Below, piece after piece: positions 1 through 64,000 of a stretch of 64,000 nucleotides of DNA; positions within the stretch are counted from its first letter, which is position 1, and every line of letters begins with the position of its first letter. The DNA is from Cohaesibacter haloalkalitolerans (lineage in GTDB: Bacteria > Pseudomonadota > Alphaproteobacteria > Rhizobiales > Cohaesibacteraceae): the NCBI RefSeq assembly GCF_003574655.1, contig NZ_QNUM01000006.1:124001-188000 (forward strand). Direction: 5' to 3'. Position numbers and translations under genes: made by a program. The notes under the pieces are model-generated. The model did not search any database and had not been told where the DNA came from. It saw nothing but the letters and a program-made list of their open reading frames with translations.

Positions 1-762
1 GTCTTCGCGCACCTTGCGGCCAAGCTCGACAAGCTCGGCGGTATCGTCGACGATGGAGCGCACCTGAGCGCGGGTCTGCTCAGGGGTCGCTGATGCGTCG
101 ATGCCGATCACCCGGTCGGCGCGGTCCTGAGCGGCAAAGCCGACAATCATGCCGCCCTGCGTAGAGCCAGTCACGACACAAACGACGATATAGTCGAACT
201 TGAAGCCCAGCTCTTCTTCCTGCTGTGCCACTTCCTCGGCAAAGCCGATGTAGCCCAGAGCACCATATTTATGCACCGATGCGCCAGCCGGAATGGCATA
301 GGGCACGCCGCCTGCATCCTTGACCGACTGAATGGCATTTTCCCAGCTCTGGCGAATGCCGATGTCGAAGCCATCGTCAACCAGTCGGCTGTCGGCACCC
401 ATCAGGCGCGTCATCAGAATGTTGCCGACGCGATCGTAGACCGCATCATAGTGGGGCACCCATTTTTCCTGCACCACAACGCATTTCATGCCGATCTTGG
501 CGGCCGCTGCTGCGACCATGCGGGTATGGTTGGACTGGACGCCGCCGATGGAGACCAGAGTGTCAGCGCCGGAAGCGATGGCGTCGGGAATGATATATTC
601 GAGCTTGCGCAGCTTGTTACCGCCCATCGCGAGGCCGGAGTTGCAGTCTTCGCGCTTGGCATAGATCTCGACCTTGCCGCCGAGTGCCTCCGACAGGCGA
701 GGGAGCTTTTCGATCGGCGTCGGGCCGAAGGTGAGGGGATATCGTTCAAATTTCTCGAGCAC
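1..762 (-). CDS. acdS: 1-aminocyclopropane-1-carboxylate deaminase, 3' end outside window
   Basis: PLP-dependent fold-type II enzyme that cleaves ACC, the plant ethylene precursor, to 2-oxobutyrate and ammonia. The visible 254 residues match the AcdS N-terminal and middle regions: [11 protein letters not shown] near the start, the PLP lysine in GGNKLRKLE (K50) and the nucleophile serine in GGVQSNHTR (S77), which correspond to K51 and S78 of the Pseudomonas enzyme. The GTG start is chosen because a GAGG lies about 7 bases upstream and family members begin just before this point. About 80 C-terminal residues lie outside the window, including those that separate ACC deaminase from D-cysteine desulfhydrase, so the assignment rests on N-terminal similarity and the divergent Lrp-type neighbour. 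Confidence 0.85.
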
Positions 763-932
763 TGGAAGGCCTCGCTTGATCTGGAGATTGTTTTTAGTAA
801 TTCCAAGACTAGCAAAACTTTCATGAAAGGTGCTTCGAAAGATTGCCTAAAATATTTGTATTTACGATATGAATTGGATAAAGATTTAAAGGAATAATCA
901 GTAGTCAATGGATTTATGGAAGATTCTTTCAT
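763..932. promoter_or_regulatory. acdS/acdR divergent intergenic region
   Basis: This AT-rich 170-base gap separates the acdS start from the start of the Lrp-type regulator gene and must hold both promoters. In other ACC-deaminase loci an Lrp-like AcdR acts from such a gap (established knowledge). I see no single operator that I can place precisely. Confidence 0.4.
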
Positions 933-1400
933 ATGAGTGAATCCGGTCTCGATCGCATCGACAGGAACATATTGCGCCACTTGCAAAAAGACGGACGGCT
1001 CAGCAATGCCGACCTTGCCCAGAAGGTCAATGTCAGCGCCGCGACATGCCATCGCCGGACGCAGCGACTGTTCGAGGAAGGCTATATTCTGGGGGTGCAT
1101 GCAGACATCAACCCCAAGCCGGTTGGCCTCGGGGCGCTGGTCATGGTCGGTGTGGTGCTTGATCACTCGACGCCGGAGAGCTTCCGCGCCTTCGAGGAGG
1201 CCATCCTCTCGATGCCTGTTGTCCTCAACTGCAATCTGGTGGCAGGAGACTATGACTATCTGCTGACCATACGGGTGAAGGACATGAGTGACTTCAACAC
1301 CCTGCATGGTGAGCAGCTCATCGCATTGCCCGGAGTTCGGCAGACGCGGACCTTCTTTGTCATGAAGGAGGTTAAAAACAACGAGCCGCTGCCTTTCTAG
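933..1400 (+). CDS. acdR: Lrp/AsnC family regulator, probable AcdR
   Basis: 155-residue Lrp/AsnC-type regulator. Residues about 6-60 form the AsnC winged helix-turn-helix (LDRIDRNILRHLQKDGR, then VNVSAATCHRRTQRL). Residues about 70-145 fit the RAM ligand-binding/oligomerisation domain, with the GDYDYLLTIRV segment typical of the family. It is transcribed divergently from acdS, the arrangement known for AcdR, which responds to ACC or leucine and controls acdS. The function is therefore inferred from family plus position. The 82 bases after it lead into the convergent mntH gene. Confidence 0.8.
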   Translation: MSESGLDRIDRNILRHLQKDGRLSNADLAQKVNVSAATCHRRTQRLFEEGYILGVHADINPKPVGLGALVMVGVVLDHSTPESFRAFEEAILSMPVVLNCNLVAGDYDYLLTIRVKDMSDFNTLHGEQLIALPGVRQTRTFFVMKEVKNNEPLPF

Positions 1401-1481
1401 ACAGCGGCCCGGTTGGAGAGCATCCGATCCTTCTCAAGAGCCACAAAAGGAGAGCCGGACGCTTTCTGGATTTGGGACGGT

Positions 1482-2768
1482 TCAGCTTGCCAGAAACGGA
1501 ACCGGAATGCCGAAGGTGTCAGCCAGCAGCACGAAGTTCAGAACCAGCACCACCGTGGCACCAAGCGCGGCAAGGGTGCGGATGATCTTGCCCGAAGCAT
1601 AGGGGCCCATGATGTCCTTGCGCGAGGTGAAAATGATCAAGGCGATCATCGGAACTGGCAGCGAGATGCTGAGGATGACCTGACTGACGACCAGCGCCTG
1701 CGTCGCATTGACCCCCATCGCAACAACGGCAAAGGCAGGCACCATGGTGACCAGACGGCGCAGCCAGACCGGAACTCTGAAGTGCAGGAAACCCTGCATG
1801 ATCATCTGACCGGCCATCGTGCCGACGACAGAGCTGGAAATGCCCGACGCAATCAGCGAGACCAGAAAGGCACCGGCTGCAAACACACCCAGCAACGGGG
1901 TCAGCGTATGATAGGCCGTCTCGATTTCGGCCACTTCGCTATGGCCATTGTGGAAGGCACTGGCGGCCATCATCACCATGGCCATGTTGACCATCCCGGC
2001 AACGGCCAGCGCGATGACGACTTCCCAGTTGGAATATTTCAGCACCCGCTTGCGTTCGCATTCCGTGCGGATCACGGCGCGGGACTGGGTCAGGCCGGAG
2101 TGCAGATAGATGGCATGCGGCATGACCGTCGCACCGATGATGCCAACCGCGATCGTCAGTGCGGCTGCGTCTGCCAGCTCAGGCGTAACCAGCCCCGTAG
2201 CAGCATCGCCCCAGGCAATCGGTGCAATGAAGATTTCCGTCAGATAGCACAGGCCGATCACGCCGACCATCGCCCCGATGATCAGTTCCATCGGCCGGAA
2301 GCCCTTGCTCTCGAACAGCAGAATGCCGTAGGTCACGATGGCCGTTACGCCCATGCCAGCAATGAGCGGCATGTTGAACAACAGCGCCAGCCCGATCGCC
2401 CCACCAAGAAACTCGGCAAGGTCGGTTGCCATGGCGGCAATCTCGCTCACAGCCCACATGACCCAGACAACCGGCGAGGAGAAATTATCGCGGCACAGCT
2501 CGGCGAGATTCTTGCCCGTCACGATGCCGAGCCGGGCCGAGAGCGCCTGAAACAGCATGGCAATCAGATTGGCCATCAGCACGATCCAGAGCAGACCATA
2601 GCCATATCCGGCGCCCGCCTGAATGTTGGTGGCATAGTTGCCCGGATCCATATAGGCGACGGACGCAATGATGGCAGGGCCGGCAAACAGCAGTTTGCTG
2701 CTCCATCCGCGACGTTCGCCCGACAGGACGGCACTCATTTTCAATTGCGTTTGTTCAGTTGCAAACAT
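1482..2768 (-). CDS. mntH: Nramp family Mn2+/H+ symporter MntH
   Basis: 428-residue inner-membrane protein with about 11 hydrophobic segments, the usual size for bacterial MntH. It carries the two Nramp signatures: DPGN in the first membrane helix (residues 41-44) and MPHAIYLHS in the sixth, which together form the metal site. It imports Mn2+ (and weakly Fe2+) driven by protons. It is divergent from mntR and two matching inverted repeats lie just upstream of its start, so manganese repression by MntR is very likely. The start at 2768 gives a short polar N-terminus; an ATG eleven codons on is an alternative. Confidence 0.93.
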   Translation of the reverse strand: MFATEQTQLKMSAVLSGERRGWSSKLLFAGPAIIASVAYMDPGNYATNIQAGAGYGYGLLWIVLMANLIAMLFQALSARLGIVTGKNLAELCRDNFSSPVVWVMWAVSEIAAMATDLAEFLGGAIGLALLFNMPLIAGMGVTAIVTYGILLFESKGFRPMELIIGAMVGVIGLCYLTEIFIAPIAWGDAATGLVTPELADAAALTIAVGIIGATVMPHAIYLHSGLTQSRAVIRTECERKRVLKYSNWEVVIALAVAGMVNMAMVMMAASAFHNGHSEVAEIETAYHTLTPLLGVFAAGAFLVSLIASGISSSVVGTMAGQMIMQGFLHFRVPVWLRRLVTMVPAFAVVAMGVNATQALVVSQVILSISLPVPMIALIIFTSRKDIMGPYASGKIIRTLAALGATVVLVLNFVLLADTFGIPVPFLAS

Positions 2769-2818
2769 GGACGGTCTCGATAGGAATAGGTGAATATTTT
2801 CTTCTTCAATGACTGAAG

Positions 2819-2834
2819 TATAGCCAAGGCTAAA
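2819..2834. promoter_or_regulatory. Putative MntR operator 1
   Basis: Inverted repeat TATAGCCAAGGCTAAA with core TAGCC-AA-GGCTA. It lies about 50 bases upstream of the mntH start. The second site at 2847-2862 is its exact reverse complement over 16 bases. The form and the divergent mntH/mntR context resemble MntR boxes; assignment by inference. Confidence 0.7.
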
Positions 2835-2846
2835 AAAAATGCAAGA

Positions 2847-2862
2847 TTTAGCCTTGGCTATA
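2847..2862. promoter_or_regulatory. Putative MntR operator 2
   Basis: TTTAGCCTTGGCTATA, the perfect reverse complement of the 2819-2834 site, 12 bases from it. The pair flanks an A-rich spacer and could bind two regulator dimers or overlap the mntH promoter. Confidence 0.65.
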
Positions 2863-2946
2863 CATTAAATAATGAACAAGATATCCATGTTCAAGACGTC
2901 ATCGGGGTTGCGGCCAATTTGCCAATTGAAAAAAGAAGGTTCATTC

Positions 2947-2962
2947 TATACCCAAGGCTTTA
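2947..2962. promoter_or_regulatory. Weaker MntR-like site upstream of mntR
   Basis: TATACCCAAGGCTTTA differs from the 2819-2834 site at three of 16 positions. It lies about 65 bases before the mntR start and could mediate autoregulation. The symmetry is weaker than in the other two sites. Confidence 0.4.
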
Positions 2963-3025
2963 AAGAATCACGCCCTGTATCGAGGGCCGTCTGCCAACCG
3001 AACAAAACCGAAAAAGAAGAAGAAA

Positions 3026-3469
3026 ATGCCGGAAACATCCAGTCGACCATCCAAGCAAAGCGTTCGTTTCATCCGGGCGAGGGAAGCGCAGGCCTGTGCG
3101 GTGATGGAAGACTATGTTGAAATGATCGGGGATCTCATCCGGGATCTGGGCGAAGCGCGCACTGCAGACATCGCCGAACGCATGGGCGTTGCCCATCCGA
3201 CGGCAACCAAGGCCATCACGCGTCTCAAGCGCGAAGGCCTTGCGGTCTCGCGTCCCTATCGCGGTGTGTTTCTGACGGACGAAGGTGAGGCGCTGGCCAA
3301 CCGGGTCCGGGCACGCCATCGCTCGGTGGTGGAACTGCTGGTGGCGGTCGGTGTGCCGCGGGAAACGGCCGAGCTTGATGCCGAAGGGATCGAGCATCAT
3401 GTCTCCGACCGGTCACTCGAGGCCTTCAACAAGTTTCTGGCCAATGAGGCAAAGGAAGGCAAGGACTGA
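3026..3469 (+). CDS. mntR: DtxR-family manganese regulator MntR
   Basis: 147-residue metalloregulator. A winged helix-turn-helix covers residues about 25-85 (ARTADIAERMGVAHPTATKAITRLKREGL, then a wing with RGVFLTDEG). A dimerisation and metal-binding helix region follows, with the EGIEHHVSD segment (E-x2-E-H-H type ligands) near residue 120. The size matches MntR and it lacks the SH3-like C-terminal domain of DtxR/IdeR. The likely role is Mn2+-dependent repression of the divergent mntH. An A/G-rich tract just before the ATG can act as ribosome binding site. Confidence 0.9.
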   Translation: MPETSSRPSKQSVRFIRAREAQACAVMEDYVEMIGDLIRDLGEARTADIAERMGVAHPTATKAITRLKREGLAVSRPYRGVFLTDEGEALANRVRARHRSVVELLVAVGVPRETAELDAEGIEHHVSDRSLEAFNKFLANEAKEGKD

Positions 3470-3553
3470 CGTCGCCTGCCCGCTGTCCTCATTCGTTCGC
3501 TGCCGTTGTCAGCCGGGGGGCTGATCCGCACACCCCGGCCATGCAGTCAGGCT

Positions 3554-4267
3554 CTAGCCGATCAGCTCTCTCAGCGTTTCAATGATCAGGTTTGATCCTG
3601 CCCCGGTCAGTGCCTTGCGGTGCAGCGCCTTGAGCTCGGGGTCGCGCAGATGGCTGCCTCCGACCAGACCGACGATGCGACCGACGCCTGCAGCCTTGGC
3701 TCCAACCGTTCCGGCAATGCCGTCCTCAACGACCATGCAGTCCTTGGGATCGACATTCAGCGCTTCTGCGGCATAGATAAAGATATCCGGCGCCGGCTTG
3801 CCATTTGGCACCATGTCGGTGCTGAAGGAGCGGCCTTCGAAGCGATGGTCCTCGCCAATCTTGGTCAGTGACAGGTGCAGCCTGTCGGGCGTGCTGCCGG
3901 ATGCCAGACAATAGGGGATGCCGTTGGCGTCGAGCAGGTCCAGCAATTCGCTGGCCCCGTCGATGGTGGTCAGGCCCTGCTTGATGCGTTCAAGAACGCG
4001 GGTATGCCATTCTTCCGGGAAAATGCCGGTGAGGTCTTCACCGGTCTGTTTCTGCATGAAGCGGCCGATGTCCTTGGGGGATGTGCCCAGGAAGTCCTTG
4101 ACCAGAGTACTCCAGTCCATGGGAATGCCGTGTTTGTGGAAGGTGTTCTGAAGCTCGCCGAGAGAAATGGGTTCACTGTCGACAATGACGCCGTCGAAAT
4201 CGAAAATGACGGCCTTGATACCGGAAAGAGGACCGGATAACAGGCCGGATGCGGGGGTAGAAACCAA
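3554..4267 (-). CDS. HAD-superfamily sugar-phosphate phosphatase/phosphomutase-like protein
   Basis: 237 residues with all four HAD motifs: nucleophile D23 and acid/base D25 in DFDGVIVDSE, LASGST (motif II), the lysine in NGKPAPDIF (motif III) and VVEDGIAG (motif IV). A helical cap sits between motifs I and II, as in the beta-phosphoglucomutase/phosphoglycolate phosphatase subfamily. It probably acts on a small sugar or polyol phosphate in the cytoplasm; the substrate cannot be read from sequence. It lies 85 bases downstream of the LacI-type regulator on the same strand, so both may belong to one carbohydrate locus. The N-terminal 16 residues are low complexity, and a later start cannot be excluded. 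Confidence 0.8.
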   Translation of the reverse strand: MVSTPASGLLSGPLSGIKAVIFDFDGVIVDSEPISLGELQNTFHKHGIPMDWSTLVKDFLGTSPKDIGRFMQKQTGEDLTGIFPEEWHTRVLERIKQGLTTIDGASELLDLLDANGIPYCLASGSTPDRLHLSLTKIGEDHRFEGRSFSTDMVPNGKPAPDIFIYAAEALNVDPKDCMVVEDGIAGTVGAKAAGVGRIVGLVGGSHLRDPELKALHRKALTGAGSNLIIETLRELIG

Positions 4268-4352
4268 GATGATGTCCTGTTTGGTCTGGAAGCCGGGAAA
4301 GGGGGATGGAGTTGGCTTCCTTTGAAAAGATGGGGCGCGGCAAGGCTGGCGC

Positions 4353-5363
4353 CTAGTGGCTCTTGTAGTCTTCTGTGGTTGGCTCCAGTCTCTGCATCAG
4401 CGGGCTTTCAGGATGTTCTATTGCCTGAACGGCGGCCTTGGCCAGAAAATCACCAGCTTCGGTGAGGTCCTGATAGACGGAGAGAATTTCGCTGCGGATG
4501 AATTTCAGATAGGGGCTTGCCTCCTTGGCAAACACGTCGATGTCGGTGCCGAGCCGTTTGCCGCTCTGTTCGATGGCGGCAAGGGACAACACGGCGGTCG
4601 CCGTCGACGGAGCGATGATCGCATCAACCGGCTCGGCGCTTTGAAGCCGGTCAAGCAGGGTGCGCAGCAACACTTCGCCGGTGTCGTGGCTGGTTGCGCC
4701 TTCAAGCACCTCCAGAGTGTAATCGTGATCCTTGTGGACCCGCTCCAGACCGGCAATCAGATGCTGGCTGTAACTGAGATCGGCAGGTGGCGAGACAACC
4801 AGAAAATGGCGGCGCCCCTTCTCATAAAGGCGCCGAACAGCCATTTCCCCGAAGGCCTCGGTATCGAAATCGAAATAGCGATGCTGCGCCTGCCAGTTGG
4901 TGCGGCCATAGGCGGCAAAGGGGAAACTGCGCTCCATCAGATAGGCGATGCGCTCATCTTCCGGTTTGGTCTGATTGAGGATGATGGCGTCTGCGGCCCG
5001 GGTTTCCACCACATGACGGATAACCGCCAGTCGGTCGGCATCGGAGGAAAAGGTCACGATATTCATGTGGTAGATGGAGCCCGAAAGACTGTGCGCGATC
5101 GCCGATATGAGCCGACCGGTGTGGTCATCGATCACGTCATGATCTGCCGACAGCACCAGAGAGATGACGTTGGTCCGTCCTGTGACCAGCCCCAACCCCG
5201 AGCGATTGCGGACATAGCCGATTTCCTCGGCTATCTTCTTGACCTTTTCCTTCGTCTCGGCACCAATCTCTGGCCCGTCATTGAGTGCACGGGAAACTGT
5301 CGTGACAGCGAAGCCGCTCAACTCGGAAATGGTCTTAAGGGTCGGTCTTTTAAAGGGCATCAT
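4353..5363 (-). CDS. LacI/GalR family transcriptional regulator
   Basis: 336-residue repressor-type protein. Residues about 5-28 contain the LacI helix-turn-helix and hinge (TLKTISELSGFAVTTVSRAL). The rest is a periplasmic-binding-protein-like effector domain, probably for a sugar or polyol. The start is set at the ATG pair before PFKRPT because family members begin there; the open frame extends upstream to 5558, but that extension has no family similarity. The neighbouring HAD phosphatase gene suggests a shared carbohydrate function. The effector and targets are unknown. Confidence 0.85.
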   Translation of the reverse strand: MMPFKRPTLKTISELSGFAVTTVSRALNDGPEIGAETKEKVKKIAEEIGYVRNRSGLGLVTGRTNVISLVLSADHDVIDDHTGRLISAIAHSLSGSIYHMNIVTFSSDADRLAVIRHVVETRAADAIILNQTKPEDERIAYLMERSFPFAAYGRTNWQAQHRYFDFDTEAFGEMAVRRLYEKGRRHFLVVSPPADLSYSQHLIAGLERVHKDHDYTLEVLEGATSHDTGEVLLRTLLDRLQSAEPVDAIIAPSTATAVLSLAAIEQSGKRLGTDIDVFAKEASPYLKFIRSEILSVYQDLTEAGDFLAKAAVQAIEHPESPLMQRLEPTTEDYKSH

Positions 5364-5745
5364 CAACACCTTGGGCTTGGTGAGGTTATATTGCCAACTT
5401 TTGTCTATTCGCAATAGGGACGACGATGATGTTTCCCAAGAAAAAGCGAGATCTTGCCAAGATGACATCCTCAGAGGCGCAAGGAGTGGCAAAAAAGATG
5501 GCAGGATTGGGGCTTTTACTTCAGGTAACGTTTCCTTTGCCTGTCCCTCGACGGGCAAATATCGGGATAGAACGATTACAGTTTACGCCCACACGGCAAT
5601 AATACTTCGCGCCAGCTATGTTCTGAATGGTCATGAGGCCGATGATGACTTGCGACCAACGCAAAATCCCCTCGGGGCAGGTGTCTGGCCGAGGGGATGG
5701 TTGTATAGGGCCGACTTGAGCGGCATTATTAGGACTGCGACTGGC
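5364..5745. other. Gene-free region between lacI-type gene and dehydratase gene
   Basis: Holds the promoter of the LacI-type gene on the minus strand and, at 5666-5698, the terminator of the dehydratase gene. Open frames here have no protein-like character. Confidence 0.6.
5666..5698 (-). terminator. Terminator of the threonine/serine dehydratase gene
   Basis: Perfect 10-base arms ATCCCCTCGG/CCGAGGGGAT around a 13-base loop. On the minus strand the hairpin is followed by TTTTGCG. It begins about 47 bases after the dehydratase stop codon. Confidence 0.75.
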
Positions 5746-6729
5746 TTAGTTGGACAGGATGTCGCAATAGAGGTCCGGGTCGACGTTGGCACCGGAGATG
5801 ACGATTGCCAGAGCGCCGTCGTTGGCGGGGATCTTGCCTGCAAGGGCTGCAGCCAATCCGGCAGAACCGCCCGGCTCGGCCACTAGCTTCAGCTTCTCGA
5901 AGGCAAACCGCACCGCCGTTCGGACTTCCTCGTCGCTCACGGCCAACCCGCCCGCCAGCAGGTGCTTGTTGATCGGCAGGGTCATCGATCCCGGGTAGGG
6001 CGACTGCAGGGCATCGCAGATCGAACGGGCGTCCGGGTCATTCTTGGCCAGAGTCTCACTGGCAAGCGAGCGTCCGGTGGTGTCGAACCCGACCGGTTCC
6101 GCCGCATAGACAAGAGCGTCCGGCTTTTGTGTCTTGATCGCAGTTGCGAGACCGGAAATAAGGCCGCCACCACCGCAAGGGGCAATGGCTGCCCCGACCT
6201 CGGCACCGATCTCTTCAGCTTGCTGCAGAATTTCCAGCCCCACGGTGCCCTGACCGGCGATGATATAGGGATCGTCATAGGACGGCACCAGAATGGCTCC
6301 CCGTTCGTTGACGAGCGCCATGGCAATCTCTTCGCGGGATTCGGTGTAACGGTCATAGAAAATGATGTCAGCACCAAGGGCGCGGGTGTTGTTGACCTTG
6401 ATCTTGGGGGCGTCACTCGGCATCACTATGGTTGCCGGAATGCCATTCATGCTGGCAGCTGCCGCGATGCCCTGAGCGTGGTTGCCGGAAGACCAGGCCA
6501 CCACACCGGCAGCGCGGGCGGACGGTTCGATCACGGAAATGCGGTTGAACGCGCCGCGAAACTTGAAAGACCCAGTATGCTGGGCGCCTTCGAACTTGAT
6601 CAGAACCCGTCTGCCCAGCTTGTCGCTGAGTGTGCTGTTTTCCAGTAGGGGCGTCCGGACCGCATGGCCGGCAAGGCGCTGGGCTGCTTTGAGAATATCG
6701 TCAAATGAAATGGCTGGATCTGTCGTCAT
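5746..6729 (-). CDS. PLP-dependent threonine/serine dehydratase
   Basis: 327-residue fold-type II PLP enzyme. The Schiff-base lysine is K56 in SFKFRGA, SGNHAQG binds the substrate carboxylate and CGGGGLISG holds the cofactor phosphate. No ACT domain is present, so it resembles the catabolic/TdcB-like or serine-racemase-like enzymes more than biosynthetic IlvA. The probable reaction is deamination of L-threonine or L-serine to 2-oxobutyrate or pyruvate. The gene stands alone, with its own terminator. Serine racemase or threo-3-hydroxyaspartate ammonia-lyase activity is a reasonable alternative within this family. Confidence 0.85.
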   Translation of the reverse strand: MTTDPAISFDDILKAAQRLAGHAVRTPLLENSTLSDKLGRRVLIKFEGAQHTGSFKFRGAFNRISVIEPSARAAGVVAWSSGNHAQGIAAAASMNGIPATIVMPSDAPKIKVNNTRALGADIIFYDRYTESREEIAMALVNERGAILVPSYDDPYIIAGQGTVGLEILQQAEEIGAEVGAAIAPCGGGGLISGLATAIKTQKPDALVYAAEPVGFDTTGRSLASETLAKNDPDARSICDALQSPYPGSMTLPINKHLLAGGLAVSDEEVRTAVRFAFEKLKLVAEPGGSAGLAAALAGKIPANDGALAIVISGANVDPDLYCDILSN

Positions 6730-6903
6730 TGGTCACTCTTGCGTGGTGCAGTCTTGAAATATGGACCATCGGCGGTCACAGGAGGAACGCGCGTGTCCAC
6801 TGGCGGGAAATGCCATCACTATAGACTGCCTTGCGCAATTTGCCAGATCGGAAATGGCAGGGATCACAGCTCCGCGTTATGCTCTCTGGGGCAGATCGAT
6901 CTT

Positions 6904-7137
6904 TCAGGACGGGCGCTTGTTGTCGGGGCGCTCTTCAGGCGGCACATAGTCGATCAGCAGATGATAGACGCAGATCAGTCCGACGACGCCAAAGATGACC
7001 GCCCAGGTGACGCTGCCCATGAACAATTCAAAGCATCCCCAGAGCAGGGTGACGCCACAGATGAGCAGGCGGACCCATAGGGGTCTGAGCATTGGGTGTG
7101 ATGTGTCGAACAAATTGGCCTCCCTCGCAATGCGCAT
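6904..7137 (-). CDS. Small two-helix membrane protein
   Basis: 77 residues with two hydrophobic stretches (about 20-38 and 43-62) and a charged, proline-rich C-terminus (PPEERPDNKRPS). The pattern HPMLRPLW followed by two helices recalls short DUF3329-type proteins of alphaproteobacteria; I hold this loosely. It lies 95 bases downstream of the VIT-type transporter gene on the same strand. Function unknown. Confidence 0.55.
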   Translation of the reverse strand: MRIAREANLFDTSHPMLRPLWVRLLICGVTLLWGCFELFMGSVTWAVIFGVVGLICVYHLLIDYVPPEERPDNKRPS

Positions 7138-7232
7138 TTCTTGCGCGCTGACACTTCTGTCTATCGCTTTTTGCCAGCAAAGGCCAGAAGTCAGTCAGCT
7201 CCCATCCCCATTCCCGGCCCCATTCCCGGCCT

Positions 7233-7961
7233 TCAGCCGACAATGGCACCGACTGCGAAAGCGACAAGCGCACAGGCCCCGCCGACGAGGATCGTCTCGC
7301 CAACGCAGCGCGAGACCTTTTCCCGCGTTGACCACCAGCGCAGAAGCCCCAGTCCGACGAGCGCCAGAAAAGTGGACAGAACGGACAGCAGGAAAGTGGT
7401 GTCTGTTGGAGGGAGCATCAGATAGGGAACCAGCGGGATGACCCCGAAAGTGACAAAGGACAGGAATGTCACCAGCCCGTCAAGCGCTGGCGATACCTGT
7501 CGCATGTCATGCATTTCCAGCTCGTAGCTCATCATCAGGTCGGCAACCAGCTCCGGGCTCTTCATGACCTCGTCGGCGATCTTGCGGGCCGAGGACAAGG
7601 GCAGGCCACGCTCGGTCATCATCTGGATCAGCTCGGCATATTCCTGCTTGGGATGATTGACAAATTCCTCGAAAACGAACTGACGTTGCTTGAAATAGAG
7701 GTCTTTCTTGGAGCGGGTGGATAGAAATTCGCCAAGCCCCATGGACACGGCGTCGGCAAACAGATTGGCCAGCCCGAACACCAGAACGGCAATGGCGCCG
7801 ACATGGGTGACGCCTTCCGCCTGTGCACCGGCAAACCCGGCGACGATGGCGAATGTCGTGACGATGCCGTCATTGCCGCCAAACACCAGCTGTTTGAGAA
7901 AATCCTGCACCTGGCCGAGGTTGTGGACTTCCCTGCGATGATGTGCCCAGTCAATCGTCAT
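7233..7961 (-). CDS. VIT1/CCC1-family iron/manganese transporter
   Basis: 242-residue membrane protein with the family N-terminal signature VFGGNDGIVTTFAIVAGF followed by a helix ending in MGLGEFLSTRSKKD. A hydrophilic, Glu/Met-rich helical hairpin (about residues 90-140) corresponds to the cytoplasmic metal-binding domain of VIT1. Two or three C-terminal helices complete the expected five-helix layout. Members export Fe2+ or Mn2+ from the cytosol in exchange for protons. Its location between the manganese and iron loci fits metal homeostasis, but the metal is not decided by sequence. Confidence 0.85.
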   Translation of the reverse strand: MTIDWAHHRREVHNLGQVQDFLKQLVFGGNDGIVTTFAIVAGFAGAQAEGVTHVGAIAVLVFGLANLFADAVSMGLGEFLSTRSKKDLYFKQRQFVFEEFVNHPKQEYAELIQMMTERGLPLSSARKIADEVMKSPELVADLMMSYELEMHDMRQVSPALDGLVTFLSFVTFGVIPLVPYLMLPPTDTTFLLSVLSTFLALVGLGLLRWWSTREKVSRCVGETILVGGACALVAFAVGAIVG

Positions 7962-8308
7962 GGTGTTGCTTCCCCCTGCATACGCATGAAATCAGACTTC
8001 CCTTTCCCATAGCATAGATCCGCCACCGGCGGGAATTCGACTTTCCCCGGTCCGCGAGTCAAAAAGTTGAAGAGTGACAGGGCTTTACAAAGCCCTCTCA
8101 ACAGGTTTTTATTATGAATATCATAATCAACTTTACAAAGATGAATTTTTCATTCAGGTTTTGAGCCCTGCGAAGGAGAGCGGACGCACGTTGGGAAGTC
8201 GGGGCAACACCGGCTCGCGGCGTCCATTTGCATGGTCCATGGGTGGCAGTCTGACGCCAGCCGCCCGGGCCTCGTTGGGATACAAATGGAATTGGGGAAG
8301 ACAATTCG
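7962..8308. promoter_or_regulatory. Divergent promoter region of VIT-type gene and iron cassette
   Basis: 347 bases between two divergent genes. It contains a short hairpin AGGGCTT-TACA-AAGCCCT at 8078-8095 and the inverted repeat at 8111-8127. No open frame with protein-like character was found. Confidence 0.5.
8111..8127. promoter_or_regulatory. Putative iron-responsive operator (Fur/Irr/RirA-type) before imelysin gene
   Basis: ATTATGA-ATA-TCATAAT, a perfect 7-base inverted repeat around 3 bases, AT-rich in a GC-rich neighbourhood. The arrangement resembles Fur-type sites, and the downstream cassette is of an iron-uptake type. Which regulator binds cannot be told from sequence. Confidence 0.5.
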
Positions 8309-9586
8309 ATGAAAATGAATCTATTGCTTGGATATTCTGTCGCCTGTTTGCTTGGTGCCAGCGCAGTCGCTGCTGCTGCGGAGCCGGTGAGCAAGAAGGC
8401 TGTTCTTGAAACCTATGCCACCATTGCTCAGGCAAAATATGAAGACAGCCTCACGGCTGCCGTAACCCTGCAGAAGGCGGTGGGCGCACTGATCGCAACG
8501 CCATCGGCAGACACCCTGACGGCGGCGCGCGCCGCTTGGCTCGCTGCTCGCGTGCCCTATCAGCAGACCGAGGTCTATCGTTTCGGCAACGCCATTGTTG
8601 ATGACTGGGAAGGCAAGGTCAACGCCTGGCCGCTGGATGAGGGCTTGATCGACTATGTCGATGCCTCTTATGGTGGCCCGAGCGACGAAAACGAATATGC
8701 GGCGCTCAATGTTGTCGCCAACCCGACCTTTACCCTGTCGGGCAAGGAGATCGACGCTACCGCCATCACGCCCGAATTGCTGTCGGAAACCCTGCATGAA
8801 GCCGACGGCATCGAGGCCAACGTCGCCACCGGCTACCACGCCATCGAATTCCTGCTGTGGGGGCAGGATCTGAATGGCACTGATCATGGTGCCGGGGAGC
8901 GTGCATGGACCGACTATGCCAAGGGCGAGGCCTGTACCAATGGTCATTGTGATCGTCGCGGCGCCTATCTGACAGCGGCAACCGATCTTCTGGTGTCCGA
9001 TCTTGGCTGGATGGCCAAGCAGTGGCAGCCGGGAGGCGATGCCCGCGCGGCCGTGCTGGCTGACGAGAATGCCGGCATTGTCACCATTGTCACCGGCATG
9101 GGCTCCCTGTCCTATGGCGAACAGGCCGGCGAACGCATGCGTCTTGGCCTGATGCTCAATGATCCGGAAGAAGAGCACGATTGCTTCTCCGACAACACCC
9201 ACAACAGCCACTATTATGACGGCCTTGGCATTCGCAATGCCTATGTCGGCGAGTATGTGCGGATTGATGGCTCCCGTGTTTCCGGCCCGTCCCTGTCCGA
9301 TCTGGTCGCAGCAGCGGACAAGGATCTTGATGCCGAACTGACCGGCAAGCTCAACACCACGATGCTCAAGCTTGGTGCCATCAAGTCAGCCGCCGAATCC
9401 GGCTTCTCTTACGACCAGATGCTGGCCCGCGGCAACAAGGGTGGCGAAGCGCTGATCATGGGCGGCGTCAATGCTCTGGTCGACCAGACCAAGTCCATCG
9501 AACGCGTTGTCTCGGCCCTGAACCTGCATGACATCGAGTTCGAAGGCTCCGACAGTCTCGACAATCCAACAGCCGTTTTCGAATAG
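8309..9586 (+). CDS. Imelysin-family (IrpA-like) iron-regulated periplasmic protein
   Basis: 425 residues. An N-terminal signal peptide ends near AVAAAAEP (about residue 24). The imelysin signature GxHxxE is intact as GYHAIE (G175, H177, E180), followed by FLLWGQDLNG. Length and repeats fit the M75/imelysin family of periplasmic or outer-membrane iron-acquisition proteins related to EfeO and IrpA. It is first in a four-gene iron cassette and is separated from the next gene by a terminator, so it may be made in excess of the others. A GGGGAAG ribosome binding site supports the start. Role: probable iron binding in the periplasm. Confidence 0.85.
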   Translation: MKMNLLLGYSVACLLGASAVAAAAEPVSKKAVLETYATIAQAKYEDSLTAAVTLQKAVGALIATPSADTLTAARAAWLAARVPYQQTEVYRFGNAIVDDWEGKVNAWPLDEGLIDYVDASYGGPSDENEYAALNVVANPTFTLSGKEIDATAITPELLSETLHEADGIEANVATGYHAIEFLLWGQDLNGTDHGAGERAWTDYAKGEACTNGHCDRRGAYLTAATDLLVSDLGWMAKQWQPGGDARAAVLADENAGIVTIVTGMGSLSYGEQAGERMRLGLMLNDPEEEHDCFSDNTHNSHYYDGLGIRNAYVGEYVRIDGSRVSGPSLSDLVAAADKDLDAELTGKLNTTMLKLGAIKSAAESGFSYDQMLARGNKGGEALIMGGVNALVDQTKSIERVVSALNLHDIEFEGSDSLDNPTAVFE

Positions 9587-9607
9587 GTCATCTCAATTGA
9601 AAACAGA

Positions 9608-9636
9608 AAGCGCAGCTTGATGAGCTGCGCTTTTTG
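9608..9636 (+). terminator. Intrinsic terminator after first imelysin gene
   Basis: Arms AAAGCGCAGCT/AGCTGCGCTTT with a 5-base loop, followed by TTGCG. It lies 22 bases after the stop and before the next gene of the same cassette, so it probably attenuates rather than ends cassette expression. Confidence 0.75.
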
Positions 9637-9665
9637 CGTTTGCCAAAATGCCGGAAGCTGCCCTC

Positions 9666-11180
9666 ATGATCCGTCCCGTCCTGCCCCTTCTGCCTCTCAT
9701 TGCAGCCTTGCCAGCCATGGCCGGGCCGCTTGATGAGCCGCATCTGCGCATCGTGCCGCGCACGGAGGCTGAGGCAAGCCGGATCGCGATTGTCACGGCC
9801 CCACCTAAAGATTTCACCGCCCCGCAACAGTTTGAAGCCCTTTCGGCTGGTGCAGCGACGGTCCGGGTTCGCAAGGACGCGGATGCCTTCTCGAAACCCA
9901 CGGCCAACATGGGACTTGAAAGCGAGCTGGACTTCGAACTCGGCAAGGCGATGTTCGAAAAGCTCTGGGTGTCGTCGCCCTCATCGACAAAGGCATCCGA
10001 CGGATTGGGCCCGCTCTACAATGCCCGCTCCTGCATGCGTTGTCATGTCAACGACGGGCGCGGCCACCCGCCAGAGGACAATGCTGACAGCGCTGTGTCG
10101 CTGTTCCTGCGCGTCGCCGTGCCTGATGCCGCCGACCCGCTGGCAAAGCGGATCGAGGGCTATCACGGCACCATGCCCGATCCCACCTATGGCGGCCAGT
10201 TGCAGGATTTTGCGCTTGCTGGACTTCCTGCCGAGTACCGTCTGCAAATCGATTATGAGGAAATTCCGGTGGCGCTTGCCGGGGGTGAGGCTGCTTCTTT
10301 GCGGAAGCCGACCTACCGGACGACTGACCTTGCCTATGGTCCTCTGCATCCCGATGCCACGCTCAGCCCGCGCATCGCGCCGCAGATGATAGGGCTTGGC
10401 TTGCTGGAGGCCATTCCGGCGCAGGATATCCTTGCCGGAGCTGACCCGGATGACGCCGATGGCGATGGCATCTCGGGCCGCCCCAACGTCGTCTGGTCCG
10501 AGCGCTACCAGATGCCGATGCTTGGCCGCTTTGGCCTCAAGGCGGGGCGTCCCACTGTCGAGGAACAGTCTGCCGCGGCCTTCTTCCGTGATATTGGCCT
10601 CTCCAATCCGCTGTTTCCGGAGGCATGGGGTGACTGCACGGCAAGCCAGAGCGACTGTCGCGCAGCGCCGCATGGCGATGGAGATGCGCGCGGCACCGAG
10701 GTCGACCAGACCGGACTTGACCTCGTCACTTTCTATAGCCGCCATTTGGGCGTACCGGCTCGCCGCACCGTTGACGACAAGACCGTGCTGCGCGGCAAAG
10801 AGCTGTTTCACACGGTCGGCTGCGCTGGCTGCCACCGGCCTGCCTATGTCACCCACCGCCTTGAGGATGAGCCGGAGCTGGGTTTCCAGCTCATATGGCC
10901 TTATACTGATCTTCTGTTGCATGATATGGGAGACGGGCTTGCCGATGGTCAGCCCGAAGCCCGAGCTACTGGGCGGGAATGGCGAACTCCGCCGCTCTGG
11001 GGCATCGGGCTGACGGAGCAGGTGTCTGGCCATAGCTTCTTTCTTCACGACGGCCGGGCGCGGTCCCTGCTCGAAGCGGTGCTTTGGCACGGTGGCGAAG
11101 CCGAAGCGCAGCGGGATGCTGTTATCACCATGCCGCCTGACGACCGCGCCGCATTGATTTCATTTCTGGAAAGCTTGTAA
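9666..11180 (+). CDS. Di-heme oxidoreductase-family protein (DUF1111, thiol-oxidoreductase-like)
   Basis: 504-residue exported c-type cytochrome. A signal peptide ends near ALPAMAG. Two heme-binding CxxCH motifs are present: CMRCH at 123-127 and CAGCH at 386-390. The region FLHDGRARSLLEAVLWHGGEA near the C-terminus is characteristic of the family once called thiol oxidoreductase, related to MauG/cytochrome c peroxidase. The start at MIRPV is preferred because it begins the signal peptide and follows a GGAAG; an in-frame ATG six codons upstream is possible. It sits between two imelysin genes, suggesting iron redox chemistry in the periplasm; partners are inferred. Confidence 0.85.
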   Translation: MIRPVLPLLPLIAALPAMAGPLDEPHLRIVPRTEAEASRIAIVTAPPKDFTAPQQFEALSAGAATVRVRKDADAFSKPTANMGLESELDFELGKAMFEKLWVSSPSSTKASDGLGPLYNARSCMRCHVNDGRGHPPEDNADSAVSLFLRVAVPDAADPLAKRIEGYHGTMPDPTYGGQLQDFALAGLPAEYRLQIDYEEIPVALAGGEAASLRKPTYRTTDLAYGPLHPDATLSPRIAPQMIGLGLLEAIPAQDILAGADPDDADGDGISGRPNVVWSERYQMPMLGRFGLKAGRPTVEEQSAAAFFRDIGLSNPLFPEAWGDCTASQSDCRAAPHGDGDARGTEVDQTGLDLVTFYSRHLGVPARRTVDDKTVLRGKELFHTVGCAGCHRPAYVTHRLEDEPELGFQLIWPYTDLLLHDMGDGLADGQPEARATGREWRTPPLWGIGLTEQVSGHSFFLHDGRARSLLEAVLWHGGEAEAQRDAVITMPPDDRAALISFLESL

Positions 11181-11182
11181 CC

Positions 11183-12184
11183 ATGTGGAAATATTGCCTT
11201 GTTCTTTTCTGCCTTCTGTCATCACCGGTTCTGGCTGGCGAGGCCGATATCGCCGCGATCATCCCGAAGGTTGTTCATCAGCATATCCTGCCGGGCTATG
11301 AGCGCCTGGCGGCCACAACGGCGACCCTCGCCGATGTGGTTCCGGCAAGCTGTGGCCGTGACCCGGAAGCCGTGAAAGGGGCCTACAACAAGGCCTTTGA
11401 CGCCTGGATGATGGTCAGTCATCTGCGCTTCGGCCCGTCGGAGCAAAAAAACCGAGCCTTTGCTCTGGCCTTCTGGCCGGATACCCGCGGCTTCACCCCC
11501 AAGACATTGGCCAGCCTTTTGCGGGACGATGATCCGGTCATTCATGACGCGGAGAAGTTCAGGACTGTGTCGATTGCGGCGCGTGGCTTCTATCCCATGG
11601 AATTCCTGCTCTATGACGATGCATTCACCGGCAATCCGGCAGCTAACCGCTGTGCCCTGCTGACTGTCATGGCCAAGGACATGGCCGAGAACGCAGCCGC
11701 CATTCTCAAGGACTGGCAGGGCGGCTATGCCGAGTTGATGATCAAGGCGGATAATGACACCTATCGTGAACCGGAGGAGGCCGTGCGCCAGCTCTATACG
11801 GCTCTCACAACCGGGCTGCAATTCACAGCTCAGACCCGTCTTGGCCGTCCGATGGGCAGCTACTCCAAACCGCGCCCGAGCCGTGCTGAGGCTTGGCGCT
11901 CAGGCCGGTCCCTGCGCCATGTGCTGCTGTCGCTTGAAGCCAACAGGCAACTGGCGTCCCTGCTGTCGGAGGAGGATGCCGATGTGGATCGGGGCTTTGA
12001 CCGTGCTATCCGGATTGTCGAGGGGATCGATGACCCCTCCTTTGCTGGCGTTGCGACCGTTCAGGGGCGCGTCCGCCTGGAGGCGTTGCAGGGCGCCATA
12101 ACCCTTACCAACGATCTTCTGGCGGAATATCTGGCCCCGAGGTTGGGCATCACCGCCGGATTCAACGCACTGGATGGAGACTGA
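11183..12184 (+). CDS. Second imelysin-family periplasmic protein
   Basis: 333 residues with a signal peptide (about 1-18, cleaved after LAG). It belongs to the shorter imelysin group that accompanies the di-heme protein. The family GxHxxE position reads GFYPME (G135, Y137, E140), so the histidine is replaced by tyrosine, unlike the first imelysin of the cassette. It starts 2 bases after the preceding stop and is followed by the DUF1513 gene after one base, so the three genes form one translated unit. Likely role: a periplasmic iron-handling partner, perhaps without the metal site seen in its paralogue. Confidence 0.8.
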   Translation: MWKYCLVLFCLLSSPVLAGEADIAAIIPKVVHQHILPGYERLAATTATLADVVPASCGRDPEAVKGAYNKAFDAWMMVSHLRFGPSEQKNRAFALAFWPDTRGFTPKTLASLLRDDDPVIHDAEKFRTVSIAARGFYPMEFLLYDDAFTGNPAANRCALLTVMAKDMAENAAAILKDWQGGYAELMIKADNDTYREPEEAVRQLYTALTTGLQFTAQTRLGRPMGSYSKPRPSRAEAWRSGRSLRHVLLSLEANRQLASLLSEEDADVDRGFDRAIRIVEGIDDPSFAGVATVQGRVRLEALQGAITLTNDLLAEYLAPRLGITAGFNALDGD

Positions 12185-12185
12185 C

Positions 12186-13277
12186 ATGCCTGATCGCCGT
12201 TCCTTTCTCACCGGACTGTTCGCCCTTGGCCTCTGCCCGTCGGTCACATGGGCCGATGCAGGCAGCCCCGCCTTCCTGTCCGCCGCCCGCAAGCCCGATG
12301 GCACCTACGCCCTGTTCGGCATTTCGGAGCAGGGCCGCACCATTTTCGAGATCGCGCTGCCGGGGCGCGGCCACGCCGCCGCCGCCCATCCACACCGCCC
12401 CGAGGCGGTGGCCTTTGCGCGTCGTCCGGGCAACTTCGCTCTGGCGCTCGACTGCCGCACCGGCGAGACGATAGGCGAGCTGCATTCGCCAAAGGGCCAT
12501 CACTTTCAGGGCCATGGTGCTTTCTCCGAGGATGGTAGCCTGCTCTACACCGCCGAGAATGACTATGATTACGCCAGAGGGGTCATCGGCGTCTGGGATG
12601 CAGCCCATGGCTACAAGCGCATCGGCGAGTTCGCCTCCCACGGCGTCGGCCCCCATGATGTGAAACTGATGCCCGACAAGCAGCATCTGGTGATCGCCAA
12701 TGGCGGTATCGAAACCCACCCTGACAGTGGTCGTGAAAAGCTCAATATCCCGACCATGAAGCCAAGCCTTGCCTATGTCACGCTGAAGGGCGAGCTTCTG
12801 GAAATGGTGGAATTGCCCCATGCCATGCACAAGAACTCCATTCGCCATCTGAGCGTGGGCGAGGATGGATTGGTGGCTTTTGCCATGCAGTGGGAGGGTG
12901 ATATCTCTGACAGCCCGGCGATGCTGGGGCTGCACCGAAGGGGGGAAGACCCCCGCCTCCTGCTCGCGCCCGAGGACGAGCAGCGCGAGCTGAAGGGCTA
13001 TGTCGGCAGCGTTGCGCTGGACAGCGAACAGAAATTGCTGGCCGCATCCTCACCAAGGGGTGGGGTGGTGCATCAGTTTGACAGCGACACCGGCGAGTTT
13101 CTCGGCGCGATCCATGAAGAGGACGTCTGTGGCCTCGCGGTGCGTGACCACAAGCTGGCACGTACCAGCGGCATGGGCATCGTTTGCTTCTCCGAGGAAA
13201 TGGCAGGCACCCAGATGGACAAGACGCGCGTGACCCATCGCTATCAGTGGGACAATCATCTCGTCCCCATTAGCTGA
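12186..13277 (+). CDS. DUF1513 protein, Tat-exported beta-propeller-like
   Basis: 363 residues. The N-terminus MPDRRSFLTGLFALGL carries a twin-arginine motif (RRSFLTG) followed by a hydrophobic stretch, so export by Tat is likely. The body has repeated short beta-strand segments (for example GVGPHDVKLMPD and SIRHLSVGEDG) that suggest a beta-propeller, as assumed for DUF1513. It closes the imelysin/di-heme cassette with only one base after the preceding stop. The start at 12186 is chosen because the Tat signal begins there; an ATG at 12174 would add four residues. Function unknown beyond association with iron cassettes. Confidence 0.8.
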   Translation: MPDRRSFLTGLFALGLCPSVTWADAGSPAFLSAARKPDGTYALFGISEQGRTIFEIALPGRGHAAAAHPHRPEAVAFARRPGNFALALDCRTGETIGELHSPKGHHFQGHGAFSEDGSLLYTAENDYDYARGVIGVWDAAHGYKRIGEFASHGVGPHDVKLMPDKQHLVIANGGIETHPDSGREKLNIPTMKPSLAYVTLKGELLEMVELPHAMHKNSIRHLSVGEDGLVAFAMQWEGDISDSPAMLGLHRRGEDPRLLLAPEDEQRELKGYVGSVALDSEQKLLAASSPRGGVVHQFDSDTGEFLGAIHEEDVCGLAVRDHKLARTSGMGIVCFSEEMAGTQMDKTRVTHRYQWDNHLVPIS

Positions 13278-13305
13278 GTCCGGCGGCTTTTAAGCTTGCA
13301 AAACA

Positions 13306-13333
13306 AAAGGCGGCCGATGCGGGCCGCCTTTCT
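13306..13333. terminator. Bidirectional terminator between iron cassette and cydC
   Basis: Arms AAAGGCGGCC/GGCCGCCTTT with a 6-base loop, A-rich on one flank and T-containing on the other. It lies between the convergent ends of the DUF1513 gene and cydC and can serve both. Confidence 0.75.
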
Positions 13334-13368
13334 GGTATGGGGCATTTGGGCCATTGGGAAGGCTCGGC

Positions 13369-15033
13369 TCAGGTACTTTCCGAAAGCACGAGCTGCTTGT
13401 CCATGCGTTCAAGGGCGGCGTCATTGTGCGTGATCAGCAGGATCGAGCGCCCGGTTTCGTCATCAAGGATCCGGTTGAGAATCTCCCTCTCCATCTGCGG
13501 GTCAAGCCCTTCGCCCGGTTCGTCCAGCACCAGAATAGGGGCTGGGCTGAGAAGGGCGCGGGCAATTGACAACCGCCGGATCTGGCCGCCGGACAGGGTG
13601 CCACCAGCCTCGCCGACGAAGGTTTCCAGACCATCTGGCTCGGAAGCGACAAAGTCGGTGAGCTGTACCTGATCCAGCACCTTTTGGAGCATGGCATCAC
13701 TGGCCTCCGGATTGGCCACCAGCAGGTTGCCCTTGAGGGTGGAGTTGAACAGATGCGGCTTTTGGGGGGCCACGGCAAAATGGGCCCTGAGGCTCTCGGC
13801 GCTGTAGCAGCAGTGCGGTTGCCCATCGATGAGGATCTGGCCACCGGAGAGCGGCCAGAAGCCGACCAGCGCATTGATGATGCTCGATTTGCCAATCCCG
13901 GATGGTCCGACGATGGCCACCCGTTCGCCCGGCTCGACGGTGAGGGAGAGGCCATCAAAGGCGGATTTTCTGCCTTCTTCATAGACGAGGCTGGCGTTGT
14001 CGAGCACCAGTGTCGGCGTCGTGGCGGGTTTGTCGGAGATTGCATTTTCGCTCCAGAAGGACGCGCCTCTGGGGGGCTGGTCCGTCAGTCCGAACAGGCG
14101 CTTGGCCGCAACCTGCGTCTCGACAAAGGCGCGAATGGCAACGGGCAGCGGCACGATGACCTCGAAGCTTGCCATTGCAAACAGCATCAGCATTGGCAGG
14201 ATCGGACCGTCGAAAGTGCCGTCATCGACTTTCGGAATGATCAGCCAGAGGGCCGCGAACATGGCAAGGCTCGCTGCCAGCGTCAGCGCGCTCTGGGAGG
14301 CAGCCTGCAGCTTGGCGAGGCGGACCTGACTGGAACAAAGGCTTTCCGACTGGGCTTCCACCATCTGGCGATAATCGCCGTCACGGCCATAGACGAGCAT
14401 TTCCCTCAGCGCCTGCTGGCCTTCGACAAGGGTTGATCGCATCTGAGCTGCCTGCAACACCTGCGCGGCGGCTGCCTGCCGTCCGAAATGCAGGATCAGC
14501 CAAGGCGTCAGGATGCCGCCGAAGACATAGAGCACCACCAGCGCGACCGCCAGAGCAACCGAGAAATAGCCAGCGAAGACACAGAAGATCGGTACGGCGA
14601 TCACCGCCACGAGGCTCGGCACCAGCACCCGCAGATAGAAATTCTCAAGTGTCGTAATGTCTGCCCCGATGCGCGAGAAAATGTCGCCGCTCTTGAGGTC
14701 CTGCAGCCCCGAGGGCGCAAGGGGCTCCATGCGGTCATAGAACCAGCGTCGCAGCTCGGCCACCAGTCTGAGGGTCGCCTCGTGGGTCACCAGCCGTTCG
14801 GCATAGCGGCCAACGGTGCGGGTGATGGCCATGGCGCGGATGATGGCGGCGGGTGTGAAATAGTTCATCGTGACACCGGCAAGGCCAGCCAGCGCCATTG
14901 CGGCAATGAACCAGCCGGAAATTGCCATCAGCGTCACGTTGGCCAGTGCCGTGATCAGGGAGAGGAACACCCCGAGGATGATCCAGCCGGTCCATGGGCG
15001 CATCAGCCCTAGCAGTTTTCTGATCTCAGCCAT
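13369..15033 (-). CDS. cydC: Cysteine/glutathione ABC exporter subunit CydC
   Basis: 554-residue half-transporter: six membrane helices (residues about 1-320), then an ATPase domain with Walker A GPSGIGKSS, signature LSGGQIRRLSIARALL and Walker B ILVLDEP. With CydD it exports cysteine and glutathione to the periplasm and is needed to assemble cytochrome bd. The start is placed at the ATG that overlaps the cydD stop by 8 bases (ATGGCTGA). The open frame extends upstream to 15084, but that part lies inside cydD. Confidence 0.88.
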   Translation of the reverse strand: MAEIRKLLGLMRPWTGWIILGVFLSLITALANVTLMAISGWFIAAMALAGLAGVTMNYFTPAAIIRAMAITRTVGRYAERLVTHEATLRLVAELRRWFYDRMEPLAPSGLQDLKSGDIFSRIGADITTLENFYLRVLVPSLVAVIAVPIFCVFAGYFSVALAVALVVLYVFGGILTPWLILHFGRQAAAAQVLQAAQMRSTLVEGQQALREMLVYGRDGDYRQMVEAQSESLCSSQVRLAKLQAASQSALTLAASLAMFAALWLIIPKVDDGTFDGPILPMLMLFAMASFEVIVPLPVAIRAFVETQVAAKRLFGLTDQPPRGASFWSENAISDKPATTPTLVLDNASLVYEEGRKSAFDGLSLTVEPGERVAIVGPSGIGKSSIINALVGFWPLSGGQILIDGQPHCCYSAESLRAHFAVAPQKPHLFNSTLKGNLLVANPEASDAMLQKVLDQVQLTDFVASEPDGLETFVGEAGGTLSGGQIRRLSIARALLSPAPILVLDEPGEGLDPQMEREILNRILDDETGRSILLITHNDAALERMDKQLVLSEST

Positions 15034-16798
15034 TGTGCGCCTCCCCGGACGTGCCGTTGAAATTGGAGCGGACCAGCGCGGCATAGGCGCCGTTCTGTTG
15101 CATCAGGGCGTCATGTGAGCCCATCTCCATGACCTTGCCCTTCTCGAGCACGAGAATGATGTCGGCTTCCTCGATCGTGTGCAGCCGGTGGGCGATGGTG
15201 ATGGTGGTGGAGCGCTGCTCCAATGCATGCAGGGCGGTCTGGATTTTTGCCTCATTGTTCCGGTCGAGGTGGGCTGACGGTTCATCAAGCAACACTAGCG
15301 GCGCATCGCGCAACAGGGCGCGGGCAATGGCAATCCGCTGGATCTGACCACCCGAAAGGCCTGCGCCCTTTTCGTTGAGCTGGTGGTTGTAGCCCTTGTC
15401 AAGCGCGGCGATGAAATCGTGCGCCTCGGCCAGTCTGGCCGCCGCTTGCACCGCCTCAAGGGAGGCGTTCGGCTGGCCATAGCGAATGGCATCAAGGATG
15501 GTCCCCGAAAACAGCGTCGGCTTTTGCGGCACATAGGCCAGCTGTTCCCGCCAGGCTTCGATTGGCAGGCTGGCAAGGTCGATACCGTTGATCAGGATCT
15601 GCCCTTCGCCAGGTCTGGCCAGACCAAGGATGAGGTCGATGATGGTGCTCTTGCCCGCGCCGGACGGCCCGACCAGCGCCAGACTCTGGCCTGCGTCCAG
15701 CTTGAAGGAAACATCCTCAAGGGCGCGGCTGCCATCGGGATAGGAAAAACAGACGGAACGGAACTCAACGGCAATGCCGCCGGCAAGGTCGGGAAGCGTC
15801 TCGGCTGAGGCACTCTTTTGCGCGGTGCCGTCGTCCATCTCCATGATCGAGACCATCGCCTCGGCCGCGCCAACCGCTTCCATGCGGGCGTGATAATGGG
15901 TGCCCATATTGCGCAGCGGCAGATAGAAATCCGGAGCCAGCAACAGCACATAGAAGCCGTCAAAGAAGGTCATGTCGCCATAGAGCAGCCGAAAACCGAT
16001 CAACACGGCGATGATGGCGATCGAAACGGTGGCGAAGAATTCCAGCACCAGTGAAGACAGGAAGGCCACGCGCAACACACTCATCGTGGTGCGGCGATAG
16101 CTTTCGGCCATGCGCGAGACGGTTTCCGCTTCCCGGCGCGAAGCGTTGAACAGCTTCAGGGTCGTCAGGCCCTGGATCATGTCGAGGAAATGGGCCGACA
16201 GCCGCGCCAGCTTGCGCCATTGTTTCTGATTGAGCTTCTCGGTGCCCTTGCCGATGAGGATCATGAACACCGGAATGAGCGGCGCGGTGACCACCATGAC
16301 AATCGCCGACAGCCAGTCGCGGGTGAGCGTCACGGCCAGAATGGCAAAGGGCAGCAGCACCGTCATCACCATCGCAGGCATGTAGCGGGCGAAATAGCCC
16401 TCCATCGCCTCGATGCCTTCGGTCAGCATGGTGACCTGATCCCCCACAGCGTTTTCACTGCCGCGCTCAAGGATCGGGCCTTTGGCGATCAGCCGGGTGA
16501 GCAGATCCTTGCGCAGCTTGTGCTTGAGATCGATGGCGGCGTTCAGCGCCAGCCGTTCGGAGAAATAGGACAGGATGGCGCGCAGAAGAAACAGGATGAC
16601 CAGCGGCGGCAACAGGAACAGCAGATCGGTCAGCGATGCCTTGTCGGTCAGCACGGCATCCACCACAAAGGCGATGACGCCCATCTGGACGATCAGGACG
16701 ATTCCGGCGGCAAAGGACAGGACAATCGACAGATTGAGCGGACGCCGGGCGCGTGATGACTGGGATTTGAGAAAGGCTGAGATGTGTTTCGTGGACAT
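15026..16798 (-). CDS. cydD: Cysteine/glutathione ABC exporter subunit CydD
   Basis: 590-residue ABC half-transporter with an N-terminal six-helix domain (about 20-320) and a C-terminal ATPase: Walker A GPSGAGKST, signature LSGGQIQRIAIARALL, Walker B VLLDEPSAHLD, and the switch histidine in TIAHRLHT. The membrane part contains the segment FFDGFYVLLLAPDFYLPLRNMGTHYHAR, highly typical of CydD. It is co-transcribed with cydC and follows cydABX. Confidence 0.9.
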   Translation of the reverse strand: MSTKHISAFLKSQSSRARRPLNLSIVLSFAAGIVLIVQMGVIAFVVDAVLTDKASLTDLLFLLPPLVILFLLRAILSYFSERLALNAAIDLKHKLRKDLLTRLIAKGPILERGSENAVGDQVTMLTEGIEAMEGYFARYMPAMVMTVLLPFAILAVTLTRDWLSAIVMVVTAPLIPVFMILIGKGTEKLNQKQWRKLARLSAHFLDMIQGLTTLKLFNASRREAETVSRMAESYRRTTMSVLRVAFLSSLVLEFFATVSIAIIAVLIGFRLLYGDMTFFDGFYVLLLAPDFYLPLRNMGTHYHARMEAVGAAEAMVSIMEMDDGTAQKSASAETLPDLAGGIAVEFRSVCFSYPDGSRALEDVSFKLDAGQSLALVGPSGAGKSTIIDLILGLARPGEGQILINGIDLASLPIEAWREQLAYVPQKPTLFSGTILDAIRYGQPNASLEAVQAAARLAEAHDFIAALDKGYNHQLNEKGAGLSGGQIQRIAIARALLRDAPLVLLDEPSAHLDRNNEAKIQTALHALEQRSTTITIAHRLHTIEEADIILVLEKGKVMEMGSHDALMQQNGAYAALVRSNFNGTSGEAHNG

Positions 16799-16840
16799 GG
16801 AGGTCCCTGACTTTTCGGCCTTTACCGGCCCACAAATGAC

Positions 16841-16862
16841 ATGACCGGGCGGACCCGGTCAT
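16841..16862 (-). terminator. Hairpin between cydX and cydD (attenuator or processing site)
   Basis: Perfect arms ATGACCGGG/CCCGGTCAT with a 4-base loop. No U-run follows on the minus strand, so full termination is doubtful. It may lower cydDC expression relative to cydABX. Confidence 0.45.
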
Positions 16863-16893
16863 GAGAAGGTTTATAATGGTTGAAAGGTGCTAA

Positions 16894-17001
16894 TCAAGTA
16901 TCCTTTTCGCCATAACTGTCCTGAGCTTCATACCACATGACATTGATCACGCCGACGGAAAGGGCGGCTGTCAATCCAAGGATCCAGGCAAAATACCACA
17001 T
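16894..17001 (-). CDS. cydX: Cytochrome bd oxidase small subunit CydX
   Basis: 35-residue single-helix protein read directly from the minus strand: it begins MWYFAWILGLTAALSVGVIN and continues VMWYEAQDSYGEKDT. The MWYFAWILG start and the MWYE after the helix are the hallmark of CydX/CbdX, which stabilises the CydAB heme site. It starts 22 bases downstream of the cydB stop, in the usual cydA-cydB-cydX order, with a GGAAAGGA ribosome binding site. It is easily missed because it is so short. Confidence 0.93.
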   Translation of the reverse strand: MWYFAWILGLTAALSVGVINVMWYEAQDSYGEKDT

Positions 17002-17023
17002 AGTCAGATTTCCTTTCCTTCAC

Positions 17024-18181
17024 TCAGTAAGCCGAATGGCTGCGTGCTTCGATTTCGTCCATGGTGACCCGACCCCACATGCGCCAGTAACACCAGAGGG
17101 TGTAGGCCAGCACGATCGGCACGAAGATGACGGCGGTCCAGAACATGACCGTCAGGGTCAGGTGGCTGGAGGTCGCATCCCATACGGTCAGCGAAGAGCG
17201 TGGGTCGGTGGTGGAGGGCATCACGAACGGGAACATCGAAAGCCCTGCGGTCGAGATGATGCCGGTCATGCCCAATGCACTGAACAGGAAGGCAAAACCA
17301 CCCTTGCCAGCCTTGCTCATCAGAGCCATCAGCAGCGGGCAGAGGATGCCGATTGCCGGAGCAAGCATGGCGATCGGATAGGTGCTGTAGGTGTTGAACA
17401 GCCCACCGGCCTCGCGGGCCACTTCCTTGGCCAGCGGGTTCGGCAGGGCATCATAAGCTGGCTGGCTGACGATGACGAACCAGTTGAAGTTGCCAGCCCA
17501 GATCCACAGACCGGCAAGGGCGAACAGAACGGCCGTGGCAATACCGGCATAGAAGCCATATTGGCGAGCCCGGGCGGCAACCACTTCGTCAGCGCGCATC
17601 TGCAACCATGTGCTGCCATGACCGGAGAGCATGGCGACCGAAACGAGGCCGGCCAGAATGGCAAACGGATTGAGCAGCGGCAACAGCGCCCACAGGAACT
17701 TGGCGTCATAGGTGACGCGCAGGAACTCGTCGAGGTGGAACGGCACACCTTGCAACAGGTTGCCAAAGGCGACACCGAAGATCAGGGACGGGATGAAGCC
17801 ACCGGCGAACAGACCCCAGTCCCAGGCATTGCGCCAGCCGGGATTCTCGATCTTGGAGCGGTAGTCGAAGCCGACAGGCCGGAAGAACAGGGCAAACAGC
17901 ACCAGCAACATGGCCAGATAGAAGCCCGAGAAGGCGGCAGCATAGACTGCAGGCCATGCGGCGAAGATGGCGCCACCTGCCGTGATGAACCACACCTGGT
18001 TGCCGTCCCAGTGCGGGCCGACCGTGTTGATGATGATGCGGCGTTCCGGGTCATTCTTGCCAAGGAATGGCAACAGGGTGCCAACGCCCATATCCATGCC
18101 ATCGGTGATGGCAAAGCCGATGAGCAATACGCCTACGAGCGCCCACCAGGCAAATTTCAGGATTTCATAATCGATAATCAT
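17024..18181 (-). CDS. cydB: Cytochrome bd ubiquinol oxidase subunit II
   Basis: 385-residue inner-membrane subunit with about 8-9 helices. Family features are the start EILKFAWWALVGVLLIGFAITDGMDMGVG, then NTVGPHWDGNQVWFITAGGAIFAAWP near residues 52-77. With CydA it forms the high-oxygen-affinity quinol oxidase that reduces O2 to water without pumping protons. It starts 23 bases after the cydA stop and precedes cydX. Confidence 0.95.
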   Translation of the reverse strand: MIIDYEILKFAWWALVGVLLIGFAITDGMDMGVGTLLPFLGKNDPERRIIINTVGPHWDGNQVWFITAGGAIFAAWPAVYAAAFSGFYLAMLLVLFALFFRPVGFDYRSKIENPGWRNAWDWGLFAGGFIPSLIFGVAFGNLLQGVPFHLDEFLRVTYDAKFLWALLPLLNPFAILAGLVSVAMLSGHGSTWLQMRADEVVAARARQYGFYAGIATAVLFALAGLWIWAGNFNWFVIVSQPAYDALPNPLAKEVAREAGGLFNTYSTYPIAMLAPAIGILCPLLMALMSKAGKGGFAFLFSALGMTGIISTAGLSMFPFVMPSTTDPRSSLTVWDATSSHLTLTVMFWTAVIFVPIVLAYTLWCYWRMWGRVTMDEIEARSHSAY

Positions 18182-18204
18182 CGCTTTTTTCCTATCAGTG
18201 GGTC

Positions 18205-19791
18205 TTATTCAGCCGGAGCCAAAGACGACGGCTTGGATTGTTCATGGTAATAGCGACCGGTGTGGAGCGAGCTCGGCCCCAGACGCGCAAACTTGAACAT
18301 CAGCCACACTTCGATGACCAACAGGAAGGTGTAGAAGGCAAGGAAGCCGGTGAGCGAGAAGATCAGGTCGGCGATCGTCAGGCTTGATGCAGCCAGGAAT
18401 GTCGGCAGAACCTCGCCGATTGCCCATGGCTGACGGCCATATTCGGCAACAAACCAACCCAGCTCAACCGAAAGCCATGGCAGAGGAATGGCAAGAACCA
18501 GCAGCTTGAGCAGCCAGCGCTTTTCCTCGATCTGCCGTTTGGCTGTGTAGTAGAAGGACAGGGCGAACAGGGCGAGCATGGCAAAGCCGAAGGCCACCAT
18601 GATGCGGAAGCTCAGGAACAGATATGGCACGGACGGGATCGAATCGTCGACGGCGGCCTTGATCATGTCCTCGGTTGCTTCCATCGGATTGTCGACATAG
18701 CGCTTGAGCAGCAGACCATAGCCCAGATCCGCCTTGTGTTCATTGAAGGCAGCCTTGGTTTCTTCGGACTTGTCGCCAGCGCGCAGCTTGGTCAGATAGT
18801 CATAGGCGATCATGCCCGAGCGGATGCGCACTTCGTGCTGTTCCTTGAGCTCGGAAATGCCAAGCACCTGCTTGTCGAACGAGCGGGTTGCGATCAGGCC
18901 CATCACCCAGGGAATCTCGATGCCGTAATCGACCTTCATTTCCTTGTCATTCGGCCAGCCGATAAGGTTGAAGGCGGCAGGTGCTTCGGAGGTGTGATAC
19001 TCGGCCTCGATGGCAGCCAGCTTGACTTTCTGCACGTCACCCAGTTCGTAACCGGATTCGTCACCCAGCACGATAACCGACAGCGAAGCGGCAAGACCGA
19101 AGCCGGCAGCAACCGCGAAAGAGCGCTTGGCAAAGGCCAGATCGCGACCCTTGAGGATATACCAGGCGGAAATGCCGATCACGAAGATCGATGCCGTGAC
19201 ATAGCCGGCAGCAACCGTGTGAACGAACTTGACCTGCGCAACCGGGTTGAGAACCACTTCGGCGAAGTTGGTCATTTCCATGCGCATGGTCTCGGCGGAG
19301 AATTCTGACCCGACCGGGTTCTGCATCCAGCCGTTGGCGACCAGAATCCATAGTGCGGAGAGGTTGGAGCCAAGGGCCGTGAAGAAGGTCACCGCCAGAT
19401 GCTGGCGCTTGGAAAGCTTGTCCCAGCCAAGGAAGAACAGACCAACGAAGGTGGATTCAAGGAAGAATGCCATCAGGCCTTCAATGGCCAGAGGCGCACC
19501 GAACACGTCGCCCACATAGTGGGAATAGTAGGACCAGTTGGTACCGAACTGGAACTCCATGGTCAGGCCCGTGGTGACGCCCAGAGCGAAGTTGATGCCA
19601 AACAACTTGCCCCAGAATTTGGTCATGTCTTTATAGACTTCCTTGCCGGTCATCACATAGACCGACTCCATGATGACGAGCATCCAGGTCAGCCCCAGTG
19701 TCAGGGGTACGAACAGGAAGTGGTAGAGCGCGGTGGCGGCAAATTGCCAGCGCGACAGGTTGACGAACAGATCGCCATAAATAGGTTCCAT
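18205..19791 (-). CDS. cydA: Cytochrome bd ubiquinol oxidase subunit I
   Basis: 528-residue heme-carrying subunit. Recognisable features are the N-terminal [20 protein letters not shown] with the heme-ligand histidine, the GDESGYE segment at the start of the quinol-binding Q-loop, and [13 protein letters not shown] in the last third. The length, with a long Q-loop (about residues 255-395), matches the E. coli bd-I type rather than the short CIO type. First gene of cydABX. Upstream are a TTGAT/ATCAA inverted repeat and a small cysteine-containing membrane protein gene. Confidence 0.95.
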
Positions 19792-19802
19792 GACAGCTCT
19801 CT

Positions 19803-19817
19803 TTGATGCTGTATCAA
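19803..19817. promoter_or_regulatory. FNR-like inverted repeat before cydA
   Basis: TTGAT-GCTGT-ATCAA lies 11 bases upstream of the cydA start. FNR/FnrN/FixK sites have the same arms but 4 spacer bases; this one has 5. It could be a chance repeat or a variant repressor site. Confidence 0.3.
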
Positions 19818-19908
19818 CCCAGAGGCAGGTAAGAGTTTGGTCCCGTAGCAGTCAGGGTCCTGCGGTGTGGTCGATTGGTCAGATATTGAGTGGACAGGAT
19901 GATGGTTG

Positions 19909-20319
19909 TTAAAGAAGGGGCGGCGCGCGGCTGGCGCCGACGCGAGGAGAGAGAGACAGTGTACTGTCTGAAGACGACGACGGCCAGAAAACTGTTGCAA
20001 CCTTGTGACTTGCGCGCACGAACGGCAGGGCACAGTCATGAACGCCGAGGTCGCCAAGAGCCGTAAGGGCACAAATGGCGCAGTCTTTTTCCAGATTGGC
20101 GGGGGCTTCGTTATCCTTGACGGGAACGGCAGCCAGGCCATTGGCTGTGCAGATGAAGCCAGCAAATACACTTTTCGAGGCCACACCGGCCGCAGCCCGC
20201 GCACTTGCCGTGCTATGCAACCCGAAAGCCAGAATCTGCAACCAGATCGCACAGAGCGCCACCAGCGTAATCGCTTTCTGGCGCCGCATCAGTTTGAGCA
20301 TGGTTGGGTTACTGGTCAT
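19909..20319 (-). CDS. Small secreted or membrane-anchored protein, DUF2946-like
   Basis: About 136 residues from the ATG at 20319 (a GTG start at 20367 would add 16). It has an N-terminal hydrophobic helix (KAITLVALCAIWLQILAFGL), a later CAICAL cysteine pair, and the pattern NLEKDCAICALTALGDLGVHDC that recalls the short DUF2946 proteins. It lies 117 bases upstream of cydA on the same strand and may share its transcript. Function unknown. Confidence 0.45.
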   Translation of the reverse strand: MTSNPTMLKLMRRQKAITLVALCAIWLQILAFGLHSTASARAAAGVASKSVFAGFICTANGLAAVPVKDNEAPANLEKDCAICALTALGDLGVHDCALPFVRASHKVATVFWPSSSSDSTLSLSPRVGASRAPPLL

Positions 20320-20367
20320 CGACTGTTGTTCGAATTCGCTAGCTTTGTCAGTGTTCTGTATACGCAC

Positions 20368-20680
20368 GCCGAAAAGTCAAAAGTGCATTTGTAATTCATA
20401 TTTGAAAAACAAGAGCTTTGACATGGGGCATCTCGCCACACCTGTCGCATGGGAAGGATTGTATCCCTTGGGGTGCCCTGCGAAAACACTGCGACACATG
20501 GGATATTGGTAGCACGCAGAGCACGCGGAATGCAAATAATTCAGTTATTATAAAAGCTTGGGATAACGGGAGAGTGCCATCCTTCCATGCCTTGGGAACA
20601 TCAGCCTGACGCAAGTTTGGTCTGTCAGATTGGGGGCAATTGTCACCCCGATGCTGTGAAAGCACCAAAGCGAGGATGAA
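20368..20680. promoter_or_regulatory. Intergenic region upstream of motE, with flagellar promoter
   Basis: 313 bases without a credible gene, between divergent transcription units. The right half contains the repeated flagellar element at 20602-20615 and an AT-rich tract around 20530-20560. Confidence 0.5.
20602..20615 (+). promoter_or_regulatory. Flagellar upstream element (motE operon)
   Basis: CAGCCTGACGCAAG, 65 bases before the motE start, sense orientation. Followed by TTTG, as in the flgB copy. Confidence 0.5.
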
Positions 20681-21325
20681 ATGATCAACTCAGACGGCTT
20701 GAGACGGAGGCGGACTCCCCTGTTCTCCCATCCCGGAACAAGCCTGGTGTATGCGATCGCCCTGATGCTGGTTGGCATCATGGCTCAGATTGCCTGCGCC
20801 GAGGCCGCTGATACGCAGTCATTGCCCCGGGCAAAAAGCCAAGTTCAGGCTCAGGACGCGCTTGAGGCAGACGAGATGCCCACCGGGGCGGTTGCCAAGC
20901 CGGATTCCAAGGCCGTCGAAGACGTGGATGCCGATCGCTTCTGCAAGAATATTTCCAGCCTAGCCTCCGAACAGCGCTACGCCTGGCAGCTGCGCAACCT
21001 GATTTCCATGCAGAACGACATCGATGAGCGCATTGAAAAACTTGAAGCGCTGAGGGCGGATGTTCAGGACTGGATCGACAAGCGCGACAAGGTGCTGAGC
21101 GACGTCAAGGAACATATCATTCAGGTCTATGAGCGCATGCGCCCGGAAGCGGCTGCCGAACGGTTGGCAAGCGTGGAGGATGACGTGGCGATCGCTCTGC
21201 TCGCCAAAATGAAACCGCGTGTTGTCAGCGCCATTCTGAACGAGATGGATGCGGCCAAGGCCTCGGAGCTGACACAGGCGATGGCCTCTCTGGTAGAAAT
21301 CAAGCCTGGAGACGAGATTCAATGA
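20681..21325 (+). CDS. motE: MotE-family periplasmic motor protein
   Basis: 214 residues: a hydrophobic segment at about 23-42 as signal or anchor, a linker, then a coiled coil (about 100-150: NDIDERIEKLEALRADVQDWIDKRDKVL) and a C-terminal MgtE-N-like domain (RMRPEAAAERLASVEDDVAIALLAKMKPRVVSAILNEM). This matches rhizobial MotE, described as a periplasmic helper that stabilises MotC. It is first in a unit with flgH, and its stop overlaps the flgH start (ATGA). A GAGGATGAA precedes the ATG. Confidence 0.82.
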   Translation: MINSDGLRRRRTPLFSHPGTSLVYAIALMLVGIMAQIACAEAADTQSLPRAKSQVQAQDALEADEMPTGAVAKPDSKAVEDVDADRFCKNISSLASEQRYAWQLRNLISMQNDIDERIEKLEALRADVQDWIDKRDKVLSDVKEHIIQVYERMRPEAAAERLASVEDDVAIALLAKMKPRVVSAILNEMDAAKASELTQAMASLVEIKPGDEIQ

Positions 21326-22056
21326 CATCCCCCCTTTCAGCAAACACGTTTTTTGTCAAACCGCTGCTGGCGGTGCTGGGGCTCATCCTGCTTGTCGGCT
21401 GTGCTGGCAAACAGGAGCCGATTGGTGCAACTCCCGAGTTGACCCCTGTCGGCATGGGGCTCAACCATCAGGTGGTCAACCCGACCCTTGTCGGCTACCA
21501 GCCGGTTGCCAACCGCAGTTTCCACGCCATGTGGTCGGATGACCGCAACCAGTTCTTCACGGAGCCGCGGGCCAAACGGGTCGGCGATGTGCTGACCGTG
21601 ATGATCAACATTGAGGATAAGGCCAATCTGGACAACGCTTCAGATCGCAGCCGCGACAGCTCTGAAAAGCAGACCTTGGGCTTCGGCTTCAATCTCTTCG
21701 GGTTTGGCGAGGATGGCGACGCCGAGTTCGGCGTCGATTCCAAGAGCTCCACGAAAGGCAAGGGCGCGATCAACCGCAAGGAGGAGATCGACCTTCAGGT
21801 TGCCGCTGTCGTGACGCAGGTTCTGCCCAACCACAATCTGGTGATTTCCGGCAGTCAGGAAGTCCGCGTCAACGCAGAGGTGCGCGTGCTCAATGTCGAG
21901 GGCATTGTCCGGCCCCGTGATATCGCAGCGGACAACATGATCACCTACGACAAGATTGCCGAAGCCCGCATTTCCTATGGTGGCCGTGGCCGCATCACGG
22001 AAGTGCAGCAACCCGCCTGGGGACAGCAGATCTATGACCGGGTCGTGCCCTTCTAA
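21322..22056 (+). CDS. flgH: Flagellar L-ring lipoprotein FlgH
   Basis: 244 residues. The lipobox LLVGC places the acylated cysteine at residue 27. Family segments include WSDDRNQFFTEPRAKRVGDVLTVMI, the QVAAVVTQVLPNHNLVISGSQEVRVN strand region and GIVRPRDIAADNMI. It forms the outer-membrane ring around the rod. It overlaps motE by 4 bases and is followed by fliL after 115 bases. Confidence 0.95.
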   Translation: MTSPLSANTFFVKPLLAVLGLILLVGCAGKQEPIGATPELTPVGMGLNHQVVNPTLVGYQPVANRSFHAMWSDDRNQFFTEPRAKRVGDVLTVMINIEDKANLDNASDRSRDSSEKQTLGFGFNLFGFGEDGDAEFGVDSKSSTKGKGAINRKEEIDLQVAAVVTQVLPNHNLVISGSQEVRVNAEVRVLNVEGIVRPRDIAADNMITYDKIAEARISYGGRGRITEVQQPAWGQQIYDRVVPF

Positions 22057-22171
22057 GGGCCATCCCGGGGAGGGCCAAAGGCAGGGCTGCGCCTTAAAGG
22101 ATGCTGCTTCCGCCTCACGCCAACCAGATCAATGCCAGATCAATCAATGAGTTGAAGGATACACCACCAAG

Positions 22172-22678
22172 ATGTCGAATATTGTGGTCATACCGGACGG
22201 AGGCGCTCCCGCCAGATCGGGCAAGTCGGACATGAGCCTGTTTGTCACGATCCTCATCATGACATTGCTGGCTTCCGGCATTGGAGCCCTTGTCGGGATG
22301 CAGCTTGTCAACCAGACCCGCCATATCGTTCTGGAGGAAAAGAGGGAAAAGGATGTTCCCCCCGTCCGCGCCCTTTACGAAGAACCGAGTTCGATCGTCG
22401 CCCTCAAGCCGATCATCGTCAATCTGACCGGGGTGGAAAAGGCCTTTGTGCGAGTGCAGGGCAGCGTGGTCTTCCGCAAGGACGCCATGGAGCAGTCACA
22501 GATTCTCACCAGTCAGATCGAAAGCGACATTGCTGCCTATCTTCGCACGCTGAAGGTTTCCGATCTGGAAGGCGCTACCGGGCTGCAGAATCTGCGCGAG
22601 GACCTCGATCAGCGTGCCCGGGTCCGGGCCGATGGCAATGTCCGTGAGTTCATTCTTGAGACGATGGTGATCCAGTGA
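22172..22678 (+). CDS. fliL: Flagellar basal body-associated protein FliL
   Basis: 168 residues with one membrane helix at about 22-44 and a periplasmic domain containing PIIVNLTGVEKAFVRVQGSVVF and EFILETMVIQ. It surrounds and supports the stator at the motor. Its TGA overlaps the GTG start of fliP, so the two are translationally coupled. Confidence 0.9.
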   Translation: MSNIVVIPDGGAPARSGKSDMSLFVTILIMTLLASGIGALVGMQLVNQTRHIVLEEKREKDVPPVRALYEEPSSIVALKPIIVNLTGVEKAFVRVQGSVVFRKDAMEQSQILTSQIESDIAAYLRTLKVSDLEGATGLQNLREDLDQRARVRADGNVREFILETMVIQ

Positions 22679-23418
22679 AAAGACTAGCATTCGGTTTGCC
22701 CCTGTTTCTGCTGCTCGCAAGTCCGGCATTGGCCCAGTCGATTGATCTTGGCAGTCTGCTGCCATCGGGCGAGGCCTCGGCATCGGGGCGCATGATCCAG
22801 TTGATCGCGCTGATCACGGTGCTGTCCATCGCGCCGGGCCTGCTGATCATGGTGACCAGTTTCATCCGCTTTTCCATCGCCTTTTCCTTCCTGCGGTCGG
22901 GCATGGGGTTGCAGTCGACCCCGTCCAACATGGTGATGATCAGTCTTGCCCTGTTCATGACTTTCTATGTCATGGGGCCGACCTTCGACCGGGCCTGGCA
23001 CGACGGTGTGCAACCGCTTATCAACAACGAGATCAACGAAGTGCAGGCCTATGAGCGGGTGTCCGCTCCCTTCCGCTCCTTCATGCTTGAGCATGTGCGC
23101 GACGAGGACATCTCGATGTTTACCGATCTGGCGGTCGCCAATCTCAATGCGACACGCGCCACGTCGCCCGACGAGGTGGAAATGCGGGTGCTCATTCCCT
23201 CTTTCATGATCTCCGAATTGCGTCGGGGGTTCGAGATGGGCTTCCTGATCGCCCTGCCTTTTCTGGTCATCGACCTGATCGTTGCAACCATCACCATGTC
23301 GATGGGTATGATGATGCTGCCGCCAACCGCTATTTCATTGCCCTTCAAGGCGCTGTTCTTTGTCCTGATCGACGGCTGGAACATCCTTGTGGGAAGTCTT
23401 GTCCGCTCCTTCTTCTGA
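22675..23418 (+). CDS. fliP: Flagellar export gate protein FliP
   Basis: 247 residues: a cleavable signal peptide (FGLPLFLLLASPALAQS), then four membrane helices. The family signatures are SFIRFSIAFSFLRSGMGLQSTPSN and PTAISLPFKALFFVLIDGWNILVGSLVRSF. Core of the FliPQR gate of type III export. The start is GTG, sharing GTGA with the fliL stop. A strong terminator follows at 23475. Confidence 0.95.
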   Translation: MKRLAFGLPLFLLLASPALAQSIDLGSLLPSGEASASGRMIQLIALITVLSIAPGLLIMVTSFIRFSIAFSFLRSGMGLQSTPSNMVMISLALFMTFYVMGPTFDRAWHDGVQPLINNEINEVQAYERVSAPFRSFMLEHVRDEDISMFTDLAVANLNATRATSPDEVEMRVLIPSFMISELRRGFEMGFLIALPFLVIDLIVATITMSMGMMMLPPTAISLPFKALFFVLIDGWNILVGSLVRSFF

Positions 23419-23474
23419 CCCGGCCTGCTGCCGGGCACCGTCCACTCCTGGCCCTCATTTGACAGCCGCACCTC

Positions 23475-23509
23475 AACGCCAGTCACATCCTCCGTGGCTG
23501 GCGTTTTTT
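23475..23509 (+). terminator. Terminator after fliP
   Basis: Twelve-base stem AACGCCAGTCAC/GTGGCTGGCGTT with one G-U pair and a 7-base loop, followed by TTTTTC. It separates the motE-fliP unit from the flgB unit. Confidence 0.85.
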
Positions 23510-23622
23510 CTTGGCGGCAGTCGAGCGCGGATCCGTTGCGGACAAGGCGACGAAAAAGCGTCGAAAATTTGAATCAAAACAAAAAATAATAAAATAAAAT
23601 CAATGAGATAGGATGGTTCCGA

Positions 23623-23636
23623 CAGGTTCAGGCAAG
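23623..23636 (+). promoter_or_regulatory. Flagellar upstream element (flgB operon)
   Basis: CAGGTTCAGGCAAG, 46 bases before the flgB start, sense orientation, just after a strongly AT-rich tract (23570-23610). Confidence 0.55.
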
Positions 23637-23682
23637 TTTGAAGGCTTAAAACGTGTCTATCGGAATTTGCTGGAGACCCCAA

Positions 23683-24066
23683 ATGGAACCTGTCTATTTG
23701 ATGAAATTGGCCAAGGAGCACCAGAACTGGTTGTCGGTTCGCGAGAACACGATCGCCCAGAACGTCGCCAACGCCAATACCCCAGGCTATCGGGCCAAGG
23801 ACGTGGAAGGCTTTTCCACGCTCTTTGACAAGGCCCATGTTCGCATGGCCAGCACTCAACCGGGACACATGACCGCCATGGCTCAGGCCACCCGCAGTGT
23901 CGATGTTGAGAAGAGCGATAGCTGGGACATCACCTATTCCGGAAACTCGGTATCACTGGAACAGGAAATGATGAAAGCCGGTGAAGTCGCCCGAGATCAT
24001 ACTCTGACAACGAACCTTATCAAATCCATACACGGTATGATGATGATGGCAGCGAAGGCACAGTGA
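23683..24066 (+). CDS. flgB: Proximal rod protein FlgB
   Basis: 127 residues with the conserved rod motif [14 protein letters not shown] at about residues 27-40 and a C-terminal coiled region ([29 protein letters not shown]). The start at MEPVYLMK is preferred because a GGAGA sits seven bases upstream and FlgB proteins begin close to this point; a GTG ten codons upstream is not needed. It overlaps flgC by one base (TGATG). Confidence 0.93.
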
Positions 24067-24482
24067 TGATTGATCCACTTTCCGCAACGTTCAAGATTTC
24101 TTCAACCGGGTTGTCCGCGCAGGCAGAGCGCATGCGCGTCATTTCCGAAAACCTCGCCAACGCCCAGTCGACCGGGGCGACCCCCGGCTCCGATCCCTAT
24201 CGCCGCAAGACCATTGTCTTTGCCGAGGAAATGGACCGCGCAGCTGGAGCCTCCCTCGTCAAGGTCAAGAATATCGGCACCGACACCGCGCCGTTCACGG
24301 TTGAATATGACCCCTCCAGCCCGGCGGCCGACGAAAATGGCCAGGTCAAGCTGCCCAACGTCAACACTCTGATCGAGCTGGCTGACATGCGGGAGACCAA
24401 CCGCAGCTATGAGGCCAACCTCAAGGTGATGACCCAGACACGCAGCATGGTCCTGCGTACCATTGATCTGCTCAGGAGCTGA
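24066..24482 (+). CDS. flgC: Proximal rod protein FlgC
   Basis: 138 residues beginning [35 protein letters not shown], the typical FlgC start, and ending [39 protein letters not shown]. The ATG shares its A with the flgB stop. Part of the rod between MS ring and FlgG. Confidence 0.95.
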
Positions 24483-24484
24483 AG

Positions 24485-24832
24485 ATGCTAGATAGTTTGA
24501 GTGCCGTATCCAGTTTTTCCACCGGGGGCACCGGTTTCAACACCGTCTCCGAAACGCGCTTCATCAGCAACGGCAGTGGTCCGGTCGATCTGACCGGTCA
24601 AGTCGATGAAACGGGCCGGACCTTCGCCGACTATTTTTCCGGCGTGACCAGTAACACCATCGACACCATCAAGCATGGCGAAGCCGCCGCGATTGCCGGC
24701 ATCGAGGGCAAGCAGTCCGTCCAGAATGTCGTCGATGCAGTGATGAATGCCGAGCTTGCCCTGCAGTCTGCCATTGCCATTCGCGACAAGGTGGTCGCCG
24801 CCTATCAGGAAGTCAGCCGCATGACCATCTGA
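24485..24832 (+). CDS. fliE: MS ring-rod adaptor FliE
   Basis: 115 residues, slightly longer than usual because of a Ser/Thr/Gly-rich N-terminus. The C-terminal half, KHGEAAAIAGIEGKQSVQNVVDAVMNAELALQSAIAIRDKVVAAYQEVSRMTI, is a clear FliE domain (quoted from about residue 63). It connects FliF to the rod. It starts 2 bases after flgC. Confidence 0.9.
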   Translation: MLDSLSAVSSFSTGGTGFNTVSETRFISNGSGPVDLTGQVDETGRTFADYFSGVTSNTIDTIKHGEAAAIAGIEGKQSVQNVVDAVMNAELALQSAIAIRDKVVAAYQEVSRMTI

Positions 24833-24897
24833 TGCAGATCAGAGGGTGCCTGCGTTGAGGCTGGGATGATCAGCCATTTCAGATCAAGGATAATATC

Positions 24898-25686
24898 ATG
24901 AAAGCTCTTGCCATTGCTGCGACCGGAATGAGCGCGCAGCAGCTCAATGTTGAAGTGATTGCCAACAACATCTCCAACATGAACACCACCGGCTTCAAGC
25001 GGGCCCGTGCCGAATTCACCGACCTGCTGTATCAGGCAGAGCGTGTGCAGGGCGTGCCCAACCGCACCGGCGAAGCGCCGATCCCGGAAGGAGCGCAGCT
25101 TGGTCTTGGTGTCCGCACCGCCGCCATCCGCAACCTGCACACCCAGGGAACCCTGAACAATACCTCCAATAGCTTCGATCTGGCGATTGACGGCAAGGGC
25201 TGGTTCACGGTCAGCAATGCCGACGGTGAGACCTTCTATACCCGCGCAGGCTCCTTCAACACCAACGGCGAAGGGCGTCTTGTGACATCGGATGGCTATC
25301 CGGTCGAACCGGCCATCACCATTCCCGATGACACCACCGACGTGCAGATCAACGAAAACGGTCAGGTCTATGTCACCATCGACGGCCAGACAGCCCCCCA
25401 GCTTCTGGGGCAGTTGCAGCTTGCCGTCTTTGCCAATGACGCCGGTCTCGAAGCCAAGGGCGGCAACCTGTTTGTCGCAACCGAAGCTTCGGGAGATGCC
25501 GTGGAGGGCAATGCCGGAGACACCGGTTTCGGCTCCATCCGTCAGGGCTATCTGGAAGATTCCAACGTTGATCCGGTCAAGGAAATCACCGCCCTGATCG
25601 CTGCCCAGCGTGGCTATGAGATGAACTCCAAGGTGATCAAGGCCGCCGATGACATGGCTGGTGTCGTCACGCAGGGAATCCGGTGA
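24898..25686 (+). CDS. flgG: Distal rod protein FlgG
   Basis: 262 residues, the normal length. N-terminal [35 protein letters not shown] is the FlgG rod signature and the C-terminus [35 protein letters not shown] the matching one. It forms the distal rod through the L and P rings. Its TGA shares an A with the flgA start. Confidence 0.96.
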
Positions 25687-26201
25687 TGACTGAGGCGATT
25701 GTAAAGGCGAAAACCGAGCCGATGCGTCCTGTGGCGCGCGTCGTCCTGACGCTCGGGGCCACACTGATGATGGCTCTTGCCCTTGTCCAGATCGCTGGCG
25801 CCGCAACCCGCTCCGTGGTGACCCTGCCGGTGCCACGAGCCACCATTGCGGCAGGGGATGTGATCACGCTTTCTGTGCTGGAAAGTCGCAAGTTCAATGC
25901 CACCAGTTTCGATCGCTTCTCGGTCATCCCCAATGTCAATGACATTCTGGGCAAGGAGGCCGTCCGCCGCCTGCCCGTGGGCATGCCGATCCAGCGGTCT
26001 GCCGTTCGCCGCCGGGAAATCGTCAAGCGTGGTGAGCCTGCCCAGTTGGTCTTTCAGGACCGGGGTCTGGAAATCATCGCCCATGTCGAGCCGTTGGAAG
26101 ACGGGGTTGCAGGCGAAATCATCCGGGTCCGCAATGTCGACACCGGTCTGATCGTCGTCGGGCGCGTTGAAGAGAATGGTACGATTTCGATAGGGCCATA
26201 A
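25686..26201 (+). CDS. flgA: P-ring assembly chaperone FlgA
   Basis: 171 residues with an N-terminal hydrophobic export signal (VVLTLGATLMMALALVQIAGA) and an SAF domain (RATIAAGDVITLSVLESRKF, then NDILGKEAVRRLPVGMPIQ and AGEIIRVRNVDTGLIVVGRV). It helps FlgI polymerise in the periplasm. It lies between flgG and flgI, as expected. Confidence 0.92.
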   Translation: MTEAIVKAKTEPMRPVARVVLTLGATLMMALALVQIAGAATRSVVTLPVPRATIAAGDVITLSVLESRKFNATSFDRFSVIPNVNDILGKEAVRRLPVGMPIQRSAVRRREIVKRGEPAQLVFQDRGLEIIAHVEPLEDGVAGEIIRVRNVDTGLIVVGRVEENGTISIGP

Positions 26202-26202
26202 C

Positions 26203-27315
26203 ATGAAGACTTTCACCAAATGCCTTGTCGCCGCGCTCTGGTCGCTGGCGCTTGTCTGGGATGCCTCGGCCGCTGTGCGCATCAAGGATGTCACCTCCCT
26301 CGAAGGGGTGCGCGACAACCAGATCATCGGCTATGGCCTCGTGGTCGGCCTCAAGGGGTCTGGCGACACCATGCGGAACTCACCGTTCACCGAGCAGTCC
26401 CTGCAGTCGATGCTCGACAGCATGGGCGTCAATGTACGCAATGCCAACCTGCGGACCCGCAACGTCGCCGCCGTGGTGGTGACGGCCAATTTTCCCGCCT
26501 TCATCAAGAAGGGCGCGCGGATAGATATCAATGTGTCCTCGCTGGGGGACGCATCGTCCCTTTCCGGTGGCACTCTCATCGCAACCCCGCTGATGGGATC
26601 GGACGGCAAGGTCTATGCTGTCGCCCAGGGCGGCCTCGCGGTCGCCGGCTTTTCCGAGCAGGGGCAGGCCCAGTCGCTCAGTGAAGGCATCGCCACCTCG
26701 GGCATGATCCCCAACGGGGCAATTGTCGAACGGGAACTCGATGACGATTTCATCAATCTGCCTTCCTTCGTATTGCAACTTTCCAACCCGGACTTCAACA
26801 CCGCGGTGCGGATCGCCGACGCCATCAACGCCTTCTCACGAGAGCGCTACGGGCTGATGCTGGCCAAGGAGCGGGACTTCCGCTCGGTCGTCCTGCAAAA
26901 GCCCGGACGGGTCAGCGCTACCCGCTTCATTGCCCAGATAGAAGGTCTGGTGATCCAGCCCGACACCCCGGCCAAGGTCGTGGTGGATGAACGGACGGGA
27001 ACGGTGGTCATCGGCAACAATGTGCAGATCTCGACGGTTGCCGTCACCTACGGCAGCATGGTGGTGCGGATCACCGAGAATCCCGTCGCCAGCCAGCCAC
27101 AGCCCTTCTCGCGAGGCGGACAGACGGTCGTGCTGCCGCAGACAGATATCACTGCATCGCAGGATGGGGGCTCCCTGTCGATCATTGGCGGTACCGACCT
27201 GCAAACCATCGTCAGTGGCCTCAACCGCATTGGCCTCAGGCCATCGGGGGTGATATCCATCCTCCAGACCATCAAGTCGGTTGGTGCCTTGCAGGCCGAG
27301 CTGGTCATCCAGTAG
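26203..27315 (+). CDS. flgI: Flagellar P-ring protein FlgI
   Basis: 370 residues with a signal peptide (cleaved near SAA). Family features: VRIKDVTSLEGVRDNQIIGYGLVVGLKGSGDT at the start of the mature protein, SLGDASSLSGGTLIATPLMGSDG, and the C-terminal GLRPSGVISILQTIKSVGALQAELVIQ. It forms the peptidoglycan-level ring. Last gene of the flgB unit, followed by a strong terminator. Confidence 0.96.
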   Translation: MKTFTKCLVAALWSLALVWDASAAVRIKDVTSLEGVRDNQIIGYGLVVGLKGSGDTMRNSPFTEQSLQSMLDSMGVNVRNANLRTRNVAAVVVTANFPAFIKKGARIDINVSSLGDASSLSGGTLIATPLMGSDGKVYAVAQGGLAVAGFSEQGQAQSLSEGIATSGMIPNGAIVERELDDDFINLPSFVLQLSNPDFNTAVRIADAINAFSRERYGLMLAKERDFRSVVLQKPGRVSATRFIAQIEGLVIQPDTPAKVVVDERTGTVVIGNNVQISTVAVTYGSMVVRITENPVASQPQPFSRGGQTVVLPQTDITASQDGGSLSIIGGTDLQTIVSGLNRIGLRPSGVISILQTIKSVGALQAELVIQ

Positions 27316-28124
27316 CCGCTCTCTTCTTGCTGCAATTCATGCAGAGCCCGCGTCAGGTGCCGTCCTGACGCGGGCTCTATTGCATTTGGTAGACCGGATG
27401 TCCAGTTGCAGGCCCTCTGCTGGTGGCTCTTCCTTGCGTCTGCAACGAAGGCCTTCTGTGGGCCGCCTGCGGCAGCTTTCTGCTATCTGGACGTGGAGAG
27501 CTATCTCAAGGATGGAGATTGTCCTGGCAGCCTTTCCTCATGTCCTGACGCAGGCTGCAGGACCTCTGGCAACACCCTGTTTCATGGCGTTAGGTTAACG
27601 CGGAGGTGTACTGTTGGGCCTTTGCGGTTTTGTCTCCAGATGTCCTTTATGAAGGTCTGTTTTGTGTCCAGATCTGTCAAAAGGGAAAATGGTATGCAAA
27701 AACAGGAATGTTTTGTTGGGATAGATGTCCTATGTAAAATTATCAATTCGGTTTTATCTGAAATACGTATTTCCCCTGTGAAAGTTTATCCAAAGCGTAA
27801 AATTTGAAAAGCTATTGTTTCAATGGTGTTATTGGATTGTGTGGAATATAAGTGTAAACAGTCATTAACCATTCGGCCATGTGAAGGCTTGATTGTGTAC
27901 AGTCTCAGGCATAAATGTCTTGTAAATCGAGTGCATTAAGACGCTTAAATCAAATCAATAAGAAAATTATTGCCACTTTTAGACATAATTCTACTAAAAG
28001 CGCGCGCTTGCCATTTATATTTCTTTTCCCGCACCTTTTGAAAGCTGTATTGGAGGTCGCCTTTTCTAGTGACGAGAGGCGGCAGTTGCAATACCTCTAT
28101 ACCTATCAAGGATGGAGAATTGCG
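27316..28124. other. Gene-poor region between flgI and ftcR
   Basis: 809 bases. It holds the flgI terminator, then from about 27600 an AT-rich stretch unlike its neighbours. Open frames here (for example 27406-27807) have cysteine-rich, low-quality translations. The ftcR promoter should lie in the last 250 bases. I see no recognisable gene remnant. Confidence 0.5.
27343..27378 (+). terminator. Strong terminator after flgI
   Basis: Perfect 15-base arms AGAGCCCGCGTCAGG/CCTGACGCGGGCTCT with a 6-base loop, then ATTGCATTT. It lies 27 bases after the flgI stop. Confidence 0.85.
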
Positions 28125-28814
28125 ATGATCGTATTGATTGAAAACAGAGAGCTGGTCTCGGATGGTTACACCGCCGGCTTTCAGCGGGAAGGGGTTCCTT
28201 CCATTGGCATTGTGCCTCAGGAATTCGGCAGCTGGGTGACCAGTATTTCAGACTCGGATATCAACTCAGTGGAAGCCTTTCTGCTGGGGGATTGCGAAGA
28301 AAGAAACCGCTATCCCAGCCTGATCCGCAGCCGCTGCCGGAAAACGCCTCTTATTGCTCTCAATGACAAGACGTCTCTGGAACAGACCCTGGATCTGTTT
28401 GCCGCCGGTTTTGACGACGTGGTCAGCAAACCAATTCATGTAAGGGAAATTCTGGTAAGGGCGGCTGTCATCAGCAGGCGTTCCGGGGAGCAATCTGAAA
28501 TGCAGCAAGTGGAAGGTGATGTGCGGGTCTATTTTGACGGGAGATCCCCGGAGATCTGCGGCGAAGCCCTCGAACTGCCACGCAGGGAGCGTCGTATCCT
28601 GGAGTATCTTGTCAAGAACCGGGATCGCCGTGTGAGCCGTGCCCAGATCTACAACGCTGTCTATGGACTGCTTAATGAAGATGTCGAGGAAACCGTCGTC
28701 GAAAGCCATATCAGCAAGCTGCGCAAGAAGCTCAAGAAACGTCTGGGTTATGACCCGATCGATTCCAAGCGTTACCTCGGCTATATGTTCAACGCTCTGA
28801 CGGAACAGGGCTAA
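28125..28814 (+). CDS. ftcR: Flagellar master regulator FtcR/Rem (orphan OmpR-type)
   Basis: 229 residues: an N-terminal receiver-like domain (1-110) and an OmpR-type winged helix (about 125-225: ELPRRERRILEYLVKNRDRRVSRAQIYNAVYG, then VVESHISKLRKKL and KRYLGYMF). It matches Brucella FtcR and Sinorhizobium Rem, which switch on flagellar genes. The receiver is atypical: the acidic pair at the end of the first strand reads EN, and glycine or no clear Asp sits at the phospho-acceptor position (EAFLLGD). The start with GGAGA spacing fits family starts; the frame runs open 70 codons further upstream without similarity. No kinase gene is nearby. Confidence 0.88.
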   Translation: MIVLIENRELVSDGYTAGFQREGVPSIGIVPQEFGSWVTSISDSDINSVEAFLLGDCEERNRYPSLIRSRCRKTPLIALNDKTSLEQTLDLFAAGFDDVVSKPIHVREILVRAAVISRRSGEQSEMQQVEGDVRVYFDGRSPEICGEALELPRRERRILEYLVKNRDRRVSRAQIYNAVYGLLNEDVEETVVESHISKLRKKLKKRLGYDPIDSKRYLGYMFNALTEQG

Positions 28815-29627
28815 GCGATCCTGCAGAACCGAACGATTGCGCTGCAATCTGTTTCTACCTTCCTTTTCGAACCAGTTTTTTCATTTTGAGTTGGTTCAGT
28901 ATTGTGAACCGCAAAGCCTCGAAAAGACACGGAATGACTTACCGCGGGTTTCCAGACATGATGTCTGGGCGAAGGCTTTTCTGACATCCGGCGGCGTTCT
29001 GCTTAGCCGGTAGTATCTCCAGATTCCATGGGTCGAATCTGCGGCCCGAAGATGTCGCCACCAAGACGAGGCCCCTGAGACGCGGACCTGTCGGCAGGTG
29101 CCCTTCAGCGCCGTATAAATATGGCTGCTCATAAATGGTCTGAGATGCCTTTCAACTGGCTTTCAGGACCTGCTGAAGCATGGTTGTCTGGACGGGCTCG
29201 TGCGCACCCAACGCCTTGCTCGTTGAACCATGGGCCATTCGCTGCATTGGAAAGCCAGTTGGCCATGCATTCCGCATTTAACCCCATGCCTTTTCTTGCG
29301 GCGCTTCCGCTGCTCTCTGCTGTCGATTGAAAGCAATTCGGGCCAGGCATCCATGCTCCGGCAGTGCAGCGACGGCGCCGCCATGGCTTCACGAAGACGC
29401 TGCCAGACGTCGTCCTGACTTAGGGGAATGCTACACGTCAGTGCGGATCGGCGACAGAAGGCCCACAGCGATCAAGCGCGGGATGAAGGAGCGCAGGGAA
29501 TGGAGGATATAAAGAGGGGGAGAGGACGGCAGAGCCCTCTTGGGCACGAAAAGGCACGCGCTGACCCGGCCCGGCGTTTGTCCGGGCTGGTCATGAGGGG
29601 CAAGGAGCCGCCAGCCAGATGCGGTTT
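28815..29627. other. Gene-free region between ftcR and fliQ
   Basis: 813 bases between the convergent ends of ftcR and fliQ. Overlapping open frames on both strands have no family resemblance. A weak hairpin follows ftcR at 28835-28849 (GATTGC-GCT-GCAATC), and a GC-rich hairpin at 29563-29592 precedes fliQ's 3' side. Possible decayed gene or non-coding RNA region; nothing recognised. Confidence 0.5.
29563..29592 (-). terminator. Hairpin downstream of fliQ
   Basis: On the minus strand GACCAGCCCGG, a 7-base loop, then CCGGGCCGGGTC with one unpaired base. It lies about 35 bases after the fliQ stop. The U-run is weak, so termination is only probable. Confidence 0.5.
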
Positions 29628-29894
29628 TCAGAAGCCGTGTTCGATCCGGTCATAAACCACCTGAGTGAAGCTGGTGATCTGTGCTCCGATGAAAGTGCCG
29701 CTGGCGATCAGCATCAGGAAGATGACCAGAATTTTGGGAATGAAGGTGAGGGTCATTTCCTGCACCTGTGTCAGAGCCTGAAACAGCGCAATAGCGATCC
29801 CCACCACCATGGCGGCCCCGACCGCGGGGCTGGCGGCAACAATGATGGTCCAGAAGGCTTCCCGGACCAGATCCAGTGCATCGACCTCATTCAT
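29628..29894 (-). CDS. fliQ: Flagellar export gate protein FliQ
   Basis: 88 residues with two membrane helices and the family signature AALFQALTQVQEMTLTFIPK-like segment (here IALFQALTQVQEMTLTFIPK). Part of the FliPQR export gate. Its ATG overlaps the flgD stop by one base. It closes the flaF-flbT-flgD-fliQ unit, away from flhA and fliR, which often follow it in rhizobia. Confidence 0.93.
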   Translation of the reverse strand: MNEVDALDLVREAFWTIIVAASPAVGAAMVVGIAIALFQALTQVQEMTLTFIPKILVIFLMLIASGTFIGAQITSFTQVVYDRIEHGF

Positions 29895-30313
29895 CAGGAA
29901 ATTGTCACTCCGGCACCGATGATGACATTCTTGCCGCTGTCCAGCTGGGCAACCACTCCATCCGAGCAGATCGTGACGCTTTCAATCGTGCCGTTGACGG
30001 CTTCGCCGTTCTGAATGGCCGAGAGAGACTTGCCGACGAGGGTTGTCGACTGGTTGACATAGAGCTGGGACAGCACGCTATCCAGCTTGCTGTTGGTCTG
30101 GATATTCTGTTCGACGTTGGAGAAGGAGGCCAACTGCCCCATCTGCTCGGACATGTCGGTGGGGTCGGTCGGGTCCTGATACTGAATCTGGGTGACCATC
30201 ATCTGCAGGAATGCATCATAGTCGAGGGTCATGGCATCGCGGGTGCTTGAGCTTGTTCTGCTCGAGGAGGCGGAACTGGCGGCAGCGCTGTTGTTGACGG
30301 CGGGTACGGACAT
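29894..30313 (-). CDS. flgD: Hook cap protein FlgD
   Basis: 139 residues. A Ser/Ala-rich N-terminus leads into DYDAFLQMMVTQIQYQDPTDPTDMSEQMGQLASFSNVEQN, the conserved FlgD capping domain. The C-terminal part, SLSAIQNGEAVNGTIESVTICSDG, is short, so the Ig-like/tudor module of enteric FlgD is reduced, as is common in rhizobia. The start at MSVPAVNN is chosen because the longer frame overlaps flbT. Confidence 0.9.
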   Translation of the reverse strand: MSVPAVNNSAAASSASSSRTSSSTRDAMTLDYDAFLQMMVTQIQYQDPTDPTDMSEQMGQLASFSNVEQNIQTNSKLDSVLSQLYVNQSTTLVGKSLSAIQNGEAVNGTIESVTICSDGVVAQLDSGKNVIIGAGVTIS

Positions 30314-30383
30314 GAACGGGTTTCCTTCCTTTTCTTCAAAGCAGCAGCCCTCGGCTACCGCTGTCTTGGGATGGGCGATGGTT

Positions 30384-30848
30384 CTATTCTGCCGGGTATT
30401 CGGCATGCACTCCGGATCTGTGATCGTGCGGGTCGCTGGCCTTGTCGCGAATATCGACCACATCGCTCATCAGGCTGTCTTCCAGCGGATAGAGCTCGCG
30501 AATGCGCTTCATGGCTTCGTAATAGTTGCCGGCATTGACGATATCGACGATCTCCTGAATCCCCGCACACAGCAGATAGTGATCGACGGAGCTTGTCAGG
30601 CTGCGGGCAAATTTCAGGAATGTTCCGTGTGCCTCGACCAGGTTGGTGGGGGAGGTGAACATCATCTGGGCAATGAAATAGAGCTGCCGCAGGGGCGTCG
30701 TCGTCTCTTCAGGCTGAATGATGTGGTTCTCAAGCAGGAATTCCGCTTCGTTCAACAGCTCGATCGTGGTCTTCTTGGGGAACCGGATAACCGCTCCATT
30801 GATGTAGAAGCGTTCGCCGGATTTGAAGGTGAGGCGCATCGGTTTCAT
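30384..30848 (-). CDS. flbT: Flagellin synthesis regulator FlbT
   Basis: 154 residues matching FlbT: MRLTFKSGERFYINGAVIRF near the start, LLENHIIQPEETTTPLRQLYFIAQMM, and EIVDIVNAGNYYEAMKRIRELYPLE. In Caulobacter FlbT binds the 5' leader of flagellin mRNA and controls its stability. It overlaps the flaF stop by 4 bases (ATGA), and the two act together. Confidence 0.93.
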   Translation of the reverse strand: MKPMRLTFKSGERFYINGAVIRFPKKTTIELLNEAEFLLENHIIQPEETTTPLRQLYFIAQMMFTSPTNLVEAHGTFLKFARSLTSSVDHYLLCAGIQEIVDIVNAGNYYEAMKRIRELYPLEDSLMSDVVDIRDKASDPHDHRSGVHAEYPAE

Positions 30849-31195
30849 TGTGTCAATCCACTGCTGATCATTGCGTTGAGGTCAATCAGGGTGTCGATCC
30901 CGTCCGACTGGTTGAGCCGTACCCGACCCACTTCCTTGAGGATGAAGATCCCCAGCGAGATGAGATCGGCCTTGATCTGCTCGGGCATGGCGTTTTCCGG
31001 CTTGATCAGATCTTCCAGCAGGAAGCTCCACAGGGTGCTGGTCTCATAGAGCGCCTTGACGCCCTGAGGCGACTGGATGCCCATGACTTTCGCTTCCCTC
31101 AGGCTTTCGAGCACATGATTGATGGCCTGTAGTTCCTGACTGCGCTGGCATGATCCCGATAGCTGGGAGCTTTCCGCATAATAAGACGTGTACAT
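30845..31195 (-). CDS. flaF: Flagellin biosynthesis protein FlaF
   Basis: 116 residues with the FlaF pattern: Tyr/Ala-rich start, EAKVMGIQSPQGVKALYETSTLWSFLLEDL and LISLGIFILKEVGRVRLNQSDGIDTLIDLNAMIS. It promotes flagellin secretion and filament synthesis, opposing FlbT in Caulobacter. It leads the flaF-flbT-flgD-fliQ unit and has a 145-base upstream region with a hairpin. Confidence 0.93.
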   Translation of the reverse strand: MYTSYYAESSQLSGSCQRSQELQAINHVLESLREAKVMGIQSPQGVKALYETSTLWSFLLEDLIKPENAMPEQIKADLISLGIFILKEVGRVRLNQSDGIDTLIDLNAMISSGLTQ

Positions 31196-31293
31196 TCTTT
31201 TCCTCGCCCTTGTGGTCTTTCAAAAGAGATGCGCGGTGCACCGACCCTCATGGTCTGGTCACTGCCGCCATCTCCCGTTATTCTGCTGGTTGC

Positions 31294-31325
31294 GCACCCG
31301 AAAAGCGGAGCCTCCGCACGGGTGC
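31294..31325 (-). promoter_or_regulatory. Stem-loop in the flgL-flaF gap
   Basis: Outer arms GCACCCG/CGGGTGC and inner arms GCGGA/TCCGC with a four-base bulge. It lies 15 bases after the flgL stop and about 100 before flaF. It may end flgL transcription or shape the flaF leader. No U-run was seen. Confidence 0.4.
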
Positions 31326-31340
31326 ATGGAACGGGAGTCC

Positions 31341-32381
31341 CTAGAGGTAGTTCAACAAGCTCAGATTCTGCATGCGGCTTGTGATGATGTAAGTCAGCTC
31401 CAGCTGGGTCACGGCGTTCGACAGCTTCACCGATGCTTCAGTGGTATCGACATTTTCCAGCTTGATGATGCGTTCGTTGAGCAGGTCAGTCTGGATTGAA
31501 ATCCGATCCGAAGCGTCCGAAACCCGCGCCTGGGCGTTGCCCACCTGGCCGATCACGTTGTTCAGCCCCTGAATGGCTGAGCCGATGAGTTCGGTCGCCT
31601 TCGTGGTCACCACATCGAAGGCCTCCTGCGACATGTCAGAGGATCCGAGCTCGGAGACCATGGTGTAGGCCATGGCCAGTTTGCGCAGGGAGTCTTCGTT
31701 GGCGCTGACCGAGGTGTTGATCACATCGGTGGTCGAAATCCGGCTGGACGTGACTTCATCGGTGGCCGAAGACCAGTTGGCAGACCAGTTGGCATCGTTG
31801 AACTGGTCGGCAAAGTCACCATCCAGATAGCTCTCCATGGCGGAAGCCGAAATCGTCGAGACTCCGGGGTCATCCTGGGCAAAGCCGAAGGTCGACAGGA
31901 ACGATCCGTCAATGGCCGCCTTGCTGGTTGAGCCCGGTTCATAGCTGGTGAGGGCTGGCGAGTCGGTGTTGATGCCCGAGAACAGGAAAGTTCCGTTGAA
32001 CGAGCTGTTAAGGGTCGAGATCAGTTCGTTCAGATACCCCTGGGTGCTGGAGACCACCACGCTGCGGGCCGAGTTGCTGCCGATCGTGGTGAGCAGGGTT
32101 GCCTGCAGATCCGAGGCGGCTTTGGACGTGTTTTCCAGCGCCTTGACCGATATGTCCAGACTGCTGGACAGCAGCGCGTTGGTATCGACAATGGCATTGA
32201 GTGTCTGGAATTGGGCGCGAATGGAAACCGCTTCCCCCGTTGCGCTGCCAAGGTCCAGACCGACATCGAACTTGCGGCCCGAGGCAACCTCTTTCTGCAG
32301 CTTGACCAGCGTACTGGTCTGCGAGGAGATGGATTTGTTCGTAGCAGTGGACAGGGATAGGGTCGAAATATAGCTGGTCAT
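31341..32381 (-). CDS. flgL: Hook-filament junction protein FlgL
   Basis: 346 residues with flagellin-like coiled ends: N-terminal SLSTATNKSISSQTSTLVKLQKEVASGRKFDVGLDLG and C-terminal QIDLLNERI-type helix (here SIQTDLLNERIIKLENVDTTEASVKLSNAVTQLE). The middle is variable. It starts 3 bases after the flgK stop. It joins hook and filament together with FlgK. Confidence 0.9.
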   Translation of the reverse strand: MTSYISTLSLSTATNKSISSQTSTLVKLQKEVASGRKFDVGLDLGSATGEAVSIRAQFQTLNAIVDTNALLSSSLDISVKALENTSKAASDLQATLLTTIGSNSARSVVVSSTQGYLNELISTLNSSFNGTFLFSGINTDSPALTSYEPGSTSKAAIDGSFLSTFGFAQDDPGVSTISASAMESYLDGDFADQFNDANWSANWSSATDEVTSSRISTTDVINTSVSANEDSLRKLAMAYTMVSELGSSDMSQEAFDVVTTKATELIGSAIQGLNNVIGQVGNAQARVSDASDRISIQTDLLNERIIKLENVDTTEASVKLSNAVTQLELTYIITSRMQNLSLLNYL

Positions 32382-32384
32382 GAT

Positions 32385-33815
32385 TTAGCCCGCGATCTTG
32401 AGAAGTTGATCCAACATTTCGTCAATGGTGCTGATCAATTTTGCTGTCGCCGTATAGCTACGCTCAATCTCCAGCATGCTTTGCATTTCTTCATCGATAT
32501 TGACGCCGGTCTTGTTGGAGAGAGACTCCGACACCCGGTTGAGAGTTATGGAATGGTTGTCCGCAACGGTATCCGCGCTCTGGCGTGCCGCTTCGAGCCA
32601 ACTGACGGACGATGCGGCGAAATCCGTGAGGGTGCCGGTGGTGTCCACTCCGGTGGAGCCGTCAAACACCATCGAGTTGCCAAGGTTGCCGAGCAGCTCC
32701 TGAATGCGGTCGCCATAGCTGGCATGATCAGACGGGTTGTAATCGGTGGTGATGCCGTCCCGGATCAGGTCGAGATGGTCGGTATCAACAGCGCTGTTGA
32801 CGCTGATCGTACCGGCCAGCCCCGTGACGAGCCCGCCCGGAACAGCAGACGAACCACCATTGGTAAAGAGACCTGCGGTGCCGCTTTCCTGAAAGACAGA
32901 AATGAGGCCGCGTGCCATTTCATCAAGCTGGGTCTGGTAGGTAACCGCCGCTTCGTCGCGAATGGCCACGAGACCGGCGATGCGCCCGGTGCTGATTTCC
33001 ATGCGGGCGTTGGGTCCGGCAACCGCAACCCCGTCAACATAGACGGCATTGCCCTGAGTTGAGGCCGAGAAGGTGTTCGTCTGTTCGAAGGTGACGCTTC
33101 TTGCGGTGGTTTCGAACAACATCACGCCGCTTTCTGTCGTGATCACCAGATCGTTGTTTTCGCGGGTCTGGGTCTTGATGCCCATCTCGGCGGAAAGCTC
33201 AAGCACGGCCTGGTCACGGGAATCCATCAGATCTGACGTGTCACTGCCAAGTTCGCTGCCGCGGACGATTTCCTTGTTCAGTGTCTCGATGTGGGAGAGC
33301 AGACTGTTGATGGTCTCAACGGACTGCGCGATCTGGGTGTCGGCACTTTCCCGCTCGGCCTGAACAGTTGCCGTTGCCCCGTTCAGGGTCGAGACCATTG
33401 ACTGGGCTGCCGAGAGAACCTGACTGGCCAGAACCGAATCCGATGGCATGGCGCCATAGGCCTGCAGGGCGGTTTCCAGCTCGCCAAGCACGGCGGCCGG
33501 AGAAATATTCTGCTTGGTGTCACCAATCGTTTCGGACAGATTGGTCAAGCCATCCAGATAGGCCTCGCTCTTCTCGCCGATGGATGTGGCGTTGAGAAGG
33601 CTTTTATAGAGAGCTTGATCGGTCGCCCGGCCAATCGAGTTGACATAGATGCCTCCGCCGGAACCATCGCTGGCGGACAGGGTGGAAACAAGCGCAGTCT
33701 TGCGCGTATAGCCTGCCTGGCTGGCATTGGTGATGTTGCGGGAAAGGATTGCCGTTTCCTTTTGCCGCGTGCTCAAAGCGGATTGTGCGACCTGTAGGGC
33801 GACTGAAAGACTCAT
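32385..33815 (-). CDS. flgK: Hook-associated protein FlgK
   Basis: 476 residues from MSLSVALQVAQSALS; the open frame has an 8-codon extension that family members lack. N-terminal RNITNASQAGYTRK is the rod/hook motif; the C-terminus SLSNKTGVNIDEEMQSMLEIERSYTATAKLISTIDEMLDQLL is the FlgK signature. It lies between flgE and flgL in the same unit. Confidence 0.93.
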   Translation of the reverse strand: MSLSVALQVAQSALSTRQKETAILSRNITNASQAGYTRKTALVSTLSASDGSGGGIYVNSIGRATDQALYKSLLNATSIGEKSEAYLDGLTNLSETIGDTKQNISPAAVLGELETALQAYGAMPSDSVLASQVLSAAQSMVSTLNGATATVQAERESADTQIAQSVETINSLLSHIETLNKEIVRGSELGSDTSDLMDSRDQAVLELSAEMGIKTQTRENNDLVITTESGVMLFETTARSVTFEQTNTFSASTQGNAVYVDGVAVAGPNARMEISTGRIAGLVAIRDEAAVTYQTQLDEMARGLISVFQESGTAGLFTNGGSSAVPGGLVTGLAGTISVNSAVDTDHLDLIRDGITTDYNPSDHASYGDRIQELLGNLGNSMVFDGSTGVDTTGTLTDFAASSVSWLEAARQSADTVADNHSITLNRVSESLSNKTGVNIDEEMQSMLEIERSYTATAKLISTIDEMLDQLLKIAG

Positions 33816-33899
33816 GACACTTAACCTTAGAAAGAGCACGAGACTGCAATGTGGGGAGGATCTTTTCGGGGAATCCCTTGCAGTCCCGTGAAACCGGAC

Positions 33900-35204
33900 C
33901 TATCGCGCGAGGTTGACAACCTCGCTCAGCAGATCGGAGCCGGTCTGAAAGACTTTGGAGTTGGCGGAGAAGGATCGCTGGGAGATGATCATGTTGGTCA
34001 GCTCTTCTGCCAGATCGACGTTGGACCCCTCGACGGCACCGGAAACCATCAGACCCATGCCGTTTTCACCGGGGAAACCGACCTGAACATCGCCGCTTTC
34101 ATTGGTGGTGGTGTAGACCTCACCGCCCATCGGCGCCAGATTGTCCTCACTGGCCACATCGGCAATCGGAATGCGGTAGGTTGCCTCGCGCGAGCCGTCT
34201 TCATAGACCATGTAGAGCGTGCCATCCTTGTCGATGGTGACGCTCTCGACACTCTGCGGCGCACTGCCGTTGAGCACCGGATCATCAACACCGAAGTCAG
34301 CAGCAAGCTGGGTCATGCCTTCAATCGAGATCTCAACATCTTCACCGGCAGGTTCATGATCCGGGATATGGAAACCGAAGGACGTTGGCGATGTTGCCGA
34401 CAGCTTGCCATTGGCTTCGAAGGTCAGTGTCGTTGTCGACAGGGGGTTGGCATAGGTGTTGCCATGCACCGTGGTGACCGGGGTGGCGTAAGGGAAGCTG
34501 CCGTCGGTTGAATCGGCATTGTTGAAGACGGAAACTTCCCAGGTGTCGGTGCCAGTCTTGGTGAAATAGATATCAAGCTGCATTTCATTGCCGACATCAT
34601 CATAGGCAACAAGCGAGGTCTTGGAGGTGTAGTTGATGGCGCTGAGTGTGCCGTTGTTGGCGGAAGGCAAGGGGGCCGTCTCAATGGCCGCATTGGCTGG
34701 CAGGTTGCCGCTTAGCGAGCCTTTGGTGGTCGGGCTGGCTTCCAGCTGGGCCTGATTGATGTTGACCCGCTGCAGCCCCGTGAGCGCGTTGGCAACCACC
34801 GACGGTTTGCCATTGGACAAGTCGAAACCTTGCAGATAGTAGCCTGCGGTGTTGACCAGATTGCCGTCGGAATCCGCAACAAAATGGCCCGCGCGGGTCA
34901 GGAACGGGGTGCCGTCATTGTCCGCAACAACAAAGAAGCCATTCCCGTCGATCGCAAGGTCGGTGACGCTCGTAGTGTATTCCATGTTGCCGGCAGTGGA
35001 GATGGCATAGGAGGTGATCGCCTCAACGCCGCCGGAGTTGTAGGATGTCGTGCTCTGGGTTGTCACGACAGACTTGAACTCCGTTTCCGCCCTTTTGTAG
35101 CCGGTGGTGTTCGCGTTGACGATGTTATCAGATACAGTGCCAAGCTTGCTCGATTGGGCATTCATGCCTGAAACACTGGAACGCATTACGCCATAAAGGC
35201 CCAT
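33900..35204 (-). CDS. flgE: Flagellar hook protein FlgE
   Basis: 434 residues. N-terminal MGLYGVMRSSVSGMNAQSSKLGTVSDNIVNANTTGYKRAETEF and C-terminal GSNVDLAEELTNMIISQRSFSANSKVFQTGSDLLSEVVNL frame a variable, Thr/Ser-rich middle (described by segment, not complete). It builds the hook. The upstream region of 266 bases contains the flagellar element at 35312-35325. Confidence 0.95.
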   Translation of the reverse strand: MGLYGVMRSSVSGMNAQSSKLGTVSDNIVNANTTGYKRAETEFKSVVTTQSTTSYNSGGVEAITSYAISTAGNMEYTTSVTDLAIDGNGFFVVADNDGTPFLTRAGHFVADSDGNLVNTAGYYLQGFDLSNGKPSVVANALTGLQRVNINQAQLEASPTTKGSLSGNLPANAAIETAPLPSANNGTLSAINYTSKTSLVAYDDVGNEMQLDIYFTKTGTDTWEVSVFNNADSTDGSFPYATPVTTVHGNTYANPLSTTTLTFEANGKLSATSPTSFGFHIPDHEPAGEDVEISIEGMTQLAADFGVDDPVLNGSAPQSVESVTIDKDGTLYMVYEDGSREATYRIPIADVASEDNLAPMGGEVYTTTNESGDVQVGFPGENGMGLMVSGAVEGSNVDLAEELTNMIISQRSFSANSKVFQTGSDLLSEVVNLAR

Positions 35205-35311
35205 GGTACTCTCCTGTCAAATATGTCCGATATCTCCCAAATCCGGAACAGTCGCTTTCCATGACCAGATAGGGACGGGTGATCTCCTTGGTCTGAGGAT
35301 AGGACAAGAGG

Positions 35312-35325
35312 CTTGCGCGAAACTG
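35312..35325 (-). promoter_or_regulatory. Flagellar upstream element (flgE)
   Basis: Minus strand CAGTTTCGCGCAAG, 107 bases before the flgE start, sense orientation. Further away than in the other operons. Confidence 0.5.
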
Positions 35326-35470
35326 GCCTTGAAAGTTATCTAACGTCATGAATTGATTAAATTTTTAGTTTCAATGTCAGCAACGCGCAAAACGCTGGCA
35401 AGCACTGGCACAGGCGTTGAGGCGGGCGCTTCGGCATCAGAGAGACGCATATGAGGAAGGGGAGAAAGGG

Positions 35471-36058
35471 CTATTTGCCACAGAAGGCGCGCGACTGTTC
35501 GGTCCATTGCCCGAACTTGCTGGCGACAAGATTGCGGATCACCGCGCAGACATAGCGTTTCTGGGCGGGATTGTTGTCAGGGCCCGCATGATATCGGGCA
35601 ACCGCCATGGTCCAGCTACCCTGACTGGCACGCAATTGCTTGAGAAATTTTGCCGCATAACGCACGTTGGCGTGCGGGTCGATCATTTCATCAAGAGAGG
35701 CAAACTGGTTGGAATGATAATGGTGATTGATCTGCATGCAGCCGATGTCGATCAGTTTCTTGCCATCCTGGCGCGCTTGCCGGACGGTATCGAGCGCCGC
35801 CTTTTTGGAGCCGGTCATGACAGTCTTGCCCTCAATGTTGAGGGCAAAGGGGTGCAGCTTGAGGCCGCGCCCGGTTTCCGTCAGCCCGACCGCATAGAGA
35901 ATGCCCAGCGGCACCCCCTCGCTTGAGGCGGCGGCGCGCATTTCCTTTTCGCAAACGGCATCGACCGTAGCGGTTTCCGCATGTGCGACCGCAGGAGCCA
36001 TCGCCATGCTGCTAGAGAGTAAGGCCCCGATAAGGCTGAGTGCCAGACAGGCTTTCAT
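35471..36058 (-). CDS. Exported lytic transglycosylase (SLT domain)
   Basis: 195 residues. A signal peptide (MKACLALSLIGALLSSSMAM, cleaved after AHA) is followed by an SLT-type lysozyme fold: GILYAVGLTETGRG with the catalytic glutamate, IDIGCMQINHHYH, and MAVARYHAGPDN. It probably opens peptidoglycan for rod assembly, the role FlgJ's C-terminal domain plays elsewhere. The start is within the 3' end of fliK, preceded by GGAG six bases upstream; the overlap with fliK is 47 bases. Confidence 0.88.
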   Translation of the reverse strand: MKACLALSLIGALLSSSMAMAPAVAHAETATVDAVCEKEMRAAASSEGVPLGILYAVGLTETGRGLKLHPFALNIEGKTVMTGSKKAALDTVRQARQDGKKLIDIGCMQINHHYHSNQFASLDEMIDPHANVRYAAKFLKQLRASQGSWTMAVARYHAGPDNNPAQKRYVCAVIRNLVASKFGQWTEQSRAFCGK

Positions 36059-37460
36059 GGTCAGCTCCATCGCTGTTCTCGTCCATGCCGTCAAAATGAA
36101 AAAGCCCGCCATCACCACCAGCGGAGTGTTGATCCGCTCCATTGCCAGCGCCGGAGCCGTTGTTGAAGCCGGAAAAGGCAGATTTGTCCTGGCCGGCCTG
36201 CTGACCAAGGCTGTCACTCGTCGAAGGGGGCAGGATCTGCGATGCTCCACGGTCGTCCACGGCCACCACAGAAATGTGGTCGGCCTGATAGCCCGCCCGC
36301 TGCAGCAGGCGGTTGAGCTCGCCCTGATTGCTCTGGAGCATCTTGGCGGTTTCGGCCTTGGAAGCCTCGATCCGCACCTCGACATTGTTGTCATTGAGAC
36401 GCACCGACAGGCGCACCTTGCCCAGATCGGCCGGATGCAGCTGGATGTCGAGAACGCGCAGCAGATCGCCACTGCGATGAAGCCGTAGCGCACTGGTCTG
36501 CGGCTCCGCGCTGTTGAAGGACTGGGCACCCTCCGATCGGGCTGCCGGGGCATCAAGGCCCTTGCTGATGGCATCTCCGATCTGTTTCATGACGGAATCT
36601 GCCACGGAAAATCCCGTCTGGGATTGCGTGCCGGTCAGTGTTTCGACCATGTCGACCGGTGCAAAATGGGTTTCCTGCTTGAGCACCGAGAAGCCGTCTC
36701 TTTGCGCCTGCTGGGTTGGTGTCAGAATGGCTTCCTTGACGATCGGCAGCACCTTGTCGAAGGCTGATGTGGCGCGCACGTCAAGGGACTGATCCCTGCG
36801 ATCCTGCGCGGTTATGCTGCTGGTCCGGCTGGCTTTTGTCAGTTGGTCGAGGGTGCCAAGCGCAACTTTCTGTGGCTTCTGGTCACCAACCTGATCGCCC
36901 GTTGAGGACGACGGAGCCGATCCGGCCTCTTTTGCTCCGGCGGCGCCGGCCTGTCTGGCGTTTGCTGCGTCCGTTTCAGCTGCCTCCGCCAGCCCCTGAG
37001 CCTTGCCCATAGTCGCCGCCGCGTCCTGATTCTTGCCAGCCAGCTGGGCCGATGGGGCTTCCGGCGTGGTCATTGGACCAAATCCGGCTTCGGCGAGCAA
37101 TTGCTGCACGGTCATGCCTGCCGAACGCATGTCTATTGTCGACTGAGACGTGCGATCCTTGGAAGAAGCTCCATCGCCTGCTTCTTTGCTTGCGGCCTTT
37201 TTGCTGGCGTTCGGAGAGACCTGCTCAAGCAACCGCTCGAACGGTGATTGTCCATCCCTTGCAGAGGTGTCTTCAGCCCGTGTGCCGGTTTCAGTGGCAT
37301 TGACATCTGCGGCACCGCCATCAACCGCATCGCCACTCCCGGTTCCGTTGCCGCGTGCGCGATGGTTGTTCTGGCTGTCACCCTTGATGGCGGATTTGCC
37401 GGAGAGAAGCGACTGAGGATTTGCTAGCGTGCCGGAAGCGGCAATGGTCTGATTTGGCAT
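36012..37460 (-). CDS. fliK: Hook-length control protein FliK (MotD-type)
   Basis: 482 residues. The first 300 are low-complexity, rich in Ala, Ser, Gly and charged residues. The C-terminal part, LRLHRSGDLLRVLDIQLHPADLGKVRLSVRLNDNNVEVRIEASKAETAKMLQSNQGELNRLLQRAGY, is the Flg_hook domain (residues about 325-395). The gene, once called motD in Sinorhizobium, controls hook length and the export switch. It starts 5 bases after the motC stop. Confidence 0.88.
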   Translation of the reverse strand: MPNQTIAASGTLANPQSLLSGKSAIKGDSQNNHRARGNGTGSGDAVDGGAADVNATETGTRAEDTSARDGQSPFERLLEQVSPNASKKAASKEAGDGASSKDRTSQSTIDMRSAGMTVQQLLAEAGFGPMTTPEAPSAQLAGKNQDAAATMGKAQGLAEAAETDAANARQAGAAGAKEAGSAPSSSTGDQVGDQKPQKVALGTLDQLTKASRTSSITAQDRRDQSLDVRATSAFDKVLPIVKEAILTPTQQAQRDGFSVLKQETHFAPVDMVETLTGTQSQTGFSVADSVMKQIGDAISKGLDAPAARSEGAQSFNSAEPQTSALRLHRSGDLLRVLDIQLHPADLGKVRLSVRLNDNNVEVRIEASKAETAKMLQSNQGELNRLLQRAGYQADHISVVAVDDRGASQILPPSTSDSLGQQAGQDKSAFSGFNNGSGAGNGADQHSAGGDGGLFHFDGMDENSDGADHESLSGTQPYRGLTL

Positions 37461-37465
37461 AAGCT

Positions 37466-38953
37466 TTACCGTAGTGAGGATTGTTGCGCGGTCGACAGGA
37501 AGAGGTCGGTCTTGTCAAGGGCCTGTTTGCCATGGACGAGCGTTCCCAGTTGCCAGCCGGGTTCGCCCTTGCCGGCATCGGTGGTTGACAGGCTGTATCC
37601 CAGAGCTGGGTCGCTGCTTTCCGGCCAGGCGCGGATGTTGTTCAGAACATGAGCGATCTTTTCGGCCAGTGTCTGGTCCCGAGCACTCAGATTGCCTCTT
37701 TTTACCTTCCAAAGATGCTGGAGGGATTGTTCGATGGTGTTGGCATTCAGCATCGATCCGGCCAGATAGAGATGGGAACGGGCCTGACTTTCGGAATCAT
37801 CCATCGTCAGTGGCAGAGCCGCCTTGGCCGCCTCGTTGGACAGCGTGACATTGCCTGCAATCAGGCTCGAATAGGACAGCAGCAGATAGAGGCTGCGGCG
37901 GGCATCAAGGTCGAATTCCATGATGACGCTGTCCAGTTCGGCGAAGGTGTGCTTGTCCTCGCTTTCGCCAAACCGGCGCATGGCAATGGCGAAGCGGCGG
38001 CGGAAATCGGAATTGTAGATCGAATTGTTGAACCGCCGCATATATTGCAGCGAATAGGACTGGAACATCCGTGGGTCGTTGAGCGCTGCTGCAACCGAGA
38101 CCGCACGGCGCAGGGCTGCTTCCTCGACCAGCGAGCCGGGCAACAGCAGCCGGGCCTTGTCAATGGAAATCAGCGCCTCTTCCAGATCGTCCGGCATCGC
38201 CAGGATGGCCTGAACGAGCGCGACCTGTCCGCCCAGTGTCGGCGGCAGTGTCAGCGGGTCGATGGGTTGGAGGATGCTGCGGGCCTCGGCCTTCCGCCCC
38301 TCGATATAGGCCAGTGCCCCCTTCAACAGGGCCGGGTCGATCGCTGCGGGCGGATCAAGGCTGAGCAGGCGGTGCCCGACGGCAGGGTGCCCGCCGGACA
38401 AGAGATGGATGACTGCGGCGCGGGCATTCTGTTCGTCATGCCAGACCTGCGGGTCGATCGCCAGAAAATGCTCGTTGAGATGGATGATCAGTTTGTGCTG
38501 TGCATTGAGCGCCTGAGTAGAGCCCTTGGCGGTTTGTGCCTGCAGATTCTGGACCACGCGCACCTGCATGTAGGGCTGCATTTCATCGACGGAAGCATCC
38601 ACCGCGTGACGGATCGTTGCCTCTGTTGCTGCGACGCCTGCCTCCACTGCTTCCGGGTTGTTGGTATCAGCAGGATTGACCGTTTCCCGGGCGACTGTTG
38701 CCGCATCTGCCTTGCTGCCAGTCGAGCTGCCAGCCCTGTCGGCGCCTGTCTTGCTGGAATCGGGAGCGAGCAGCGGGGATACGCCGGGGATGACCCGAAC
38801 AGCCTTCGGTTCCGCGTGTTTCTGAAGCGGGGTCTGATCCGCCTGCGCCAGAACCGGGGTGCTGGCAAGGGTATTGGCAAGGGTACTGGCAAGGCAGGCA
38901 AACAGAACGTAACCGGGGAGCAGGAAACGGCCTGCTGGAACGCATTTTGTCAT
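37466..38953 (-). CDS. motC: Periplasmic motor protein MotC
   Basis: 495 residues with a signal peptide (LFACLASTLANTLASTPVLA) and an alpha-helical body typical of rhizobial MotC: YMQVRVVQNLQAQTAKGSTQALNAQHKLIIHLNEHF, LLSGGHPAVGHRLL, LEEAALRRAVSVAAAL. MotC binds periplasmic MotB and is required for torque. It overlaps the motB stop by 4 bases. Confidence 0.9.
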   Translation of the reverse strand: MTKCVPAGRFLLPGYVLFACLASTLANTLASTPVLAQADQTPLQKHAEPKAVRVIPGVSPLLAPDSSKTGADRAGSSTGSKADAATVARETVNPADTNNPEAVEAGVAATEATIRHAVDASVDEMQPYMQVRVVQNLQAQTAKGSTQALNAQHKLIIHLNEHFLAIDPQVWHDEQNARAAVIHLLSGGHPAVGHRLLSLDPPAAIDPALLKGALAYIEGRKAEARSILQPIDPLTLPPTLGGQVALVQAILAMPDDLEEALISIDKARLLLPGSLVEEAALRRAVSVAAALNDPRMFQSYSLQYMRRFNNSIYNSDFRRRFAIAMRRFGESEDKHTFAELDSVIMEFDLDARRSLYLLLSYSSLIAGNVTLSNEAAKAALPLTMDDSESQARSHLYLAGSMLNANTIEQSLQHLWKVKRGNLSARDQTLAEKIAHVLNNIRAWPESSDPALGYSLSTTDAGKGEPGWQLGTLVHGKQALDKTDLFLSTAQQSSLR

Positions 38954-40464
38954 GACCGGGTTTCCTTGATCGGCTGTACGAGGATCTCGATGCGGCGGTT
39001 GTCATCGGCCTCCGGGTTGTCCGGATGCTTCAGGGCCCGGTCGGCATAGCCTTCCACTCTGAGCAGCCGGTGTTCATCCAGCCCCCCGCGGATCAGCATG
39101 AAGCGGGCCATGTGGGCACGGGCGGTCGACAGGTTCCAGTTGTCCGACGTACCGCTGCGGAAGGGCCGGCTATCGGTGTGGCCGCGAATGATGATGTCAC
39201 CCTTGATCTGGCCGAGGCTATGGGCGATGCGTTCCAGCAGCTTGATGGAGCGTGCCGTGGGTTCGGAAGAGCCGATGGCAAACATGCCATAGTCGGCGCT
39301 GTCAGAAACATTGATCAGAATGTCGTCGCCGCTGGTTGTGACCGTCAGCTCGTTGCCGATGGTCTGGCGTGGCGTTTCATTGAGGGCATTGGCAAGAAAG
39401 GTGCGGAACTCGTCGATCTTGTCGGAAAGCTCTGCCGACTGTCCGGCTTTGGCCTCAGCCGATCCGCTGGCAGCATCCTTGACAGAGAAGTCTTCTTTGG
39501 AGCCTTCGGTGGTGCTGTTATGCGGGGCTTTCATCGCACTCGCGGTGGCTTGCCCCTCGACAAGCTCGGATGGCTCACTGGCATCCTTCCCGGTGGCCTT
39601 CTGATCTGCTTTCTGGCCCTTTTCCACATCGTTGCCGAATAGAGCTGACACCGGACGGACGGTCTCGAAGGTTGCCTTGGCAATTTCCATCTTGCCGTTT
39701 TCCATCTTGTCGTTTGATGACCCGTTGGCAAGGGAGGACGCATCCGGGCGCTCTTCGCCGGTGATGGAGAAATTGGCAGAGCTGGCATCCTCGGTCAGCT
39801 CGATATCATCGAGAGAGAGCGGATTGAGAGCCCAGGACAGGGGCGCAAAGGGATCACGCATGGCTGTGCCGCCCTGTCCCTGAATCTTTTCGGCAAGAAT
39901 GGTGGACGCATCGTCCCGTTCTACCGGCCCGCTGTCCTTCTCCTCTTTCATGATGATGCGATCAAGCACGCCATAGGGATCGGAGAAGATCTCGGCTTCG
40001 GTGAAGGTGGGAAGCTGGCGGGTGGTGGTGCCGCTGCGGGCAACACCACTGTTCTGCACCAGAACAGCCTGCTGGGCTGCTGCTGCGCTCGCAACGTTCG
40101 GGGTAGCCTGTCCGCTGCGGCCTGCCGCCGTGGAAGCTCCGGAGGCGGTGCTCGCCTTGTCCTGTTTGGTCGGGCTTGCTTCCTCGCCAACCGGCTTGGC
40201 GTTGGTTTCCGGATCCTCCAGACCCTTGGGGAAGGGAGTCATCGAGGACAGATTGACCGGGTTGAAATAGCGGGCGATATGCTTCTTGGCCGCTTCATCC
40301 GTGCTGGAGATGAGCCACATCACCATGAAGAAGGCCATCATGGCAGTCATGAAGTCGGCATGGGCAATCTTCCAGACACCGCTGTGCGGTTTCTCGATGG
40401 TCATGTCCGGCCGCCGTCGGATGATGATCAGTTCCTTTTCGTGGTCTTGTTCCAGATCAGTCAT
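38950..40464 (-). CDS. motB: Stator protein MotB, extended form
   Basis: 504 residues, much longer than the about 310 of enteric MotB. The single membrane helix IAHADFMTAMMAFFMVMWLI contains the proton-binding aspartate D37, followed by the plug region. A roughly 280-residue Ala/Ser/Lys-rich linker leads to a C-terminal OmpA-like peptidoglycan-binding domain (GHTDSRPF, NWNLSTARAHMARFMLI, GYADR). The long linker fits rhizobial MotB, which works with MotC and MotE. The gene starts 6 bases before the preceding fliH-like stop. Confidence 0.92.
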   Translation of the reverse strand: MTDLEQDHEKELIIIRRRPDMTIEKPHSGVWKIAHADFMTAMMAFFMVMWLISSTDEAAKKHIARYFNPVNLSSMTPFPKGLEDPETNAKPVGEEASPTKQDKASTASGASTAAGRSGQATPNVASAAAAQQAVLVQNSGVARSGTTTRQLPTFTEAEIFSDPYGVLDRIIMKEEKDSGPVERDDASTILAEKIQGQGGTAMRDPFAPLSWALNPLSLDDIELTEDASSANFSITGEERPDASSLANGSSNDKMENGKMEIAKATFETVRPVSALFGNDVEKGQKADQKATGKDASEPSELVEGQATASAMKAPHNSTTEGSKEDFSVKDAASGSAEAKAGQSAELSDKIDEFRTFLANALNETPRQTIGNELTVTTSGDDILINVSDSADYGMFAIGSSEPTARSIKLLERIAHSLGQIKGDIIIRGHTDSRPFRSGTSDNWNLSTARAHMARFMLIRGGLDEHRLLRVEGYADRALKHPDNPEADDNRRIEILVQPIKETRS

Positions 40465-41269
40465 CTTGCACCGCCTGTTTGAGTTGGGTCAGATAGTCGG
40501 AAAGCCGCGTCTCGAAGACGCTGTTGTCTACCTTGAGGGACAGTTCCGTTTCCTCGGTCTGCTGGCGGGTCGTCTCGACAGAGCCAACCATTTCCGTAAG
40601 CTTTTCACAGTCGACAACATTGCCCAGTTGCCGGATGAGATGGTCCGGCCCGCTCAGGAGCGGACTGTCGGCAATCGAGTCCTGCAGGGCCTGTTCTGCG
40701 ACATCGGCGAACATCTTGACGATGCGGACATGGGCATGCTCGGCAATGAAGGGTTCAAGCGTCTCGGCGACCTGATCGGCCAGATCGTTGCGGATCTTCT
40801 CAAGCTGTCCGGCAATCTGACCTTTGAGCTGCCGGTGCAGCTCGGCCGCCAGCAACTGCTTCATGCTCTCGAATTCCTCATGCAGCTTCTGTCGCTGTTG
40901 CGAGAGCTGCTCCTGCCAGAGGATTTCGGCATCTCTCAATCCCCGAGCCCAGGCTTCGGTGCGCACGATCTGGGTTTCTTCCGGCACAATGGTCACGATC
41001 TTCTGTGCCTTGACCGGGATCAGCTTGTCCAGCCCGCCAAAGACAATGGGCTGAGGGTCTGCAGATGCCGCCAGCGGCGTCATCACTGGAACGGTTATGG
41101 GGCTGGAGGGGGAGGCGGACTTGCCCGCCCCCGCGCCACCGTCATGACCATTCTTTCCAATTGGGTCCCCCGGTCCGAGCGACTGGAACTCAGGCTTGCG
41201 CAGACGCGGTGCGTCCTGCTCACTGGCCTTGACGGAAGGGATCAGATCCTTGAGTGCCAGAGCCATCAT
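40457..41269 (-). CDS. FliH-like export ATPase regulator
   Basis: 270 residues. A disordered N-terminal third is followed by a long helix (EAWARGLRDAEILWQEQLSQQRQKLHEEFESMKQLLAAELHRQL) and a C-terminal domain ending LSLKVDNSVFETRLSDYLTQLKQAV, which resembles the end of FliH (a D-x-S-x2-x-RL pattern). It is located directly after fliF (4-base overlap) and before motB. FliH binds FliI and tethers it to the C ring. The similarity is faint; it may also be described as an unnamed rhizobial flagellar protein. Confidence 0.6.
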   Translation of the reverse strand: MMALALKDLIPSVKASEQDAPRLRKPEFQSLGPGDPIGKNGHDGGAGAGKSASPSSPITVPVMTPLAASADPQPIVFGGLDKLIPVKAQKIVTIVPEETQIVRTEAWARGLRDAEILWQEQLSQQRQKLHEEFESMKQLLAAELHRQLKGQIAGQLEKIRNDLADQVAETLEPFIAEHAHVRIVKMFADVAEQALQDSIADSPLLSGPDHLIRQLGNVVDCEKLTEMVGSVETTRQQTEETELSLKVDNSVFETRLSDYLTQLKQAVQDD

Positions 41270-42906
41270 GCCGTCTCCGATTCATAGAACCACTGCTTGA
41301 GGATCGCCGCAGACTGCTCCTCGTTCATCTCGACAACCCGTTCAAGCTTGCGCACCGGAGAGGAATCGAGCTTCTTGGACAACTCCTCGATGAGGCCGGC
41401 GTGGGTGCTCGGGTCCGAAAGAGGATAGCCAACGGCTTGATCAAGTTCGCCCTCAAGCTCCATGCCTTCAGGCGCGTTGTCATTGGCCACCTGCTTGGGA
41501 ACCAGCGCACCGATCGCCGGGCGCAGGCCGAACCAGATCAACAGGGTGGAGACCAGCAGGATGCTGACGGCATTGACCACATTGCCCGACTGCTGCAACA
41601 GAACCTGCGTAATCGAGAGCGGCGGCAGCGGTTCCAGATCGCCGGTGCCAGCCTGGAAGTCGACGACGGCAACCTTGATCTGATCGCCGCGCGCAGCATT
41701 AAGCCCCGCAGCGGACGCGGCCAGCTGATTGATTTCCTCAATGTGATGGTTGATGGCGCTGTTGATGGCGGCGTCGTCTGCATTGTCACCCAGCGTTTCC
41801 AGAAGATGCGCCCGGTTGACCAGAACGGCAATCGACAGCCGCTCCACGTCATATCCCTCGCGGGTCTGCTCCACCTTCTTGCTGGAAATTTCGTAGTTGA
41901 CGGTTTCTTCGCGCCGCTGGTTTTCTTCCACGGACTGTTCGCTGTTGGTGTCCTTGACCTGCTGGTCCGGCAAGTTCTGCTCAACGGTGGTTGGCGGCTG
42001 AGAGCTGGCATTCTGCGCGCTCTCGCTAGAGCGCACGGTCTGGACAGACCGCTCGATGCGGCTTTCCGGATCGAAAATCGTTTGGGCGACATGCTCCTTG
42101 TCGGTGTTGAGGGTCGCTGCGACCGAGACCTGGAAGTTGGAAAGGCCGAGATAGGGCGTGAGGGTCTTCCTGATATTCTCCTGAATGCGGTTGGAAACGA
42201 GTTCTTCAAGACCTGCCATCTCGCCAGCCGAAGTCGCTTCCTTACCCTGACCGGAGGCGAGCAATGCACCGGTGGAATCCAGCACCGTGACCTCGGCAGG
42301 CTTCATGCCCGGCACGGCGGCAGCAACCAGATAGCGGATGGCCTGTGCGGTCTGGAACTCGCCGGTGCCCGAAGCCTTGATGACAACGGAGGCCGAGGGT
42401 TTCTGGTCCTGCTTGCGGAACGAGCCCTTTTCGGACAGAACGATATGCACCCGGGCCGACTGCACATCCTTCATCGACTGGATCGTGCGCCCCAATTCGC
42501 CCTCAAGAGCCCTGACCCGGGTTACCTCCTGCATGAAGGATGTAAGGCCAAGCGAGCCCAGATTGTCAAACAGCTCGTAACCGGCGCTGTCGCCGCGCGG
42601 CAACCCTCGCTCGGCCAGCAGCATGCGGGCCTGCGATGCTGATGAGTGGGACACAAGGACCGCGGAGCTTTCCGTGTTGACATCATAGCGGATACCAGAA
42701 TCCTGAAGGGCGGACCCGATCCGGGTGATGTCCTCGCGGTCAAGACCGGAATAGAGAACGGTCATCTGCGGCTTTGAGAGAAAATAGGCGCCTCCCCCGA
42801 CCAGCAGAAGGGTGATCAGACCGATAAGACCGAGAGCCAGAAGCCGCCTCGGCCCAAGCTCTTTGAGATTCGCCAATATTTTTTCGGCTTGTTCACTGCC
42901 TGGCAT
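41266..42906 (-). CDS. fliF: MS-ring protein FliF
   Basis: 546 residues from MPGSEQAEK; an in-frame upstream extension lacks similarity. Two membrane helices (about 22-45 and 440-460) flank a periplasmic part with the YscJ/FliF domain (VLYSGLDREDITRIGSALQDSGIRYDV, SARVHIVLSEKGSFRKQDQKPSASV). The C-terminal NEEQSAAILKQWFYE is the FliG-binding tail. It leads the long fliF-fliH-motB-motC-fliK-transglycosylase unit. Confidence 0.95.
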   Translation of the reverse strand: MPGSEQAEKILANLKELGPRRLLALGLIGLITLLLVGGGAYFLSKPQMTVLYSGLDREDITRIGSALQDSGIRYDVNTESSAVLVSHSSASQARMLLAERGLPRGDSAGYELFDNLGSLGLTSFMQEVTRVRALEGELGRTIQSMKDVQSARVHIVLSEKGSFRKQDQKPSASVVIKASGTGEFQTAQAIRYLVAAAVPGMKPAEVTVLDSTGALLASGQGKEATSAGEMAGLEELVSNRIQENIRKTLTPYLGLSNFQVSVAATLNTDKEHVAQTIFDPESRIERSVQTVRSSESAQNASSQPPTTVEQNLPDQQVKDTNSEQSVEENQRREETVNYEISSKKVEQTREGYDVERLSIAVLVNRAHLLETLGDNADDAAINSAINHHIEEINQLAASAAGLNAARGDQIKVAVVDFQAGTGDLEPLPPLSITQVLLQQSGNVVNAVSILLVSTLLIWFGLRPAIGALVPKQVANDNAPEGMELEGELDQAVGYPLSDPSTHAGLIEELSKKLDSSPVRKLERVVEMNEEQSAAILKQWFYESETA

Positions 42907-42965
42907 CGAAATTCTAACCTCTATCAGGAGTTTGAAACTGTCTCTTGTGACTATGAGCCGACAAG

Positions 42966-42979
42966 CTTGCGCGAACCCT
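42966..42979 (-). promoter_or_regulatory. Flagellar upstream element (fliF operon)
   Basis: Minus strand AGGGTTCGCGCAAG, 59 bases before the fliF start, sense orientation. An extra G shifts the CAG by one. In Brucella the fliF promoter is a known FtcR target. Confidence 0.55.
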
Positions 42980-43029
42980 GCGCAGGTTGATCCGGTCTTG
43001 GAATATCGGTCGGGGCGGTTCAAAAAAAT

Positions 43030-43059
43030 AAAAGGCACATCCGTTGGGATGCGCCTTTT
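43030..43059 (-). terminator. Flagellin terminator
   Basis: Minus strand arms AAAAGGCGCATCC/GGATGTGCCTTTT with a 4-base loop and one G-U pair, followed by ATTTTTTTG. It lies 40 bases after the flagellin stop, ahead of the fliF promoter region. Confidence 0.9.
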
Positions 43060-43098
43060 ACCGCTGTCAAATCATCAAGAGCCCACTTGCTGATTAGC

Positions 43099-44016
43099 TT
43101 ACTGGAACAGCGACAGAATGCTCTGAGAGCCGGAGTTGGCAATCGACAGAGCCTGGATACCCAGCTGCTGCTGAACCTGAAGTGCTTTCAGGCGAGTGGA
43201 TTCTTCGTTCATGTCTGCATCCACCAGCTGCCCGATACCGCGGTCAATTGCGTCGGTGAGGGCAGAGATGAAATCGTTCTGCAAATCAATACGGGTCTTG
43301 ATGGAACCCAGATTGGTTGCTGCATCGGTGATGCTGCTCAGGGCGGCGTCGACGTCCCCGATCAAGGAGTCAAGACCGGACAGGTCAGCGTCAGTAACGG
43401 CGGAAATGTCAAAGTCGGAAACATTTGCACCGGATACGTTGGCACCGATCGTGATGTTGCTATCGAGGATACCGGTATTGGCACCAGCGGTGTCGAAGAG
43501 CTGGATCCCAGCAAGGTCGACGTCGATGGTTTCAATCTGGACGGCACCAGAGCTGTCACGGCTGAACGAACTGACGATACTTTTGGTTGGTGTGGTGGCC
43601 GGGTCACTGCTGAGCCAGTTTTCAGAGTTGAACACAGCAGAATCCGAAATGGACTTCAGCTGGTTCTGCAGCTCAGTGATATCCGACTGGATTTTGGCAC
43701 GATCAAGGCCTGGTTCCTTGGCGGCAACCAGCTTGTTCTTGATCTCCTTCATCACATCAACGGTCGAGTTCATGGCCGTGTACATGGTGTCAACCGTAGC
43801 GGCACCAAGACCAAGAGCGTCCTGCACAGCAGACAATGCACCATTGTCTGACCGCATGGTTGTAGCGATGGACCAGTAAGCAGCGTTGTCTTCTGCACCG
43901 GAAACACGCAAACCAGTAGAAATGCGTTCCTGAGTAGCGTCCAGGGATTTGTTGGTTGCATTCAGGGTCTGCAAAGCGGTCATTGCAGAGGTATTGGTAA
44001 GAATACTGTTAGACAT
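43099..44016 (-). CDS. Flagellin
   Basis: 305 residues. The D0/D1 ends are typical: NTSAMTALQTLNATNKSLDATQERISTGLRVSGAEDNAAYWSIATTMRSDNGAL and a C-terminal LKALQVQQQLGIQALSIANSGSQSILSLF. The short variable middle (about 140-240) is Ser/Asp-rich. It is the filament protein; only one copy is in this window. A 5' leader of up to about 130 bases precedes the ATG, a possible target of FlbT. Confidence 0.95.
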   Translation of the reverse strand: MSNSILTNTSAMTALQTLNATNKSLDATQERISTGLRVSGAEDNAAYWSIATTMRSDNGALSAVQDALGLGAATVDTMYTAMNSTVDVMKEIKNKLVAAKEPGLDRAKIQSDITELQNQLKSISDSAVFNSENWLSSDPATTPTKSIVSSFSRDSSGAVQIETIDVDLAGIQLFDTAGANTGILDSNITIGANVSGANVSDFDISAVTDADLSGLDSLIGDVDAALSSITDAATNLGSIKTRIDLQNDFISALTDAIDRGIGQLVDADMNEESTRLKALQVQQQLGIQALSIANSGSQSILSLFQ

Positions 44017-44155
44017 GATAGTGTCCCTTTCAAGGATTGAAGTTGTTGGGGACATTCCGGGCTTTTATCCGGGACAACAGGGCGGCTTCATGCCTTTGAG
44101 CATTTGTTTTCCAGTTATGCTCAACCTGTCGTGCTTTCCACCCTAGAGGGTCAAC

Positions 44156-44169
44156 CTTGTCCGGGGCTG
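44156..44169 (-). promoter_or_regulatory. Flagellar upstream element variant (flagellin)
   Basis: Minus strand CAGCCCCGGACAAG, 139 bases before the flagellin start. It agrees with the DUF1217 copy at 12 of 14 bases and is followed directly by GTTGACC, which could be a -35 element. Confidence 0.4.
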
Positions 44170-44183
44170 ACCAGTCTGGTCAG
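44167..44183. promoter_or_regulatory. Palindromic operator candidate upstream of flagellin
   Basis: Perfect inverted repeat CTGACCAG-T-CTGGTCAG, about 150 bases before the flagellin start and adjacent to the flagellar element. Perfect 8-base arms with one central base suggest a dimer-binding site rather than a terminator. Confidence 0.45.
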
Positions 44184-44242
44184 GCTGGATTTTTCTGCCT
44201 GTGCATATCGACAGCGGGCGTGTGTGGGGGACAAAACGAAAA

Positions 44243-44270
44243 AAAGCCCCGCAAAACGGGGCCTTTTCCT
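44243..44270 (-). terminator. Terminator of the flhA-fliR-fliJ unit
   Basis: Minus strand GGCCCCG-TTTTG-CGGGGCT followed by TTTTTT. It begins about 22 bases after the fliJ stop. Confidence 0.88.
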
Positions 44271-44292
44271 GCTTTCGGCTTTGTCTTGGTTT

Positions 44293-44691
44293 TCACAAGC
44301 CGTCGCCGGTCTTGTTGGCAACCATTTCAAGAATATCCAGATTGTCCTGCTTTTCCTGCTCCTTGCGTTCCTTGGCCTCGACCATTGAAAGAAACCGTTT
44401 GACGGATTCCATCGTCGTGCCGTGTTTGCGCAATTGCTGTTGCAAGGTTTCCAGCGCCTGATCCAGCTCGGCCCGTTCACGCGCCACCTTCTTGAGCTGC
44501 TTGGCGTGGGAGGCCATCAGCGCGTTGACCAGCACCGGGTCGCCTTCAGCCATCAGTTTGACCAAAGAGGCTTCCCGGGCGCGCAGCTGCTTCTTCTGCT
44601 GAACGGTCTGCTCGACGGCCTGCATCGTGCTTTTGTGGAGCTGTTCCTGGGCGTGCAGAAGTCTGCGAAGTCTTTCGGTTTTTTTTGACAT
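44293..44691 (-). CDS. fliJ: FliJ-like coiled-coil export chaperone
   Basis: 132 residues, almost entirely helical and rich in Lys, Glu and Gln (KTERLRRLLHAQEQLHKSTMQAVEQTVQQKKQLRAREASL). This coiled coil, its size and its place after fliR suggest FliJ, the stalk protein of the export ATPase. Sequence motifs in this family are weak, so the name rests on shape and context. It begins 13 bases after the fliR stop. Confidence 0.65.
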   Translation of the reverse strand: MSKKTERLRRLLHAQEQLHKSTMQAVEQTVQQKKQLRAREASLVKLMAEGDPVLVNALMASHAKQLKKVARERAELDQALETLQQQLRKHGTTMESVKRFLSMVEAKERKEQEKQDNLDILEMVANKTGDGL

Positions 44692-44704
44692 GGTCTTCTC
44701 TGCT

Positions 44705-45457
44705 TCATCGAGTAAGGGCTAACGAGAGGGCATCGATGAAAATGCCCAGCATTTCGCTGACGATGAACATGGTCAGCAACAGTCCCCCCATGATCACGAA
44801 CGGCACGGAGACAAAATACACCGGGATCTGGGGGGTGAACTTGTTCAAAAGGCCGAGCGAGAGGTTGGCAAGGACGGAATAGATGACGAACGGGCTTGCC
44901 ACGCGCAGGGCGACAACAAAGGCCTCCGAAAGGGTATCGACAAATTGGATCAGCGATCCTTGCGCATCGAACGTCAGGCCCGGAGGGATAATGCTGAAGG
45001 ACGACACCAGTCCGGACAGCATCTGCCAGTGGACCCCGGAGATGAACATCATGACGATAGCCGCCATCATGATCATGTTGACCATCGGTGGCAGGGGCTC
45101 GTCTGCCTCCAGCGGTGCGCCACCCATGGCCGCAAGGCTCATGAAGTTGGCGGCATAGCTGCCGAAGGTTTCAAGCGCGGCCATGAAAATCCGTCCGATA
45201 AAGCCGATCGTGATGCCAGTCAGCACCTCCGTGACGATCATCAACAGGATGCGGTCGAGCCTTGTGTCAGGCAAGCTCGGCAGTACGCTCGCCAGCAACA
45301 GCGGCGAGAGCGCCAGCGAGATGGCGAGCGATACATAAAGCCGGATCCGCATGGGGATACGGGCACTGCCGAACCCGGGCATCACCATCAGGCAACTGCC
45401 GATGCGGCAATGGATCAGGAAGACGGCAAGCAGTGTTGTCGGTTGCAACCAGGCCAT
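44705..45457 (-). CDS. fliR: Flagellar export gate protein FliR
   Basis: 250 residues with about six membrane helices. Family features include FLIHCRIGSCLMVMPGFGSARIPMRIRLYVSLAISLALSPLL, GFIGRIFMAALETFGSYAANFMSLA and LSLGLLNKFTPQIPVYFVSVPFVI. It completes the FliPQR gate. It starts 6 bases after the flhA stop. Confidence 0.94.
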   Translation of the reverse strand: MAWLQPTTLLAVFLIHCRIGSCLMVMPGFGSARIPMRIRLYVSLAISLALSPLLLASVLPSLPDTRLDRILLMIVTEVLTGITIGFIGRIFMAALETFGSYAANFMSLAAMGGAPLEADEPLPPMVNMIMMAAIVMMFISGVHWQMLSGLVSSFSIIPPGLTFDAQGSLIQFVDTLSEAFVVALRVASPFVIYSVLANLSLGLLNKFTPQIPVYFVSVPFVIMGGLLLTMFIVSEMLGIFIDALSLALTR

Positions 45458-45463
45458 GGCGGA

Positions 45464-47557
45464 TCAGGACACGCTGCCGATGGTGATGAGGTCGACGCCG
45501 CGGGTCACTTCCAGATGGGAGAGCACGGGTAGGGTCGGGAACAGCCGCTCAACGATCATGCGGACATAACTGCGGGCTTCCGGCGTTGTCAGCAGGGCAT
45601 AGCTTTGCTGGTTGGCCGACTGGTCGTGCACAACCTTGGTCAGTTGCTGGCCGAACTGCTCGACCAGTTGCGGAGCCAGATCGATCTCGATGATGTCACC
45701 CTTGGCATCGCGCTTGAGGGCTTCGTGGAAGGCCAGATCCCAGCGGTTGCCAAGGCGAATGACGGCGAGCTTGCCACCCTTGGCCAGATCGCCACAAATC
45801 TGCTGACCCATCCGGACGCGAACATGTTCCACCACTTCCTCGGACCGGCGCACATGCGGCGCGATTTCCGCGATGGCCTCCAGAATGAGATGCAGGTTGC
45901 GGATGGAAACCCGCTCGGCCAGTAGCAGCTTCAACACGGCTTGCAGGCCGGAGAAGGATATGTGGGCCGGACAGATGTCATCAATGAGCTTCTTGTATTC
46001 AGGATCGAGGCGGTTGATCAGGTGACGCATGTCCTTGTAGGACAACAGCTGCGGCAGGTTGTTGCGGATCACTTCGCTGAGGTGCGTCAGAACGATGGTG
46101 GTGCTGTCAACGGAGCTGAGGCCGATGCGATCCACCTCGCTCTGATAGGTGCTCGGAACCCAGATGCCGGGCATGCCGAAGGCGGGTTCGCGGGTCGGCT
46201 CACCAGGCAGTCCACCGGTCTTTTCGGGGCCAGCCAGCACCAGTAGCTCGCCAACGCGCAGCTCGTGGCTGGCAATGACCGTGCCGTGGATCTTGATCTG
46301 ATAGCTCTTGGGCGGCAGCGCCAGACTGTCTGTGAGATGGATGTCGGGTACGACGAAGCCATAGTCCTCGGCAAATTTGCGGCGCATCTTGGCCACCCGG
46401 TTTGCCAGATCGTCCCGCGAGGTGAGGATCTGCGCAGTCAGCTGCTTGCCGATGCAAAGCTCGATTTCGGGCGTCTTGAGGTTCGGTTTGGCATTCAGGC
46501 GCTCCTGATCCTCTTTCTTGCGGGCTGCCACCATTGCGGTGCGGGCCTTGTTGGCTTCCTCTTCGGCAAGGCGCTTCGGAATGGAATAACCGGTAAAGGC
46601 CATGATGCCGGCAAGAATGGCAAACGGCAGCACCGGCAGGCCGGGCATGATGGCCAGAATGACCAAAAGGCTGGCGGCAACGAACAGGGCGCGGGGATAT
46701 TTGCCCAACTGCCCCATGACCGCCTTGTCCGCCGAGCCGCGGGTGCCGCCCTTGGAGACCAGCAGACCGGCGGCAAGGGAAACGATCAGCGCCGGGATCT
46801 GGGAAACCAGACCATCGCCCACCGACAGTTTGGTGAAGACGTCGGAGGCTTCGCCAAGGGTCATGCCGTGACGGGTTGCACCGATGACGATGCCGCCGAA
46901 AATGTTGACCGCAGTGATGATGAGACCGGCGATCGCATCGCCACGGACGAATTTCGAGGCACCGTCCATCGCACCGAAGAAGGAGCTTTCTTCTTCCAGC
47001 TCGGAGCGGCGGGCCTGCGCTGCCTTGTCGTCGATCAGGCCGGCATTGAGGTCGGCGTCGATGGCCATCTGCTTGCCGGGAATGGCATCGAGGGTGAAGC
47101 GGGCGCCCACCTCGGCGATACGGGTGGCGCCTTTGGTGATCACCAGGAAATTGACGATGACGAGGATCGTGAAAACGATGAGACCGATCACGAAGTCGCC
47201 ACTCATGACGAACTGGGAAAAGCCGTTGATGATGTTGCCCGCCGCATCAAGCCCCTTGTGACCCTGCGACAGGATCATGCGCGTTGTTGCAATATTGAGC
47301 GACAGGCGCAGCATGGTGGCGATCAGCAGGATCGTCGGGAAGGACGAGAATTCCAGCGGTTTCTGGATCCACAGGGCAACCATCAGGATCAGGATCGACA
47401 GGGCGATCGACAGGGAAAGCCCCACGTCGATGAGAAAGGGCGGGATGGGCAGGAAGAGGATCGTCAGGATGATGACGATACCGAACGCAAAGCCGACGTC
47501 TCTGCCTTTTTTCTCCGGGTTCAACCCGACTGCTGCGACGACCTGGATGTCTGACAT
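45464..47557 (-). CDS. flhA: Flagellar export nonamer protein FlhA
   Basis: 697 residues. The N-terminal half has eight membrane helices and the FHIPEP signature region [34 protein letters not shown]; the C-terminal half forms the cytoplasmic ring ([22 protein letters not shown]). It drives export of flagellar proteins with FlhB and FliPQR. A GGAGAG ribosome binding site precedes the ATG, and a weak copy of the flagellar element lies 48 bases upstream. Confidence 0.96.
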
Positions 47558-47605
47558 GTCGCTCTCCGTAGTTCGTTATGTGCCTTCACAAAATGCCAAG
47601 GCAAG

Positions 47606-47619
47606 CTTGCGCCGGGCTT
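47606..47619 (-). promoter_or_regulatory. Weak flagellar upstream element (flhA)
   Basis: Minus strand AAGCCCGGCGCAAG, 48 bases before the flhA start. The right half GCGCAAG is intact, the left half is degenerate. Confidence 0.35.
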
Positions 47620-47695
47620 GTTGTGAAAAGGGGAAAGGAGCAATGGGTGGAGAGCTCCTGTCCTGATCAGGTGACTGCCGGTCGTGCCCGGTCGG

Positions 47696-48151
47696 TCAGA
47701 TCTTGTTGATGGCGGATTCGGGGAAGAAGCTGAATTCCTCGACCAGAATGTCATGGACCAGCTGCGCCTGCATGCGTGCGTTGACATTGTCCTTGATCAG
47801 AGTGGTCAGGGCATCGATGTCATAATGCTTGAGGTCTTCGAAATCGATCGTCTTGTCCGTGAAGATGGCGCGGAAGGCCTCATCCACGACGAACGGATTG
47901 GGCGGAATGGCCAGTTCCTTCAGGGTGGTGGAATCGATCGTGTAGACAAACTGCGCCACCACGTAGCCGCGCACCTTGCCATCCGTGATCATCGGCACGC
48001 TGATGGCGCGGGTCTTCTCGAAGTCCATGCCTTCCTGCATCGGCGAGGCGGACAGTTCGGTAAAGCTCTTGTTGTTCATCCAGTGTCCGGACAGGTAGGC
48101 CGACAGGGTCGAGACGGCACCGATCCACAGAGCGAGCAGGGCATAGCGCAT
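47696..48151 (-). CDS. Conserved-type flagellar-locus protein of unknown function
   Basis: 151 residues with one N-terminal hydrophobic segment (MRYALLALWIGAVSTLSAYLSG) and a mixed domain containing ISVPMITDGKVRGYVVAQFVYTID and a terminal helix. The layout, a membrane anchor with a small periplasmic domain, somewhat recalls FliL in miniature (TDGKVRGYVVAQ strand, LVHDILVEEF end). It is last in the DUF1217-flgF-fliI unit, 6 bases after the flgN-like gene. I do not recognise it firmly. Confidence 0.6.
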   Translation of the reverse strand: MRYALLALWIGAVSTLSAYLSGHWMNNKSFTELSASPMQEGMDFEKTRAISVPMITDGKVRGYVVAQFVYTIDSTTLKELAIPPNPFVVDEAFRAIFTDKTIDFEDLKHYDIDALTTLIKDNVNARMQAQLVHDILVEEFSFFPESAINKI

Positions 48152-48157
48152 GGCGTC

Positions 48158-48610
48158 TTATCTTTCCTGCATCTGGGCAGCGTAGGTGCCATCGGACTCG
48201 GCTGCCAACATGGCCTTGGACAACAGCTCGGTGATCTCGCGAACCGCATCGAGATGGCGGCCGAGGATCTCCCTGTTCTCTGCCAGCAGGCGCTTGAGAA
48301 CGGTCAGTTCGTTGGTCACCGAAGTGGACAGCGTCTTGATATCGACTGCGTCGGTCAACCGGCTCAGATCAAGCAGCACACGGGACTTCTCGTCGCTGTA
48401 GGAGCGCAGGTTGACGTGGCGTTCCTCGCGCAGGGCATGGGTTTCCTTTGCCACCACGCGAATGGCGCGTTGCACGGTTTCCAGAATGGTGTCCTCGATG
48501 GGGGCTAACCGACCGGTCCCCCCATTGTCGCCACCCGGCGCCAGCGAAAGATCAACCGTTTGTGCATCGCGCTTTTGAAGAGATGTTTGCATGTCAGTCT
48601 CTGTTTTCAT
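48158..48610 (-). CDS. FlgN-like export chaperone candidate
   Basis: 150 residues, helical. The last half, LLDLSRLTDAVDIKTLSTSVTNELTVLKRLLAENREILGRHLDAVREITELLSKAMLAAESDGTYA, has the helical pattern of FlgN-type chaperones with the closing DGTYA. FlgN would carry FlgK and FlgL to the export gate. It starts 16 bases after the flgJ-like stop. The alternative is an unnamed flagellar protein. Confidence 0.5.
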   Translation of the reverse strand: MKTETDMQTSLQKRDAQTVDLSLAPGGDNGGTGRLAPIEDTILETVQRAIRVVAKETHALREERHVNLRSYSDEKSRVLLDLSRLTDAVDIKTLSTSVTNELTVLKRLLAENREILGRHLDAVREITELLSKAMLAAESDGTYAAQMQER

Positions 48611-48626
48611 TCAGTTGCAGGAAAGC

Positions 48627-49088
48627 TCAGGCCTGATCGGGCAGGCCGAGATAGGAGGCAAGATCGAGCATGTCGCTCTTGGCCATCTGGTTGCCGAGCT
48701 GTTCGGACAGCATCGAACGCCACATGTCGCCGGAAAGCCCTTCGCCATAGATGCCCTCGGTATCTCTGGGCAGCATGGTTTCCAGCATTTCGTGCAGCAT
48801 CAGGGCGACGAATTTCTCGCTCACCGGATTCGTGGTTCTGGCGATGCCTTTGGCATAACGGGATATGCTGGCATCGGACAGAACCGCCGGTTCGGCAAGG
48901 CTGGCATACTGTTTTTCAAAGCTCGCAGCATCGGTTGCGCTGTTGCCGCCATCCCCTGTCGCTGCACTGGCATAATGCAGGCGTTGCAAGGGGGCTGTGC
49001 CAAGTTTTTGGGCTGCCATCTGACGTTCGACCGGATCGGCCGCATTGACAACGTCCATCACCAGATCGGAAGGGATTGAAATAGCCAT
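48627..49088 (-). CDS. FlgJ N-terminal-type rod-binding protein
   Basis: 153 residues. The C-terminal half, PVSEKFVALMLHEMLETMLPRDTEGIYGEGLSGDMWRSMLSEQLGNQMAKS, is the rod-binding domain seen in FlgJ (F-x-A-L-M-L-x2-ML pattern and G-x-G-x2-GDMWRSM). The muramidase domain of enteric FlgJ is absent; a separate transglycosylase gene lies at 35471-36058. Probable rod cap or scaffold in the periplasm. 98 bases separate it from fliI. Confidence 0.8.
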   Translation of the reverse strand: MAISIPSDLVMDVVNAADPVERQMAAQKLGTAPLQRLHYASAATGDGGNSATDAASFEKQYASLAEPAVLSDASISRYAKGIARTTNPVSEKFVALMLHEMLETMLPRDTEGIYGEGLSGDMWRSMLSEQLGNQMAKSDMLDLASYLGLPDQA

Positions 49089-49186
49089 TTCGGTATCCTC
49101 GGATCAGTCTCGATCTAAAAAGACATCTGAAACAGTAGTTCTCATGGCTTGCTCGAAGCTTGCCATCTGTTCGGCGGAGGGCTGTT

Positions 49187-50617
49187 TCAACCTTTCCTCG
49201 TGTCCTGCGCCATCAGAGCCTCTGACAAGGCGCGGAATGGATCGGTCTTGACATCAATCTTCTCGCCCGGCTGCTGGCACAATGCATCATAGATGCGCGG
49301 CACCAGCTCCATGGCATGATCAAGCTCGGCGTCGCTTCCCTTGGCGTAGCCTCCCAGCAGCCGAAGATCGCGGGTCTCCTCATAGCGGGCGATCATGCCC
49401 TTGAGTTTCATGATCAGCTTGGTCTCGTTGGGAGCCCAGGCCTTGTTGGCCATACGCGAAACCGAGGACAGCAGGTTGATTGCCGGATAGCGGCCCTGAT
49501 CGGCAATCGAGCGGTCCAGAACAATGTGGCCGTCCAGAATGCCGCGAATGGAATCCGAGACCGGATCATTGTGATCGTCCCCATCGACCAGCACGGCGAA
49601 AACGCCGGTGATGGCACCACAGGGCTTGTCGGACTCTTCGATGGCAGGGCCAGGGCCAGCCCGTTCCAGCAGATGCGGGAGATCGGAAAAGACACTCGGG
49701 GCAAAGCCGCGCGCTACGGCCGGTTCACCAGAGGCCATGGCCACATCCCGGGACGCCAGAGCAAAGCGGGTTGCCGAATCCATGATCATCAGCACCGAGC
49801 GGCCTTGGTCGCGAAAATATTCGGCCAGTGCCATTGCCGTCTTGGGCGCCTGTCGCCGCATCATGGCGCTTTCGTCGCCGGTTGCGACCACGACAATCGA
49901 ACGCTCCAGCGCATCGCCGAGGGTGTCGGAAATGAATTCGCGCACCTCTCGGCCACGTTCGCCGACAAGCGCAACAATGACGATGTCAAAGGCCAGCGCC
50001 TTGGCCAGCATCGCCAACAGAGTGGACTTGCCGACGCCGGAGCCGGCGAAGACGCCGATCCTCTGGCCGACACAGAGCGGCGTGAACAGGTCGATGGCCC
50101 GCACGCCTGTGCGCACCGGAGTGTTGACAAGACCGCGCTCCATCGCCGACGGCGGGTCATTTTCCAGATGCACGCTCCTGTTGCCCGGCACCAGCATGCC
50201 CTTGCCGTCAATCGGGCGGCCAAGCGCGTCGATCACCCGACCCTTCCAGCTGTTGTCGGGGCAGAACTGGATCGGACCCATGCGGAAAACGCGGGTGCCA
50301 ATGCCGACATCGAGGTGGCGGCTGTAGGGCTTGGCAAACACCTTGCCCTGATCAATGCGGATGATCTCGGCCCGTGCCGGCCCTCTGCCTGCCGGGCGCA
50401 TGACGTCGAGTTCGACGCAGTCGCCGATATGCACGTGCTTGTCGAGTCCGCTGATGCCGAAATAGGCCGGGGTGATCTGGGTGACGGCACCACAGATCCT
50501 GACAGTCTGGTGCTCTTCCTGCAGCAGGCGCACAACGCCCTGCAGGCGATCCAGTTTATTCGCGGTTTCGCGACGGCGGCTTGTTGGTCTGCCCTCGGGC
50601 GAAGTCGTTGTTGACAC
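49187..50617 (-). CDS. fliI: Flagellar export ATPase FliI
   Basis: 476 residues, close to the F1-beta-like family length. Walker A is GVFAGSGVGKST and the ATPase signature SVLMIMDSATRFALASRDVA follows the GERGREVREFI segment. It powers unfolding and delivery of export substrates. It starts 4 bases after the stop of the preceding hypothetical gene. Confidence 0.95.
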   Translation of the reverse strand: MSTTTSPEGRPTSRRRETANKLDRLQGVVRLLQEEHQTVRICGAVTQITPAYFGISGLDKHVHIGDCVELDVMRPAGRGPARAEIIRIDQGKVFAKPYSRHLDVGIGTRVFRMGPIQFCPDNSWKGRVIDALGRPIDGKGMLVPGNRSVHLENDPPSAMERGLVNTPVRTGVRAIDLFTPLCVGQRIGVFAGSGVGKSTLLAMLAKALAFDIVIVALVGERGREVREFISDTLGDALERSIVVVATGDESAMMRRQAPKTAMALAEYFRDQGRSVLMIMDSATRFALASRDVAMASGEPAVARGFAPSVFSDLPHLLERAGPGPAIEESDKPCGAITGVFAVLVDGDDHNDPVSDSIRGILDGHIVLDRSIADQGRYPAINLLSSVSRMANKAWAPNETKLIMKLKGMIARYEETRDLRLLGGYAKGSDAELDHAMELVPRIYDALCQQPGEKIDVKTDPFRALSEALMAQDTRKG

Positions 50618-50621
50618 CTTG

Positions 50622-51194
50622 TCAGTCCTCTTTGGACGTCATCGCGATATAACGCGCTTGCATCTGGGCCAGAGCGTCCAGCGGAATCTTGTTGGCCGGA
50701 TGCTGCGCCAGTCCTGTAATCTGCGGCAGAACCGTCTTGTCGCTGCTTTCAATCGCGGCCATCTGGTCGCTGTCCTTGCCGGTCAGATCGACCACGCCGG
50801 TTGCCATTTCATCAAGGGCGCGGATATAGGCCGACAGATCGAGCGGCGCATCGCTGCGGCCTGACACAGGCGGAAGAGCTGCCCTATCGGTTTTGGCAAG
50901 GGATGCTTGCGACATCGCCTGATTGCCATGGCCGGACACAGCGTCTGTTGCCGAGCTGTCGAAGGACGAAAACAGTGAGGAGATGACCGAGAAGAAATCC
51001 CCGATCACTGGAATGGTTTCGAGCGAAAACGAACCGTTGAGGAGCCCGACCGTCTCCGACTGGCGCATGCCGAAGCCTTGCGCCGGACGGGGAAAGGCAA
51101 CCTCGGAGGCACCGTTCTGATGCAGCGACCGGGTCGACAGATCCCGTGGCTGGATGGCATCCAGAGCCGCGCTTGATAGATCCGGAACCGTCAT
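50622..51194 (-). CDS. Flagellar-unit protein of unknown function
   Basis: 190 residues without a domain I can name. The N-terminus is polar, residues 55-75 (SLETIPVIGDFFSVISSLFSSFDS) are moderately hydrophobic, and the C-terminus ends in an amphipathic segment (LDALAQMQARYIAMTSKED). It overlaps flgF by 4 bases and precedes fliI by 4, so it is translated as part of the unit. Possible rod, export or chaperone role by context only. Confidence 0.6.
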   Translation of the reverse strand: MTVPDLSSAALDAIQPRDLSTRSLHQNGASEVAFPRPAQGFGMRQSETVGLLNGSFSLETIPVIGDFFSVISSLFSSFDSSATDAVSGHGNQAMSQASLAKTDRAALPPVSGRSDAPLDLSAYIRALDEMATGVVDLTGKDSDQMAAIESSDKTVLPQITGLAQHPANKIPLDALAQMQARYIAMTSKED

Positions 51195-51916
51195 GAGGTT
51201 TCTCCAAGGTCTCGAATGGCGCCGCGCTGGGCGTCCTCGGAGGTTTCCATCACTTTCTGGGCACTTTCAAAGGCGCGACTGATCATGATGAGACGGGTCA
51301 TTTCTGTCATCGGGTTGACGTTGGAGCCTTCCACGAAGCCTTGCAGAACACGTGCCTTGGATGGATCCTGTAATGGAAACGCCACCCCTTCCGGGACGAC
51401 GGCCGAGCCGCCATAGCGTTTGAGCTTGTCGTCCGGGCTGATTTCGAACAGGCCGATGCGGTCGACCGTGTGGCCATTCTGGGCGATCTCGCCATCAGCC
51501 TGAATGACCAGAGAGCCCCCTTGCGGATCAACCTGAATTGTCGAGCCGCTGGCCGACAGGATCGGTTCGCCATTGACTGTGGTCAGGCGGCCCGTGCTGT
51601 CCATCTGCATGCGGCCATCGCGGGTATAGGCTACCTCGCCACCACGCTGGAAGGAAAACCAGGCATCACCCTCGATCGCCAGATCAAGCGGATTGCCCGA
51701 TTGGCTGATCGCCCCCTTCTCGCGCGAGATATGGGTTTGTCCCATGGAGACAAAACTGACGGAATCGCTGCCCGCATTGGCAAGGATTTCGGAGAAGCTC
51801 ACCGCTTCGCCGCGATATCCCGCCGTGTTGATGTTGGCAACGTTGCGGGCGACCGACTGCATCCGGTTATCAAGGGCAATCTGCGAGGACAGGGAGACAT
51901 AGTTCGATGTCGGCAT
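51191..51916 (-). CDS. flgF: Rod protein FlgF
   Basis: 241 residues. N-terminal VSLSSQIALDNRMQSVARNVANINTAGYRGEAVSF and C-terminal QGFVEGSNVNPMTEMTRLIMISRAFESAQKVMET are FlgF/FlgG-type rod signatures; length and lack of the FlgG-specific middle identify FlgF. It overlaps the DUF1217 gene stop by one base. Confidence 0.92.
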   Translation of the reverse strand: MPTSNYVSLSSQIALDNRMQSVARNVANINTAGYRGEAVSFSEILANAGSDSVSFVSMGQTHISREKGAISQSGNPLDLAIEGDAWFSFQRGGEVAYTRDGRMQMDSTGRLTTVNGEPILSASGSTIQVDPQGGSLVIQADGEIAQNGHTVDRIGLFEISPDDKLKRYGGSAVVPEGVAFPLQDPSKARVLQGFVEGSNVNPMTEMTRLIMISRAFESAQKVMETSEDAQRGAIRDLGETS

Positions 51917-52698
51917 CAGATACCCCCGAGCTGCAGACCCTGCAGCGAAAGAAGCAGATCCTCATCCATTCCGATGACCGAGCTGCTGGAAATGAGAACA
52001 TTGGGAACACTGGCCATCGTGGTGCCATTCTCCAGATCATAAAGAACCGAGAAGCGCTGGACGAGTTCCTGGACATAGTCCGGATCGGACAACTGGTCGA
52101 TATCGATCTTGCTGGAAATGGCCTCCGACAGCCAGTCGATGTCGGCCCCGGCGGCTTCCGACGGGATGCCGCTGATGGTGCGGGCCACTTCCGCCAGAGC
52201 CTTGTCGCCGAGCAGTTCCATGGATGAGGTGATGGTGGAGGCCTTCTTCTGGAAATAGAGCGCCAGTTGAACGCCGGTATTCTCTTCCCCTTCGCGGATC
52301 TCCAGCGTCTGCTCCAGATATTTGTCGACGACGCCCTGCTGTGCCTTCTCGAACGAGGTGGTGGCCTCGCCGTGAGAGGCAAAATTGAAGACCGTGGCGA
52401 ATTCCTTGAAGCGGGTGTCCGTTAGCTTGTTGGCAAAGGAGTCGCTGTTGGATATGCCCTCTTCGAGCACCTTGCGCATGTAGGCCTTGGCATAGATCAT
52501 GTCTTCAAGGCCCATGGCTTTCATGGCGTAACTGTAGATTTCATAGTCATCGAGAAAATCGTCGATGGATTTGATATCCCGTATCTTCTCAAGATAATTG
52601 TCGGTCGCCCGGCTTACCTGGGCGTCCTGACTGAGCGTCTCGATGGTTTTGCTGTAGTCTCTATTCAGCATGCTGACGCGCAGATATGTATCGGTCAT
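51916..52698 (-). CDS. DUF1217 flagellar-locus protein
   Basis: 260 residues, helical. The repeats of the family are visible: YLEKIRDIKSIDDFLDDYEIYSYAMKAMGLEDMIYAKAYMRKVLEEG and a later RFKEFATVFNFASHGE, then KYLEQTLEIREGEENTGVQLALYFQKKA. DUF1217 genes are found next to flgF in rhizobia; the function is not established. It leads the minus-strand unit, divergent from motA, with its own flagellar element. Confidence 0.85.
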   Translation of the reverse strand: MTDTYLRVSMLNRDYSKTIETLSQDAQVSRATDNYLEKIRDIKSIDDFLDDYEIYSYAMKAMGLEDMIYAKAYMRKVLEEGISNSDSFANKLTDTRFKEFATVFNFASHGEATTSFEKAQQGVVDKYLEQTLEIREGEENTGVQLALYFQKKASTITSSMELLGDKALAEVARTISGIPSEAAGADIDWLSEAISSKIDIDQLSDPDYVQELVQRFSVLYDLENGTTMASVPNVLISSSSVIGMDEDLLLSLQGLQLGGI

Positions 52699-52741
52699 GG
52701 CTGCAACTCCGTTTCAGATACGCCGATCATGCCGCCCGCGC

Positions 52742-52755
52742 CTTGCCCGAGGCTG
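52742..52755 (-). promoter_or_regulatory. Flagellar upstream element (DUF1217-flgF unit)
   Basis: Minus strand CAGCCTCGGGCAAG, 43 bases before the DUF1217 start, sense orientation. Confidence 0.5.
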
Positions 52756-52920
52756 ACGTCCCGAGCTGGCAAGCGGTTTCTTTGCGTCACGGAATGCTTT
52801 GTCTTTAGAATTATAGAATCCTGTCAGGGCGTAGCGGGGCAGAACCCGGGCTTTTGCAAGGGATCCGGGGGCGGGAAATCCTGCCAGCAGCCTTCTTTTC
52901 CGCCGGGGCTTGCACAAGGT

Positions 52921-52934
52921 CAGGTTCGCGCAAG
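52921..52934 (+). promoter_or_regulatory. Flagellar upstream element (motA operon)
   Basis: CAGGTTCGCGCAAG, 52 bases before the motA start, the closest match to the consensus. Within one 288-base gap each divergent unit carries its own copy in sense orientation. Confidence 0.6.
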
Positions 52935-52986
52935 ACAGAAAATCTAGATTGGTTTCAACGAGAAGACTAAATCTGGAGAGCCGATC

Positions 52987-53895
52987 TTGAGTGTATTTTT
53001 AGGACTTGCCATAGCGCTGGCATCTTTGCTTGGTGGCTTTGCCGCAATGGGAGGGCATGTTGCTGTTCTGCTGCAGCCCTGGGAATTTGTAATCGTATTC
53101 GGGATCGCCTTCGGGACATTCGTCATTGCCAACCCGCTGAAGGTGGTTTTCGATACCGGACGCGCCATTCTGGAGGCAATCACCAATGCGACGCCGAGAC
53201 GAAAGGAATATCTCGACGTTCTGGGGCTGCTCTACACCATTATGCGGGAGTTCCGCTCCAAGGGTCGCAACGAAATCGAGCCGCATATCGAGAACCCGCA
53301 GGACTCGACGATCTTCCAGCAATACAAGTCGGTCTCGGACAATCCGGCCCTGCGTGACTTCATCTGCGACTATTTCCGCATCCTGATCGTTTCCAACGCC
53401 CGGCCGCACGAAATCGAAAGCCTGATGGACGAAGAGCTGATGACGCGGATGCGCGAGCAGATGAAGCCCTATCTGGCACTGTCCCTTCAGGCTGAAAGCC
53501 TGCCGGCCATCGGCATCGTTGCCGCCGTGCTTGGGGTGGTCAAGGCCATGGGCGCCATTGACCAGAGCCCGGCCATTCTCGGCGGGCTGATCGGGGCCGC
53601 ACTGGTGGGAACCTTTGCCGGTATCTTCTGCTCCTATGCCGTAGTCGGTCCGCTGGCCAACAAGGTCAAGTCGGTCCGCGAGAAGAAGGGCCGCCTCTAT
53701 GTCATCGTCAAGCAGACCCTTCTGGCCTTCATGAACGGTGCCGCCCCGCAGATTGCTCTCGAACACGGGCGCAAGACGATTTCCGAAATCGATCGTCCGA
53801 GCATCGACGAAGTGGAAAGCCAGACGATGAATGTTGGCTCGATCAGCGCTGGCGAAGGCACCATCCATGAGCTTCCGCAAAAGGGAGCGGCATAA
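52987..53895 (+). CDS. motA: Stator protein MotA
   Basis: 302 residues with four membrane helices. Features: GGFAAMGGHVAVLLQPWEFVIVFGIAFGTFVIANP, the cytoplasmic loop RKEYLDVLGLLYTIMREFRSKGRNEIEPHIE, and SLPAIGIVAAVLGVVKAMGAIDQSPAILGGLIGAALVGTF with the conserved prolines. The start is a rare TTG; a GGAGAG lies 7-12 bases upstream and alignment to rhizobial MotA begins exactly here. Proton channel partner of MotB, which is encoded elsewhere in the cluster. Confidence 0.95.
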   Translation: MSVFLGLAIALASLLGGFAAMGGHVAVLLQPWEFVIVFGIAFGTFVIANPLKVVFDTGRAILEAITNATPRRKEYLDVLGLLYTIMREFRSKGRNEIEPHIENPQDSTIFQQYKSVSDNPALRDFICDYFRILIVSNARPHEIESLMDEELMTRMREQMKPYLALSLQAESLPAIGIVAAVLGVVKAMGAIDQSPAILGGLIGAALVGTFAGIFCSYAVVGPLANKVKSVREKKGRLYVIVKQTLLAFMNGAAPQIALEHGRKTISEIDRPSIDEVESQTMNVGSISAGEGTIHELPQKGAA

Positions 53896-53898
53896 TCC

Positions 53899-54828
53899 AT
53901 GGCACAGGCACATCACCTTTCACCGATCACCGATCGGCTGCTGGATGCAGCAGGAAACTCGATTGAACGTCTGCCAATGCTCCCGATCATCTTCGATCGA
54001 ATGGCACGGGTATTTGCAGACACAATGCGTCAGCGGGCGGCGTCTCCGGTTTTTGTTTCCGTAAGCTATATCGGCAACGATCGCATCGGCGACATCCTGG
54101 ACGAAAATGAGGCCAATGCACTGGCTGCGGTCGTCTATACGCCGGAATGGGACACTCGCCTGCTGATCGGCTTTGACCGGGACTTCATCTTCTCGATGAT
54201 GGAGGTTCTGTTCGGGGCGGATGGCACCGAGCCGCCGATTGATGACGAGCGGCCTTTCTCGAATATCGAGACGCGCGTCGCCCGATCCCTGTTCATGGAT
54301 GCCATCAAGGCGCTGGAAGATGCCCTGAAGTCGATTTCCAACATCACGTTGAAATTCGAGCGCATCGAAACCCGCATGGACTTCGCCGTGATCGGTCGCC
54401 GCAACAATTCGGCTGTCGTCGGTCGTCTGCTGTTGCAGGCCATCGGCCGGGGCGGCGAAATGTTTGTCGTCGTGCCCCACTCCGCCCTGACCCCGTTGCG
54501 CCAGAATCTGGCTCAGGTCGTCAGCGGCGAAGGCAACAACCGCGACAAGGCATGGACCCAGCAGTTCCAGGCGGAAATCCAGCGCACCCAGATCAAGCTT
54601 GATGCCGTGCTTGAGGAGCAGACCATCACGCTTGACAGGCTTGCGGATCTCAAAATCGGTGATGTCATCCAGCTGCAGGCCACCCCGCGTTCCAAAGTTT
54701 CGCTGCAATGTAACAGGCAACCTCTCTTCAGTTGTTCAATGGGCCAGTCCGAGGGCTCCTATTGTCTTCAGGTCGAAGAGCAGATCCACCAGAAAGAGGA
54801 CATCCTAGATGATATCTTATCTCGCTGA
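53899..54828 (+). CDS. fliM: Flagellar switch protein FliM
   Basis: 309 residues: a FliM/CheC-like middle domain (FVSVSYIGNDRIGDILDENEANALAAVVYTPEWDTRLLIGFDRDFIF) and a C-terminal SpoA domain (QIKLDAVLEEQTITLDRLADLKIGDVIQL). The usual N-terminal CheY-binding motif of the LSQ-EIDALL type is not seen. It forms the C ring with FliN and FliG. It starts 3 bases after motA and overlaps the next gene by 20 bases. Confidence 0.93.
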   Translation: MAQAHHLSPITDRLLDAAGNSIERLPMLPIIFDRMARVFADTMRQRAASPVFVSVSYIGNDRIGDILDENEANALAAVVYTPEWDTRLLIGFDRDFIFSMMEVLFGADGTEPPIDDERPFSNIETRVARSLFMDAIKALEDALKSISNITLKFERIETRMDFAVIGRRNNSAVVGRLLLQAIGRGGEMFVVVPHSALTPLRQNLAQVVSGEGNNRDKAWTQQFQAEIQRTQIKLDAVLEEQTITLDRLADLKIGDVIQLQATPRSKVSLQCNRQPLFSCSMGQSEGSYCLQVEEQIHQKEDILDDILSR

Positions 54829-55324
54829 CGGCATTTTGATGATTGCCCTGATCGTTACCTCGGTCTGGGTGATGAAAATGAACAATCGCCTGCAGAAGCT
54901 GCGCGACAATCACTTTGAGTTCCGCCGCGTCATGGAACAGACCAATCAGGCCCTTGAGGGGATCGAGGTGTCGATTGACGAGATCAACGTGCGCGGACAG
55001 CAGGTTCTCAATGCTCTGGGCCGGCGAATCGACGAAGCGCGCGACATTGTCACCGACATTGACAAGATGACCCGCGAAGTGCGTGGCCAGCAGAAGGAAT
55101 TGCGTCTGGAAATGGTCGCCTTTCAGGAAGCGATCGGCAAGGAATGCAACAACCAGATCGGCATTCTGAAAAAGATCAGCGAAGCGGCCAACGAGGCGGT
55201 GAGGAAGGAAGCCTCAACCGGCCAGGGTGCCAGTGCGGCCGGGGCCTCGGCTGAACGCCCGCCCTTCTATCGCATCGAGGACCAGCTGCCTTCCATGCTG
55301 CGCCGCGTCAACCTGAAATCATGA
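54809..55324 (+). CDS. DUF6468-type membrane-anchored coiled-coil protein
   Basis: 171 residues: one N-terminal membrane helix (SYLADGILMIALIVTSVWVMKM), then a coiled coil (LRDNHFEFRRVMEQTNQALEGIEVSIDEINVRGQQVLNALGRRIDEARDIVTDIDKMTREV) and a proline/alanine-rich tail. It lies between fliM and fliN, where DUF6468 genes are found in alphaproteobacteria. Function not established; a C-ring or stator accessory is possible. Confidence 0.78.
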   Translation: MISYLADGILMIALIVTSVWVMKMNNRLQKLRDNHFEFRRVMEQTNQALEGIEVSIDEINVRGQQVLNALGRRIDEARDIVTDIDKMTREVRGQQKELRLEMVAFQEAIGKECNNQIGILKKISEAANEAVRKEASTGQGASAAGASAERPPFYRIEDQLPSMLRRVNLKS

Positions 55325-55377
55325 AGCCGGTGACCCCCGTCAACCGGACCAGTCAGACACACTAGAGGAACAGACCC

Positions 55378-55803
55378 ATGAATCCCGATGATATCGAGTT
55401 CCAGAAAATCGAATTTGACGAACCGGCAGCCCCTCCGTCGGCTGCTGCCAAGAAGGAAGGGCCTGCGCTGGCCGACTTCTCGATGACCAACAGCGATGGC
55501 CCGACCATTGGTGCCACCATCGATACCGACCGCAACCTCGACAATATCCTCGGCATTCCGGTGGAGATCCAGGTGGTTCTCGGCTCGGCCTCGATGCTGG
55601 TCTCCAACTTGCTCAAGCTTGGCCGTGGTGCGGTGATCCCGCTCGACCACCGGGTCGGCGAGCCGGTCGAGGTCGTTGTAAACGGGCGGGTGGTAGCCCG
55701 CGGCGAGGTGGTCGTCGTCGAGGATGACAACTCCCGCTTCGGCGTTTCCCTGACGGAGATTGTCGGAACCGGCAATGTCTCCAAGCCCGAAGCCTTCAAT
55801 TAA
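55378..55803 (+). CDS. fliN: Flagellar switch protein FliN
   Basis: 141 residues. A variable acidic N-terminus leads into the SpoA domain: ILGIPVEIQVVLGSASMLVSNLLKLGRGAVIPLDHRVGEPVEVVVNGRVVARGEVVVVEDD, ending GVSLTEIV. It forms the lower C ring and docks the export ATPase complex. Confidence 0.94.
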   Translation: MNPDDIEFQKIEFDEPAAPPSAAAKKEGPALADFSMTNSDGPTIGATIDTDRNLDNILGIPVEIQVVLGSASMLVSNLLKLGRGAVIPLDHRVGEPVEVVVNGRVVARGEVVVVEDDNSRFGVSLTEIVGTGNVSKPEAFN

Positions 55804-55834
55804 GCAAGTAAAGTCAATCAAGTAGAGGTGTGTC

Positions 55835-56884
55835 ATGGCGGCCCTGCCTGCTGTAGCAAACGAAATTCAGCCTCCCGAGCCCCAACTGAGAAAGTTCAGA
55901 GGCGTTGAAAAGGTTGCTGCCTTGATTCTGGGAATGGGGCAGACCAACGCTGCCCGCGTGCTCTCCCACTTCGACAGTGACGAGATCCGGCTGATCACCC
56001 GCATCGCGGCCCAGCTGGGCAGCATCAATGCCCGGGAGATGGAATCCATCATCGATGAATTCGTCAAGCAGTTCGGCGAAGGGGCAAGCCTTTACGGATC
56101 TGTCAACGAGGTGCAGAAGCTGCTGACCGGCGTGCTGCCGGAAGACGAGGTGTCCGACATCATCGCCGATGTGGCCGGGTCATCGAACTGGTCCATCTGG
56201 GACAGGATCGCCAACATCTCCGAGACGGCCATTGCCAACTATCTCAAGAAGGAACACCCCCAGACGGCGGCCTTCATTCTGTCGCGCAGCAAGCCAACGG
56301 CTGCCGCCAAGGTCATGAACCAGCTGCCGCCGGAAATGCGCAACCAGCTGATGCGGCGCATGCTGACCATCAAGCCGATCGTGCCCGAGGCGGCCAGAGA
56401 CATCGAGAAAGTGCTGCATGAGGACTTCCTGCTCAACTTCTCGGGCAACATGCAGGCGGATACCTTCTCGCGCATGGCCGACATCCTCAACAAGATGGAA
56501 CGTGACCAGATGGAGGCCGCTCTCAATTCTCTCGAAGAGCGTCAGCCGAAGGCGGCCGAAGCCCTCAAGGGTCTGTTGTTCACCTTCGACGACATCATCA
56601 ATCTCACGCCACGGGCGCGCATGGCCATTTTCGACCAGATCAACACCGAACAGATTGTCATGGCCCTCAAGGGAACCGATCAGGGGCTGCGCCAGTCCAT
56701 TCTTTCGACCCTTGCCAGCCGAACCCGCAGGATCATCGAGCACGAGCTGTCCAGCGGCCAGCCGGCTGCCGAACGGGATGTCTTCGCCGCACGGCGCGAG
56801 ATCACCGATCTGGCGCTCGAGATGGCCGGACGCGGAGAGATCGATCTCAACCCGAAACAGGAAGGTGGAGCCTTCCTGCAATAG
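55835..56884 (+). CDS. fliG: Flagellar switch protein FliG
   Basis: 349 residues with the three FliG domains. GVEKVAALILGMGQTNAARVLSHFDSDEIRLITRIAAQLG begins the N-terminal FliF-binding domain, KEHPQTAAFILSRSKPTAAAKVMNQLPPEMRNQLMRRML is the middle domain with the EHPQ motif, and LFTFDDIINLTPRARMAIFDQINTEQIVMALKGTD is the torque-generating charged ridge region. It binds FliF and MotA. Confidence 0.96.
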   Translation: MAALPAVANEIQPPEPQLRKFRGVEKVAALILGMGQTNAARVLSHFDSDEIRLITRIAAQLGSINAREMESIIDEFVKQFGEGASLYGSVNEVQKLLTGVLPEDEVSDIIADVAGSSNWSIWDRIANISETAIANYLKKEHPQTAAFILSRSKPTAAAKVMNQLPPEMRNQLMRRMLTIKPIVPEAARDIEKVLHEDFLLNFSGNMQADTFSRMADILNKMERDQMEAALNSLEERQPKAAEALKGLLFTFDDIINLTPRARMAIFDQINTEQIVMALKGTDQGLRQSILSTLASRTRRIIEHELSSGQPAAERDVFAARREITDLALEMAGRGEIDLNPKQEGGAFLQ

Positions 56885-56937
56885 GCTTCTTGCCTGAGCG
56901 CCCGTCGGACTTCCGGCGCCGGACGATGTAGGTCACG

Positions 56938-58023
56938 ATGTCAGACGAAGACAAAGACAGCAAGACAGAAGAGCCGACAGAAAAAAAGATCAGGGACACG
57001 ATAGAGAAGGGCAACCTTCCCCTGTCCAAGGAGGTGAACGCCTTCGCGACCTTTCTGGGTCTGCTGATCATTCTGGCGTTTGCAGTGAAAACCCAGGTGG
57101 CCTCACTTTCGGCGGCCTTGTCATGGATACTTGATGGAACAGGAGACATCCGACTTGAAAACGAAGCGCAATTTGCCCAGCTCGGATCAGCCGTCGGCAT
57201 CGTGGTGGCCAAGTTTCTGGTCGCTCCGGTTTGCATCCTGCTTGTCTTCGGGCTCGCTGCGACATGGGTTCAGCATCCGCCACAGATTGCCTTTGACCGG
57301 CTGCGTCCCGATTTATCGAAACTCTCGCCCGGCAAGGGGCTCTCGCGCATGTTCGGGGTTCAGGGCTGGGTCGAGTTTCTCAAGGCTCTCGCAAAACTCA
57401 TCATGCTTGGCGTTGTGCTCGGCATCATCATTTCAAGTCAACGACAGGTTCTGGTGAATAGCATGTTTACAGATCCAACCCTGCTGCCTGAGGAGCTCCT
57501 CAGCCTCACGATCCGGCTGGTGTCCGGCATCTGTGTTGCAACGGTTTCGCTGGTTCTGCTCGACGTGCTCTGGGTCAGGGGCAAATGGCGCCGCGACATT
57601 CGCATGAGCCCGAAGGAAGTTAAGGATGAAATCAAGCAGTCCGAGGGCGATCCCATGGTCAAGGGCCGGATGCGCTCTCTGGCGCGCGACCGAGCCCGCA
57701 ACCGCATGATTGCATCTGTTCCCCAGGCAACGGTCGTGATCGCCAACCCGACACACTTTTCCGTTGCCTTGCGCTATGAACACAGCGTAGACAAGGCGCC
57801 CGTGGTCGTTGCCAAGGGGCAGGATCTCATCGCGCTGAAAATACGTCAAATTGCAGAAGAAAACGGCATTCCGGTCATCGAGAACGTGCCTCTGGCGCGG
57901 GCTCTGTTTGCCGAGAGTGAAGTTGATCTGCCTATACCACCACAGTTTTTCCGGGTTGTTGCAGAAATTCTATACTATGTGTATTCTGCCGATGGCTCGA
58001 ATTACAAAACAGCTTCGGGCTAG
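56938..58023 (+). CDS. flhB: Flagellar export switch protein FlhB
   Basis: 361 residues: four membrane helices and a cytoplasmic domain with the autocleavage motif NPTH at 270-273 (VVIANPTHFSVALRY), followed by PVVVAKGQDLIALKIRQIAEENGIPVIENVPLARALF. Cleavage switches export from rod-hook to filament substrates. It starts 53 bases after fliG. Confidence 0.95.
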   Translation: MSDEDKDSKTEEPTEKKIRDTIEKGNLPLSKEVNAFATFLGLLIILAFAVKTQVASLSAALSWILDGTGDIRLENEAQFAQLGSAVGIVVAKFLVAPVCILLVFGLAATWVQHPPQIAFDRLRPDLSKLSPGKGLSRMFGVQGWVEFLKALAKLIMLGVVLGIIISSQRQVLVNSMFTDPTLLPEELLSLTIRLVSGICVATVSLVLLDVLWVRGKWRRDIRMSPKEVKDEIKQSEGDPMVKGRMRSLARDRARNRMIASVPQATVVIANPTHFSVALRYEHSVDKAPVVVAKGQDLIALKIRQIAEENGIPVIENVPLARALFAESEVDLPIPPQFFRVVAEILYYVYSADGSNYKTASG

Positions 58024-58025
58024 GA

Positions 58026-58523
58026 ATGAACAACGCTTCCCGGAAATCGACCATGATCAGTCGAGACCCTCTTGCGACCGCAGGTCGTAGAGATGTTTAT
58101 AAACACGCCATGCTATGGGCAATCAGGGATATCATCAATGAGCTGAGGCTTGTCGATGCAGGGCATCTCGTTTCCTACATTTTCACAGATTCCCATGCCA
58201 ACATTCAGGATCTGGTCGCGTCGTCCTGCGAGTTGTTCCTGAAGGAAAACACCCTGTTCTACCGGGGCACGGCCGAGGCCGAACTGGAATGGTCCGGCCC
58301 GCCGAAGGTCCTGTTGGGGATGCAGTTCCGCCATCTCGATCTCAATGCCCGCTTCAGGCTTCTGTTCTGGGGCGAAGAGACGGAGATCGTGCTGGAAGAC
58401 ATCAGCTATGAAGACGGCACTAACGATAGCAACGGCGACATCGAGCGCTTTGTGCGGGTGTTGTCCGATGCCCGCCTCAAACAGCCGGAAGCCCGCTGGG
58501 TAGCCAACGGGTTGCTCGAATAG
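58026..58523 (+). CDS. Flagellar-unit protein of unknown function downstream of flhB
   Basis: 165 residues with no named domain. It is soluble, with HAMLWAIRDIINELRLVDAGHLVSYIFTDSHANIQDLVASSCELFLKENTLFYRG in the first half and a beta-rich middle (LEWSGPPKVLLGMQFRHLDLNARFRLLFWGEETEIVLEDISY). It starts 2 bases after the flhB stop, so it is translated as part of the motA-flhB unit. An internal ATG nine codons on is an alternative start. Confidence 0.7.
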   Translation: MNNASRKSTMISRDPLATAGRRDVYKHAMLWAIRDIINELRLVDAGHLVSYIFTDSHANIQDLVASSCELFLKENTLFYRGTAEAELEWSGPPKVLLGMQFRHLDLNARFRLLFWGEETEIVLEDISYEDGTNDSNGDIERFVRVLSDARLKQPEARWVANGLLE

Positions 58524-58550
58524 TGGTCGCAATCGCCGGGTGAGGGGGCC

Positions 58551-58576
58551 CCGCCGGACCCCTTAGTATCCGGCGG
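58551..58576. terminator. Hairpin between the convergent flhB unit and kor locus
   Basis: Perfect 8-base arms CCGCCGGA/TCCGGCGG around a 10-base loop, in the 68-base gap between two convergent genes. No clear U-run on either side. Confidence 0.5.
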
Positions 58577-58591
58577 ATCACGGTTCGCTTT

Positions 58592-60832
58592 CTAGAGAAA
58601 CGGTTTTGCCCGTTCCATCAGGTCTTCAAGGTCCGGTTCATTCGGGTTGCGTGGCTTGCCCGGATGAATGATGCTGACCTGACAGCCCTCGGCCGCATCC
58701 ACCAGTTGGCGATAGGTGCCCGCATCCGGATCGGCGATAAAGGCCTGCATGTTTTCATTGTAGCCGAACAGACGGTCGTTGATCTGGCGACACTCGTTGC
58801 AGGTTGTGCAGCGCGATGTCTCGATCCACGGCATGTCATCGAGCACTTCCGCAACGGCGCTATCGCTCTCTTCCTCCACGGCCTTCGCCTCGGTCTTTGG
58901 CACAGGGGCACCCGGAGCCGGTTCCGTCTTCGCCTCGTCTGGGGATTGTGTCAGGCTGCTCTCTGTCGAGAGTTCGACAACCAGGGCTTCCCGCTTGCGC
59001 CGTTCCTCGGCCAGTTTGGCCAGAACATGGGAGTTGTTGATGCCTGCCAGCTCCTGCAGCTGGGTCCAGGCATCATTGCAACGCCGTGCCGCGACCGTGA
59101 TCTTGTCATCAACCACGACCCGCATCATCTGGTTCTGACGGTCGATGCCAAGCACGAAGGCGCGTTTGATGTCCGTTGCCGAACTCGACGCTTTCAGCTG
59201 TTCATCGAACGGTACCATGTCACCGCTCCAGCTCCCGGCCTCGACCGTCTGGCAGAAGCGGTGATAGCGGGCATCGGCCAGGGCAAAGTCGCCAAGGGTG
59301 AAACGCACGGTTTCCTGCTGGCGCCGCCCCGAGGTATCCTCGAACAGCAATGTGTGTTCCGGCCAGTCCCGCTCAAGCTGCGGGTTGGCGGACAGGTCGA
59401 ACCGGCTCGCCAGATCGTTGCCCGCTGAAGGGTCATAGCTGAAATTGGGGAACATCCGGCATTCGGTCGCGGCAGCCGCCAGAATATAGGCAGGCACCCC
59501 GGCCACGGTTTTCGTGGCGCCCGAATAGATGCTGAACATCGCCGGTCCGCCATATTGCATGGCAGCAACGAGGTCTCCCTGCATCCGGACCATGTGGGCA
59601 CTGGAGCATTGCACGACAAAGGCATTGTTGATGCCCATGGCCATGCTGGCAAGGCGCGCATTGCCCGCCCCGAAGGAATTGCGGGGAGGCTCGGGCGAGG
59701 TCGGGCCGAGAATGTCGTCAACCTGGATCATCACCTTGATCGGCAACCCGCAGGCAAGCGCCTCATAGGCACGGGCCAGCTCGACGGATTCGGTCACGCC
59801 GTCCCGCAAGAAAACGACAGCCGGTGGCAGGAAGGCCATCTGTTCCTCGGTGAGGTCGCTTTCATCGAAGCTCTCGAAGATAGCATCATGCAGCTCGGGA
59901 ACATATTTGTTCTCAACCTCCATTTCGGCAATTGCCAGCGCCTTGGTGAATTCGATGACGCTTGGCAGGCGATCCCGATAGGCATCGAGCGCCTCCGTGC
60001 AGCTCTGGAACACATAGCTGTAGCAGACCGCCTTGTCCGGATAGCTGAAGGTTGCCCGGCCCGGCCCGAAGAAAGCCTGGGTCTGCAGCACCTGCAGCAC
60101 ATGCCGGATGCGTGCCACCCGATCGGCTGGCAGCCGGTCTTCCGGACGCACCCGATGCAGGATGTTCGACAAGGCGCTGAAATCGATGGATTTGTCGCCA
60201 TCAAGGCCCATCGACTGGGCCAGAGCCCCCGGGCTGTGCGCCTCGTCGGACTTGATGTGGTCCGATTTCAGGATGTCGTTGAGCTTGAGCACCAGCCGGT
60301 CGACCTTGTAGCGGAACTTGCGGGCCCGCATGTGATGCATCGCCTGCCAGACATGGGCCAGCACCTTGCGAGGTGTTGCCTCTGAGCAGCCGATGACCCG
60401 GCCATCGACGGTGATGGCACCCCATGCCCGTTCGAGTGTTTCATCGAGAGGGCCAAAGGTCGACTGGCCGCTTTCAGCCACCAGTTCGGCCGAGCTGATC
60501 CGCCAGAGTTCGGAGAGCTTTTCCTCTGTCCCTTTGGCGACCTTGTCACGCATGCGCTGTTCAAGGCGCAGAACCTGCTGGCGCAGCTCCTCTCCGTCGG
60601 GGCCGAGCGGTGCGACGAGGCGCAAGGCTTCATCGACGATCTGGCTGAGAGGGATGAGCGGCTTTTGAACCTCCTCACCCTCGACCAGAACCAGCGGATA
60701 GTCATAGCGCAAAGTGTCGAGCGCCATGTAGCGGGCAAAGAGTGCCGGACGGAGGGCTGTCAATGCTGCCGCTCCGGCGGAAGCATCAGAGCCCGGGACC
60801 TGAGGGTCCGTTATGATTTGAGCCACCTGCAT
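58592..60832 (-). CDS. Degenerate PFOR-like TPP domain plus ferredoxin domain protein
   Basis: 746 residues. The region about 330-560 resembles the TPP-binding domain VI of pyruvate:ferredoxin oxidoreductase: GLPIKVMIQVDDIL where PFOR has VNVFVMDTEVYSN, then ARLASMAMGINNAF, QYGGPAMFSIYSG (PFOR: FPGPSLVIAY) and CRMFPNFSYDPSAGND. The GDG-type TPP motif is not evident, so this domain is probably not catalytic. The C-terminus has CTTCNEC and a fourth Cys in EGCQVSIIHPG, the layout of a 4Fe-4S ferredoxin. The Ala/Glu-rich linker 630-665 separates them. It lies 6 bases after korB, so it is probably the electron-accepting or structural third subunit. Confidence 0.7.
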   Translation of the reverse strand: MQVAQIITDPQVPGSDASAGAAALTALRPALFARYMALDTLRYDYPLVLVEGEEVQKPLIPLSQIVDEALRLVAPLGPDGEELRQQVLRLEQRMRDKVAKGTEEKLSELWRISSAELVAESGQSTFGPLDETLERAWGAITVDGRVIGCSEATPRKVLAHVWQAMHHMRARKFRYKVDRLVLKLNDILKSDHIKSDEAHSPGALAQSMGLDGDKSIDFSALSNILHRVRPEDRLPADRVARIRHVLQVLQTQAFFGPGRATFSYPDKAVCYSYVFQSCTEALDAYRDRLPSVIEFTKALAIAEMEVENKYVPELHDAIFESFDESDLTEEQMAFLPPAVVFLRDGVTESVELARAYEALACGLPIKVMIQVDDILGPTSPEPPRNSFGAGNARLASMAMGINNAFVVQCSSAHMVRMQGDLVAAMQYGGPAMFSIYSGATKTVAGVPAYILAAAATECRMFPNFSYDPSAGNDLASRFDLSANPQLERDWPEHTLLFEDTSGRRQQETVRFTLGDFALADARYHRFCQTVEAGSWSGDMVPFDEQLKASSSATDIKRAFVLGIDRQNQMMRVVVDDKITVAARRCNDAWTQLQELAGINNSHVLAKLAEERRKREALVVELSTESSLTQSPDEAKTEPAPGAPVPKTEAKAVEEESDSAVAEVLDDMPWIETSRCTTCNECRQINDRLFGYNENMQAFIADPDAGTYRQLVDAAEGCQVSIIHPGKPRNPNEPDLEDLMERAKPFL

Positions 60833-60838
60833 GATCGG

Positions 60839-61831
60839 TCACTCCCCGTTTGAGGCGGCCTGCTGGCCTTCGGGCCAGATGCCAACCTTGTCGAATTCTT
60901 CATTCAGGACGGTTTCCACCAGTTGCGGCGTGTTGGGACGCTTGCCTTTGCGCAATTCGTCATAACAGGGCACATCCGGGTTGGAATAGAGCACACCGAC
61001 CGGGATCTCCTCATCCAGCACGGCAAGAGCCTGCGCCCGGTGCAGATCAAGCGGGTCGTGGGTCTCCTGATTCTTGTAGATGCGGGACAGTTCCGGCTTC
61101 AGCCGCAATCCGTTCGAATGGGTGAGCATCCGGATCCTCAGCGGATCCTGCACGGCTGCATCGAAATGATGGTTCATGAAGTTCGGGCAACGTTGCAGGA
61201 TGCGGATGAAGGAAAAGCCCTTGTGATGATAGGCCTTGGACAGCACATCATAGAGCAGTTCCGGGATCCAGTCGGGCACTTGTGCCACAAAGGACACGTT
61301 GGCAATACCCAGCGTGACGCTCAGCGGGTTGAGCGGATTGAGGGTTGCCCCGAAGGGGGTGGTGTTGCTCTTCAGCCCCTTGGGGGATGTCGGCGAGGCC
61401 TGTTTCTTGGTGAGGCCATAGACATTGTTGTCATGCAGCAGCATCGTCATGTTCATGTTGTAACGCACGGCATGCAACCAGTGGGCCGCCCCGATGGAGC
61501 AGCAGTCGCCGTCGCCGGTTGTCACGAAAACATGCAGGTCGGGCCGCCGGATCTTGATGCCTTCGGCAATCGGCAGGGCGCGCCCGTGAATGCCATGGAA
61601 GCCATAGGCGTTCATATAGTGGGGCAGACGCGAGGCGCAGCCGATGCCCGAGACACAAACGGTCTTTTCCGGTGGCAGCTGTTCGTCGCGGCAGAGCCGC
61701 TGCATGGCGGTCAGAATGGCGTTGTCGCCGCAGCCCGTGCACCAGCGTGGGGTGATGGCGCTCTGATAGTCTGAAATCTGATAGTCCGTGTGCACCATCT
61801 GCATCAGACATTGGCTCATGGAAGCAGTCAT
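60839..61831 (-). CDS. 2-oxoacid:ferredoxin oxidoreductase beta subunit (KorB-type)
   Basis: 330 residues. The beta-subunit hallmarks are WCTGCGDN (C31, C34, two ligands for an iron-sulfur cluster), GIGCASRLPHYMNAYGFHGIHGRALPIAEGIKI, and the TPP/Mg motif GDGDCCSIG with NNVYGLTKKQASPTS after it. With KorA it oxidises a 2-oxoacid (2-oxoglutarate or pyruvate) to the CoA thioester and reduces ferredoxin. It overlaps nothing but begins one base after the korA stop. Confidence 0.9.
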   Translation of the reverse strand: MTASMSQCLMQMVHTDYQISDYQSAITPRWCTGCGDNAILTAMQRLCRDEQLPPEKTVCVSGIGCASRLPHYMNAYGFHGIHGRALPIAEGIKIRRPDLHVFVTTGDGDCCSIGAAHWLHAVRYNMNMTMLLHDNNVYGLTKKQASPTSPKGLKSNTTPFGATLNPLNPLSVTLGIANVSFVAQVPDWIPELLYDVLSKAYHHKGFSFIRILQRCPNFMNHHFDAAVQDPLRIRMLTHSNGLRLKPELSRIYKNQETHDPLDLHRAQALAVLDEEIPVGVLYSNPDVPCYDELRKGKRPNTPQLVETVLNEEFDKVGIWPEGQQAASNGE

Positions 61832-61832
61832 C

Positions 61833-63785
61833 TCATAGCCCTCCCGCCGCTTGCTGTTTGTCTTCGTTCAGTTTGGCCAGGGCCGCCCGGATGATCTCTC
61901 CCGGCTTCAGCGGCTGGCCACGGGCGTTGCCCCAGCAGTCGATATCGACCAGCCAGCGTGACCGCAGCAGCATCGCCAGATGGGAATAGCGCCGGTTGGC
62001 ATCGTTGATCAGGGGATCACTCTTGGGGTCGTTCCAGTTGTTCTCGATGGTCATCACCTTGCCGAAGCGCTTCATCACTGCGTCGATGCCGGAGGCCATG
62101 GGCTGGAGATATTTGAGGTGCAGCGAAGACACCTTGTGACCCTGCGCGCGCATGGTCTTGACGGCTTCCTCGATGGCGCCGCGGGTGCTGCCCCAGCCGA
62201 TGAGCAGAAGATCGCCCTCCTCATCGCCATAGACAGGCGCCAGCCGCAAGGTCTTCTGGAAGGCGGCCAGTTTGCGGCTGCGGTTCAAAAGCCCTTCCTC
62301 GTTGATCTGCGGATCATAGGCGACGTGGCTGTCCCGGTCATGGGCAAGGCCGGTGAGACAGTGCATGCCGTTTGGCTGACCCGGAATGAACCGGGTGGCG
62401 ATGCCGGTGCGCTCGTCCCAGTCATAGGGGTGGGCGTCCGCGGGCACGGCACTCTGGTTGACCGGAGGTGCCAGCCAGTCGGCATTGAACTGCGGCCGGT
62501 CAAATGGCTGCTGAGCCGTCGACAGGGCAGCGTCGGACAGGATGACAACCACCATGTTGAAGGTTTCGGCTATCTTGCGTGCGGTGATCACCGAATAGAA
62601 GCAGTCCTCGATGGAATCCACCGCCATGACGATCTTGGGGGCGTCGCCATGGCTGCCGAACATCGCCGACATCATGTCGCCCTGCTCGACCTTGGTCGGC
62701 AGACCGGTGGACGGGCCGCCACGTTGCACATCGATCACCACCAGCGGGATCTCTGTCATCACGGCAAGGCCGATGGCTTCCTGCTTGAGCGACAGGCCGG
62801 GACCGGAGGTGATGGTCACGGCGCATTTGCCTGCATAGGAGGCTCCGATGGCAAAGGTTGCCGCCGAGATCTCGTCCTCTGCCTGATGCACGACGCAGCC
62901 GACCTTCTCGAAGATGGTCGACAGATAGTGCGACGCCGAGGTGGCCGGCGTGATCGGATACATCGCGCAGACCTCCATGCCGGAGGCCACAACGCCCAGC
63001 GCCAGCGCGGCGTTGCCGTTGGTCACGATCTGCGGCTTGACCACAGGGGCTGCCGGGATCATGTAGCGGACGGCGAGATTGTCCTCTGCCCATGCCCGAC
63101 CGGCGGCCAGCAGCTCGAGGTTGGCATCGACGATCTTCTGGTCCTTCTTGGCAAAGGTCAGCCGGACCTGTGCTTCGGCCAGCGCCTTGTCGAGACTGTA
63201 GATCGTGCACAGGATGCCGAGCACGAACATGTTCTTGCCCTTGCGGGCGTCAGGCACATATTTGTGGCATTCCGTCTCCATCGGAATTTCAAACAGCCGG
63301 TAGCCCTGCGCCCTGACATCTGCTGTCACCCGGGCATAGTTTTCGGCGATCGCGGGATCCTTGTCATGCTTCCACATGTCTTCGATCAGGATCACGGCAC
63401 CGGGCTTGATTTCTTTGGCCTGAAGGCGGCTGAGGAGAACCTGCTCGTTGAAGGCGATGACCAGGTCGGCCTGGTCGCCGACGTTGGTAACCTTGTGCGC
63501 GGCCATGCGCACCCGGTTGCCGCTGGCTCCGGCCACGGAGCGGTGAGGGGGCTGGATTTCGGCGGGAATGATTTCCACGGTCCAGATCCCGTGCCCGGAC
63601 CGGGCTGCGATGGACGCGAGCGCTTGGCCGCACCTTTGTGCGCCTTCGCCCGAGTCGCTGACGATTTCTACTATGTGTTCCTGAATGACTTCCGCAGGTC
63701 CACGTGCGGGAAGCTTCCTTGATGCCACACCGCTTTCGCTTGGTGGGGCATCATGAGAGGAAGTCTGCATGCCATATTCCGTCAT
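61833..63785 (-). CDS. 2-oxoacid:ferredoxin oxidoreductase alpha subunit (gamma-alpha fusion, KorA-type)
   Basis: 650 residues. The first 200 residues are the gamma domain (HIVEIVSDSGEGAQRCGQALASIAARSGHGIWTVEIIPAEIQ), the rest the alpha domain with NAALALGVVASGMEVCAMYPITPATSASHYL, TITSGPGLSLKQEAIGLAVMTEIPLVVIDVQRGGPSTGLPTKVEQGD and LLLIGWGSTRGAIEEAV. This fusion is typical of bacterial KorA. The start follows GGAG by 8 bases and is 18 bases past the preceding stop; an earlier ATG at 63830 would overlap that gene. Confidence 0.9.
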   Translation of the reverse strand: MTEYGMQTSSHDAPPSESGVASRKLPARGPAEVIQEHIVEIVSDSGEGAQRCGQALASIAARSGHGIWTVEIIPAEIQPPHRSVAGASGNRVRMAAHKVTNVGDQADLVIAFNEQVLLSRLQAKEIKPGAVILIEDMWKHDKDPAIAENYARVTADVRAQGYRLFEIPMETECHKYVPDARKGKNMFVLGILCTIYSLDKALAEAQVRLTFAKKDQKIVDANLELLAAGRAWAEDNLAVRYMIPAAPVVKPQIVTNGNAALALGVVASGMEVCAMYPITPATSASHYLSTIFEKVGCVVHQAEDEISAATFAIGASYAGKCAVTITSGPGLSLKQEAIGLAVMTEIPLVVIDVQRGGPSTGLPTKVEQGDMMSAMFGSHGDAPKIVMAVDSIEDCFYSVITARKIAETFNMVVVILSDAALSTAQQPFDRPQFNADWLAPPVNQSAVPADAHPYDWDERTGIATRFIPGQPNGMHCLTGLAHDRDSHVAYDPQINEEGLLNRSRKLAAFQKTLRLAPVYGDEEGDLLLIGWGSTRGAIEEAVKTMRAQGHKVSSLHLKYLQPMASGIDAVMKRFGKVMTIENNWNDPKSDPLINDANRRYSHLAMLLRSRWLVDIDCWGNARGQPLKPGEIIRAALAKLNEDKQQAAGGL

Positions 63786-63802
63786 GGTCTTGGCTCCGGC
63801 AG

Positions 63803-64000
63803 CTAGATTTGTCTTATTCTGGTAAAGCAATGCTCGGCGAGGTCGATGCCGAACAGGCTGTTATCGAAACCGGGTTGCTCCGGCTCGTAGATGACATTGG
63901 TGTCCCTCAGGCCCAGATAGCGGCGGATGCTGTCCGCAGCCTTGCGGCCCGCTCCCATTGCCTTGATCACGGTTGCCGCACCGGTCACGATGTCTCCGCC
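63803..64000 (-). CDS. C-terminal end of a glutamate-synthase-small-subunit-like flavoprotein, 5' end outside window
   Basis: 65 residues before the stop are visible. GGDIVTGAATVIKAMGAGRKAADSIRRYL is the C-terminal FAD-binding signature of GltD-type NAD(P)H-dependent oxidoreductases. It would donate or accept electrons for the ferredoxin-linked KorAB system encoded downstream. The rest of the gene, with the NAD(P)H and FAD Rossmann folds, is beyond the window edge. Confidence 0.75.
   Translation of the reverse strand, partial: GGDIVTGAATVIKAMGAGRKAADSIRRYLGLRDTNVIYEPEQPGFDNSLFGIDLAEHCFTRIRQI

Follow-up and report, generated by a model that had tools for sequence, protein, structure and literature searches.

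A divergent gene in the flgF-fliI slot as a putative accessory of a lateral-type flagellum in Cohaesibacter

Introduction

Few parts of the flagellum are as poorly understood as its lineage-specific accessory proteins. The 64,000-nucleotide stretch of Cohaesibacter haloalkalitolerans DNA analysed here (the window) contains a large flagellar cluster in which a 190-codon open reading frame with an ATG start (positions 50622-51194, minus strand), hereafter X, is lodged between the gene of the rod protein FlgF and that of the export ATPase FliI. An earlier sequence-only reading of this DNA described X as tightly coupled within a flagellar unit and without recognisable domain, and suggested a possible lineage-specific rod or export factor serving assembly. 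This raises the question of what kind of protein X is, whether it has relatives elsewhere, and whether the flagellum depends on it.

Results

X is encoded within a run of flagellar genes

The run around X reads DUF1217-flgF-X-fliI-rod-binding-FlgN-like. At its head lies the gene of a DUF1217 protein (51916-52698, minus strand; PF06748, E 7.8e-54), followed by flgF (51191-51916, minus strand; NF009282 cut-off passed, E 1.6e-88), whose stop codon and the ATG of X overlap by 4 nt (ATGA). Four nucleotides (50618-50621) separate the stop codon of X from the GTG start of fliI (49187-50617, minus strand), the product of which passes the fliI_yscN cut-off and matches FliI_clade3 (E 2.1e-176, 586.7 bits) at 0.75 bit below the cut-off. 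The 190-residue gene overlapping flgF and standing 4 bases ahead of fliI is thus as first described and, given this 4-nt spacing, X and its two neighbours, the genes of the rod protein and the export ATPase, are probably translated together. Downstream of fliI are encoded a rod-binding, FlgJ-type protein (48627-49088, minus strand; PF10135, E 7.9e-6) and a weak candidate for a FlgN-like chaperone (48158-48610, minus strand; PF05130, E 0.082, below cut-off), whose counterparts in G401 and G402, two genomes described below, share 41-43% identity with it. A FliJ-like candidate is found at 44293-44691 (HrpB7, E 0.013, with unrelated families scoring better); the FlgN- and FliJ-like names are our presumption from weak similarity and position.

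The window further encodes FlgB/C-type rod proteins, FlgG, FlgA, FlgI, FlgH, FliL and FliP, as well as FlgE, FlgK, flagellin, MotB and FliK. From position we also presume it to hold flhA, fliR, fliF, fliJ, motA, fliM, fliN, fliG, flhB and FliH-like and MotC-like genes. Several other proteins of the cluster deserve mention. A protein with an SLT transglycosylase domain (35471-36574, minus strand) is encoded apart from the rod-binding protein; in enteric bacteria, FlgJ combines the transglycosylase and rod-binding parts. The 151-residue product of 47696-48151 (minus strand) has no Pfam match and a single chance-level NCBIfam line, and its counterparts in G401 and G402 (38-41% identical) adjoin the flgN-like genes. 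Two plus-strand genes beside fliM/fliN and flhB (54809-55324 and 58026-58523), whose products have no Pfam match above cut-off, have counterparts at equivalent places in the same two genomes. Finally, two minus-strand genes beside motB and fliF (37466-38953 and 40457-41269) have no Pfam match at E<=0.01, and we take their positions for those of MotC- and FliH-like proteins.

The C. haloalkalitolerans genome encodes one more FlgF (contig C19) and one more FlhA (contig C23), which are 31% and 45% identical, respectively, to their window counterparts. X is present as a single copy, in the window cluster, and hence at one of two flagellar systems. Gene order suggests that the window cluster is of the lateral type, as does the FlhA of the dual-system genome G054, one set of which is closer to the window FlhA than the other (66% versus 46%). 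PMC6406911 lists both lateral and subpolar flagellar systems for Cohaesibacter.

X matches no named family

Pfam gave no family for X at E<=1, and NCBIfam a single line at chance level (E 0.059; 12.3 bits, the cut-off being 330 bits), in agreement with the absence of a recognisable domain claimed earlier; on these two collections, membership of a named family is rejected. A sequence search of the PDB returned no match at E<=1, and no paper on the gene was found in the literature searched, as judged by titles and the starts of abstracts. Neither is X a disguised form of FlgJ or FliK, since the FlgJ-type match (PF10135) falls on 48627-49088 and the Flg_hook match expected of FliK (PF02120) on 36012-37460, with none in X.

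X accompanies the cluster in Cohaesibacter and is under purifying selection

X was found in 12 of 101 genomes, that of C. haloalkalitolerans included, all of them from Cohaesibacter and each with an open frame in the flgF-fliI slot. Among the 18 genomes of the genus (G000-G017), 12 encode a window-type FlgF and exactly the same 12 have X, while X occurs in none of the remaining six, one of which is 64% complete (G005) and another devoid of any FlgF match (G008). The 4-nt overlap with flgF recurs at all 12 loci, and the tight coupling put forward by the sequence-only reading is supported. Weak matches in G023 (E 0.0078) and G043 (E 0.0043) were excluded, no flgF having been found around either of them.

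The dN/dS of X ranges from 0.18 to 0.32 in eight pairs, compared with 0.007-0.08 for flgF, 0.02-0.043 over the first 288-308 codons of fliI and 0.025-0.116 for the DUF1217 gene; X thus evolves several-fold faster than its neighbours. This range, together with the retention of X in 12/12 cluster-bearing genomes and 0/6 others of the genus, establishes X as a real gene, and a chance open reading frame is ruled out by conservation and dN/dS. Constraint is strongest in residues 55-78 and at the C-terminus. Indeed, in three pairs analysed by region, nonsynonymous/synonymous differences amount to 1/7, 0/2 and 0/9 for residues 55-78 and to 0/5, 0/2 and 2/6 for residues 157-190, whereas residues 79-113 (11/3, 10/5 and 15/9) are not constrained.

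The same slot is occupied in the Roseibium/Polymorphum family

A protein in the same slot, X', was found in the family of Roseibium and Polymorphum (f42), members of which include Polymorphum gilvum SL003B-26A1, Roseibium sp. Sym1 and Roseibium algicola. We take this family to be the Stappiaceae of GTDB; NCBI places Polymorphum under Paracoccaceae. X' occurs in 46 of 87 genomes of the family (E<=0.001), all of them among the 49 that encode a window-type FlgF (E<1e-60). The order flgF-X'-fliI, with 4 nt shared between the intervening open reading frame and the flgF stop, was seen at all 30 loci examined; at three further loci, from the genus g129, the overlap is 1 nt by the first start. X' measures 214-279 residues in the loci read. 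The sequence-only reading had named co-occurrence with flgF-fliI as a check and absence from all relatives as a refutation. Co-occurrence is borne out by X in 12/12 window-type Cohaesibacter genomes and X' in 46/49 of the family.

Three genomes of the family with a window-type FlgF yielded no X'. In G443 the contig ends within the slot, which leaves 48 informative genomes, 46 of them with X'. In G400 and G401, flgF and fliI are directly adjacent and leave no space for another gene. Of 35 window queries compared with the 40 kb surrounding the G401 slot, 20 gave a counterpart, two re-matched flgF only and 13, X among them, were not found; the corresponding figures for its sister G402, which has X', are 21, one and 13. 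As the window X is too divergent to detect X' in such a comparison, the absence in G401 rests on the reading of the slot itself; in G400 the check covered flgF and fliI. X' therefore looks dispensable in G401, where the slot is empty while these 20 counterparts are kept. Furthermore, no slot frame longer than 44 residues exists at ten other loci of the order that have both flgF and fliI (L028-L036 and L038; L037, with no fliI match, was left out). The proposal of an assembly gene thus survives in part: X goes together with the window-type cluster, but a core role is argued against by the empty slot of G400 and G401, by the other flagellar genes that G401 keeps nearby and by the ten loci of the order that do without.

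Such dispensability raises the possibility of a nearly neutral hitchhiker, kept mainly through translational coupling to fliI. The fast evolution and long variable linkers of X are compatible with it, as is a single loss in the sisters G400 and G401, both of which retain flgF and fliI. However, dN/dS stays below 0.35 in 8/8 pairs, amino-acid changes in the three pairs number 1, 0 and 0 in residues 55-78 and 0, 0 and 2 in residues 157-190, and X' is kept in 46 of the 48 informative genomes, which makes this explanation quite improbable.

X and X' are homologous

A profile of the 12 Cohaesibacter sequences (A1), run against 397 genomes of the order, returned 21 matches, the 12 of the genus and nine in f42 (best E 2.3e-7). 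The latter lie in the C-terminal parts of the proteins, and in both loci read they fall in the same flgF-fliI slot. The reverse profile (A6), built from 30 f42 and 22 class-wide sequences and none from Cohaesibacter, gave 15 matches in the same genomes, namely 11 in f42 and four at the place of X in Cohaesibacter (E 2.4e-6 to 1.2e-4), missing eight of the 12 copies of the genus. Alignment of A1 with the f42 alignment (A4) by hhalign reached a probability of 97 (E 9.8e-11) over 77 columns ending at the C-terminus, and none of 150 shuffles of the X columns equalled the C-terminal score. The element shared by the slot family, LAxHxxNxLPxDxLxxxQxR[HY], is present in X, which also lies, like the family at large, in a window-type cluster with its start over the flgF stop. 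The first PxDLS region of X shows no such relation to the f42 N-terminus (12/150 shuffles reach the score). Sequence profiles and position together show X and X' to be one family in one slot. Confinement of X to Cohaesibacter is ruled out by the profiles in both directions and by the slot synteny in f42; far from being absent from relatives, X is linked to the f42 protein. The earlier description of X as lineage-specific is accurate insofar as the profiles found the family, among the 397 genomes of the order, in Cohaesibacter and f42 only, but X is no orphan.

Trees of FlgF and FliI moderately support a probable single entry into the slot

Trees of FlgF plus FliI group the X-bearing clusters with a support of 0.78 in FastTree (raw tree) and 81 in IQ-TREE (UFBoot), Cohaesibacter itself being supported at 100. 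The f42 clusters are not monophyletic, as the genus g129 falls outside Cohaesibacter and the other f42 clusters (UFBoot 97). The cluster tree consequently differs from the family tree, possibly through cluster transfer or tree error. G400 and G401 adjoin G402 (locus L083, with X') at a UFBoot of 100, and since this sister has X' their lack of the gene is best read as one loss. Most likely, the gene would have entered the slot once, in the ancestor of the Cohaesibacter and Roseibium/Polymorphum clusters. We hold this single origin with moderate confidence, the main weight resting on synteny and profiles and the trees contributing moderately.

X' carries a domain shared with class-wide NPLQHIP proteins

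The N-terminal domain of the f42 proteins is homologous to NPLQHIP proteins found across the class (E 2.2e-31), which occur in 153 of the 385 alphaproteobacterial genomes sampled. Searches with two domain-bearing f42 proteins matched nothing in Pfam or NCBIfam, and the string NPLQHIP was not found in the literature searched. FlhA is present in 125 of the 153 genomes with an NPLQHIP protein versus 94 of the 232 without (odds ratio 6.6); being confounded by phylogeny, this link with flagella is given no weight here. To survey the class-wide context, 90 flanking open reading frames at 30 loci (L085-L114) were considered and 33 picked by hand, favouring those that looked recurrent; these 33 comprise 13 YkuD proteins, seven response regulators and four proteins of alanine-racemase fold, and no flagellar family is seen among the 25 listed. 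Several class-wide NPLQHIP genes have as neighbours a gene for a YkuD L,D-transpeptidase and one for an OmpR-type response regulator.

While all 30 f42 proteins have NP[LF][QH], none of the 12 X sequences has NPLQ. The NPLQHIP core with YR and TxD is not seen in X, and the GGP loop within the long helix is absent from all 12 sequences. Comparison of A1 with the class-wide profile (A5) by hhalign was negative (probability 0.8, E 0.069), so that homology between X and the class-wide proteins over their whole length is unsupported. The class-wide C-terminal ALDKY-type helix gave ambivalent figures, 3/150 shuffles reaching the score against the X C-terminus and 10/150, a negative result, against that of f42. 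Residues 52-80 of X scored 16.98 against the f42 N-domain, above the best shuffle at 15.65 (0/150), over nine columns and with a probability of 13.7. This is suggestive, and no more, of the IPxVGD segment of X (within residues 55-78) being a remnant of the NPLQHIP core. Because f42 is the one family among the 397 genomes of the order in which the domain was found, capture of a member of the NPLQHIP family into the flagellar cluster is the probable origin of X'; X would then have lost most of the domain in Cohaesibacter.

X is predicted to be acidic and mostly disordered

Structure prediction gives X a mean pLDDT of 53.1 and no ordered fold, which suggests a mostly disordered protein; its net charge is -9. 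The best part is the C-terminal helix, predicted at residues 172-187 (block pLDDT 79 for 171-180 and 69 for 181-190), within the conserved element ITGLAxHPANKIPLDxLAQMQxRY (residues 157-190; 50625-50726, minus strand), which emerges from the alignment, dN/dS and hhalign. X' is similar in this respect, with a mean pLDDT of 58.8 and its best part in a C-terminal helix at 249-267 (block pLDDT 84-92). Alignment and hydropathy further delineate a hydrophobic segment in X, FSLExIPxVGDFFSVISSLF (residues 55-78; 50961-51032, minus strand). Two short motifs accompany it, a first PxDLS (residues 16-20; 51135-51149, minus strand) with P16, D18, L19 and S20 invariant in 12/12 sequences, and a second, (P)LDLS (residues 117-121; 50832-50846, minus strand), with D119 and L120 invariant and S121 nearly so. 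The linkers are long, variable and poorly conserved. On reading the sequence, no signal-peptide-like or membrane-strength segment was seen, the maximum 19-residue mean hydropathy being 1.41.

These features bear on whether X might leave the cytoplasm as a flagellar export substrate, for instance a rod-associated or cap-like protein. Its gene directly follows the rod gene flgF, its predicted disordered N-terminus is compatible with type III export, and the pattern F[FL]Sx[VI] at residues 67-71, present in 12/12 sequences, resembles the FxxxPhi gate motif known from work in Salmonella. However, the pattern is not kept in X', rod-binding and SLT proteins are already encoded in the window, the gene is missing from two genomes (G400 and G401), and a rod subunit, being packed, would seldom be expected to diverge as rapidly as X. 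We consider export unlikely, though credible. Another possibility is a regulator of anti-sigma or checkpoint type, which would report the status of the rod or of export to gene expression. FlgM-type regulators are small, acidic and disordered with a conserved helix, a description that suits X, and a single copy at one of two flagellar systems agrees with such a role; on the other hand, no regulator model of Pfam or NCBIfam resembles X, and nothing in its placement amid structural and export genes hints at regulation. A regulatory function therefore appears improbable.

Discussion

X is a real gene, and apparently an optional accessory of the flagellum. Our preferred reading, to which we assign a probability of roughly 45%, is that of a divergent, lineage-specific accessory of a lateral (rhizobial-type) flagellum, a cytoplasmic and disordered tether tuning assembly at the export apparatus. 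X would be an acidic, mostly disordered tether, made of the hydrophobic segment around residues 55-78, linkers and two PxDLS motifs, together with a C-terminal helix that is its most constrained part. It would most likely stay in the cytoplasm, where this helix may dock on the export apparatus, at FliI/FliH or at the export gate, and it would modulate assembly of the lateral flagellum rather than be required for it. A more far-reaching scenario joins this function to the origin of the gene: an NPLQHIP protein captured into a flagellar operon would have become a new tether between rod assembly and the export ATPase in the lateral flagella of marine Cohaesibacter and its Roseibium relatives, its domain being lost in Cohaesibacter. 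Taken as a whole, we judge this scenario unlikely.

The interest of X lies in its combining a well-defined slot with a history of probably one gain and a loss observed in two sister genomes, and with a conserved docking-like element; it also draws attention to NPLQHIP, an unnamed domain widespread in alphaproteobacteria.

Compared with known systems, the lateral cluster of Bradyrhizobium diazoefficiens has fliI straight after flgF1 in the genome-order list of PMC6406911, a list of 35 conserved lateral coding sequences from which less conserved genes may be omitted. The class-wide NPLQHIP proteins have neighbours that differ from the flagellar slot of X. X' is unlike X in its full NPLQHIP-type domain with a GGP-type loop and its mostly greater length, but shares with it the flgF-fliI slot with the flgF overlap, the homologous C-terminus and the grouping of their clusters on the FlgF and FliI trees.
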